In this document: positions 1 through 36,784 of the stretch, one piece after another
Position numbering within the stretch: the stretch's first letter is position 1
How the letters are laid out: every line of letters begins with the position of its first letter
From: Planctomycetota bacterium
Lineage (GTDB): Bacteria > Planctomycetota > UBA8742 > UBA2392
Reading direction: 5' to 3'
NCBI GenBank assembly: GCA_020425695.1
Contig: JAGQRE010000024.1
Location: 1-36,784 of the forward strand
DNA: 36,784 bases
Translations under genes and position numbers: made by a program
The notes under the pieces: generated by a model
What the model was told of the DNA's origin: nothing
The model's database searches: none
What the model saw: only the letters and a program-made list of their open reading frames with translations

Positions 1-1
1 C

Positions 2-421
2 GACGCCGGTCGTTGCGGGCTGCCGGAAGTGAACCTTGGCGTGCTGCCGGGCACGGGCGGCACACAGCGCCTGCTGCGTCTCGTCGGCAAGAGCAAGGCC
101 ATTGAGTTGATGTGCAGCGGCCGCCTCTTCAGCTTTGAAGAAGCACTCGATTGGGACATCATCAATGAGATCTACGACGGCGACGCCAAGAGCTTCCGCG
201 AGCAGTTGATCGACTACTGCAAGCAGTTCACGTTGCCGAACAAGGCCACCAAGGTTGTCGGCAACATCAAGCGCGCCGTCCAGAGTGGCGCCGAAATGGG
301 CTTCGAGTACGGGCTCACACTCGAGCGCGAACTCCAGAAGGCCCTGTTCGATTCACAAGACGCCAAAGAAGGCCTCAACGCCTTCAACAGCAAGCGCACA
401 CCTAGTTTCAAAGGCGTGTAG
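2..421 (+). CDS. enoyl-CoA hydratase/isomerase family protein, 5'-truncated
   Basis: The reading frame is already open at the window edge, so only the C-terminal ~139 residues of a crotonase-fold enzyme are seen. The segment LPEVNLGVLPGTGGTQRL matches the family's second conserved block, and the Glu in LPEV aligns with one of the two catalytic glutamates of enoyl-CoA hydratases. The first block (the oxyanion-hole region with the other Glu) lies upstream of the window. The C-terminal stretch ending DAKEGLNAFNSKRTPSF is the usual trimerisation helix and family signature. The likely role is hydration or isomerisation of acyl-CoA thioesters in fatty-acid or related acyl-CoA metabolism in the cytoplasm. 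Without the N-terminus the exact substrate class (hydratase, isomerase or dehydratase) cannot be told. The GTG at 29 is internal to the family fold and is not the real start. A strong intrinsic terminator follows. Confidence 0.9.
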   Translation, partial: DAGRCGLPEVNLGVLPGTGGTQRLLRLVGKSKAIELMCSGRLFSFEEALDWDIINEIYDGDAKSFREQLIDYCKQFTLPNKATKVVGNIKRAVQSGAEMGFEYGLTLERELQKALFDSQDAKEGLNAFNSKRTPSFKGV

Positions 422-446
422 ACCGCCAAGACGCCAAGACGCAAGG

Positions 447-479
447 GGGCGGGCCAATCGGCCCGCCCTCTGTTTTTTT
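447..479 (+). terminator. Rho-independent terminator after the enoyl-CoA hydratase gene
   Basis: A perfect 9-bp GC stem (447-455 pairing with 460-468, loop aatc) is followed within two bases by a T-rich tract at 471-479. It lies 26 bases after the stop codon of the upstream gene, so it closes that transcript before the next gene at 540. Confidence 0.9.
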
Positions 480-539
480 GCATCCCGCGACGCCAATTCA
501 CACTGTCTTGAATGTGTCACATAGGTATCATGGTATGTC

Positions 540-1397
540 ATGAGCCGATTCGTCCTGTTGCTCGCTGTGTCCACCTGCCTTGCTGGCGATCTGCACGCGT
601 ACGTTTCATCGCCTACCGAGATTGCAGAGGGCTATCTGCGCTCGATTGCGGAAAGAGCGCGGGTGTATCACGCGAAGACCGGCATCGCGCCCAGTTCCTT
701 AGACGAGTTCGTTCGTCCTGAGGAACTTGACTCGTTGTGCACCGACAGAAGCGCTTTCGGCTTTCGAGTTGCGGGAGACAACTACTACATCTACTTCCGA
801 CATCTGGCCCCGATCTATGGCCGGGACCAATGGATGATGGGGAGTTTCAATTCTCCCTACCCCACCGTACGCGAATTCGGACTTCCGTCCGATGCAGGAG
901 GGTTTACATGGCCGAACGACCACACTGCCGAATCGATTAGGGACCGGATTTGGTGGGAGAATTTCTGGAAAGTCGTGTCTCGTTTCCTTGCTTCATTCTA
1001 TCTGTGGGCGCTGCCTGCTTTCCTGTTTGGGTTGCTGGCGCTCCTTCGAACGAAACTGAAGCTAGGTGTGCTGCATTGGTTGGCGTTGGTTCTATTCGCC
1101 TCGCTCTGGCTGTTGGTCTATGTTCGATTTCGGAATTACGCCGAACCGTTCTTCTTGGTTCCCCCCGCCGTTCTTTTGACGACGATAGTCGGGACAACTG
1201 TGCATCTGCGTACAATGCGAGGAATTCCCCTACTCATAATAGGCACATTCGTGGCTGTCCTTCACGGCGCAATGATTGAGGGTTGGAGTTTTCACATGAT
1301 TGAGTGGTGGCCGGAGGCGGCGGCATCAATGCTGCTGATGATCTTTTGGCTGTTCATGGCAACACTGCCGCACCGGCAAAGGCAAGCCCGGGCTTGA
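540..1397 (+). CDS. hypothetical membrane protein with signal peptide
   Basis: This 285-residue protein is not one I recognise. Residues 1-20 form a signal peptide (MSRFVLLLAVSTCLAG then DLHAY). An exposed region of ~130 residues follows, containing AERARVYHAKTGIAPSSLDEF, which resembles the segment after the helix in GspG-like pseudopilins, although no pilin N-terminal signature is present. The second half has about five hydrophobic helices, at roughly 150-168, 178-195, 205-222, 232-246 and 258-275, ending in a basic RQRQARA tail. The ATG at 540 is the third of three closely spaced candidates and has no clear Shine-Dalgarno; it is chosen because it opens the signal peptide directly. The gene stands alone after a terminator. 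The role is unknown; it is probably an inner-membrane protein with a periplasmic N-terminal domain. Confidence 0.7.
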   Translation: MSRFVLLLAVSTCLAGDLHAYVSSPTEIAEGYLRSIAERARVYHAKTGIAPSSLDEFVRPEELDSLCTDRSAFGFRVAGDNYYIYFRHLAPIYGRDQWMMGSFNSPYPTVREFGLPSDAGGFTWPNDHTAESIRDRIWWENFWKVVSRFLASFYLWALPAFLFGLLALLRTKLKLGVLHWLALVLFASLWLLVYVRFRNYAEPFFLVPPAVLLTTIVGTTVHLRTMRGIPLLIIGTFVAVLHGAMIEGWSFHMIEWWPEAAASMLLMIFWLFMATLPHRQRQARA

Positions 1398-1532
1398 GGA
1401 GGACAAATCCAGGGCTTCCTGCTGAAAGATGAAAGCTGTTTGTCGACCTAAAGTCGGTCACGAAACGCAACAAATCTCCTCACAACCCGCATCCAAGGGC
1501 CCCTAAAGTCGAGCGCGATGGCCAGAAGCCTA

Positions 1533-1560
1533 CACCGCTGTAAACACTCATAGAGCGGTG
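1533..1560 (+). other. inverted repeat in the leader of the Na+/phosphate cotransporter gene
   Basis: The two arms caccgct (1533-1539) and agcggtg (1554-1560) can form a 7-bp hairpin with a 14-base loop, ending 14 bases before the ATG at 1575. It would overlap the ribosome-binding region, where no clear Shine-Dalgarno is visible. A role in translation control is only a possibility. The rest of the 1398-1574 spacer shows nothing I can name. Confidence 0.35.
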
Positions 1561-1574
1561 GTAAGTTCAGTCCC

Positions 1575-3245
1575 ATGTTGACTGTGGTTTCCAGCGTGGT
1601 TGGTGGTGTCGGGCTGTTTTTGCTTGGCATGATCCTGATGACTGACGGGCTTAAAGCGCTCGCCGGTGATGCGCTGCGTTCGATCCTTGCCAAGTACACG
1701 ACCAACCGCTGGTCGGCTGTTGGCGCGGGCGCGGGGATCACAGCGATTGTTCAGTCATCAAGTGCAACGACGGTGGCCACGATCGGTTTTGTTTCCGCCG
1801 GGCTTCTGCCATTTGTCAATGCCGTTGGCGTCATCATCGGCGCGAACCTGGGCACCACGAGCACCGGCTGGCTGGTCAGTTTGCTTGGGCTGAAACTGAA
1901 TGTCGGCAAACTGCTGCTGCCGCTGATCGGGCTTGGCGCATTCGCCAAGCTGGTAACACGCGGGAGGCTGGCGCAAGCCGGCCAAGCCTTGGCGGGCTTT
2001 GGCGTTATCTTTGTCGGTATCGACGTACTCCAGGCCGGCATGCAGGACCTGTCGGCCAGTTTCGATCCTTCAACCTGGCCGCAGGCGACACTCGGCGGGC
2101 GGGCGCTGTTGCTGCTGATCGGCGTTGCGATGACCGTCGTGATGCAGTCTTCAAGTGCGGCCGTGGCAACCACGCTGGCCGCGCTCTCGGGCGGGACGAT
2201 TGACGTCAATCAGGCTGCGGCGCTGGTGGTCGGGCAGAACGTGGGTACGACCGTGACGGCCGCGATTGCCAGCATCGGCGGCAGCGTGCAGGCGAAGCGC
2301 ACGGCGCTGGCGCATATCATCTTCAATCTGGTCACGGCATCGGTGGCGTTTGCGGTCTTGCCTTGGTTCACACATGGTGTGGAGGACTTTGCGGAGGGTG
2401 CCATCGGCGGCGATCACGCGCTTACGATTGCGGCGTTCCACACAGCGTTCAACCTGCTTGGCGCACTGATGTTCGTGCCGTTCTTGCCCCAGTACGCGCG
2501 ATTCATTGAGCGCCGCATCAAGCTGAAGGGGCCACGACTTACCCAGCACCTTGACTCGTCTTTGCTGCAAGTCCCGACAGTCGCCCTTGAAGCCGTACGC
2601 AACGTGCTGAAGGACATCGGCGCAACGTTGTTTGATTCGCTGCGAAAGATGCTTGAGGGCGAAAGACGCTGGGCCAGTGAGCCCGAAATCAACGAAGTCG
2701 ACGAAGCGCTGGACGAAACGCGACGCTTCCTGACCCGCGTCCCACCGCCTGACACGTCGGGTTTCGAGTTCCGGCGTCAGCTTTCGACCCTTCATGCCAT
2801 TGACCACCTTGAGCGTCTGGCGAAGGACATCAAGGACCCTGACGCACTCGACGTCGTGCGGCGCAATGACTCCATGCGCAAGGTCGCCGAGGACGAGGCT
2901 GAGTTACTGGCGGTACTTGCGAAGCAGTTGCGCGACCCGGACCTTGAACCGGATGCCGCAGCGGCCGAGGCATTCTCGAAGAAACTCGCCGAAGATCGGC
3001 GCACGGCGCGTCCCGCGATTCTTGAGGCTACGGCCGCCCGAAAAATCGACGCCGACCGAGCATTGGGCGAGTTGCGCGCCCAGCGCTGGCTGGACCGTCT
3101 GGCCTATCACATCTGGCGAGCTGCTCATCACCTGCGTGAACTGACCCGCAAAGAGATGCCGCCTGATTCGTCGAGTGCCGACGACGCCGGCATGGCGGGA
3201 CACTCACCGGACAAACCACCTGATGCGCCGCCCGCTAGCGGTTAG
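1575..3245 (+). CDS. Na+/phosphate cotransporter family protein with PhoU-like C-terminal domain
   Basis: This 556-residue membrane transporter belongs to the NptA/PNaS (SLC34-like) family and is expected to import inorganic phosphate with sodium across the inner membrane. The family's two inverted repeats are both visible: QSSSATT with GANLGTTSTGW in the first half (residues ~57-100) and QSSSAAVATT with GQNVGTTVTA in the second (~192-235). The paired QSSS motifs form the substrate site in this family. Residues ~340-535 are a soluble, charged helical region resembling the PhoU domain that many bacterial members carry. The start gives the usual short N-terminus leading into VGGVGLFLLGMILM. Only 12 bases separate its stop from the next gene, so the two are probably cotranscribed. 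The proline/aspartate-rich tail is not conserved in the family. Confidence 0.9.
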   Translation: MLTVVSSVVGGVGLFLLGMILMTDGLKALAGDALRSILAKYTTNRWSAVGAGAGITAIVQSSSATTVATIGFVSAGLLPFVNAVGVIIGANLGTTSTGWLVSLLGLKLNVGKLLLPLIGLGAFAKLVTRGRLAQAGQALAGFGVIFVGIDVLQAGMQDLSASFDPSTWPQATLGGRALLLLIGVAMTVVMQSSSAAVATTLAALSGGTIDVNQAAALVVGQNVGTTVTAAIASIGGSVQAKRTALAHIIFNLVTASVAFAVLPWFTHGVEDFAEGAIGGDHALTIAAFHTAFNLLGALMFVPFLPQYARFIERRIKLKGPRLTQHLDSSLLQVPTVALEAVRNVLKDIGATLFDSLRKMLEGERRWASEPEINEVDEALDETRRFLTRVPPPDTSGFEFRRQLSTLHAIDHLERLAKDIKDPDALDVVRRNDSMRKVAEDEAELLAVLAKQLRDPDLEPDAAAAEAFSKKLAEDRRTARPAILEATAARKIDADRALGELRAQRWLDRLAYHIWRAAHHLRELTRKEMPPDSSSADDAGMAGHSPDKPPDAPPASG

Positions 3246-3257
3246 ACTTGCGCTTGC

Positions 3258-4538
3258 ATGACTGACCCTCAGAAACCATGGCTTGAACGCACCCTGCTCG
3301 CGATCACCGTGCTGTGCGCGTTGGTGTTGCTGGTCAAGTGCGGGCGGCAGTTGTGGGTCGATCCGCCCTACGACTTTCAGGTTTATTGGAACATCGGTCG
3401 TATGTTCAGCGGCGGCGACACGGACGTCTATGGCTGGACGGCCGGTCGCAACGAATGGATCTATCTGTACCCACCGTTCTTCGCCGTGTTGTGTTTGCCG
3501 CTGAGTTGGTTCGACCTGTCCACTGCGTATCGCATCTGGACGCTGTTTCAAATCTCGCTGGGGGCAGCGACATTGGTAGGCCTGTGGGGTCTCTGCGCAG
3601 CCGACTCGCGCCGCGCGAAAACCTACGTGGCTTTCGCCGCAATCGTACCGCTGATGATGGCCTACTATCGGAACATAGAGTGGGGGCAGGTTAATCTACT
3701 CACGCTGTGTCTTACCGTGTGGGGGCTTAACGCGATTACACGCATGCGTGAGGGCCGGGGCGGCGCGTGGCTGGCGGCGGCAATCCACGTCAAGGTTATG
3801 CCTGTGGCACTGCTGCCGGTGTTGCTGATTCAGCGCCGGTTCAAGGCTGTGCTGGCGACGTTTGTTGCCCTGCTGGTATTCACGCTCATGCCCGCGCTGG
3901 CTTTGCTTTCTACACACGGCACGAGTGCTTTCGGGCAGTCCGTCGATATGCACGCCGAGTACGTGAATGCGCTGGTGACACCACAAACCACCGGGCGGGA
4001 CTCGGCAGTTCTCGCGGGCGATACACCGGCGAACTTCGCACCGTCGCAAGTATTGAAGCGGGCCAACGGGGCACTCGGTACACCACTTCCGGAGAAGGCG
4101 GCCGCGTGGCTGGGGGCGTTGGTCGCTCTGGCAATGTTCGGTGCAGTCTGTGTGTTTGCATGGAAATGGCATGACCTACGCGCAACAACTGCGCTCGGGC
4201 TGGCGTTGGTTGCCGCGTTGCTGGGGCAAGTGACGCTTTGGTCGCACCACCTGGTGTTGATGGCCATCGCGCTTAGCGCCTATGCCATGCTGGTTCAACG
4301 TGGGCAGGCCGTGCCGTGGGTTTTGTGGTTGTCGAGTGGTGTACTGTTCTGCCTGTTCGGAGTGATTCAGAGTCAACGCGTTGAAGCCTTCGAGTGGCTC
4401 CGCGTGGCTGGCGTCCCCACCATGGCAATCGTTGGCGCATGGGGGTTGCTGGCCTACGGAACATTTGCGGCAAAACCGGAACGTGCTAAAGCTGATGCCC
4501 CTGAGCCCGAGAACCCGCATGCAGATTCGACCGCTTGA
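3258..4538 (+). CDS. GT87-type (DUF2029) glycosyltransferase, multi-pass membrane protein
   Basis: This 426-residue protein has about ten hydrophobic helices and the layout of the GT-C/GT87 family (DUF2029), which transfers sugars from polyprenyl-phosphate donors on the outer face of the membrane. The N-terminal loop after the first helix carries PPYDFQVYWNIG followed by YLYPPFFAVLCLPL. This matches the family pattern of an acidic residue in the first extracytoplasmic loop followed by a tyrosine/proline-rich stretch. A second signature, RNIEWGQVNLL (about residues 138-148), matches the family's conserved GQ-N motif. The real acceptor and donor are unknown; mannosyltransferase is the best-studied activity. 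It lies 12 bases after the phosphate transporter, and its last 20 bases overlap the next gene in another frame. The C-terminus is a charged cytoplasmic tail. Confidence 0.8.
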   Translation: MTDPQKPWLERTLLAITVLCALVLLVKCGRQLWVDPPYDFQVYWNIGRMFSGGDTDVYGWTAGRNEWIYLYPPFFAVLCLPLSWFDLSTAYRIWTLFQISLGAATLVGLWGLCAADSRRAKTYVAFAAIVPLMMAYYRNIEWGQVNLLTLCLTVWGLNAITRMREGRGGAWLAAAIHVKVMPVALLPVLLIQRRFKAVLATFVALLVFTLMPALALLSTHGTSAFGQSVDMHAEYVNALVTPQTTGRDSAVLAGDTPANFAPSQVLKRANGALGTPLPEKAAAWLGALVALAMFGAVCVFAWKWHDLRATTALGLALVAALLGQVTLWSHHLVLMAIALSAYAMLVQRGQAVPWVLWLSSGVLFCLFGVIQSQRVEAFEWLRVAGVPTMAIVGAWGLLAYGTFAAKPERAKADAPEPENPHADSTA

Positions 4539-4968
4539 AGCCACTGACCTCGAAGCATGGGTCCGGATGCGCCAGGCGCTGTGGCCTTACCACTCCGCTG
4601 ATGAACTGCGCGCTGATGCCGAACGCATACTGGGTGGCGATGCTGCACCGTTCCTCAAGATCATGACCTTCGTGGCCGAAGACGCCGAGGGGCTGTGTGG
4701 GTTTATTGAAGCCAGTCTGCACCCGTTTGCTGACGGCTGCACAACTTCGCCGGTAGGCTACATTGAAGGCTGGTACGTAGCCGCTGATCTCAGAGGCGAA
4801 GGCATCGGCGCGAAACTAGTTCGCGCGGCCGAGAACTGGGCGCGCAGCGAAGGCTGCACAGAGATGGCCTCAGACGCCCACGCCGACAACGAGCTAAGCC
4901 GCAAAGCCCACAAGGCGCTCGGCTACAAAGAGAAACGCCCCGTCGTACGCTTCCGCAAAGACCTGTAG
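4519..4968 (+). CDS. GNAT acetyltransferase, aminoglycoside 6'-N-acetyltransferase (AAC(6')-I)-like
   Basis: The 149-residue product reads end to end like the AAC(6')-I branch of the GNAT superfamily: an IRPLEATDLEAWVRMRQALWP opening, TSPVGYIEGWYV in the middle, the acetyl-CoA loop RGEGIGAKLV (the R-x-x-G-x-G/A motif), EMASDAHADN, and a terminal HKALGYKEKRPVVRF. AAC(6')-I enzymes are typically about 145-155 residues, so the length fits. They acetylate the 6'-amine of aminoglycosides with acetyl-CoA in the cytoplasm; for a chromosomal copy in an environmental bacterium the natural substrate could be another amine. The start at 4519 gives the family N-terminus. An alternative ATG at 4495 would add eight residues, and neither has a strong Shine-Dalgarno. 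It overlaps the preceding glycosyltransferase gene by 20 bases, suggesting translational coupling. Confidence 0.82.
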   Translation: MQIRPLEATDLEAWVRMRQALWPYHSADELRADAERILGGDAAPFLKIMTFVAEDAEGLCGFIEASLHPFADGCTTSPVGYIEGWYVAADLRGEGIGAKLVRAAENWARSEGCTEMASDAHADNELSRKAHKALGYKEKRPVVRFRKDL

Positions 4969-5039
4969 GCGCATCCCCGTGGACGCAAACCATAAGCCCG
5001 TTACACTGTTTGCCCCTAAATTGCCCCGCCCAGTGACCT

Positions 5040-6341
5040 ATGGAAGTTGGACTCTTTCAACCTGATGGCCAAGCCAATCCCGCGTACCTGAAGCTGGATT
5101 TGTACTGCAAGGGGCTGCGCATTGACGAATCATGCGCGCTTGGTGACGACGCACGCGAGATCATTCGCAACCGCGCAGGGCTGGGCAGCGGGCTGGAAGT
5201 CATCATCGGCCAGGGCATGTTCACCAACATCCCTGTTGTGGAATGGTGGGTGCAGAACTCACCGTATTGGTTGGTCAAAAACAACACGCGCTACGAAATC
5301 TGGCGCGACAAGACACCGTTCAAATATGACGTCTACGATGAGTTGAAGCCGGTCGGCAAAGGCCCATGGTTCGGCAAACTGGATCGCGCGAACGCCGAGT
5401 ACGTAGACACCGTACGCATTCCGATTGAGCCGAAGTGGTACAAACAGCGCACGACCAGCGGCAAGCTGATGCAGCGCATCGGCTGCTTGCAGGGCACGTA
5501 CCTTGGCATCTACTGGGGCCCGCGCTGCCAGAACTGGGGGCCGAACGGCGAGAACGAGTACTGCAAGTTCTGCACCGAAGGCCAGAACCTCGGCAGCCAG
5601 GAAGAGGCTGAGAAGAGTATCGAAGACGTGGTCGAAACCGTGCTGGCCGCGCGGCGCGAAAGCAAGATCACCTTCGTACACATCAACACCGGCTTCATCG
5701 ACAGCAACGATTACTGGGGTTTGTTCGAGCCTGTCATGCGCGCGGTGAAAGAACGCACGGGGCTGCTGCTCGGGTTGCAGGCGCCGCCTGATGCGGACTT
5801 CGAGAACTACCGAAAATTCAAGGCGCTCGGCGTGAACAACGTAAGCCTGTGCTTTGAAGTTATCGACGAAGAGCTGTTCAAAGAGATCGGCCCGGGCAAG
5901 GCCCGCCGTACGGGGTTACAGGGGTACCTCGACGCGATCGAGTTCACGGCCAACGACGTCGGCTTCGACACTGTGAACGGAGAGATCATCGCCGGGCTTG
6001 AGCCGATAGAATCCAGCATGCGCGCCATCGACTGGATCGTGGACCACGGCGCGATCCCGACGGTGTGCGTATTCCGCCCGGTGATCGGCGCGGCCTACGG
6101 CAAGCGCAAACCGCCACGCGTTGAGGACATGCTGCCGGTCTTCCAGCATTTTTATAAACGCTGCATGGAAAAGGGCCTGCCCATAGGCATCGCGCCGAAC
6201 GTGAAGGTAAGCCTGATCATGCTACCCGAAGAGTGCCGAGGGCTAATGCCAAACCCCGACGCCTGGCCACTGACCCGCGCCAAGCTATGGCTAATGCGAA
6301 CCATCTTCGGAGCCTGGTTCAACGCCCGCGTGAAGGTGTAG
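5040..6341 (+). CDS. radical SAM protein with non-canonical CX11CX2C cluster motif
   Basis: This 433-residue protein looks like a radical S-adenosylmethionine enzyme. The cluster-binding region contains C163, C175 and C178 (WGPRC ... NEYCKFC), giving CX11CX2C instead of the usual CX3CX2C; a further Cys149 precedes it. Support for the fold comes from the downstream order: a helix with EKSIEDVVETVLAARRE, a strand ITFVHINTGF, the LLLGLQAPPD strand, VNNVSLCFEV, and DTVNGEIIAGLEP, which resembles the later beta-strands and glycine-rich SAM contacts of the barrel. The N-terminal ~150 residues are not recognised. No second Fe-S (SPASM) motif is evident. Substrate unknown. The gene lies 71 bases after the acetyltransferase gene and is followed by a palindromic element. 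Radical SAM assignment is likely; the function is open. Confidence 0.75.
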   Translation: MEVGLFQPDGQANPAYLKLDLYCKGLRIDESCALGDDAREIIRNRAGLGSGLEVIIGQGMFTNIPVVEWWVQNSPYWLVKNNTRYEIWRDKTPFKYDVYDELKPVGKGPWFGKLDRANAEYVDTVRIPIEPKWYKQRTTSGKLMQRIGCLQGTYLGIYWGPRCQNWGPNGENEYCKFCTEGQNLGSQEEAEKSIEDVVETVLAARRESKITFVHINTGFIDSNDYWGLFEPVMRAVKERTGLLLGLQAPPDADFENYRKFKALGVNNVSLCFEVIDEELFKEIGPGKARRTGLQGYLDAIEFTANDVGFDTVNGEIIAGLEPIESSMRAIDWIVDHGAIPTVCVFRPVIGAAYGKRKPPRVEDMLPVFQHFYKRCMEKGLPIGIAPNVKVSLIMLPEECRGLMPNPDAWPLTRAKLWLMRTIFGAWFNARVKV

Positions 6342-6343
6342 GT

Positions 6344-6412
6344 GTGGGGCAGGATCGGTGACGCCGATTGATGCGAAGCATCGCCTGCTGGCAGACAGGA
6401 TGTCCGCCCCAC
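6344..6412. repeat. cloverleaf-like palindromic intergenic element
   Basis: An outer 7-bp stem (gtggggc at 6344-6350 with gccccac at 6406-6412) encloses three consecutive hairpins: atcgg/ccgat (6354-6358 and 6364-6368), gatgc-gaa-gcatc (6370-6382) and cctg/cagg (6384-6387 and 6396-6399). The middle one contains GCGAAGC, a heptamer known to form an unusually stable DNA mini-hairpin. It begins three bases after a stop codon. The dense nested symmetry suggests a dispersed REP/MITE-like intergenic repeat or a transcript-end structure; only one copy is seen here. The remaining 6413-6494 shows nothing I can identify. Confidence 0.55.
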
Positions 6413-6494
6413 GGGCTGCTTCCCAGCTTGTGCGCTGCAATCAACTCGGGAGATTGTAACAGCCTTGAGGGCCCTGAAGCGCGACAATCAAGTC

Positions 6495-7853
6495 ATGCAC
6501 AAGTGGCTGATACTCCTGTTTGTTGTGTTGCTCCTGCTTGCTGCGGGTGTAGTTGCTTACGTCGCGTTGGTACCTGAGCCCGGAGACTTGACTCCAACCC
6601 AGCGCGCCCACCTTCAGGCTGAAGCTGAGAGGCTTGCGGCTGATCCCACCAGAATCAGACAAGAGGATGCAGCGTGGATCGCGCAGCGTTTGGGGCCGCA
6701 TCCCACGGCCGACGAACTCGTGCGCTTGGGCGACGAGCGGTGGAGTTACCTGAACCAACAACATGCCAAAAAACTAAAGAGTGACTACCCGGACCTATGG
6801 TTTGCATGGGAACGCAAAACAGTCGACGAAAACGGCTACGACAAGCTTCAAGCGGCCGGCGAACTTGCGAAGTTGGTATGGTATGAAGCTCGGTTCGAAA
6901 CGTTGACGAGCAACGCGGCCACTGTAGTCGTATCGGAAGAACTGCGCACTGAATACTTGGCCGAAACCGAACCGGTCATGGAAGCTTTCCGCGACGCCTC
7001 GGCTTCGAAGCTTCTCGTGCTGAATCCACCACGGATGAATAGTTTTCTCGATACGATAGAGAGTCCGGCTGGCTATCAGGCCTTTCGAGTTCTTTCGGTG
7101 CGCGTCCGATTGCTGGCGGAGGCTGGTCTCATTGGGCAGGCCCAGGACGAAATGGACCTGCTCATGGAGGTCTACTCTCGTGTGGACTGGGACCTTTACC
7201 TAATAGGCGTCATCATGCACGCCATCGCTTCGGACTTCCTGCTGAGGTACGCCGCGCTGCCACTGGTGGAGACGGGAGAAGTTGCGACATGCCGGGCACA
7301 GCGCTGGCTTGAACTGGCCGGGCGCGTGCAGCGGGACGTTGTGTACTCGATTGGAGTAGACCTGATCCAGACCGCTCACATAAACGTAACCGACCCGTAC
7401 CCTACCTTTGTTCGTGCTACTGTGCGTGACTTCGGTGAGGGGGTTACGCTTTCGCCGCTTTCGGTTGAGGACATGTTCAGCGCAGTGCGGCGCAACCAGG
7501 CGGTTGCCTTGGATGTTTGTCGGTATCTTCATTCAGATCATGAATCGCGGCTGACGCCGGAAGGCCAACTTCAGGCGGCGCGTGCTTTTGAACGGGCACA
7601 TTTTCTGGTGCTTTCGAATCTGAGGGATGATGTCGAGGCGCGTTTCGCCTGGGCTGCTCTCGACTTGAGAATCGCAGAGCTCGAAACAGGTCCGTTGGCT
7701 GACCATCCCGAAGTCGTGGAAGAAGTACTGAAGCGCTGGCCTGCCATTCGAGTTGAATGGCATGAAGACAGCTTGCAGCTCTGGTGCCGCACCGAGTACT
7801 GCTATAGGCAGAAGCCGACAGAGTGTCTGATTGAACTAAGCCGAACACGTTAG
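6495..7853 (+). CDS. hypothetical membrane-anchored protein
   Basis: The 452-residue protein has one N-terminal hydrophobic helix (residues ~4-26, KWLILLFVVLLLLAAGVVAY), then a long, mostly alpha-helical hydrophilic region. I do not recognise a domain. The segment around residues 165-350 is rich in helical repeats, with RVLSVRVRLLAEAGLIGQAQDEMDLL resembling a TPR-like hairpin. The C-terminal 25 residues contain three cysteines (WCRTEYC ... TEC). An upstream in-frame TTG at 6465 would add ten residues before the membrane helix; the ATG at 6495 is preferred because it gives a normal Met-His-Lys anchor. The helix is followed by a proline-rich spacer and no lipobox, so it probably stays as a membrane anchor with the body outside the cytoplasm. 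The function is unknown. Confidence 0.65.
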   Translation: MHKWLILLFVVLLLLAAGVVAYVALVPEPGDLTPTQRAHLQAEAERLAADPTRIRQEDAAWIAQRLGPHPTADELVRLGDERWSYLNQQHAKKLKSDYPDLWFAWERKTVDENGYDKLQAAGELAKLVWYEARFETLTSNAATVVVSEELRTEYLAETEPVMEAFRDASASKLLVLNPPRMNSFLDTIESPAGYQAFRVLSVRVRLLAEAGLIGQAQDEMDLLMEVYSRVDWDLYLIGVIMHAIASDFLLRYAALPLVETGEVATCRAQRWLELAGRVQRDVVYSIGVDLIQTAHINVTDPYPTFVRATVRDFGEGVTLSPLSVEDMFSAVRRNQAVALDVCRYLHSDHESRLTPEGQLQAARAFERAHFLVLSNLRDDVEARFAWAALDLRIAELETGPLADHPEVVEEVLKRWPAIRVEWHEDSLQLWCRTEYCYRQKPTECLIELSRTR

Positions 7854-7936
7854 CTGGCTTCGCACTGCTGACACGCCCTCGTATCCGACGGCGTGCATGC
7901 CACATTTGAGTGGCGCCGGCAGCCACTAGCTGTTTT

Positions 7937-7965
7937 TTGTCACAGGCTGGTTCATGGGGTATAGT
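7937..7965 (+). promoter_or_regulatory. sigma-70-like promoter of a candidate small RNA
   Basis: TTGTCA (7937-7942) and TATAGT (7960-7965) are separated by exactly 17 bases. Each differs from the consensus -35 or -10 hexamer at one position. No plus-strand gene follows; instead a terminator lies about 70-100 bases downstream, so this promoter appears to drive a short non-coding transcript starting near 7972. Confidence 0.7.
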
Positions 7966-7971
7966 CTTTGT

Positions 7972-8067
7972 GTTGAGTCAGGCGGGCGACTGCTGCCTCA
8001 ATTCGCTTTCCTGCGGACGGGAAACGGTAGAGCTAAGACTGGGCCTCTGGCCCAGTCTTTGTCTTTT
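7972..8067 (+). ncRNA. candidate independent small RNA of about 96 nt
   Basis: This plus-strand unit is bounded by a near-consensus promoter and a perfect intrinsic terminator, and sits between two genes that converge on it. The predicted transcript has no ATG and can fold into three hairpins: ttgag/ctcaa (7973-7977 with 7997-8001) extended across one mismatch by cag/ctg; tttcct/gggaaa (8007-8012 with 8019-8024), whose six-base loop gcggac exposes a GGA; and the terminator stem. I compared it by eye with signal recognition particle RNA, 6S RNA, tmRNA and common riboswitches and saw no match. The downstream minus-strand gene ends at 8096, so it is not a leader. The transcript start is inferred from the promoter. 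A GGA in a hairpin loop is the kind of site bound by CsrA/RsmA proteins, but one site alone is weak evidence. Confidence 0.6.
8035..8067 (+). terminator. Rho-independent terminator of the candidate small RNA
   Basis: A perfect 11-bp stem (aagactgggcc at 8035-8045 with ggcccagtctt at 8049-8059, loop tct) is followed by tgtctttt. The stem's A-rich base also gives some U-tract on the opposite strand, so it may serve the minus-strand TPM operon poorly or not at all, since that operon ends downstream at 8096. Confidence 0.85.
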
Positions 8068-8095
8068 GGCCTGAACGCAGACAGAGCTCACGGCG

Positions 8096-8767
8096 CTAGT
8101 CGATGACTACCAGGGCATCTTCCAACTCGTTCTGGTCGTCGTTTTGGCGGGGCAGAACTTCGCCGAGGGCGGCTCCCACTTTCTCGATCGTGGTGCAGAA
8201 CGCTTCGGTGTATTTGCCTTCTTTCAGTGCAGACGTCATTTCCTTGCAGAACGCGTCCAGCTTCTCCTGCCCCAGTTTCTCGGTTACCTGCTGGTCCGCG
8301 AGTACGACGGCGACGTGCTCAAACAGGCTTACGTAGATCAGGATGCCGGTTGAACCGGCCGTGTGGTGGACGCGGCTGTCGAAGAAACTTCGGCGCGCGC
8401 CCTGCTCGACTTCTTCGCGCAACTCTTTGCGTGGCGTGAACAGGCGCCGCAGCCACGGCACGTGATTGGCAACGAACACACCCAGCAGCCAACCGCCGAC
8501 GACTATGCCGAGCACAATCGGCAGGCTGATGACCAGTTGCGTGGATCCCCACTCACCGGGCTTCGTGTCCTGGAAGATGACCCAGACTACGACCAGCGCG
8601 ATCACGCCAATCCAGAGCCCGACTACGTCTTCCGAGCGGTCATAGCGCCCGCTGGACGTTGCAACGACGGGGACGATTTCGGCCGAGGTTTTTCCCTCGG
8701 CGCTCTCGACAGACTGCGCGATGCGCTTGCGGTCGTCGTCACTGAACAGTTTCGATGCCTTCTTCAT
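8096..8767 (-). CDS. TPM-domain membrane protein
   Basis: The 223-residue protein belongs to the TPM (TPM_phosphatase, Psb32/YgcG-like) group. Its N-terminus FSDDDRKRIAQSVESAEGKTSAEIVPVVATSS matches the start of the TPM fold. The fold is then interrupted by two membrane helices (about residues 48-65 and 78-98) and resumes at GARRSFFDSRVHHTAGSTGILIYVS, ending with a helix rich in charged residues. This split arrangement is common in small bacterial membrane TPM proteins. TPM domains have been linked to protein-complex assembly or repair and to weak acid phosphatase activity; the role here is unknown. It sits 33 bases after a second TPM gene on the same strand, so the two are likely one transcript and may work as a pair at the membrane. 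The C-terminus is acidic. Confidence 0.8.
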   Translation of the reverse strand: MKKASKLFSDDDRKRIAQSVESAEGKTSAEIVPVVATSSGRYDRSEDVVGLWIGVIALVVVWVIFQDTKPGEWGSTQLVISLPIVLGIVVGGWLLGVFVANHVPWLRRLFTPRKELREEVEQGARRSFFDSRVHHTAGSTGILIYVSLFEHVAVVLADQQVTEKLGQEKLDAFCKEMTSALKEGKYTEAFCTTIEKVGAALGEVLPRQNDDQNELEDALVVID

Positions 8768-8800
8768 ACGTGCTTTCTAAAGTGACCGGCGAGCTTTGAC

Positions 8801-9574
8801 TTACCAGCTTCCCGATGCGCCACCGCCGCCGGAGAAACCACCGCCGAACGACCCGCCACTGAATCCGCCGCCGCTACCACCGCGGTTCGTCAAGGCCGCC
8901 ATGACAAGGAACGCGACCAGTGCGAACACTGCGCCCCAGAACAGCCAGGCCCATCCGCTGCTACCGCGCCGGATCAACGACACGACGGTAAAGATCATCA
9001 ACCCGATGCCCACGACGATGACGACATAGACCCATGCCGGCGTCGGGCGCTGGGGTACTTCCAGCCCTCGTGCGATGGCGTCCAGTCCTTCGACGCCTTT
9101 GACAATGCCCTCGCTGAACTTCTCCTGCTTGAAGTTCGGGATGATCAGGTTGTCCATAATGTCCAAGGCTTGCATGTCGTAGTCGTGTGCAAGCCCGGCA
9201 CCGAATTCAATGCGTGCTTTGCGGTCGGTGCTGCTTACTAGAAGCAGCATGCCGGTGTTCCAGTCCTGGCCGTTGAGCTTGAGATGGCCGACACCCCACT
9301 GGTTGAAGAGAGTGTAGGCGAACTGCTCAATGCTCATGCCTGCGCCGCCGTACAGGGCCATGGACTCGATGGTGACGACGATGATTGGCGTGGCTTTGTC
9401 CGTAAGCAGCTTGTCGCACAACTCACGGATCTTTGTTTCGTCTTCCGGCTTGATCAGGTCTGCGCGGTCAAGGATGAACTCTCGTTCGCCGGGCGGTTCC
9501 AGTTTCAGTTTGGTCTGGGCGAAGCCCGGTGCCGCGAGCCCGACGAGCGTAAATAGGAGAATCAGCAATCTCAT
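8801..9574 (-). CDS. YgcG-family TPM-domain protein with glycine-rich tail
   Basis: This 257-residue protein has a signal peptide (residues 1-19, ending PGFAQ) and a full TPM domain (~30-165). It carries the typical features: LDRADLIKPEDETKIRELCDKL, PIIVVTIESM, FNQWGVGHLKLNGQDWNTGMLLLVS and IEFGAGLAHDY. Two membrane helices (~182-200 and 208-226) precede a glycine/serine tail ending GGSFGGGFSGGGGASGSW, the hallmark of YgcG-type proteins. The domain therefore sits outside the cytoplasm, anchored from its C-terminal side. A good Shine-Dalgarno (AAGGGG, five bases before ATG) supports the start. It is the first gene of a pair with the shorter TPM protein. It begins 84 bases after the end of the mechanosensitive channel gene, so all three could be one transcript. 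Confidence 0.88.
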   Translation of the reverse strand: MRLLILLFTLVGLAAPGFAQTKLKLEPPGEREFILDRADLIKPEDETKIRELCDKLLTDKATPIIVVTIESMALYGGAGMSIEQFAYTLFNQWGVGHLKLNGQDWNTGMLLLVSSTDRKARIEFGAGLAHDYDMQALDIMDNLIIPNFKQEKFSEGIVKGVEGLDAIARGLEVPQRPTPAWVYVVIVVGIGLMIFTVVSLIRRGSSGWAWLFWGAVFALVAFLVMAALTNRGGSGGGFSGGSFGGGFSGGGGASGSW

Positions 9575-9658
9575 GGCGCCCCTTGGAAAGTGTTGACCAA
9601 GTATGGGCGCGCTTGGCAGTGATCGCGATTACAAAGTGAGGGTACTCTTGCAACCTGC

Positions 9659-12600
9659 CTACCGGGCGGTGTCGTCGGGGGCTTCTCCGACAGGCCCGGT
9701 TGATTCAGGTGGCGTAAGGTCTTTGATGACCTTGAGCGGTGAATTGAAATCGCGAACCCACAAAGTGCGCTGCGGGAAGGCGATCTCGATGCCTTCTTCG
9801 TGGAAAGCCTTGTCGATTGACTTGTTGATTTCATCGCGCGCAAAGCGGAAATCGTTGATGCCGGAGACAAAGCACCGCAGCTCGAAATCCAGTGTGCTGT
9901 CGCCGAAGTTTGAGAACATCGTGTGCGGCGGCGGAGTGTTGACGACGCGTGAGCATTCCTTTGCCACTCGCAGCAGCGTTTCTTCAACTTTCTTCAGGTC
10001 CGAGCCGTAGGCTACGCCCACCTTGATGACCAGTCGAAGTACTTCAGACGACAGGCTCCAGTTGATGATTTCTGTCGTGATGAAGGCCTTGTTCGGGACG
10101 ATCAGTTCTTTCACGTCCCAATCTTCAATGGTTGTGGCGCGCATGTTGATGCGCGTGACGCGCCCGGTGATGTTGTTGACCGTTACGGTGTCGCCGACAC
10201 GTACGGGGCGCTCAATCAGCAGGATCAGCCCGGAGACGAAGTTGGCGAAGATCTCCTGCAACCCGAATCCAAGCCCGACCGAAAAGCCGGCAACCAGCCA
10301 CTGCACATCCGCCCAGCCAATGCCGATAGCACGGAAAGCGATCACGGTGCCGGCCGCGGCAATGACATAGCGTGAGATGGATTTGAATGCGTAGCGGATG
10401 CCGGCCGACAGGCGCAGGCGCTGCAGGATCGTGGTCTCAAGAAACCCGGGCACCGTTCGCGCGCCGACGAACGTGAGAACCACAAAGAGGATACCCAGCA
10501 GCAGGTTGCCCAGCGTGACAGGGACCTGGGTATCAATGCTTGAGCCGTCATCGCCGATGATCGTGCCGGTGTGCGTCCAGAGTTGTACCTGATCAAGGAA
10601 GCCGAGCGCGGGCAGTACGTCCAGCCATACGAAGAAGACGCCGAGCAGCAAGGCCGTGATCACGACGCTGCGCCTCAAGCTGGTTGTCTGCTTGCGTACC
10701 TCAAGCAGGTCTACTTCGTCGACGCCGTCATCGACACCCTGCTCTTTCTGTTCTTCTACGCTGAGTCCTTTACGCTTCTGCTTTCGTTTGCGGATCCGGA
10801 TTGCGATGCGCGTCTCGGACAGGTCAAACCAGCGGTGCATCAACCCGTTCAGCATGACAACGCCGAGTATCAGCAGGAGCGTGAGCACATATCGGGTTAC
10901 CAGTTGCCCGGCCGTGTACGCGAAGCCAACTGCCGCAAGCACGGCCAGTGCGAACGGCAGCAGCAACGCCAGTAGCCATGCGACAGTCCGGCCTCGCCCC
11001 GCGAGTTTCCCGCTGCGTTTTGCGGCGTACTGCTTCGAAAGCGGCCCCTCGGGACGAAGCAGGAAGTGCATGAACACGGTCGCCGCGCCAAGCTGGATCA
11101 TCATTACGATACGCCCGGCCGAGTTCGTGTAGGACTCGTCCGATTGTGAGTTGAACGTCGCGATCAGGAACGCCAGAACAGCCGTCACCGGCAACAGCCA
11201 GGTCAGTTGCTTCGACAGTGCTTTGCGCACCTCCTTCGACCAGCCAAAGTGAATGTCACCCAGCCCCTCACGCCGAAGGGTGTTCCGCAAGAAGCTCAGC
11301 CCAAGAAACAACAGCGCCGCAGCCTGCAAGCCGGAAGCGATGGCCCGGCCGTACTCGCCGGTTCCGGGCGCTTCATCGAGTCGCCATGCAACAAGCCAGA
11401 ATGCGAGTGAGACCGGCAGTGAAATGACGATGGTTCCGACGAATGCCTGGATCGTGAGCCAGAACGGCGCGGCCTTGTTCTTCGAAATGATGTCGGCCGA
11501 CCTGCGAATGCGCTTGCGTGCATAGAGTTGCACCGCCAGTACCGCGAGCCACAACAAGCCGGTGAACGTAAATTCAAAGGGGTGGCGTCGGGCGTCCGTC
11601 TGGATTGCGGAGGCGACGTCGCTGAGGTTGTCAGGGTCGAGCAGCCAGGCAAAGGCAGTGGCGCCGTTGGTAAGATCGTCGGCGCCTATCAGCTCAGCGC
11701 TTCGAATCCAGAGCACGCGCTCATCAACATAGTCGCGGTAGGCGTCGATTTCAGCGACGACAGCACGCTCGACGCCATCCAGTTCAACCAGCAGCGTAAG
11801 GTAGCTGTCGTAGTCTGATCGAAGCGACTCAAGATAGCCGGCCTGAGCTTTGAGCTGCTCACGAAGGCGATTTTCAAGCTCAGTTCGAGGCTGTCCCGTA
11901 AGCTCAACGTCCTGCATGCGTGTCGCGACGGCCTCATCAAGGTTGCGTAACTTTGTGAGGCGATCTTCGACGTCCAACAGTCGCAGTTGGGTGTTCGCCA
12001 GTTCTTCTTCGCGGGCTTGAATCCGATCTTCGTAGACACTGGTACTCGGAAGTGCATCGCGACGCCGGCGCAACATCAGCCCAACGGCGTCGGTCATACC
12101 CACGCGCTCAACGCGCTCCTTCATGCGAGCGTACTCTTGCTGAATCTGCTCAAGCGACGTGTTCGCTTCGGTTAGTGTTTCCGAGGCTTTTGAGATACGG
12201 CTGGGTATGCCGTCGTCGCCCACGCGCTGCTGTGCCAGAGCGTCATTTTCCGTGGCGACTTCCTTGATTACCGGGTGGCTGTCGGCGGTCTTGCGGCGTT
12301 CTTCGGCGGCCTTCTCGGCTTCACGTTCCGCGTCGCGCTTTCGCGCCGAGGTGGCAAGTTCCTGAAGGCGAGTCACCAGATCTTGTGCCAGGTCCTTTCG
12401 GCGGCTGGCGAGATCGGTTCGGGCGGCAAGCAGTTCCGTTCGCTTTACGTAGCTGTCGACCTCTGCATCAATGGCCTCAGCCTCGGCTGACTGGGCCGCG
12501 CGCAACGCGTTCGTCGCGAGTACGCGTGCGTCAGCGAGTGTCGTCGGCTCGCCTTCTCTCGGCAGTAGCAGATCTTCTTCGATGGGCGACGCAAGTTTCA

Positions 12601-13111
12601 GCCTTACTTTTGCCGCTCGATCGGGCAGTTCTTTCCGGGCGGTTTCACGGTTCGTAGCCTCGGTCTTCAGACCTTCAAGCAATTCATTCGCTGCGGTTGC
12701 GTCAGCTTTTGCATTCTCAAGTGCAGATTCGACCGCCGACAACTCAGCGTCCTTCGCGACGGATAGCGGAAGCTTTTCCGGCAGCGCGGCGATTTCGTCT
12801 TCGATGCCCTTCAGGTTTTCCGGCGCGGACGTCGCGGCGGTTTCAAACTGTCGTTTTTTCTGACGCCAATCGTTGCGAGTGGTAAGGCTCGTGATGGCAT
12901 GATCGTAAACTTTGGTGGTTTCGGCCCGGGATTCTTCATCAAGCCCTTCCACTTCGGGAAGGGCTTCCTTCAATTCGTTCACGCGCGCGATGGTGAGTTC
13001 GGCGGGCTGTAGTTGGGGAGCATCCTGGGCGACCACTGCGCACGCAAATATCATCAGCCCAATCAAACTGGCTGAAAGCCTGCGGCTGAAATTGGTTGTG
13101 GAGTACGCCAT
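9659..13111 (-). CDS. large mechanosensitive ion channel, MscK/MscM type
   Basis: At 1150 residues this is the size of the large MscS-family channels MscK (~1120) and MscM (~1107). It opens pressure-gated pores in the inner membrane to relieve hypoosmotic stress. A signal peptide (residues ~1-28, ending CAVVAQ) is followed by a long coiled-coil periplasmic domain (~30-500), a series of about ten membrane helices (~515-930) and the MscS core. The core shows the pore helix and beta-domain entry GLGFGLQEIFANFVSGLILLIE, then RPVRVGDTVTVNNITGRVTRINMRATTI, LIVPNKAFITTEIINWS and the C-terminal alpha/beta domain ending IEIAFPQRTLWVRDF. An upstream TTG at 13120 would add three residues; the ATG at 13111 is preferred. 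It may cotranscribe with the downstream TPM genes. It is divergent from the MshEN-like gene. Confidence 0.92.
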   Translation of the reverse strand: MAYSTTNFSRRLSASLIGLMIFACAVVAQDAPQLQPAELTIARVNELKEALPEVEGLDEESRAETTKVYDHAITSLTTRNDWRQKKRQFETAATSAPENLKGIEDEIAALPEKLPLSVAKDAELSAVESALENAKADATAANELLEGLKTEATNRETARKELPDRAAKVRLKLASPIEEDLLLPREGEPTTLADARVLATNALRAAQSAEAEAIDAEVDSYVKRTELLAARTDLASRRKDLAQDLVTRLQELATSARKRDAEREAEKAAEERRKTADSHPVIKEVATENDALAQQRVGDDGIPSRISKASETLTEANTSLEQIQQEYARMKERVERVGMTDAVGLMLRRRRDALPSTSVYEDRIQAREEELANTQLRLLDVEDRLTKLRNLDEAVATRMQDVELTGQPRTELENRLREQLKAQAGYLESLRSDYDSYLTLLVELDGVERAVVAEIDAYRDYVDERVLWIRSAELIGADDLTNGATAFAWLLDPDNLSDVASAIQTDARRHPFEFTFTGLLWLAVLAVQLYARKRIRRSADIISKNKAAPFWLTIQAFVGTIVISLPVSLAFWLVAWRLDEAPGTGEYGRAIASGLQAAALLFLGLSFLRNTLRREGLGDIHFGWSKEVRKALSKQLTWLLPVTAVLAFLIATFNSQSDESYTNSAGRIVMMIQLGAATVFMHFLLRPEGPLSKQYAAKRSGKLAGRGRTVAWLLALLLPFALAVLAAVGFAYTAGQLVTRYVLTLLLILGVVMLNGLMHRWFDLSETRIAIRIRKRKQKRKGLSVEEQKEQGVDDGVDEVDLLEVRKQTTSLRRSVVITALLLGVFFVWLDVLPALGFLDQVQLWTHTGTIIGDDGSSIDTQVPVTLGNLLLGILFVVLTFVGARTVPGFLETTILQRLRLSAGIRYAFKSISRYVIAAAGTVIAFRAIGIGWADVQWLVAGFSVGLGFGLQEIFANFVSGLILLIERPVRVGDTVTVNNITGRVTRINMRATTIEDWDVKELIVPNKAFITTEIINWSLSSEVLRLVIKVGVAYGSDLKKVEETLLRVAKECSRVVNTPPPHTMFSNFGDSTLDFELRCFVSGINDFRFARDEINKSIDKAFHEEGIEIAFPQRTLWVRDFNSPLKVIKDLTPPESTGPVGEAPDDTAR

Positions 13112-13204
13112 AAAATTCAACGGACAGACTGAACGGCTTTGGCTTCAAACTTGTTCCATCAGGACCAATGACGCCTTATCAACCCTTCATCCCAATCCTG
13201 ACAG

Positions 13205-13213
13205 TGGTATGAT
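13205..13213 (+). promoter_or_regulatory. extended -10 promoter element
   Basis: TGGTATGAT combines a TG dinucleotide one base before TATGAT (5 of 6 matches to the -10 consensus), the layout of an extended -10 promoter. Transcription would begin near 13220, giving a ~23-base leader to the ATG at 13243. No good -35 is seen, as is usual for this promoter class. Confidence 0.5.
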
Positions 13214-13242
13214 CTGCTTCTAACACAGTCCCGGGATAAACG

Positions 13243-13923
13243 ATGGCCACTACCAAAGTTGAAGTTCTTTTCGGCAAGATTGCTGTTAGTTGCGGCTTCA
13301 TCACTGAAGAGCAGCTGGCGAAGGCGGTCGAGGGCCAGGAGAAGGCGCCCGATGGGACTCACCTTGGTAAGATCATGGTCGACATGGGTTTCCTCAGCGA
13401 CGAGGAACTCATGACGGTGCTCGCCATCCAGCGCGAGAACCGCTCACGCCTCGAAATGTCGCCGGCCGTACGCAAGATGGGCATGACGCTCGGGCGCCTC
13501 GCCATTGAAAAGGGCTACTGCAACGAGCAGCAGGTGCACGAGTGCATCCGTGAGCAAGCCAAGCTTGAGCGTTTCAATCTGTTCTTCCGGTTGGGCGAAG
13601 TGATGGTCAGCCGTGCGGTACTAAAGCCCAATCAGGTGCATGAGCTGCTTCAGACCCAGAACATTACGATCCTCGGTTGCCCGGGCTGCTTCAGCAAGTT
13701 CAACGTGCTGAACTGGAAAGAGGGCATGCCGATCCCGTGCCCGAAGTGCGGCCACCCCGAGCTCGAGCGCCCGGTTACCATGCCGGCGCTGAAGGTGGAC
13801 GGCAGTATCGACGACGGCGATCGCAAGGAAGCACTCAAGAAAGCGCAGCAAGAAGAGGCCGACAGCGACCTTCCGGACTCATTGAAGGGGCTGGAAGAGG
13901 ATTTTCGTCCGCCGACGCGTTAG
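13243..13923 (+). CDS. four-repeat MshEN-like protein with C-terminal zinc ribbon
   Basis: The 226-residue protein contains four copies of a ~25-residue motif of the form LG-(hydrophobic)-GF-I-E-Q-L-(x)-Q, at residues ~9-32, 41-63, 83-105 and 117-139. This pattern is that of the MshEN/T2SSE_N domain found at the N-terminus of type II secretion and type IV pilus ATPases, where it binds c-di-GMP in some members. There is no ATPase domain. Instead residues 146-169 form a zinc ribbon (C146-P-G-C149 and C166-P-K-C169-G), followed by a charged, disordered-looking tail. It precedes two prepilin-like genes on the same strand, which suggests a regulatory or adaptor role in assembling those fibres. The function is inferred from motif and context. 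A short purine-rich GGGA lies upstream of the ATG. Confidence 0.7.
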   Translation: MATTKVEVLFGKIAVSCGFITEEQLAKAVEGQEKAPDGTHLGKIMVDMGFLSDEELMTVLAIQRENRSRLEMSPAVRKMGMTLGRLAIEKGYCNEQQVHECIREQAKLERFNLFFRLGEVMVSRAVLKPNQVHELLQTQNITILGCPGCFSKFNVLNWKEGMPIPCPKCGHPELERPVTMPALKVDGSIDDGDRKEALKKAQQEEADSDLPDSLKGLEEDFRPPTR

Positions 13924-13957
13924 CGTGTAAGATTATACAGAAGCGTATCTTACGCGT
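13923..13957 (+). other. hairpin after the MshEN-like gene
   Basis: The arms 13923-13933 and 13947-13957 can pair over 11 positions, with two G-U pairs, around a 13-base loop. The structure starts at the last base of the stop codon but has no T-tract, so it is more likely an mRNA-end or processing structure than a full intrinsic terminator. Confidence 0.35.
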
Positions 13958-13998
13958 GATGAGCGCGGGTAACTGACAGTCCCTCGGGTTTCGGGCGC

Positions 13999-14027
13999 TT
14001 GACGCACTGCAAAACCCGCAAGATACT
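13999..14027 (+). promoter_or_regulatory. sigma-70-like promoter of the first prepilin-like gene
   Basis: TTGACG (13999-14004, 5 of 6 to consensus) and GATACT (14022-14027, 4 of 6) are separated by 17 bases. Transcription would start near 14034, giving a leader of about 60 bases to the TTG start at 14095. Its presence argues against any start codon upstream of 14034 for the pilin. Confidence 0.5.
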
Positions 14028-14082
14028 GGACTCTGTCGGATACCCTCCAACATTAGGGCATGTTTCGTTTTTAACCCATGCA

Positions 14083-14097
14083 AGAGGAACTGAATTG
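14083..14097 (+). promoter_or_regulatory. ribosome-binding site that fixes a TTG start
   Basis: AGAGGA (14083-14088) lies six bases before the TTG at 14095-14097. This is the ideal spacing, and no ATG or GTG in that frame is similarly placed, so the prepilin-like protein most likely starts with TTG here. Confidence 0.7.
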
Positions 14098-14742
14098 AAA
14101 AGGTATACACGTCGCGGATTCACGTTGGTTGAGTTGATGGTTGTTATCGGCATCCTCGGCCTGTTGGTCGGAATTCTGGCCGTCGCAGTGATCCCCAAGC
14201 TGACGGAAGCCAAGAACAAGCTTGAGGTCAAGCAGGTCGGTGACTTGATGGCCGGCTTCCAGAACCTCGCCGCCGACGACTCCAAGAAGAAGCTGCTCCG
14301 CCACAAGGATGTCAAAGACACCAAGGGGGAGAAGTTCTATGAGGCCGCGTTCAAGAAGAAGCTGTTTGATGACGGGCTGATCAGCAAGATCGTCAGCCTG
14401 AACTCAAAGACCGATGCCAAGGCCGACAAGGTCTGGATCGAAGAAGGTGGCGAAATGCCCGCCAACAGCTGCTCATACACGGCCCCGGCCGCGAGCAAGG
14501 TGCTGTCGGTCATGAGCATGAAGGGCAACAAGCGGACAATCTTCCTTACTTTCAACAGCCGCAACTGGAGCAACTATCCGGATGCCGGCGCAATCGTTCA
14601 GTGGTCGGATGGCGACACGGCTGAATACATGACGAAGGAAACCGCAACGGATGACCCGTTCAACCTGGACGGCGAAACCTGGGACAATAACCCGTCGGAA
14701 ATCATCGGCGAAAAGAAGCCGTTCGATAACACCTTCGAATAG
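14095..14742 (+). CDS. prepilin-like protein 1 (type IV pilin N-terminal methylation signature)
   Basis: The 215-residue protein begins with a short basic leader (KRYTRRG) and the classic prepilin motif GFTLVELMVVIGILGLL. Prepilin peptidase should cleave after the Gly and methylate the new N-terminal Phe; the conserved Glu at +5 of the mature chain is present. The hydrophobic helix spans residues ~9-30. The globular part has two regions shared with the neighbouring paralogue: CSYTAP and FNSRNWSNY, then a WSDG...EYMT stretch and a PFDNTFE C-terminus. The open frame extends upstream to 13999, but the Shine-Dalgarno and a candidate promoter place the start at the TTG at 14095. A strong terminator follows, so it forms its own transcript. 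It could be a pseudopilin of a type II secretion-like machine or an independent surface fibre subunit. Confidence 0.85.
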   Translation: MKRYTRRGFTLVELMVVIGILGLLVGILAVAVIPKLTEAKNKLEVKQVGDLMAGFQNLAADDSKKKLLRHKDVKDTKGEKFYEAAFKKKLFDDGLISKIVSLNSKTDAKADKVWIEEGGEMPANSCSYTAPAASKVLSVMSMKGNKRTIFLTFNSRNWSNYPDAGAIVQWSDGDTAEYMTKETATDDPFNLDGETWDNNPSEIIGEKKPFDNTFE

Positions 14743-14763
14743 GCAACTGTGATGCACACGAAG

Positions 14764-14798
14764 CCGCCCCAGAGATCACTCTGGGGCGGTTGTTATTT
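14764..14798 (+). terminator. Rho-independent terminator after prepilin-like gene 1
   Basis: A perfect 11-bp stem (ccgccccagag at 14764-14774 with ctctggggcgg at 14779-14789, loop atca) is followed by ttgttattt. It separates the two paralogous prepilin-like genes into different transcripts. Confidence 0.9.
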
Positions 14799-15171
14799 GA
14801 CGCAGGTCAATCCATCAGTGAAACTGTGAGATGTCGGATATCCACTACGAGGCGCGCAGCCCCGTTTGGGGGATTCTTCCATGGAGTCTGACTGTACAAG
14901 TTTCGCTGCTTTGCCTGCCCAACTTCTGCGCCTGCCGCCGCAGTGCGCGATGACGCCACCATGATTTGAGTTCTGATTCGTCGGCCCGCAACGCGGGTCT
15001 GTTCGCCATTTCGCCGAACGCTACGGCGGAACATGGTTCGCTATTTTGTGTAACCAATTGATATGAAAAGACTTATGTAAAAATTGATTTGACGTTCGGG
15101 TTTCTGCGGGGGATGCTTGCGGGTCGGAGCCTCTTCCTGAAGGCGCGCACCCTATTTTCCCTGGAGTCATT
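14799..15171. other. 373-base intergenic stretch between the two prepilin-like genes
   Basis: No convincing gene is seen. A minus-strand open frame at 14807-15034 has no ribosome-binding site and a composition unlike its neighbours. The stretch 15040-15090 is notably AT-rich and is the likely promoter region of the second prepilin-like gene, although I could not fix both promoter hexamers. A clear Shine-Dalgarno (GGAG, 15163-15166) lies five bases before the ATG at 15172. Confidence 0.5.
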
Positions 15172-15807
15172 ATGCTTTCTCGTCACCGCGCGGGTTTCAC
15201 CCTCGTCGAGCTCATGGTTGTTATCGGTATCCTCGGTCTGCTTGTCACTGTGTTGGCCGTCTCGGTAACCCGACACTTCACCAAGGCCAACGCAGACTTG
15301 GACCGTGTCAACATGGGCAAACTTGTCAGCAGCCTGCAAAGCACAACGGCCGATGCGGCCGGCAAGAAGCGTTTGAACCAGAAGGATCACCTGGACAAGT
15401 CCGGTGCTCAGTTTTTTGAGGTTTGCTTCCGACAGGCAGTGCTTGGTGCGGACGAACTCGACAACATCGTCAGTCTCGGCGGCTCCAACGTGAAGGCCGA
15501 CCGGGCTGATCTGGGAAAAGACTTCAAGCTGGACGAAAGCGCCTGCAGCTACACCGCACCGAAGGTGGCGGAGTTCCAGAAATTGATGCAGTCACGCGAA
15601 CGCACGGTGCTGTTCTGCTTCAACAGCCGCAACTGGAACAATTACGACTCGCTGAACTACGGAACGCTCGTCGCCTGGTCTGATGGTGAAGTCGAGTACC
15701 TGACCTATGAAGATGTCGCCGACAGGTACGAGATCACCGAGGAAGAGTGGAACGATCCGAGCCAGTTGATAGGCAAGAAGGCGCCTTTTGACCACACCTA
15801 CGAGTAG
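15172..15807 (+). CDS. prepilin-like protein 2, paralogue of the preceding pilin
   Basis: This 211-residue protein repeats the architecture of its neighbour: a short basic leader (MLSRHRAG), the methylation motif GFTLVELMVVIGILGLL with Glu at +5 of the mature chain, one hydrophobic helix, and a globular domain. The two proteins share CSYTAP, FNSRNWNNY, AWSDGEVEYLT and a PFDHTYE ending, and the leader-plus-helix regions are almost identical, so they come from a tandem duplication. The C-terminal shared block, W(S)DG followed by an aromatic-hydrophobic strand, resembles a common ending of planctomycete pilin-like proteins, an observation from memory. The start has a good Shine-Dalgarno. Its stop lies two bases from the end of a convergent TPR gene. 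The roles of the two subunits within one fibre cannot be separated from sequence alone. Confidence 0.85.
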   Translation: MLSRHRAGFTLVELMVVIGILGLLVTVLAVSVTRHFTKANADLDRVNMGKLVSSLQSTTADAAGKKRLNQKDHLDKSGAQFFEVCFRQAVLGADELDNIVSLGGSNVKADRADLGKDFKLDESACSYTAPKVAEFQKLMQSRERTVLFCFNSRNWNNYDSLNYGTLVAWSDGEVEYLTYEDVADRYEITEEEWNDPSQLIGKKAPFDHTYE

Positions 15808-15809
15808 AT

Positions 15810-16529
15810 CTAGCTGAGCAGTTTGGTAACGGCCGGGTGGTCCCTGAAGACTTGCAGGGGGCTGCCCGGCTCTTCCAACTCAATTTCGATCAGGGTTGCG
15901 GCACGCTCTGGGTGGCTCTCGATCAGGTGTTGAAGGGCGCCGACGCTTTGGTCGGACACGCCGTCGATGCACAGCGCCTTCAGAAGCCACATGCCGGCAT
16001 CTGCTGAACCTGCCTTGCTCGCGACTTCCAGCGGTTCCACGGCCAGCGCCGGGTCACCGGACTGATAGCGGGCGATACCCAGCAGCAGGTTGGCCTGCGG
16101 ATCATTGGGCGACTTCGTGAGAAGTGTGTCGAGTTCAACGAAGGCGGCATCGTAGTCGCCCTGGTGCACGAGCATCGAAGCGATGTTGCGCCGGATGTAG
16201 TCGAGGCGAGGTGCGATTCCGATGGCTTCGGTGAGTAATCCCATCGCCTCGGTCTCGCGTCGTTCAGCCAGATGTTCTTCGGCCAGTCCGTTCAAAGCGT
16301 TGGCGAAAGCAGCGTTCTCACGCTCGTCCAGCCCGCATTTCGCAATGTGCCGCCGCCAGATATCCACCAAGGGCGCGAATACGGCGTGATCGGCGAAAGC
16401 GGACGACAGTTCAAGCATGGTGTCTACGTCGCAAGCTTCGGCTAACTGGCGCGCGAGCCTGACCGCGTGCGGGCCTTCTCCGGCTTCTATGTCGGCACGA
16501 ATTTGTTCGACGGTTGGTTTGTCGGTCAT
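15810..16529 (-). CDS. TPR-repeat protein
   Basis: The 239-residue protein is almost entirely alpha-helical with tetratricopeptide-like repeats. The clearest are at about residues 88-118 (AERRETEAMGLLTEAIGIAPRL then RNIASML), 122-152 (HQGDYDAAFVELDTLLTKSPND) and 153-186 (ANLLLGIARYQSGDPALAVEPLEVAS). It has no signal peptide or membrane helix and is presumably cytoplasmic, acting as a binding scaffold. It starts 43 bases after the nifS stop on the same strand, so it is probably the last gene of the nifU-nifS transcript, which hints at a link with Fe-S biogenesis, although TPR proteins are too generic to prove it. No partner is identifiable. Confidence 0.75.
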   Translation of the reverse strand: MTDKPTVEQIRADIEAGEGPHAVRLARQLAEACDVDTMLELSSAFADHAVFAPLVDIWRRHIAKCGLDERENAAFANALNGLAEEHLAERRETEAMGLLTEAIGIAPRLDYIRRNIASMLVHQGDYDAAFVELDTLLTKSPNDPQANLLLGIARYQSGDPALAVEPLEVASKAGSADAGMWLLKALCIDGVSDQSVGALQHLIESHPERAATLIEIELEEPGSPLQVFRDHPAVTKLLS

Positions 16530-16572
16530 GCCTCGAAGTTAGCGATGCCCGACGGGCGGGCAAGCCAGCAGC

Positions 16573-17805
16573 CTACACCTTGGCGAAATAGGCCTTGTGC
16601 TTCTCAAGGGCTTCGGCGCTAAGCGCATCTTGGCGCGTTTCCGTGTGTCCGAAAGGGCTCATTTCACGCAGTCGCTTTACGATGCCGGCGATCTTGTCGA
16701 TCGCAGCATCAACTTCGCCTTCTTCGGTGTAGCGGCTTACGCAAAACCGCACACTTCCATGGATCGCGCTAAGTGGGACGTTCATGGCAAGCAGCACGTG
16801 GCTGGGTTCCATGCTGCCGCTCTTGCACGCGCTGCCTGCGCTGACGGCGATGTCGGCTGCATCAAGCATCATCAACAGCGCTTCGCCATCGATGTACTTG
16901 AAGCCTGCATTCAGCGTGTTGGGCAGGCGGTCCATCTGGTCGCCATTGATGATGACGTCTTCGCACTTCGCCAGCAGACCACCCTGAAGCCGGTCGCGCA
17001 TCTTCTTCATGTGCTCGATGTGCTTGTCGAGGTTGCGATTCACCAGCGCGGCTGCGGCACCCATAGCAACGATGCCCATGGCGTTTTCTGTGCCCGCTCG
17101 GCGACCATCTTCGTGGTGTCCGCCGCGGATCAGTGGCAGAAAGGGTGCTGACTCGCGTACAAACAGCGCGCCTGCACCCTTGAGCCCATGAAACTTGTGC
17201 CCAGAGATCGTCAGGTAGTCGATCGCAAGTTCTTCTTTCAGGTCGATCTTGAGTTTGCCGGCCGCCTGAACGGCATCGACATGAACCAGCGCGCCGAACT
17301 GCTTTGCGATGTCGCCGGCCGCGTTGATCGGGCTGATTACGCCGGTCTCGTTGTTGGCCCACATCAATGAAACTAGTGCGGTGTCGCCACTGATTTCGTT
17401 TTTTAGCTCATCAAGGTCGATATGCCCCAGGCGATCGACACTGAGTTCTGTGATGCGGTAGCCTGCTTCAGCCAGATAGCGAATGACTTCAAGGACGCTG
17501 GCATGTTCAACGCGAGTCGTGATGATGTGCTTGCGCTCCGGCATGCCATCAAGTGCCGCGTAGACTGCCGTGTTGTTGCCTTCGGTTGCGCCGGAGTTGA
17601 AGACGACTTCGCTGGTTTTGCAGTTCAGCAGCTTCGCGACGTTCTCACGCGCCAGTTCAATTTCGTGCCGCACCTTTTGGCCGAACGAGTGCGTGCTACT
17701 TGGGTTGCCATAGATCTCGCCAAACAAAGGCAACACCGCCTCAACACCTTCCGGCGCCGGAAAGGTCGTACTGTTGTTGTCTAGAAAGATCGGTCGGTCA
17801 GTCAT
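16573..17805 (-). CDS. nifS: cysteine desulfurase, NifS type
   Basis: The 410-residue enzyme is a pyridoxal-phosphate class V aminotransferase-fold cysteine desulfurase. It removes sulfur from L-cysteine to feed iron-sulfur cluster assembly. Visible markers in order: LDNNSTTFPAPEGVEAVLP near the N-terminus, NPSSTHSFG, FNSGATEGNN, the cofactor-contact stretch MWANNETGVI, VDAVQAAGK, the lysine that binds the cofactor in SGHKFHGLKG (Lys204), and the mobile active-site loop SAGSACKSGS with Cys327. The ATG at 17805 gives the family N-terminus; an upstream GTG frame to 17862 would add a 19-residue extension with no support. It lies 69 bases downstream of nifU, so the two should form one transcript and act together. 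All catalytic residues are present, unlike its partner. Confidence 0.93.
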   Translation of the reverse strand: MTDRPIFLDNNSTTFPAPEGVEAVLPLFGEIYGNPSSTHSFGQKVRHEIELARENVAKLLNCKTSEVVFNSGATEGNNTAVYAALDGMPERKHIITTRVEHASVLEVIRYLAEAGYRITELSVDRLGHIDLDELKNEISGDTALVSLMWANNETGVISPINAAGDIAKQFGALVHVDAVQAAGKLKIDLKEELAIDYLTISGHKFHGLKGAGALFVRESAPFLPLIRGGHHEDGRRAGTENAMGIVAMGAAAALVNRNLDKHIEHMKKMRDRLQGGLLAKCEDVIINGDQMDRLPNTLNAGFKYIDGEALLMMLDAADIAVSAGSACKSGSMEPSHVLLAMNVPLSAIHGSVRFCVSRYTEEGEVDAAIDKIAGIVKRLREMSPFGHTETRQDALSAEALEKHKAYFAKV

Positions 17806-17874
17806 CGGGATTCGAGGTCCAGACTTCGTGAATCGATTCTCGCGGCCCGCATCACGGACCACGATCCACGAAAG

Positions 17875-18774
17875 TTATCTCATCGGTGGGGCGTGCAGTT
17901 CATCGGAGTGTTCGGTGGTGTCGATGACCTGAATTTCAGGGTCGACCATCTCGCGCAGACGGTCTTCTACGAAGAACTTCATCGTTGTCGTGCTGGAGGC
18001 GCAACTGTTGCAGTGGCCGTGCAACTGCACGAACACCTTGTTGCCCTGCACGTCGACCAGTTCCATGTCGCCGCCGTCCATGGCGAGCCCCGGGCGCACT
18101 TCGCGATCCAGCACTTCCTGAATCGCGCGCATCTTGTCGAGGTTGGTCATGTTGCCGCCGGGCGCGATCTTTGGCGCGGGCTTGTCTTCCTTGGGCTGCG
18201 GCATTTCTGCACGCACGCGCTCCAGAATCATCTTCAGATCGACGTGGCAGCTTGTGCAGCCTCCGCCAGCCTTGGTGAAGTGTGTGATCTCGTCGATGGT
18301 CGTCAGGTTGTTGTCGCGTATGGCGCGTTCGATCTTCTGTTCCGGGACGCTGTAACAGCGGCAGATGTGTAACTCGTCGTCTTCGTCCAGCTCTGTTTCA
18401 AGCTCAATGCCGCGGTAGCGCGCGTAGGCAACTTCCAGCGCTTCCATGCTCATGACGCACGTGTGCATTTTCTCGGCCGGCAGACCACCCAGATACTCGC
18501 TGATGTCGTCGGCGGTAACCCGCGCGGCTTCGTCGATGTGCTTGCCCTTCAGCATCTCAGTCAACGCGCTGCTGGCCGCGATAGCGCTCGGGCTGCCGAA
18601 CACCTGGAAGCTGGCCTGCTGGATGATTTCTGCCTCGTCCAGCTTCAAATAGAGCTTCAAAGCCTGGCCGGAGGACATAGAGCCGACTTCACCCACGACG
18701 CTGGCGTCTTGAATCACACCTACATTGCGTGGGTTGATGAAGTGGTCTTTGATTTTGTCTGAGTATGTCAGCAT
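17875..18774 (-). CDS. nifU: NifU-type Fe-S assembly protein with degenerate scaffold domain
   Basis: The 299-residue protein has the three-domain order of NifU: an IscU-like scaffold (~1-125), a central ferredoxin/BFD domain (~135-185) and a C-terminal Nfu domain (~215-285). The central cluster ligands (ICRC and CTSC) and the Nfu CNSC pair are intact. In the scaffold domain, however, the three cysteine positions used by NifU/IscU to build a transient cluster are changed. The first (Cys35 in Azotobacter NifU) is Ser35 in GSMSSGQ, which also lacks the following Asp; the second is Ser61 in FGSPSA; the third is Thr105 in MHTCVM, with a Cys one residue later. Surrounding residues remain well conserved, so the domain looks structurally kept. 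It may therefore pass clusters through the other two domains rather than building them as usual. nifS lies downstream. Confidence 0.88.
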   Translation of the reverse strand: MLTYSDKIKDHFINPRNVGVIQDASVVGEVGSMSSGQALKLYLKLDEAEIIQQASFQVFGSPSAIAASSALTEMLKGKHIDEAARVTADDISEYLGGLPAEKMHTCVMSMEALEVAYARYRGIELETELDEDDELHICRCYSVPEQKIERAIRDNNLTTIDEITHFTKAGGGCTSCHVDLKMILERVRAEMPQPKEDKPAPKIAPGGNMTNLDKMRAIQEVLDREVRPGLAMDGGDMELVDVQGNKVFVQLHGHCNSCASSTTTMKFFVEDRLREMVDPEIQVIDTTEHSDELHAPPMR

Positions 18775-18812
18775 GAGAGTCTCTACCCCTGTCCGACGTT
18801 AACGTACAAATC

Positions 18813-18827
18813 GGACTAGCATAGTCC
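18813..18827 (-). promoter_or_regulatory. IscR/Rrf2-like operator dyad at the nifU promoter
   Basis: The perfect inverted repeat GGACTA-tgc-TAGTCC (minus strand; arms 18822-18827 and 18813-18818) matches the GACT(A/G)-N3-(T/C)AGTC core of the IscR type-1 site. It also keeps the flanking ATA on the left and T positions on the right; four outer positions differ. It abuts the -10 box and covers the likely transcription start near 18821, so a bound regulator would block initiation. No Rrf2-family gene is in the window. Repression by an Fe-S regulator is inferred. Confidence 0.5.
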
Positions 18828-18833
18828 ATTATA
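18828..18833 (-). promoter_or_regulatory. consensus -10 box of the nifU-nifS promoter
   Basis: TATAAT on the minus strand is a perfect -10 hexamer, 54 bases before the nifU ATG. A weak -35 (CTGCCT, 18851-18856) lies at a 17-base spacing. The transcript would begin near 18821. The divergent methyltransferase gene starts at 18882. Confidence 0.6.
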
Positions 18834-18881
18834 CATATCCGTTGGTTTGAAGGCAGGTTGCGCAAAGGCTATCGTTGCGGC

Positions 18882-20309
18882 ATGAAAGTTGACTTCTCAG
18901 CAGCCTGGAAAGAACACGAACGCATGGCGCGGGCCGTGCCACCGGCGTTGAAGGCGACCCTGGGGGGTGCTTTCACGCCGCGTGTCCTTGCGCTGCGTGT
19001 TGCCCACGAGACGCTTTCCAGGTTTCCGCGCAATGACGTTCCGACACTACTTGACCCCAGCTGCGGGCTTGGCTCGCTGTTGCTGGCGTCCATTGAGTGG
19101 GCCTGCGTCTCACGCCCGCAGTGGGTCAAGGCGTGGCTGCAAGGCGGGAAGCTGCGCGGTTGGGAGGTTTCGCGCGAACTAAGTGATGGCACGAAACGAG
19201 TGCTTGAGATTGCAGGTCAGTGCCTGAAACTTCAGGTTCGTCCCAAACTCGTCATTCGGGATTCCCTTGAAGCAGACGAGCGCGAGGTTTGTGACGCCGT
19301 GATAGCCTGTCCTCCGTGGAAGGATCTGGCCGGTGCCGCCGCGCAGGACATACCGCCGGCTAAGCGTGCGCAGATTGCGCGACGCTTCGGATCATTCACC
19401 GGTACGCCGGCCTTGCACACGGTTTTCACCGAACTTGGTGGGCGCTTGATAAAACGTGACGGCGGGCGGATGGGCGTGCTTCTACCCTTGCGCGTAGCGG
19501 ACAGCCCGGACTACGCGGCGTTCCGACGCGCGATGGCACAACTGGTTGTACCGGAGCAGATTCTGGCGCAGGGTCAGGGTGTCTTGCCGGGTGTGCGCGA
19601 TGACGCGGGCTTGTTCATACTCACGGCCGGTCGGGGTGATGTTAGCGGCGAGCCTTGGGAGTCCCGCGCCGATGAGCAGGAGCAGGTCTACCAGACCAGT
19701 ATCCTGCGGCACATTCCGCTGCCGCCGACGAGCTTTGGCGATATCGGCGTGAATACAGGTAACTCTGAGGCATTGCTGATCACGGACAAGCCCGAGCAGC
19801 ACGCACAGCCGATTCGTGATGCGAGTGACGTGATCGCCTTTGCCATGCGGAAGCCACGTCGTTTTCTGCGTACGCGCGCGGGCGGACAAACGGGTCACTA
19901 CGCGCGCATCGCTCCGGCCGCGAGTTTCAAGCAAACGCGGATCGTGATCAAACGGGACGCCCAGCGCCCGATTGCGGCCAAGCACAACCCGCAGGCTTAC
20001 TTCCGCGATGACCTGATCGCGTGCTTTGGTGGGCCGGACCACGACGACGACTTCTTGCTGGGGGTCTTTAACTCCGAGTACTTCGGGCGCTTGTACCGGG
20101 ACAGTTTCAAGGAAACGCGGCTTCGTGCCGAGGGGCGCATTACAGTAGAACAGTTACGCGCTTTGCCGGTCCCGTCTCGAAGAGCTGCCGGTGCGTCCTA
20201 CAACCAGATCATTCAACTGAGCCGAGAGCTGCAGAAGTGCGCGGGCAAGAACCCGCGAATGCTTGCGCAACTCGACACGGCGGTCCGCAAGGCTTACACC
20301 GGCAAGTAG
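18882..20309 (+). CDS. orphan N6-adenine DNA methyltransferase-like protein
   Basis: The 475-residue protein has the gamma-type N6-adenine methyltransferase layout: an N-terminal helical region ending GAFTPRVLALRVAHETL, the S-adenosylmethionine motif LLDPSCGLGSLLLAS (residues ~57-71) and the catalytic motif IACPPWKDL (~140-148). The usual form of the latter is (N/D/S)PP(Y/F/W), and here the first position is Cys, which may change the target or reduce activity. The C-terminal half resembles the target-recognition part of type IIG/TaqI-like enzymes, ending with NSEYFGRLYRDSF and the RITVEQLRALPVP stretch. No restriction nuclease or specificity subunit is adjacent. The ATG at 18882 is preferred over an in-frame TTG at 18858. 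The next gene begins at the base after its stop. It could modify DNA without restriction, or another substrate. Confidence 0.75.
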   Translation: MKVDFSAAWKEHERMARAVPPALKATLGGAFTPRVLALRVAHETLSRFPRNDVPTLLDPSCGLGSLLLASIEWACVSRPQWVKAWLQGGKLRGWEVSRELSDGTKRVLEIAGQCLKLQVRPKLVIRDSLEADEREVCDAVIACPPWKDLAGAAAQDIPPAKRAQIARRFGSFTGTPALHTVFTELGGRLIKRDGGRMGVLLPLRVADSPDYAAFRRAMAQLVVPEQILAQGQGVLPGVRDDAGLFILTAGRGDVSGEPWESRADEQEQVYQTSILRHIPLPPTSFGDIGVNTGNSEALLITDKPEQHAQPIRDASDVIAFAMRKPRRFLRTRAGGQTGHYARIAPAASFKQTRIVIKRDAQRPIAAKHNPQAYFRDDLIACFGGPDHDDDFLLGVFNSEYFGRLYRDSFKETRLRAEGRITVEQLRALPVPSRRAAGASYNQIIQLSRELQKCAGKNPRMLAQLDTAVRKAYTGK

Positions 20310-21311
20310 ATGCCTGAAACCAAATCAACAGAAAGCTGGTTGCCGCCCGAGTTTCGCCCGGGGTTGGTGTCGGTCGTGATCCCGACGTTCAACCGCGCAC
20401 AACTTGTCTGCGAGACTGTTCGCAGCGTGTTCGCCCAGACCTGCCGCCCACTTGAGATCATTGTCGGTGATGACGCATCAACGGACGACACGCTTGAGCG
20501 TCTGAGAGATCTTGAATCTGAATGCCCGGACGGTGTGACCCTGCAGTCCTTCGGCGGCGAGAAAGTGGGTGCCTGCCCGCTGCGAAATCGAGGCGCTGCG
20601 CTGAGCCACGGCGAGTACCTGATGTTTCTGGACTCAGACGATTTGTTGACCGCACCGGCACTTGAGCAGTTGCGTCATTCTATCCAGAGCTCCGGCGCTG
20701 ACGTGGCCTGGGCTCCGTGGCGCGACCTGTATCCGGACAGCGACGTATGCCGCCTGAACGCGCCTGTTTCGCGGACGTTCTCTGAGGATTGGCTGAGCGA
20801 CCTGATTCGCGGTGAGTGGCTGGCGACTTGTGCTGTTCTGTATCGCCGCGAGGTTCTGAATCGCATCCGGGGCTGGCATGAGCCTGTGGTTCTCGACGGC
20901 GATTTTGATTTCAACGTTCAGCTTGGGGCAACCGGCGCGTCGCTTAGCGGCAGTGACGGTGTGGTTTCGTATTATCGACGTGGGGGTGCTGACCAGATCT
21001 CCGAGCAGAACTTTCTGCAGAAGACCGAACACACGCATGAAGTATTGCGTCGCGCCGAAGCCGCGCTGGATTCGCGGGACGCCTGGACACCCGCGCGGCG
21101 CAGCGCCGTGGCTGCCCGTTACTTCGAGAGCGCGCGGATGGTCTGGTACTACACCGGCGCGGCCGAGAAGTTCGAGGAGTTAGCCGGCGAAGCCAAGCGC
21201 ATTGACCCGTCGTTCAAGCCCTCGAAGTTCTGGTACCGCTGGATTGCATCCGTAGCAGGCATGCGCAACGCCGAGCGAGTCGCAGCCGTCGGTCGCAAGC
21301 TGTTTCGCTAG
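20310..21311 (+). CDS. family 2 glycosyltransferase
   Basis: The 333-residue protein has a GT-A fold of family GT2, which transfers a sugar from a nucleotide-sugar donor in the cytoplasm. The nucleotide-binding strand VSVVIPTFNRAQLVCETVRSV is followed by IIVGDDASTDDT, and the metal-binding DxD signature appears as MFLDSDDLL (~residues 108-116). GACPLRNRGAALSHGEYL between them matches the usual GARN-N-G-G block. A distal aspartate segment, VVLDGDFDFNVQL (~192-204), resembles the acceptor-side catalytic region. The C-terminal ~100 residues are helical with no clear match. No membrane helix is seen. The ATG immediately follows the methyltransferase stop codon, so the two are coupled. Its last four bases overlap the convergent acyltransferase gene. 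Product unknown, possibly a surface glycan. Confidence 0.88.
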   Translation: MPETKSTESWLPPEFRPGLVSVVIPTFNRAQLVCETVRSVFAQTCRPLEIIVGDDASTDDTLERLRDLESECPDGVTLQSFGGEKVGACPLRNRGAALSHGEYLMFLDSDDLLTAPALEQLRHSIQSSGADVAWAPWRDLYPDSDVCRLNAPVSRTFSEDWLSDLIRGEWLATCAVLYRREVLNRIRGWHEPVVLDGDFDFNVQLGATGASLSGSDGVVSYYRRGGADQISEQNFLQKTEHTHEVLRRAEAALDSRDAWTPARRSAVAARYFESARMVWYYTGAAEKFEELAGEAKRIDPSFKPSKFWYRWIASVAGMRNAERVAAVGRKLFR

Positions 21312-22117
21312 AAGCGTTCTTCCCTGTGCTTGGTCGGCTCGGCCAGGTCGCGGTCTTTCTCTTTCACCTTCTTGGCTGGGATGCCTACGTAAACAGCGTG
21401 TTCACGCGTATCGCGCGTGAGCAGCCCGTGCGCGCCAAGCATGCTGTTTTCGCCCATCGTGTTGCCCGCGAGAACCGTTGCGTGGTAGGTCACGCGACAG
21501 CGTGGGCCGATGGTGGTTTTGCGGTTGTCCACGAACTGCTGCAGGTTGATGTCGTGCGTATGGCTGTAGACGTTCACGAAGTCGGCGCAGCTTGACTTGT
21601 CGCCGATTTCGATTCCGCCACGGTCATCAAGCAGAACCCAGCGATGGATCACGACGTTGTCACCGACTTCCATGTTGTAGCCGAACGTGAATTCGACGAA
21701 GGGGAAGCATTTGAAATTCTTGCCCACGCGCTTGAAGATGTGCTGTGCCAGCATGCGCCGCAGCTTGAAACCGAGTTCGAGGTTCAGGCCGACCGGGCTG
21801 CGATCGAACATGTACCACAGCCAGAGCAGCGGCTTTACCTTCGCGAATCGTTCCGGGTCGCAGTCGCCGTAGTACTCGGATTCCAGGGTCGCGTTCCGCG
21901 GATCAAACTGTGCCTGGAACAGTGGGCTGGATTGTGCGCCCCAGATTTCAGCCAGCGCGTCGCGGCAGATAGCATTGCGGTCTTCGCCGTTGCGGATTCT
22001 CGCGTCGATCTTGCCGACAAACTCGTCGTACAGTTTCTCTGTGTCGGGCGGAAGCTCAATGTGCCGAAGCTTCATCTCAGTGCCAATCGGCTTTGTCGGC
22101 GGCGGAACGTCAGTCAT
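21308..22117 (-). CDS. hexapeptide-repeat (left-handed beta-helix) acyltransferase
   Basis: The 269-residue protein ends in a hexapeptide-repeat domain (about residues 130-255) related to galactoside/maltose O-acetyltransferases. The repeated V-G-D-N-V and I-G-x-x-S turns (MEVGDNVVIHRWV, IEIGDKSSCADF, TTIGPRC, MGENSMLGAHG) build the beta-helix, and YSHTHDIN carries the catalytic-type histidine. VYVGIPAKKVKEK is the common final motif. The N-terminal ~130 residues are not recognised and include an FLWY-rich stretch (PLLWLWYMFDRSP). The family transfers acetyl or another acyl group from a CoA donor to a sugar or similar hydroxyl. The ATG at 22117 is preceded by a strong Shine-Dalgarno (AAGGAG, six bases away); an upstream frame to 22150 is rejected. 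It is the last gene of an SPFH-DUF309-acyltransferase row. Confidence 0.85.
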   Translation of the reverse strand: MTDVPPPTKPIGTEMKLRHIELPPDTEKLYDEFVGKIDARIRNGEDRNAICRDALAEIWGAQSSPLFQAQFDPRNATLESEYYGDCDPERFAKVKPLLWLWYMFDRSPVGLNLELGFKLRRMLAQHIFKRVGKNFKCFPFVEFTFGYNMEVGDNVVIHRWVLLDDRGGIEIGDKSSCADFVNVYSHTHDINLQQFVDNRKTTIGPRCRVTYHATVLAGNTMGENSMLGAHGLLTRDTREHAVYVGIPAKKVKEKDRDLAEPTKHREERF

Positions 22118-22188
22118 GGCAGTCTCCTTGCCGTTCTCAAAACAAATCATGGCGCAGCCCGCAAGTAGGGATACGCCGCAGCGTGTAC

Positions 22189-22572
22189 CTATAGGTGAGT
22201 GATCTGCGGTGCCTCAGACCCGTTGAGTGGCTTGAGTCCGGGCGCGTTCGACAGTAACGGGAGCATCGTAGCTTCATACGCCGTCAAAAATCCTTTGATG
22301 TCCACGCCATGGAAATCATGTGGCATGTCGTTGAGCCGCGCGATTGCCAGCCTGGCCAGTTGTCGAGCCCCGATGAAGTTGGCGTTGCCGTAGTGATAGA
22401 AGCTGACCGCGACTTGCAGGAACGCCTGATAGAAAGCGCCCTTTCTGTCGGTGTCGCGCTTCCACAGGACTTCCAGTACCTCGTGCACCATAAAGAAATT
22501 GTGCTCGTGGTAGTACTTGAGCGCGCGTTGCCACAGCACGTTGTCGGGGAGGCTCAGGAAGTCATCAGACAT
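22189..22572 (-). CDS. DUF309 domain protein
   Basis: The 127-residue protein matches the DUF309 family, small helical bacterial proteins of unknown function. The signature is present: FFMVHEVLEVLWKRDTDRKG (the conserved H-E-x-x-E pattern) followed by FYQAFLQVAVSFYHYGNANFIGARQLARLA. The paired acidic and histidine residues in such helical bundles suggest a metal site, but no activity has been established that I know of. It begins 28 bases after the SPFH-fusion gene and ends 71 bases before the acyltransferase gene, all on the minus strand, so it is probably cotranscribed with them. No strong ribosome-binding site is visible. Confidence 0.85.
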   Translation of the reverse strand: MSDDFLSLPDNVLWQRALKYYHEHNFFMVHEVLEVLWKRDTDRKGAFYQAFLQVAVSFYHYGNANFIGARQLARLAIARLNDMPHDFHGVDIKGFLTAYEATMLPLLSNAPGLKPLNGSEAPQITHL

Positions 22573-22600
22573 CGGAGACTGTTCTCGCTTCCTAACGCCG

Positions 22601-25036
22601 CTATGCGTAACCCGGCGGCTTCTTTACGCCCGGTGGCGGTGTGCTTTTCGTGTGGCGGGCAACCGCGGACGGTGGCACCAGTCGCAAGTCGAGTACAGGC
22701 TCCGTGAACTGGAACTGCCATGCAGGCCAGTCGGGGCGCTGCTCGCGCCAGGCGAAAATTCTCATCCGGTCGCGGCTCAAACCAATGACAGTCCCGTTCA
22801 GCACATCGCAGGTTCGTACCGGCTCCGGGGCTGTGAACTCGAGGGCCGTGCTGCCATCGCGGAACAGCATCGGTACCACCGGGCGCTTGATCGCAACCAG
22901 CAGGCAGCGGCGGTTGTCGCTGAGCTCCGTGGCCGCGAGGTCGCTGATGGCAGTGCCCGCGTAGAACGCAAGCACCGGCGGTTCGGTGGATTTTGGGTCC
23001 CAGACGTAAACGTCGCCGGCCGTATCAGCAATCAGTACATACTTTTCGTCGGCGGCCAGCGCTGTCACTTCGTGGCGCGTGCCCCGGTAGCGCGCCGCAA
23101 CCCGAAGCGTGCTGCCGCTGTCGTTGGTGGCCTCAAGCAGCATCACCGTCGGGCCGTTTGCAAACAGCAGGCGGTTGTCGAACACCTGCAGGTTGCGCGT
23201 TGTCGAGAACTTGCTGATGAGCTCGGGCATGACCTGCACGGCGCTGCTGTACGGCTGAAGCTGGGGCCAGCGCAGCAGACCGAACTCACTGTGTGTTGCG
23301 TAAATGAAGCCTTTGTAGAGGACGGCGGCGTTGATACCCGTACGTGCATCGACGTTCGGCCCAATGGGGTACTCGCGGTGTGCTTTCTGGTGCTCGGCCA
23401 ATGTCGTGTAGACACCGTTGCGCGCACCTGCCAACACAAGCCGCGATGCCCCTTCGCCATCAATGCGCACGCTTCGAAGGCTGCCGAGACGCCCGACGTC
23501 GTACTCTAGCGACATCAGCGTGTTGTTAAGGTTTTCCTGTTTCAGTGGATCAATGCCGAAGACACGCCGACCCGAAGCAACCAGCGCTACAGCGTCGATC
23601 TGGGGTTCAGGCGCCGTCTCTTTCTCGGCCTCAATCAGCTCTGCATCGCTGAGTTCTTCTGTGTCTGCGTCGACGAACTCTTCTGTGTCCGGGACGTGAA
23701 CAGTGGCCGATGCCATGGCCTCTGTCAGCGCCGTCCCCAGCGCCTCGTTCATGCTCTGTGCGGCGACGGACGCCACGTCCTCCTCATCGATTTCGGCCGG
23801 GCGGCGCAGCGCTTCGGTATCCTCCTGGGAGACACGAACTGAGTCGCTTTCCTTGACTTTCCCGGTATCGACTTCGTGGGACTCTTCACGTACCGGCTCA
23901 AGGCGGGGCTTTGAAATCGCCAGTTCGATTTGGCGTGCTTTCTGGGCCTCAACTTCGGCCAGTGCGGATAACTGCTCGGGCGACATGCTCTTCATCATCA
24001 GGCGATGCAGCAGATCGGCCTTCAGTTTCTCGTCGCGGATGAGATTGATGTAGACCTCAATACGGTCTTCGGACAACTCAGACTTCAGCTTCTTCACGAC
24101 CTCGACATGCTTGTCGAGCATGATCGAGTCCATCTCGAGCTTGTCGTCGAGGACCATCTTCCGCAGTGTCTTTTCAAGGCTGTGCTGTTGCTCCCGGTAC
24201 TCGGCTTCGAGCTTGTCGAGCTCCGACTTGCGCTGGAGGTCCTTGCGCTTTCGCTCGTGTTCTTTGAGCAGCCCTTCTTCGCGGGCCGAGTTGAGAAAGT
24301 CCTCAAGCTCTTGACGCGACAATTCCTGGCCGAGTTGGTCGCGCAGCATCGCGGCCTGTACTTCCTGCTTGGCGCGGTCGCGCTCGCCCTGTTGCTTGAC
24401 GTCTTCGATGCCCTGCTTGTGGCGCTCGAAGTCATCGCTGCGCACGCGACCGAGCTCAATCGACGGCTCAGCGATGCCGTTGGCTTCAAGGTCATGGCTG
24501 CAACGCTGAATAATCTTCTCACGTACCTCAGCCAGCACCTTCTCGTCATCGAGTTCTTTGGCCGAGTACTCGCCGATGACGGACTTCACGGCCGCGGCCA
24601 CGGGCTCACGCAGTTCGGTCTTCAGCAACGGCCAGTCGAAATGCCTGCGCCCCTCGACGTTGTGTTCAATGAACGCTTCGATGGCGTCACGGCGGGTGAT
24701 GTCAGGCGTAACGCTGAACTCGAAGTTCACCTGCGTTTCGAAACCATCGTTTGTCGTGCCCTGCTGCGCATTGAACGGAATTCGTACGTCGCGGTCACGA
24801 ATCAGGTGCGCGGTGAATTCGCCGCCGGTTTCTTCGCCCGGCATCAGGACCTTGGACTTGCCGCCCTTTTCCTCGATCAGCGAAACAAAGCCGGGTGGCA
24901 CGGAATACTTGCTGCCCAACAGCCCCTTCACCTGCTCAGACTTCACGCGCAGGTAAACGGTGTTGGCGGTGGGGGTTACAGGGTCGCGCTGGAAGCGCTC
25001 ACTTTCCCCGTATTGTTTTTCGACGAACTCTTCCAT
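22601..25036 (-). CDS. SPFH-domain / coiled-coil / beta-propeller fusion protein
   Basis: This 811-residue protein combines three parts. Residues ~40-210 resemble an SPFH (stomatin/flotillin, band 7) domain: VPPGFVSLIEEKGGKSKVLMPGEE, FETQVNFEFSVTPD and the helical end VLAEVREKIIQRCSHDLEANGI. Residues ~205-340 are a strongly charged coiled coil (DRAKQEVQAAMLRDQLGQEL, then KRKDLQRKSELDKLEAEY). After an acidic linker (~370-480), residues ~485-795 show repeated strand-turn patterns ending in W-x-P or D-x-x-G, typical of a WD40-like beta-propeller (YVLIADTAGDVYVWDPKS is the clearest blade). No signal peptide or membrane helix is seen, so a cytosolic oligomer, perhaps attached to the membrane, is likely. 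A DUF309 and an acyltransferase gene follow on the same strand. I know no characterised protein with this exact layout. Confidence 0.72.
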   Translation of the reverse strand: MEEFVEKQYGESERFQRDPVTPTANTVYLRVKSEQVKGLLGSKYSVPPGFVSLIEEKGGKSKVLMPGEETGGEFTAHLIRDRDVRIPFNAQQGTTNDGFETQVNFEFSVTPDITRRDAIEAFIEHNVEGRRHFDWPLLKTELREPVAAAVKSVIGEYSAKELDDEKVLAEVREKIIQRCSHDLEANGIAEPSIELGRVRSDDFERHKQGIEDVKQQGERDRAKQEVQAAMLRDQLGQELSRQELEDFLNSAREEGLLKEHERKRKDLQRKSELDKLEAEYREQQHSLEKTLRKMVLDDKLEMDSIMLDKHVEVVKKLKSELSEDRIEVYINLIRDEKLKADLLHRLMMKSMSPEQLSALAEVEAQKARQIELAISKPRLEPVREESHEVDTGKVKESDSVRVSQEDTEALRRPAEIDEEDVASVAAQSMNEALGTALTEAMASATVHVPDTEEFVDADTEELSDAELIEAEKETAPEPQIDAVALVASGRRVFGIDPLKQENLNNTLMSLEYDVGRLGSLRSVRIDGEGASRLVLAGARNGVYTTLAEHQKAHREYPIGPNVDARTGINAAVLYKGFIYATHSEFGLLRWPQLQPYSSAVQVMPELISKFSTTRNLQVFDNRLLFANGPTVMLLEATNDSGSTLRVAARYRGTRHEVTALAADEKYVLIADTAGDVYVWDPKSTEPPVLAFYAGTAISDLAATELSDNRRCLLVAIKRPVVPMLFRDGSTALEFTAPEPVRTCDVLNGTVIGLSRDRMRIFAWREQRPDWPAWQFQFTEPVLDLRLVPPSAVARHTKSTPPPGVKKPPGYA

Positions 25037-25095
25037 CTGTTCCCAGTCTACAGCGCGGTTCGCCCTTGGAAATGGGCGTTTGACCGCTGCCTCTT

Positions 25096-25127
25096 ATTAC
25101 GGGAACGAGCTTTTCGGTTTCCGTAAT
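25096..25127. repeat. inverted repeat in the divergent SPFH/secreted-protein promoter region
   Basis: Arms attacgggaa (25096-25105) and tttccgtaat (25118-25127) can pair over ten positions (nine Watson-Crick pairs and one G-T) around a 12-base spacer. It lies between two divergent genes (ends at 25036 and 25176), so it could be an operator or a leader hairpin. Confidence 0.4.
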
Positions 25128-25175
25128 CCGATCTCGCGTCACAATCGTACAACAAAGGTACCCGTTGGAGAGCCC

Positions 25176-26246
25176 ATGCGCGTCTGCCTGTCTTTATTGT
25201 CCGTATTTATGTTGGCGTCGGTCACTCTGGCCCAGAACGCCGACGTGGCACCGTTCGAATGGAAGTTATCCGGTGACAGCGTCGAGAACTTCAGCATGGA
25301 GTTCGTCGCCAACCACACGACCGACCAGTCAACGCCCAAGGGGACCGTACTGGCCTACGCCGCCTTCAGCGATAACCGCGAATCAACCGCTAAGATGATG
25401 AAGGCGGTAGGGCGAAAGTGGGACGCGGCCGTGCGCAAGTCACTGAGCAAGTACGAGAAAGAACTACTGACGGCGGACGCCATTGAAGACATCTCGAATC
25501 ACCAGAATAACCCTTCAGCAACTGATGCCGAAGTGAAGCAGATACTTGGGGCAACGAAGGTTACGGGCGAGGCCGCGGACAAGGAGGGTTTGTCCTGGGT
25601 GACGACCACGCAGCCGGTCGAAGTTCGCCAGCGTCAGCCGGGCACAGAGAAATGGACCAGCACCACGCAAGAACTGAAGCGCAAGTTCGCGTGCAAGAAG
25701 GGCGAGGATGGCAGGTGGCGCATCATGAAGATCGAGCAGAACGGGCAGGAAGACTACAGCATGTTGCTGTTTGTGCTGTACGCCCAGAAGCTCGACGCCA
25801 GTGCCAAACCGGTACCGGCCGCGGACACGACGACTGCCAAGGGCGCCGCGAAATCACTGTTTGAATCCTTGCTGGCCCGACGTGCGCAACTCGATACCAC
25901 CGTGCATGCGAAAGGGCTCGACGATTGGCTTGGCTTCCTGAAGCCGCTGTTCACGGAGACGTACGTTAAAACGCAGGATGAGCTGGCGTCGCAGTGGATC
26001 GAGCAGAAAGCCGTAGAAGCGCCACGCGAAGTCGAAAGCGTGACGGATGCTGACGGCGGGCTGAAGGTCGTCAAGTTCAAGCCGCGAGACCAGTGGACGG
26101 GGGCGATCGAAGTGTATGTCAAGAAGATCGACGGCTCGTGGCGTGTGGCACGCGCCAGCTATCAGGAACTCAGCACGAACGAGAAGGGCAAGATCGGCTG
26201 GGTCGAGATGGACGAGCCGAACCTGTACAAACTTGCGAACCGCTAG
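25176..26246 (+). CDS. secreted protein of unknown function, paralogue 1
   Basis: This 356-residue protein has a signal peptide (MRVCLSLLSVFMLASVTLAQ, cleavage before NADV) and a soluble alpha/beta domain. I do not recognise the family. It shares with the next gene the opening KLSGDSVENFSMEF...STPKGTVLAYAAF and the general plan of a long charged middle and a C-terminal region ending in a strand-rich KVVKFKPRDQWTGAIEVYVKKIDGSWRVARASY; the short GSWRV block recalls NTF2-like/DUF4440 proteins, but that is weak. The ATG at 25176 with a GGAG site seven bases before it is the start; the open frame continues upstream to 24960 but overlaps the divergent gene and lacks a signal peptide. It should act outside the cytoplasm. 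The two paralogues stand 70 bases apart. Confidence 0.75.
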   Translation: MRVCLSLLSVFMLASVTLAQNADVAPFEWKLSGDSVENFSMEFVANHTTDQSTPKGTVLAYAAFSDNRESTAKMMKAVGRKWDAAVRKSLSKYEKELLTADAIEDISNHQNNPSATDAEVKQILGATKVTGEAADKEGLSWVTTTQPVEVRQRQPGTEKWTSTTQELKRKFACKKGEDGRWRIMKIEQNGQEDYSMLLFVLYAQKLDASAKPVPAADTTTAKGAAKSLFESLLARRAQLDTTVHAKGLDDWLGFLKPLFTETYVKTQDELASQWIEQKAVEAPREVESVTDADGGLKVVKFKPRDQWTGAIEVYVKKIDGSWRVARASYQELSTNEKGKIGWVEMDEPNLYKLANR

Positions 26247-26316
26247 GCACCCAGTAGACGGGGGACACGACTGTCTAAAAAAGTACTCTCTGTGACTCAA
26301 CTTACGGAGAATACGA

Positions 26317-27426
26317 ATGCGCAAAGTCCTGACAGTTGCCGTGGCAGCACTGCTTCTGCTTGTCTCAGCCCACGCGGAAGACAACCCCGCACCAAAGTTG
26401 GGCTTCAAGACGTCTGGCGACAGCGTTTATGACTTCAAGACCGAGGTCCTGCTGGAGAACGCGCCGGACACGTCCACGCCCGCCGGCGTAGTCCTGTACT
26501 GGTCCGGCATCGCGAACAGCACCAAGAACTATGACGATCCGCCGACTGCGCCTGAGATTCGTTACGACGAGTTGAAATCCAGGGCGATGGTCGAGTTCGA
26601 AAACCAGTTGCTCAGCAAGGCGCTGGGCGAAGCAGTCAGTAAGTTACGCAACGAGACTGGTGAACGCGAAAGCCGCTACCAGAGTAAGCGCTCGGCTGCG
26701 GTGATCGATAGTGAAGAAAAGCAGGAGGACGGCAGCGTCGTAATCGTTACCAGCCAGAAAAGAGAGTCGCGCTACAAGAACAATGACGATGAGTGGGAAA
26801 CCAGTGAGGAACAGCCCACATACTTCCGCTACCAATTGCTGACGAGTGAGGACGGAACCTGGCGTATCAACCGGGTTGAGCGCGGTCGTGCGCCACGTGA
26901 CGCCAAGGAAAGCGAGAAGACCATCAGTTGGGACAGCTATCGCAACAGTGGGCTCGAATTCGCCTACGAGTTTTCCAAGTCAGAGGATGCCGAGCTGACC
27001 AAGCCCGAGCTGAAGACCGGTACGCCGGAGGAAGCCGCGCTGAGCTTCGCCAATAATCTGCGTAGTTTTCACGACGATATCGACATGCATTTCTTCGGCG
27101 TGCTGTGGCAGGGTTTGTCAAACGCCACCGAGCGCTTGTTCACGAAGGAATACATCGAAGGCGTACACAAGAGCAGTGACGAGCGCTCGGCCAAGTACCC
27201 GCCGAAAGAGAAACATCTTGCAAGCGTCGAGGAAGTCAAGGACAAGGCAGATAACGCCGCTACGGTCGTGTTCAAGCTGCCCGATTCGAAGGCCAGCGAC
27301 AAGCTGGTAGTTAAAGTCGTGAAGGAAGGCGAGTCGTGGCGCGTAAACGAAGTAGGCACGCTCCGCGACGCCGGCACCGAGAAGGAATCCTACGAGCCCA
27401 AAGAAGACATCTACCGCCGCTGGTAG
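26317..27426 (+). CDS. secreted protein of unknown function, paralogue 2
   Basis: This 369-residue protein is the tandem paralogue of the preceding gene. A signal peptide (MRKVLTVAVAALLLLVSAHA, cleaved before EDNP) is followed by KTSGDSVYDFKTEV and TSTPAGVVLYWSGIA, which align with the same blocks of paralogue 1. The middle is highly charged (ESRYQSKRSAAV, EKQEDGSVVIVTS) and the end carries KLVVKVVKEGESWRVNEVGTL, again matching the paralogue's GSWRV block. No enzyme motif is seen. A Shine-Dalgarno (GGAG, eight bases before the ATG) supports the start. It ends just before a short stem-loop. Both proteins are likely periplasmic or outer-surface. They may be recent duplicates that diverged in the charged middle. 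Confidence 0.75.
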   Translation: MRKVLTVAVAALLLLVSAHAEDNPAPKLGFKTSGDSVYDFKTEVLLENAPDTSTPAGVVLYWSGIANSTKNYDDPPTAPEIRYDELKSRAMVEFENQLLSKALGEAVSKLRNETGERESRYQSKRSAAVIDSEEKQEDGSVVIVTSQKRESRYKNNDDEWETSEEQPTYFRYQLLTSEDGTWRINRVERGRAPRDAKESEKTISWDSYRNSGLEFAYEFSKSEDAELTKPELKTGTPEEAALSFANNLRSFHDDIDMHFFGVLWQGLSNATERLFTKEYIEGVHKSSDERSAKYPPKEKHLASVEEVKDKADNAATVVFKLPDSKASDKLVVKVVKEGESWRVNEVGTLRDAGTEKESYEPKEDIYRRW

Positions 27427-27443
27427 GTTCTCGTTTCAGGCGA

Positions 27444-27470
27444 CAACGCCCCTGCGCCAGCGGGGCGTTG
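27444..27470 (+). terminator. stem-loop terminator between convergent genes
   Basis: A perfect 9-bp stem (caacgcccc at 27444-27452 with ggggcgttg at 27462-27470) with a 9-base loop stands between the stop of the secreted protein gene and the convergent gene end at 27472. The following ttcatt is only moderately T-rich, so it is a weak intrinsic terminator. Confidence 0.6.
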
Positions 27471-27471
27471 T

Positions 27472-28881
27472 TCATTCAATCGGCTCTGCCATCGCTTCCT
27501 CGAGTTGCAAAGCAAACTCTTGATGCAGGTTCCAGGCAATCTGCCTCTTCTCCCGGTCGATATCGCGTTTATCAGGTTCAGGATAGCCGAGCGCCCAGGT
27601 GGCAGTCTTTGTCAACTTGCCACCCTCATCCCAGAAGCGCTGCTCGCCGTGAACAACTCCAAACACTCTTGTGTACACTTCCTGCAATTGGCCGTTCGGG
27701 TACCTAAAAGACTCAAGCCTGCGCCCGGGCTCGCCTGTGTCTCTCACTTCTGCCGTGCGGTCGAGTATGTAGTTGGGTGTGATATCGAAAACTTCATAAT
27801 CTTGATGCTGTAGAATGCTGCCGTCCTGATACCACTTCCACGGCCCGAATCTCTCACCTTTCCAATAGAACCCGGACACGCGAAGATGTCCCTTGTCGTT
27901 CCATTCCCGCCACCTCCCGTGCTTCGTTCCTCGCCAGAAGTGAGCCTCGCGTCTGAGTACGCCTGCGGCGTCGGTGTACTCTACCCTGCCGTTCCACCAC
28001 CCATCCTTCTTCGAACCACTGGCGGTGAACCCCGTCGGCGCATCGGATTCGACTGTGGGGCCTTGCGCCTGTTCCGGTTGAGCTGCGAGCAGCACGAGCA
28101 GGAAGACTCCAATAGCTAAAGGGACCGCAACAGACCTGATCGCCTTCCAGTACCAGCGCCCGGTTCTCTGGCGCCGGTTCAGAACGACCGTCAGAATTCC
28201 CGTCGGCACGCATAGCGCCGCCAGCCACGGGTAGATGACCGGAATGTCTGTCCCATGCAAGTCCCACATTGGAGTCCAGGACAGCACATGGCTAAAGGAC
28301 TGATGGAAACCGTACCAGGTTGCTCCGATCCAAGTGGCAATGGACAGGCCGAGCATACTCCGCCTTAACCAGTGGCGACGCTTCGGAATGCTGAGTGAAA
28401 ATCGGTCAACGATATCTGCGATGATCCAACAGAGTGCGACGGGGACAAGCACCATAAGGGTAGGCTCAAGGCTAAATGGGTTCGGGCTAGTCAGGAAGGC
28501 GTACCTGTGCGCAGCGCCCTCGAAGACGGCGGGTTTTCGCCAGATAATGCTCAGGGAAATGAGCGAGGCGCACAACAACCCTACACCCGACAGCGCTGAG
28601 AAAGTACGGCGGGACTGCATTGCCAGTATCAAGGCAACCCATACGGCGATCATCATCCCCGGGTGTCCCAAGTCGGCAATGTAGTAACTGAGGTTGTCCC
28701 AGTAGTCTGGACCTCCCGGTGCGGTCTCGGGTACTGCGTTTCGAAAGAACATGAGGGAGATGTTCTGAAGTGCCAAAACAAGTCCCGCAGCGAACAAACC
28801 TGTCGCCAGTCCCTTAAAGGCAGCGGCTCCCACTGGAGAACGGCACCACTTCAGCAGAGTTGACTCGCTGATTGGCTTCAT
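27472..28881 (-). CDS. multi-pass membrane protein with C-terminal MORN-like repeats
   Basis: The 469-residue protein has about eight hydrophobic helices in its first ~275 residues (for example AAFKGLATGLFAAGLVLALQ and HPGMMIAVWVALILAMQ). The soluble C-terminal part (~295-440) has repeats of the W-x-x-G-x-x-x-G-x-W form: WWNGRVEYTDAAGVLRREAHF, WRGTKHGRWREWNDKGHLRV, YWKGERFGPWKWYQDGSILQ and HGEQRFWDEGGKL. This is the MORN/YwqK-type repeat. Such repeats occur in proteins that bind lipids, and in an antitoxin-like family from Bacillus; neither role can be inferred here. A good Shine-Dalgarno (AGGAAG, five bases from the ATG) supports the start. It stands alone and convergent to the secreted proteins. 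Function unknown. Confidence 0.72.
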   Translation of the reverse strand: MKPISESTLLKWCRSPVGAAAFKGLATGLFAAGLVLALQNISLMFFRNAVPETAPGGPDYWDNLSYYIADLGHPGMMIAVWVALILAMQSRRTFSALSGVGLLCASLISLSIIWRKPAVFEGAAHRYAFLTSPNPFSLEPTLMVLVPVALCWIIADIVDRFSLSIPKRRHWLRRSMLGLSIATWIGATWYGFHQSFSHVLSWTPMWDLHGTDIPVIYPWLAALCVPTGILTVVLNRRQRTGRWYWKAIRSVAVPLAIGVFLLVLLAAQPEQAQGPTVESDAPTGFTASGSKKDGWWNGRVEYTDAAGVLRREAHFWRGTKHGRWREWNDKGHLRVSGFYWKGERFGPWKWYQDGSILQHQDYEVFDITPNYILDRTAEVRDTGEPGRRLESFRYPNGQLQEVYTRVFGVVHGEQRFWDEGGKLTKTATWALGYPEPDKRDIDREKRQIAWNLHQEFALQLEEAMAEPIE

Positions 28882-28986
28882 GTGAGCTTCCTAGGGGATA
28901 TCAGGGTCACTAGAGTCTACCATGTGCCGCAACGCCATACCGACAGTTCTGTCGACGGTCCGATGCGTGAACCACGTCGTTAATGC

Positions 28987-29015
28987 AAAAAGCCCCCGTT
29001 TTTCACGGGGGCTTT
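28987..29015 (-). terminator. Rho-independent terminator of the alpha-2-macroglobulin gene
   Basis: Read on the minus strand, a perfect 10-bp stem (arms 29006-29015 and 28989-28998, loop of seven) overlaps and is followed by a run of five T (28991-28987). It starts 19 bases after the stop of the large minus-strand gene. Nothing else is seen in 28882-28986. Confidence 0.9.
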
Positions 29016-29034
29016 GCCTGCTGGTGCCCAGCGC

Positions 29035-32000
29035 TTACCTGTCTGCGATTGTTACTTTCCATTCTTCGCTGTTTGCCCTTACTTCGGCGACGTACATGCT
29101 TCCGCCTTGGGTTGGCAGGGCGCTGAACGTGCCGGGGATTTCGCACCTGAGTTGGTACTTCAGGCGCGCTGTTCCTTGAGGCATGTAGCTTACGAAGAAG
29201 GCCACTCGGTCGTCTCGTAACTCAACGTTCTGGCACAGACCGCCGGCGTAGCCCTGGCCTGAACGCAGTGCCACAGGCTCGCAGCCGGCCGGCTTGAAGT
29301 CCTCGAACGCCAGATACTCGTAGTCGTTCTTGGCTTCGAGGTTCAGCTCGACTTCGATCTTGTCGCCACTCAGCAACTTGGCGCCGTCTTCAAGCAGCAC
29401 GCGGTCGTACGTCACGCGCTTTTCCTTGTGCGTGCTGGTGGTGCCGTCGTCGTTGCGCTTGGTGACGTCTACTTCTTCGATCTTCTCAACCAGCTTGTAG
29501 TACTTGCGATCAATGGCGATCTCGTTGCCGCTGGCCTTCAGGTGGTCTTCCTTGCTGAAGTAGCTCAGGAAGCTGCTGAAGTAGACCTTGCCTTCGCCTT
29601 CGCGCACGATTTCAAACGTGTGCTTGCCCGGCGTCAGGCGCTGGCTGTTGAGGCGCAGGTTGGTCTGCAGCGCGAAGATGTTCTGCGGCGTGACCTCCCA
29701 CTTGTGAATTGCCTCGCCGTCCATCTTCACGGTGACGGTGTAGTCGCGGCTAAGCTCACCGGTCGCCTTTGCATACGCCATCAGTGCGCTGACCGCATGG
29801 CTGGTGTCCTTGGTGCTGTTCCAGCGTGAGCCCTTGCGGTTTTGGGCAAGCCAGCGCACGTGCTTGTCGAGGAACTTGTTCTGCGGGTCGACCATCACGA
29901 AGGCCTGCATCACGAAGGCGTTGGTTTCGATCTTGTCGTTGTACCACCACCAGTAATCGTTGCCGCCTTCCCACCACACGGTGCCGTGTTCGATGTCTTC
30001 CTTGCGGTAGTCTTCGATGTTGCTGATCAGGATCTGGGCGCGTTCCTTGTCGCCCGCCAGAAACTCGGCCATGCAGACCATGGCGCGGCTCTGGTGGGTC
30101 AGGTCGTCGCGGCGGTTGTAGATCAGGTCAAGCAATTCCTTGTCAGCTGCACCCGCGTAGGACAGCACGTAGGCGATGTAGGCCACGCGGTGAACACTCT
30201 TTTCTTTGCGGGCCACTGACCCCAGGAACTTCACGGCACGGTCAAGCATGCTGACGTCGAACGGTACGCCGGCTGCTTTGGCGGTCTGCAACCCGTACAC
30301 AACGTAGGCTGTCATGTAGGTGTCGCTCTGGCCGCCCTGCCACCAGCCCCAGCCACCATCGCTGTGCTGGAAGATACCCAGGCGCTTGAGACCGTACTCG
30401 ATGATGCTGTTCATGGTCTGCGTGTTGAAGACCGGGTTACGTTTATACCAGTAGGCGGCCTGCGGGTTCACGCCCTCGTAGTCAAGCTGGGCGCGGCGCT
30501 TGCCGACTTCTTCAAGGCTGATGCCCGCGTCCTGCAGGGTCTTGCGAACGATCACGGCCGGCAGGAAGCGCGACATGGTCTGCTCAACGCAGCCATAGGG
30601 GAACTCAAGCAGGTACGGAAGGGCGTCCATCGCCAGGGCCGCGACGCTGGGTGAGAGCTGCAGGTCGAGGTTGGTCTGTTCCGGGTCAAGCTTCTCGGGC
30701 AACTCAACGGTGAACTGCTGCGACGTTTCGCCGTCATTGATGACGGCCGTGGTCGCCTGGTACATCTCCGCGCCACGTACCTTGCACGGATAGCCCTTTT
30801 CCGTCGCGTCGGATTCGATTTCGCTGAGTGCAAGCAAGCGGATCTTGAACTCACCGGCGCCGGTCATGCGTACGCGCCAGTCAACACGCAACTCGCCGTT
30901 GGCGGGCACGGTCACGTTCTGGACGTCCGGCGTTTCCGGGAACAGTTCATAGCTGCAGAACCCGGCCTTTTCGGTGTCGGTTGCCGTGTCCATCGGGTTC
31001 AGCATCAGCATCGCCTTCACGGCAACTGCCGTGTCGTAGCGGTTCATGATGATGCCCGACAGCGTGACGACGTCGCCTTCAACGAAGAAGCGCGGGGCTT
31101 GGTCTCGGATGATGAGGTTCTTCTTGGTTTTCACGCTATGGAAGGCCTCACCAACTTTCGCGACGGCTGTGATGCCGTGGGCGGTGATCTTCCAGTCGGT
31201 CAGGTTGTCCGGGAAATCAACATCAACGGTTGCCTTGCCGTCCGGCCCGGTCGTGACCTGGTGGCTGTAAAAGACGCTGTCCTTGAAGTTGCTGCGGATG
31301 CGCGGCGTGGCTGCGCCTGATTCGTTTGCGACCTCGTCCAGCGATTTCTCAAGGCTTTCGAGTTTCTTGTCTGCATTGGCCTTGGGTGATTCGGCGGCTG
31401 AGTCTTCGAGCTCACCGCCCCAGTCGTCGCCGCCTGACTCTTCGCTGGGTGCTCCGGGTGCGGAGCCACCACGCGCACGTCGGAAAGATTTCCCGCCTCC
31501 AAGCCCGAGTTCTCCATCCTCGTTCGACGAGTTCGCATCACGTTCAACCTCGGAGCGATCACTATCAAACCCCCGGGCGAACTTATCGGATTTGCTTTCT
31601 TTTGTTTTCGCCTGCTCTTCGTCGAAGTTGAACGAATGACGTTCCCAGTTGATCCAGTCGCGCACGCCATAACCGAGCGGCGCACCGAACCAGCGGTAGT
31701 CTTCGTACTTCTGGCGGTCCCACAGAACGTTCGCAACAGACGTGTTGTAGCTGTTGGAGTAGTTCAGGCGATAGCTGCGGCGGTCGCCATAGAAGTGCTT
31801 GATGATGTTCGGTGTGCGGTCCGGCATGATGTACTCAATGGACCGGTCGTAGATGCTCAACGCGAACTCGGCCTGCACCGGCTTGCCGTCTTTGTCTTTG
31901 GCCGTGACGGTGACCTGGCCCTTTTCGCCGGGCTGGTACCAGTCTTTGTCGCTGCTGACTTCAACCTGCAGGAACTGGTCAACCGGTGGCACGAACAGTT

Positions 32001-35000
32001 CAACGGTTTGCGTGTGCAACTCGCCGCGTTGGACGGTCAACACATTGATGTGGAAGTTCGGCAGGTGCTCACGCCCGATGGTCAGCTCAAGTTCAAGCTG
32101 GCCGCCGGTCTTCTTCAGATCAACGAATGATTGCGTCACGACTTCGTTTCCGCCCATGACGCTGATCAGCATCCATGCATCAGTGAAGTCACTGGCGAGC
32201 AAAACGCGGGCCGTTTCGCCTTCGGTGTAGACCTTCTGTTGCGGGATCAGGCTTAGCGTACCGAAGCGGAAGCTACCCGGGATCCATTCTTCTGCCTTCA
32301 CGATGACGCGGGTGGTTCCGACAATCTCGGTGTCCCATTCATCTTTGGTGCGGTACACGAGCTCATAGGTGCCCGGCTCAGTGAACGGTTCGTTCCACCA
32401 TGCGAGACCGCGTTCGTCTGTGTTGAGCTCGTGGCTGCTGAGCAGTTCTTTGGTTTCGTCGATCTGCGGCATGCCTTCTTCGTCGATGCGCTTGGCGAAG
32501 GTCACGCGGTGAATTTCCAGGCGTCCGGCCGTTTCGACCGGCTTGTCGTCCGCGGTTACGCAGCGGACTTCAACGTCAAGTTTGTCTCCCGGGCGATAGA
32601 AACCCAGCTTGTTGTCGACGAATGCGAAGAATGCGCGGCGCAGCGCTTTGACACTGCCTTGGCCGCTGATGGTTCTGCGTGAGCTGTCTGTTACTTCAGC
32701 CTCGACGCGGAACTGGTGGTCGTACTCGCCCCATTCTTTCAGTGCCTTGCTGGTGTCCCATTCGATGACCAGTTCGCCTTGCTCGTTCAGCTTGCCCTTG
32801 CCTTCGACAATGAGTTCGCTGCCTGAGTTACGGTAGAACTGCTGGTCCGGCGTGCCGTAGTACATCGGCGACTGCCAGTTATAGAGCCAGTCGTAACGAC
32901 GCGGGAAGTACACGCTGTGGAAGTAGAAGTTGCGGTACACTTTGTATGAGACGTCCGCGCCGGCGGCCGGGCCACCGAAGTAGTACTCGGCCTTGATGTT
33001 TGCGCTCACGGCCTGGCCCAGCTTGATGGGCTTGTCGGGTGCGATGACGCTGACTTCGAATTCTGGCTTCTTGTACTCTTCAACCTGGAAGCTGCCTGAG
33101 CCGATCCAGTTGCCGCTGCCTGAGCGTACGTAGTAGTACCAGCCACCGAGGGCCGCATCGCCCTTCAGGTCGAGGTCATATTCCAGTGCGCCAAACTTCG
33201 TGGCAAAGAGGGTCTTATTGAGCTTCTGCTCGCCACGCGGATTATAGAGCTCGATGCGGAACGATGCGCCGGAGACGTTCTTCCATTCGCCGCCGTCGCG
33301 CTGGCGCAGGATGACCTTGCCGTGTACGGAATCGCCGGGGCGATAAACCGGTCGGTCGGTCATTGGGTACATGCGGGTGTCGGTCGTGCTGTAGTCATTC
33401 CAGCCGCGACGCTGCCACCACGAGAAACCCTGCTGCACCCAGGCGTACCGGCCGTTGCTTTCAGCGAACAGCAGATAGCCGCTCCAGTTTCCGTTGCCGA
33501 CGGTCGGGACGCGAACGCGGCCCTGCTCGTCGCTGACGTAGCGGGAGACATCGATGCTCCAGCGCAGCTTGTCGTTGTTGTCCCACCACGTGTTCCAGCG
33601 CTTATAGATGAAGGAAGTGCCGGAGAGCGGCGCGCCTGTTTCGCTGTCGACGAGGATCGCGAGATTCTCGTCCGGGTTGTAGGTCTGTACCACAAGCTGG
33701 GCATCGGTGATGACCACCAGACGGCGATCCACGACTGAGCCGGTGTCCACTTCAACGAGATAGGCGCCCGGCGGAAGCGTCTGGGGCAACTCGAACGTCA
33801 TGCGTGTGAAGTTGTGTTTGCCGTCGTCGCCGGTGGTGTAGGTCTGGGTAAAGACTTGCTCGCCGACGTAGCGCTTGACGATGCCTTCAAGGGCGGGGTC
33901 ACCGATGCTGCCAAGTCCGGCCGCTTCGGCATCAAGGAACTCACGGTCCTTCATCATGCCGCTGACGTCGTAGGTCAGGGCCCGCACGTCGTACTTCGGG
34001 ACGTTGCGTGACTCGACCCAGAGCCCTAGGTGTTCGCCCTTCTTGAACACGCTGCGGTTGGTGCCCGGGTTCTCGCGGAAGTACCAGCTTGCGTTGTTGG
34101 CCCATTTGCGGACGGTTGTCTTGTCCGCGATGGCGTCTTCGTGGGCGACGGTTACCGTGTTCAAGCGCTGGGCGCGAAGCTGTTGCAGGTTGTACCGGGC
34201 GCTCGCGGTTTCCGTGCTTTCCGTGAAGTCGGCGTCGTCGATCAGTGTCTGGTAGGCCTTGTCAGCTTCAATGTGTGAGCCGACCTGCTGATAGCAGTAG
34301 CCGATGAAGTACTGCGCGTCGTCGGCGTACGGGGTGTTGTGATAATCCTTGTAGATCGCTTCGAAGACCGGGATCGGTGAGTACTCGCCGGCGAGCGGGT
34401 TGAAGTCTTCAAGGTCCGGGTTGTACAGCATGTTCTGGGTGTACCAGTCGTCGATCTGGCTGACCGCTACCAGGAACTGTGCTTTGCGATACATGGCCAA
34501 TGCACCCATGTTGGTCGCCTTTTCCGGGCCGCCCTTCAGTACTTCAGTGACTTCCGGCGTGTAGGCGCGCTTCTGGCGCAGCAGGGTCTCGCAGGTCTGC
34601 TTCAGGTCGGATGACAGTTTGGTGAGCGCATCGAGCTGCTTGATGACTTCGTCGCGGTCCTTGAAGTCGTAGTGATAGTAGTAGTAGGTCTGCTTTTGCT
34701 CATTGACGTCAAAGTAGTCGATCGACTTGCGTGTCTGCCCGCCCTGGTATTGCCAGGTGTGGAGGGCGGCCGCGGCGTCGAGCCCTGCGTTGTAGGCTTC
34801 CTCGACCATGGCCAGCGCCTCGGCGTCGTCGCCGAGTTGCTTCATGGCTTCGCGGGCCTTGGGCTCAAGCAGCGTGAATGACTTGGCGAGGCGGTCTTTA
34901 GCGCGTTCGGCGTCATCACGCTGGGTGTCGTGATAGCTTGAGTCAGCGATCCAGCGCCCCCAGCTTTTCTCGCCCTTGCTGTTCTCGTAGTAGTTGTGCG

Positions 35001-35370
35001 GGCGGCTGGCGAAGTAGTGCCCGAGGCGATAGTTCGCGCGGGCGCGCTCAAGGTCGCTGAGCCCGTCTTTGTCGGCCAGTTCAACCAGCTCAACTTCGGC
35101 CTTGTCGTGGTTGCCGAGTTGCGCCTGGCAATGGCCCATACGCAACTTGACCCGGAACCAATCTTCGGACTCCGGGTTTTCTTTTAAGTAGGCCTCGTAT
35201 GCCTCGTAGGCCTTTCGATAGCTCTTTTCCTCGAACTGCTTGTCACCTTCGGCCAGGTCATCGGGTTTGTCACCTGCATAGGCGACGCCGACGATGAGGC
35301 ATGTCAGCGCCAGCAGAATGACGCTGCCCAGGCTCAACAGCAGTGGTTTTCGAGTGAGTTTGGTCAACAT
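29035..35370 (-). CDS. giant TPR/alpha-2-macroglobulin family protein with thioester motif
   Basis: This 2111-residue secreted protein has a signal peptide (~1-32, ending VGVAYA before GDKPDD). An N-terminal TPR-rich part (~35-415) is followed by the macroglobulin domains: the MG2-type TDRPVYRPGDSVHGKVI, the MG3-type QVEEYKKPEFEV, a bait-region-type segment around DQFLQVEVSSDKDWYQPGEKG, and the A2M domain starting DNLTDWKITAHGITA. The thioester motif is GCVEQT with Cys1594 and Gln1597, as CxEQ in bacterial members. The alpha/alpha-toroid follows (HSDGGWGWWQGGQSDTY). Between bait and A2M lies a low-complexity Gly/Ser/Glu insertion (~1270-1370). Such proteins trap proteases that cleave the bait by a covalent thioester bond. 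No pbpC partner gene, typical of E. coli YfhM, is nearby. A GGAG site precedes the ATG. Confidence 0.92.
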   Translation of the reverse strand: MLTKLTRKPLLLSLGSVILLALTCLIVGVAYAGDKPDDLAEGDKQFEEKSYRKAYEAYEAYLKENPESEDWFRVKLRMGHCQAQLGNHDKAEVELVELADKDGLSDLERARANYRLGHYFASRPHNYYENSKGEKSWGRWIADSSYHDTQRDDAERAKDRLAKSFTLLEPKAREAMKQLGDDAEALAMVEEAYNAGLDAAAALHTWQYQGGQTRKSIDYFDVNEQKQTYYYYHYDFKDRDEVIKQLDALTKLSSDLKQTCETLLRQKRAYTPEVTEVLKGGPEKATNMGALAMYRKAQFLVAVSQIDDWYTQNMLYNPDLEDFNPLAGEYSPIPVFEAIYKDYHNTPYADDAQYFIGYCYQQVGSHIEADKAYQTLIDDADFTESTETASARYNLQQLRAQRLNTVTVAHEDAIADKTTVRKWANNASWYFRENPGTNRSVFKKGEHLGLWVESRNVPKYDVRALTYDVSGMMKDREFLDAEAAGLGSIGDPALEGIVKRYVGEQVFTQTYTTGDDGKHNFTRMTFELPQTLPPGAYLVEVDTGSVVDRRLVVITDAQLVVQTYNPDENLAILVDSETGAPLSGTSFIYKRWNTWWDNNDKLRWSIDVSRYVSDEQGRVRVPTVGNGNWSGYLLFAESNGRYAWVQQGFSWWQRRGWNDYSTTDTRMYPMTDRPVYRPGDSVHGKVILRQRDGGEWKNVSGASFRIELYNPRGEQKLNKTLFATKFGALEYDLDLKGDAALGGWYYYVRSGSGNWIGSGSFQVEEYKKPEFEVSVIAPDKPIKLGQAVSANIKAEYYFGGPAAGADVSYKVYRNFYFHSVYFPRRYDWLYNWQSPMYYGTPDQQFYRNSGSELIVEGKGKLNEQGELVIEWDTSKALKEWGEYDHQFRVEAEVTDSSRRTISGQGSVKALRRAFFAFVDNKLGFYRPGDKLDVEVRCVTADDKPVETAGRLEIHRVTFAKRIDEEGMPQIDETKELLSSHELNTDERGLAWWNEPFTEPGTYELVYRTKDEWDTEIVGTTRVIVKAEEWIPGSFRFGTLSLIPQQKVYTEGETARVLLASDFTDAWMLISVMGGNEVVTQSFVDLKKTGGQLELELTIGREHLPNFHINVLTVQRGELHTQTVELFVPPVDQFLQVEVSSDKDWYQPGEKGQVTVTAKDKDGKPVQAEFALSIYDRSIEYIMPDRTPNIIKHFYGDRRSYRLNYSNSYNTSVANVLWDRQKYEDYRWFGAPLGYGVRDWINWERHSFNFDEEQAKTKESKSDKFARGFDSDRSEVERDANSSNEDGELGLGGGKSFRRARGGSAPGAPSEESGGDDWGGELEDSAAESPKANADKKLESLEKSLDEVANESGAATPRIRSNFKDSVFYSHQVTTGPDGKATVDVDFPDNLTDWKITAHGITAVAKVGEAFHSVKTKKNLIIRDQAPRFFVEGDVVTLSGIIMNRYDTAVAVKAMLMLNPMDTATDTEKAGFCSYELFPETPDVQNVTVPANGELRVDWRVRMTGAGEFKIRLLALSEIESDATEKGYPCKVRGAEMYQATTAVINDGETSQQFTVELPEKLDPEQTNLDLQLSPSVAALAMDALPYLLEFPYGCVEQTMSRFLPAVIVRKTLQDAGISLEEVGKRRAQLDYEGVNPQAAYWYKRNPVFNTQTMNSIIEYGLKRLGIFQHSDGGWGWWQGGQSDTYMTAYVVYGLQTAKAAGVPFDVSMLDRAVKFLGSVARKEKSVHRVAYIAYVLSYAGAADKELLDLIYNRRDDLTHQSRAMVCMAEFLAGDKERAQILISNIEDYRKEDIEHGTVWWEGGNDYWWWYNDKIETNAFVMQAFVMVDPQNKFLDKHVRWLAQNRKGSRWNSTKDTSHAVSALMAYAKATGELSRDYTVTVKMDGEAIHKWEVTPQNIFALQTNLRLNSQRLTPGKHTFEIVREGEGKVYFSSFLSYFSKEDHLKASGNEIAIDRKYYKLVEKIEEVDVTKRNDDGTTSTHKEKRVTYDRVLLEDGAKLLSGDKIEVELNLEAKNDYEYLAFEDFKPAGCEPVALRSGQGYAGGLCQNVELRDDRVAFFVSYMPQGTARLKYQLRCEIPGTFSALPTQGGSMYVAEVRANSEEWKVTIADR

Positions 35371-35652
35371 GAATGTCTCCGAACGTCAAATATGTAAAGC
35401 ATTTCATACCAATAGAGCACGATTGTGCTGTCCGCTGATCGTTCGACGCAATCTGCGGAAAGAAGGTTCTAGGTTTTTTGCGGAATCTCGAGAGCATTTT
35501 GTCCGTGAAGTGTCCTTCGACGGGAAACGTGAAAACTGTAAAGCCGTGTATGGATTGTGACAGGCGCAAGCCTTGACGCTGTTGGGGCTTCGTCTAAGAT
35601 TCTGGCTCCCCCGAATGTGTCTTTTTGCAGCCTCCGAAACCTGGAGTTTCGC
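35371..35652. other. divergent intergenic region between the alpha-2-macroglobulin gene and a secreted protein gene
   Basis: This 282-base spacer holds the Shine-Dalgarno sites of both genes (GGAG for the minus gene near 35380, GGAG at 35643-35646 for the plus gene), a promoter for the plus gene, and an AT-rich stretch 35388-35410 that may hold the minus promoter, whose hexamers I could not fix. No gene or RNA is apparent. Confidence 0.5.
35573..35600 (+). promoter_or_regulatory. sigma-70-like promoter of the terminal secreted protein gene
   Basis: TTGACG (35573-35578) and TAAGAT (35595-35600) are separated by 16 bases; they match 5 and 4 of 6 consensus positions. Transcription would start near 35607, giving a ~46-base leader to the ATG at 35653. 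Confidence 0.45.
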
Positions 35653-36784
35653 ATGCGTTATGTTTTTCGCGCACTCGCGATCGTGGCGGTGTTGGGTGTC
35701 TTTTTCAACCTGTCAATTGCGCAGAAATCCCTGAAGGAAGTACCTGATGGCGCCTCGGACGACCTCACCAAAGAGGGAACCCGCGAGTCGCACCAGGGCG
35801 CGGATAATCCGCAGCAGGGCAACCGCTCGGAACGCGATGGGCGTTTCGGGGGGCCTGATCCCTACGGCCCAGAGGGCTACGACAAGTTCATTGAGAAGGC
35901 CGAGCGCCAACTGAATGATCCTCAGTGGCAACTGAAGATCGACCTGCAGGACCCGAAGCGGATTGTTGTAAACCACGCAGACGGCAGCAGTGACGAGTAC
36001 TGGTATGTCCTGTTTCGCGTCATCAACGACAATACGCGCAACATCAAGGAAACCGAGCTTCCTGGCATCGACACCAGTGAAGTTGATCCGGACAATCCGC
36101 CCGGCCCGCGCGAGATCACAGGCCCTGGCATCACGCAGGACCTTGAAGGCGTGCCGGTTGATTGCCACCTCGACTTCCGACTCGACGTGTTCCGTCGTGA
36201 CATTGAGAAGGACCCGTACGACGACAGCTACCCGGACGACCCGGATGACGTTGTGCTCGACGACGAGGTAATCGCGCTGCGTCGTGCCAACATGAAGAAG
36301 ACCTACTACCCAGTCAGCGATCACTCAGTGCTTCAGAAGATCGCTGAGAAGGAAGGTCTGTACGAGTGGATGGGCAACTACGGCTTCATCAACGAAAGCG
36401 TAATGCTGCTCCACCCGTTGTCCGACTTCCAGCGCCAGATCGGTTTTGCGCGTGAACTTACTGCGCCGGATCTGAGCGGCCCACGCTGCGTGCCTTACCG
36501 TGTCGTTACCCTTGAAGGCGGCGAGCGCTCGGAATCCATGCGCTACGTTGCAGTCTATGATGACAACACTTTCGCAGGCGTTTACGGCCAGGGCGATACA
36601 TTGCCCGACGGCGCGCATCTCGTGGACAATGACAGCGATGAAATGTGGGGCAAATTGACCCAACGTCGCTACATGGTCGGTGACTGCATCGACCAGTACG
36701 GGCGTCCACTTCGTGTGAACGACCCTGGCTATCTCAACGCCCGCATCGCAGGCAGTCGTGACGGCAAGGAAGGCAGCTATGGCG
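35653..36784 (+). CDS. secreted acidic protein of unknown function, truncated by the window end
   Basis: The frame stays open from an ATG with a good Shine-Dalgarno (GGAG, six bases away) to the window edge, giving at least 377 residues. A signal peptide (MRYVFRALAIVAVLGVFFNL, then SIAQ) is followed by a Gln/Gly/Asp-rich low-complexity segment (residues ~28-75), then a globular region with IDLQDPKRIVVNHADGSSDEYWYVLFRV. Acidic stretches such as DPYDDSYPDDPDDVVLDDE (~186-204) stand out and could bind calcium. The later part is strand-rich with no recognised motif; no transmembrane helix is seen. It is divergent from the alpha-2-macroglobulin gene and shares its intergenic promoter region, so both could respond to the same signals. 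The C-terminus is missing. Confidence 0.75.
   Translation, partial: MRYVFRALAIVAVLGVFFNLSIAQKSLKEVPDGASDDLTKEGTRESHQGADNPQQGNRSERDGRFGGPDPYGPEGYDKFIEKAERQLNDPQWQLKIDLQDPKRIVVNHADGSSDEYWYVLFRVINDNTRNIKETELPGIDTSEVDPDNPPGPREITGPGITQDLEGVPVDCHLDFRLDVFRRDIEKDPYDDSYPDDPDDVVLDDEVIALRRANMKKTYYPVSDHSVLQKIAEKEGLYEWMGNYGFINESVMLLHPLSDFQRQIGFARELTAPDLSGPRCVPYRVVTLEGGERSESMRYVAVYDDNTFAGVYGQGDTLPDGAHLVDNDSDEMWGKLTQRRYMVGDCIDQYGRPLRVNDPGYLNARIAGSRDGKEGSYG

Follow-up and report, generated by a model that had tools for sequence, protein, structure and literature searches.

A NifU homologue without scaffold cysteines in a family of Planctomycetota

A NifU homologue encoded in a 36,784-nucleotide stretch of planctomycete DNA (the window) lacks all three cysteines of the usual scaffold site, as does every homologue of it found in the same family. 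This protein, referred to below as the Cys-less NifU, is probably an Nfu-type [4Fe-4S] carrier, with a Cys-less IscU domain whose role would be to dock NifS or apo-targets. The roles of the two possible assembly sites of NifU have reportedly been studied through Cys mutation in Azotobacter. The Cys-less NifU is a natural, family-scale counterpart to such mutants, with the N-terminal site abolished, the other two strictly kept and nifS linked, and it makes testable both the role of an IscU domain apart from cluster assembly and the service of NifS to an Nfu domain alone. No description of a NifU without scaffold Cys was found among the open-access papers searched, which is weak evidence of novelty.

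The gene and its domains

The window belongs to a 4.14-Mb Planctomycetota MAG that is 88.7% complete, and its relevant features are collected in Table 1. A Pfam search of the protein gave the domain order NifU_N, Fer2_BFD and NifU/Nfu, and the NCBIfam model TIGR02000 (NifU_proper) scored it at 326 bits, its cut-off being 273.3. Ser35, Gln37, Ser61 and Thr105 stand where the usual NifU has Cys, Asp, Cys and Cys, respectively. A sequence-only reading of the window had pointed out the three missing Cys and the replacement of Asp by Gln; the first is confirmed by the residue table and the codons (TCC for Ser35, AGC for Ser61, ACG for Thr105) and the second by the codon CAG at position 37. Next to Thr105 lie His104 (CAC) and Cys106 (TGC), the latter being the single Cys of the window protein's N-domain. 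The description of the adjacent nifS as complete was equally accurate, in that the gene is full length and encodes the PLP-lysine and active-site Cys motifs (SGHK and GSACKSG); its product scores 504 bits with TIGR03402, slightly below the cut-off of 530.75.

Table 1. Positions of nifS, the Cys-less NifU gene and its domains in the window
Feature	Position	Strand	Remarks
nifS, cysteine desulfurase	16573..17805	(-)	Directly downstream of the Cys-less NifU gene; likely start ATG at 17805
NifU homologue with Cys-less scaffold	17875..18774	(-)	299 aa; Pfam and NCBIfam profile matches
C-terminal Nfu domain, residues 218-284	17923..18123	(-)	PF01106; CNSC intact; proposed cluster-carrying site
BFD-like [2Fe-2S] domain, residues 137-185	18220..18366	(-)	PF04324, 60 bits; CRC and CTSC intact
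IscU-like N-terminal domain, residues 3-124	18403..18768	(-)	PF01592 match, 130 bits

Extent of the cysteine loss

Sixteen genomes of the family (f1) were examined, and the gene was present in 15 of them, spanning five genera and including the window's own; all are incomplete MAGs, 76-94% complete, so that absences weigh less than presences. The three scaffold Cys are gone in 15/15 homologues, and the residues that replace them vary: Ser, Thr, Ala or Arg at position 35, Ser, Gly or Lys at 61, and Thr or Ala at 105. As far as the residues themselves go, Cys138, Cys140, Cys173 and Cys176 of the BFD domain and Cys255 and Cys258 of the Nfu domain are present in all 15, and what was claimed for the window, an intact ferredoxin-like CxC/CxxC and an intact Nfu CxxC, thus holds for the family. 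The sequence-only reading proposed checking whether relatives share the changes, and held that sequencing errors, or relatives with normal cysteines at these positions, would undo its case; neither was encountered, since all 15 family genomes with the gene are without the three Cys. An error of sequencing or assembly has a negligible probability and is ruled out as the cause, the loss being common to 15 separate genomes with differing replacement residues. Elsewhere in the phylum, 392 genomes of which were scanned, 42 full-length NifUs were read that are classed as canonical by position outside families f1, f2 and f14, and the three scaffold Cys are kept in 42/42.

Scaffold Cys have also disappeared from more distant proteins. 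The sister-family (f2) genome G016 encodes two Cys-less NifU-like proteins beside a canonical ISC locus, one of them without a BFD domain, and no nifS was found adjoining either. In f14, nine proteins (L110-L114, L116, L117, L119 and L130) are without scaffold Cys and without the Nfu CxxC but keep the BFD Cys, and no nifS match adjoins those that were checked; L118, in the f14 genome G247, is a copy with normal scaffold Cys. A further type occurs in several planctomycete families (L057:4808-5578, L133, L135, L137 and L139): these Nfu proteins have no BFD domain, and the NifU_N-like domain at their front is Cys-less and very divergent. A phylogenetic tree groups f1 with f2 (99/99 support), away from f14. 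The AU test does not reject a topology in which every Cys-less row belongs to a single clade (p = 0.27), and the Cys may have been lost once or several times, either being compatible with the tree test.

Retention of the scaffold fold

With invariant positions defined as those at least 95% identical in the canonical NifU N-domain, 35 are kept in the family and 14 are changed. The changed positions are mostly ligand sites and their surroundings (35, 37, 58, 61, 63, 64, 67, 102, 105, 106, 108 and 109), the other two being 2 and 39, and the retained ones bear out the earlier observation that the fold residues of the scaffold domain are kept. Pairwise dN/dS in the N-domain is ~0.02-0.22 by the Nei-Gojobori method, an approximate figure with dS near saturation in some pairs, and the BFD and Nfu domains lie in the same range. 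The N-domain is thus under purifying selection. Because the 35 invariant residues are kept under such selection, the domain seems functional rather than decaying: its cluster site is lost and its fold is retained. An AlphaFold2 model of the N-domain, built from six close sequences and of moderate confidence (mean pLDDT 64, pTM 0.40), was compared with the PDB by Foldseek; IscU structures, IscS-IscU complexes included, came out on top, and the persulfurated SufU structure 6jzw was among the hits.

nifS linkage and the Fe-S assembly setting

In 14 of the 15 family genomes nifS adjoins the Cys-less NifU gene. The exception is G015, in which nifS is unlinked, on another contig, and the loop at 104-106 of the NifU homologue has decayed further. 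The sole family genome without a Cys-less NifU, G008, has no close NifS either; it is 84% complete and a gap is possible. In G002 the nifS gene at about 5076 of L157 is split over two pieces, probably by an assembly error or a frameshift. On the other side of the window's gene lies a divergent neighbour (18858-20309, plus strand), a putative adenine-specific DNA methyltransferase with a weak, below-cut-off match to a TaqI-like specificity domain, and this neighbour is conserved beside the Cys-less NifU gene in genera g1, g2 and g5.

The Fe-S assembly genes of the family are of the SUF and not of the ISC type. SufBD matches occur in 16/16 family genomes, the window's own having one only, SufE occurs in 15/16, and the SUF operons that were read include SufS and a DUF59 protein. 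The SUF contig of the window's own genome ends just before sufD, a cut that can explain why SufB and SufE are missing there. By contrast, G016 and G018, neighbours at the order and class level, have a canonical IscU and no SufBD, so that a switch of Fe-S assembly system lies inside this small class, SUF being found in the family without A-type carriers. No A-type carrier (PF01521) was detected in any of the 11 family genomes searched, whereas PF01521 was found in the sister-family genome G016 and in nine controls. Mrp/ApbC-type ATPases, which are carriers, are present. Nitrogenase was not found, there being no PF00148 match above cut-off in 17 genomes.

The sequence-only reading had also asked whether a separate IscU or SufU exists in the genome. 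Each family genome except G007 has a single PF01592 match, and no other IscU- or SufU-like protein was found in 14/15 family genomes. The extra match in G007 (L059:8265-8717, contig C8) is a 151-residue stand-alone NifU_N protein, seen in that genome only, with two of the three Cys, and the idea of a hidden second IscU or SufU was rejected. The family-wide loss, the purifying selection and this lack of another IscU or SufU in 14/15 genomes support the proposal of a NifU that works without a classic IscU scaffold. In the window's own genome no Nfu domain was found beyond that of the Cys-less NifU. A number of relatives encode an additional Nfu protein, and the two of these that were scanned by Pfam proved to be fusions of Nfu to a hemerythrin (HHE) domain; second Nfu proteins in the family and in G016 are L144:2099-3010, L142:2662-3465, L140, L141, L143, L145, L147, L148 and L149, and those beyond the two scanned look similar to the fusions.

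The SUF setting also bears on the explanation that the protein is a decaying remnant, in which the NifU scaffold site drifts after a takeover by SUF and the gene is being lost. The presence of SUF and absence of ISC in the family, set against the reverse in G016 and G018, would fit such a course, as would G008 with neither Cys-less NifU nor close NifS. It is nonetheless quite improbable, in view of the low dN/dS in all three domains, the invariant residues kept, and the frames that, in 15/15 genomes of five genera, are open over their full length and retain the BFD and Nfu Cys.

Cys106 and Gln37

Cys106 and Gln37 occur together in 11/11 genomes of genera g1, g2 and g5, which form an inner clade. 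The four outer genomes (g3 and g6) have Asp37, Ser, Pro or Ala at position 106, and zero Cys in the N-domain; His104 is kept in 14/15 of the family. Cys106 is absent from the sister-family copies, and it is most simply read as a later gain in one subclade. The suggestion of the sequence-only reading that Cys106 is a shifted ligand did not hold: it is found in only 11/15, the four others being Cys-free throughout the domain, and it therefore cannot be a general replacement ligand and was rejected as a family-wide one. Moreover, one Cys with His104, in a site where Asp37 has become Gln, does not provide as many ligands as a normal IscU site needs. An N-domain that goes on assembling a cluster on unusual ligands, drawn from Cys106, His104, Ser or Thr oxygens, NifS or a second subunit, could call on the wide retention of His104 and Cys106, but is highly improbable given the four members without any Cys, the variability of the Ser and Thr positions and the disappearance of Asp37 from 11/15.

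Cys can also accept persulfide, as in SufE and SufU and at the third Cys of ISCU. In the inner clade Cys106, with Gln37, might be a re-invented persulfide acceptor, through which the pseudo-scaffold would receive sulfur from NifS and relay it to the Nfu domain or to another acceptor. The two residues go together in the 11 inner genomes, neither occurring in the four outer ones, Cys106 is the domain's sole Cys and lies one residue past the canonical third ligand, and the fold is related to that of SufU, with the persulfurated form among the structural hits. The relay is nevertheless unlikely. The Cys-free outer members keep nifS adjacent (g3, and 2/3 in g6), so that retention across the family would stay unexplained; the co-occurrence of Cys106 and Gln37 may reflect a single phylogenetic event; and SUF brings its own SufS and SufE.

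Proposed role of the Cys-less NifU

In the favoured reading, as a docking-assisted Nfu carrier, the N-domain would dock NifS and/or apo-targets and build no cluster, and the BFD domain would keep a permanent [2Fe-2S] cluster and supply electrons. The Nfu domain, as a dimer, would be the sole seat of a transferable [4Fe-4S] cluster, since with the N-terminal site gone it is the only remaining site able to hold one. That cluster might either come from SufBCD or be made in place with sulfur from NifS, and, in cells lacking A-type carriers, would then be passed on to clients. Precedent for the second source is offered by a 2005 paper whose title, as cited in PMC11605450, reports that NifS drives assembly in the C-terminal domain of NifU from Azotobacter. 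The Cys-less NifU most likely works on the same principle as NfuA, whose degenerate A-type domain is required to target the Nfu domain to clients although it does not itself bind a cluster (PMC8593673).

As to the docking partner, the adjacent nifS, together with the fold, speaks for NifS. Some points count against the favoured reading. The persistence of NifS is less expected if SufBCD with SufS and SufE supplies all clusters. Docking may not be needed in G015, with its unlinked nifS and decayed 104-106 loop. The Mrp/ApbC-type carriers and the second Nfu of some members mean that the Cys-less NifU is not the sole possible carrier in all of them. A more specific reading is possible though doubtful: that the IscU domain has been re-purposed as a cluster-free module for NifS docking or for sulfur relay (in the inner clade via a newly arisen, strictly conserved Cys106-Gln37 pair), the protein being a one-site, desulfurase-coupled Nfu carrier. 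If true, desulfurase and carrier would be connected by a route bypassing the IscU scaffold, in SUF bacteria without A-type carriers.

Comparison with known systems

The Cys-less NifU resembles Azotobacter vinelandii NifU and the proteins of TIGR02000 in its three-domain order, above-cut-off score, BFD CxC/CxxC, Nfu CxxC and nifS neighbour. It differs from A. vinelandii NifU in that the three scaffold Cys are absent, the Asp is lost in 11/15 and the genomes have no nitrogenase; service to nitrogenase through an association with nif genes, which membership in TIGR02000 does not strictly require, is likewise lacking, as judged by PF00148 in the 17 genomes. Outside nitrogen fixation a NIF system can be the sole Fe-S system, as in Helicobacter pylori (PMC8144621). 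Its architecture and score make the protein a NifU homologue, but without the defining ligands it does not qualify as a NifU scaffold. TIGR02000 accepts it though these ligands are missing, which calls for caution in annotation, an Fe-S scaffold label being misleading here.

With IscU and SufU (PF01592) the N-domain shares the fold and most invariant residues, but its set of ligands for a cluster or for zinc is no longer complete. The f2 paralogues and the f14 proteins have lost the scaffold Cys as well; unlike the Cys-less NifU, one f2 copy is also without BFD and neither has a nifS found beside it, and the f14 proteins are also without the Nfu CxxC, only the BFD site being intact. The resemblance to NfuA of E. 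coli and A. vinelandii is that an Nfu domain, with its CxxC, is preceded by a domain that is related to a cluster-binding one but has no ligands itself. The Cys-less NifU is not a member of the NfuA family, however: its dead N-domain is of the IscU type, with a match to PF01592, the degenerate A-type domain (PF01521) being absent from the protein and PF01521 from the genome as well, a BFD [2Fe-2S] domain lies between this N-domain and the Nfu domain, and NifS is adjacent.
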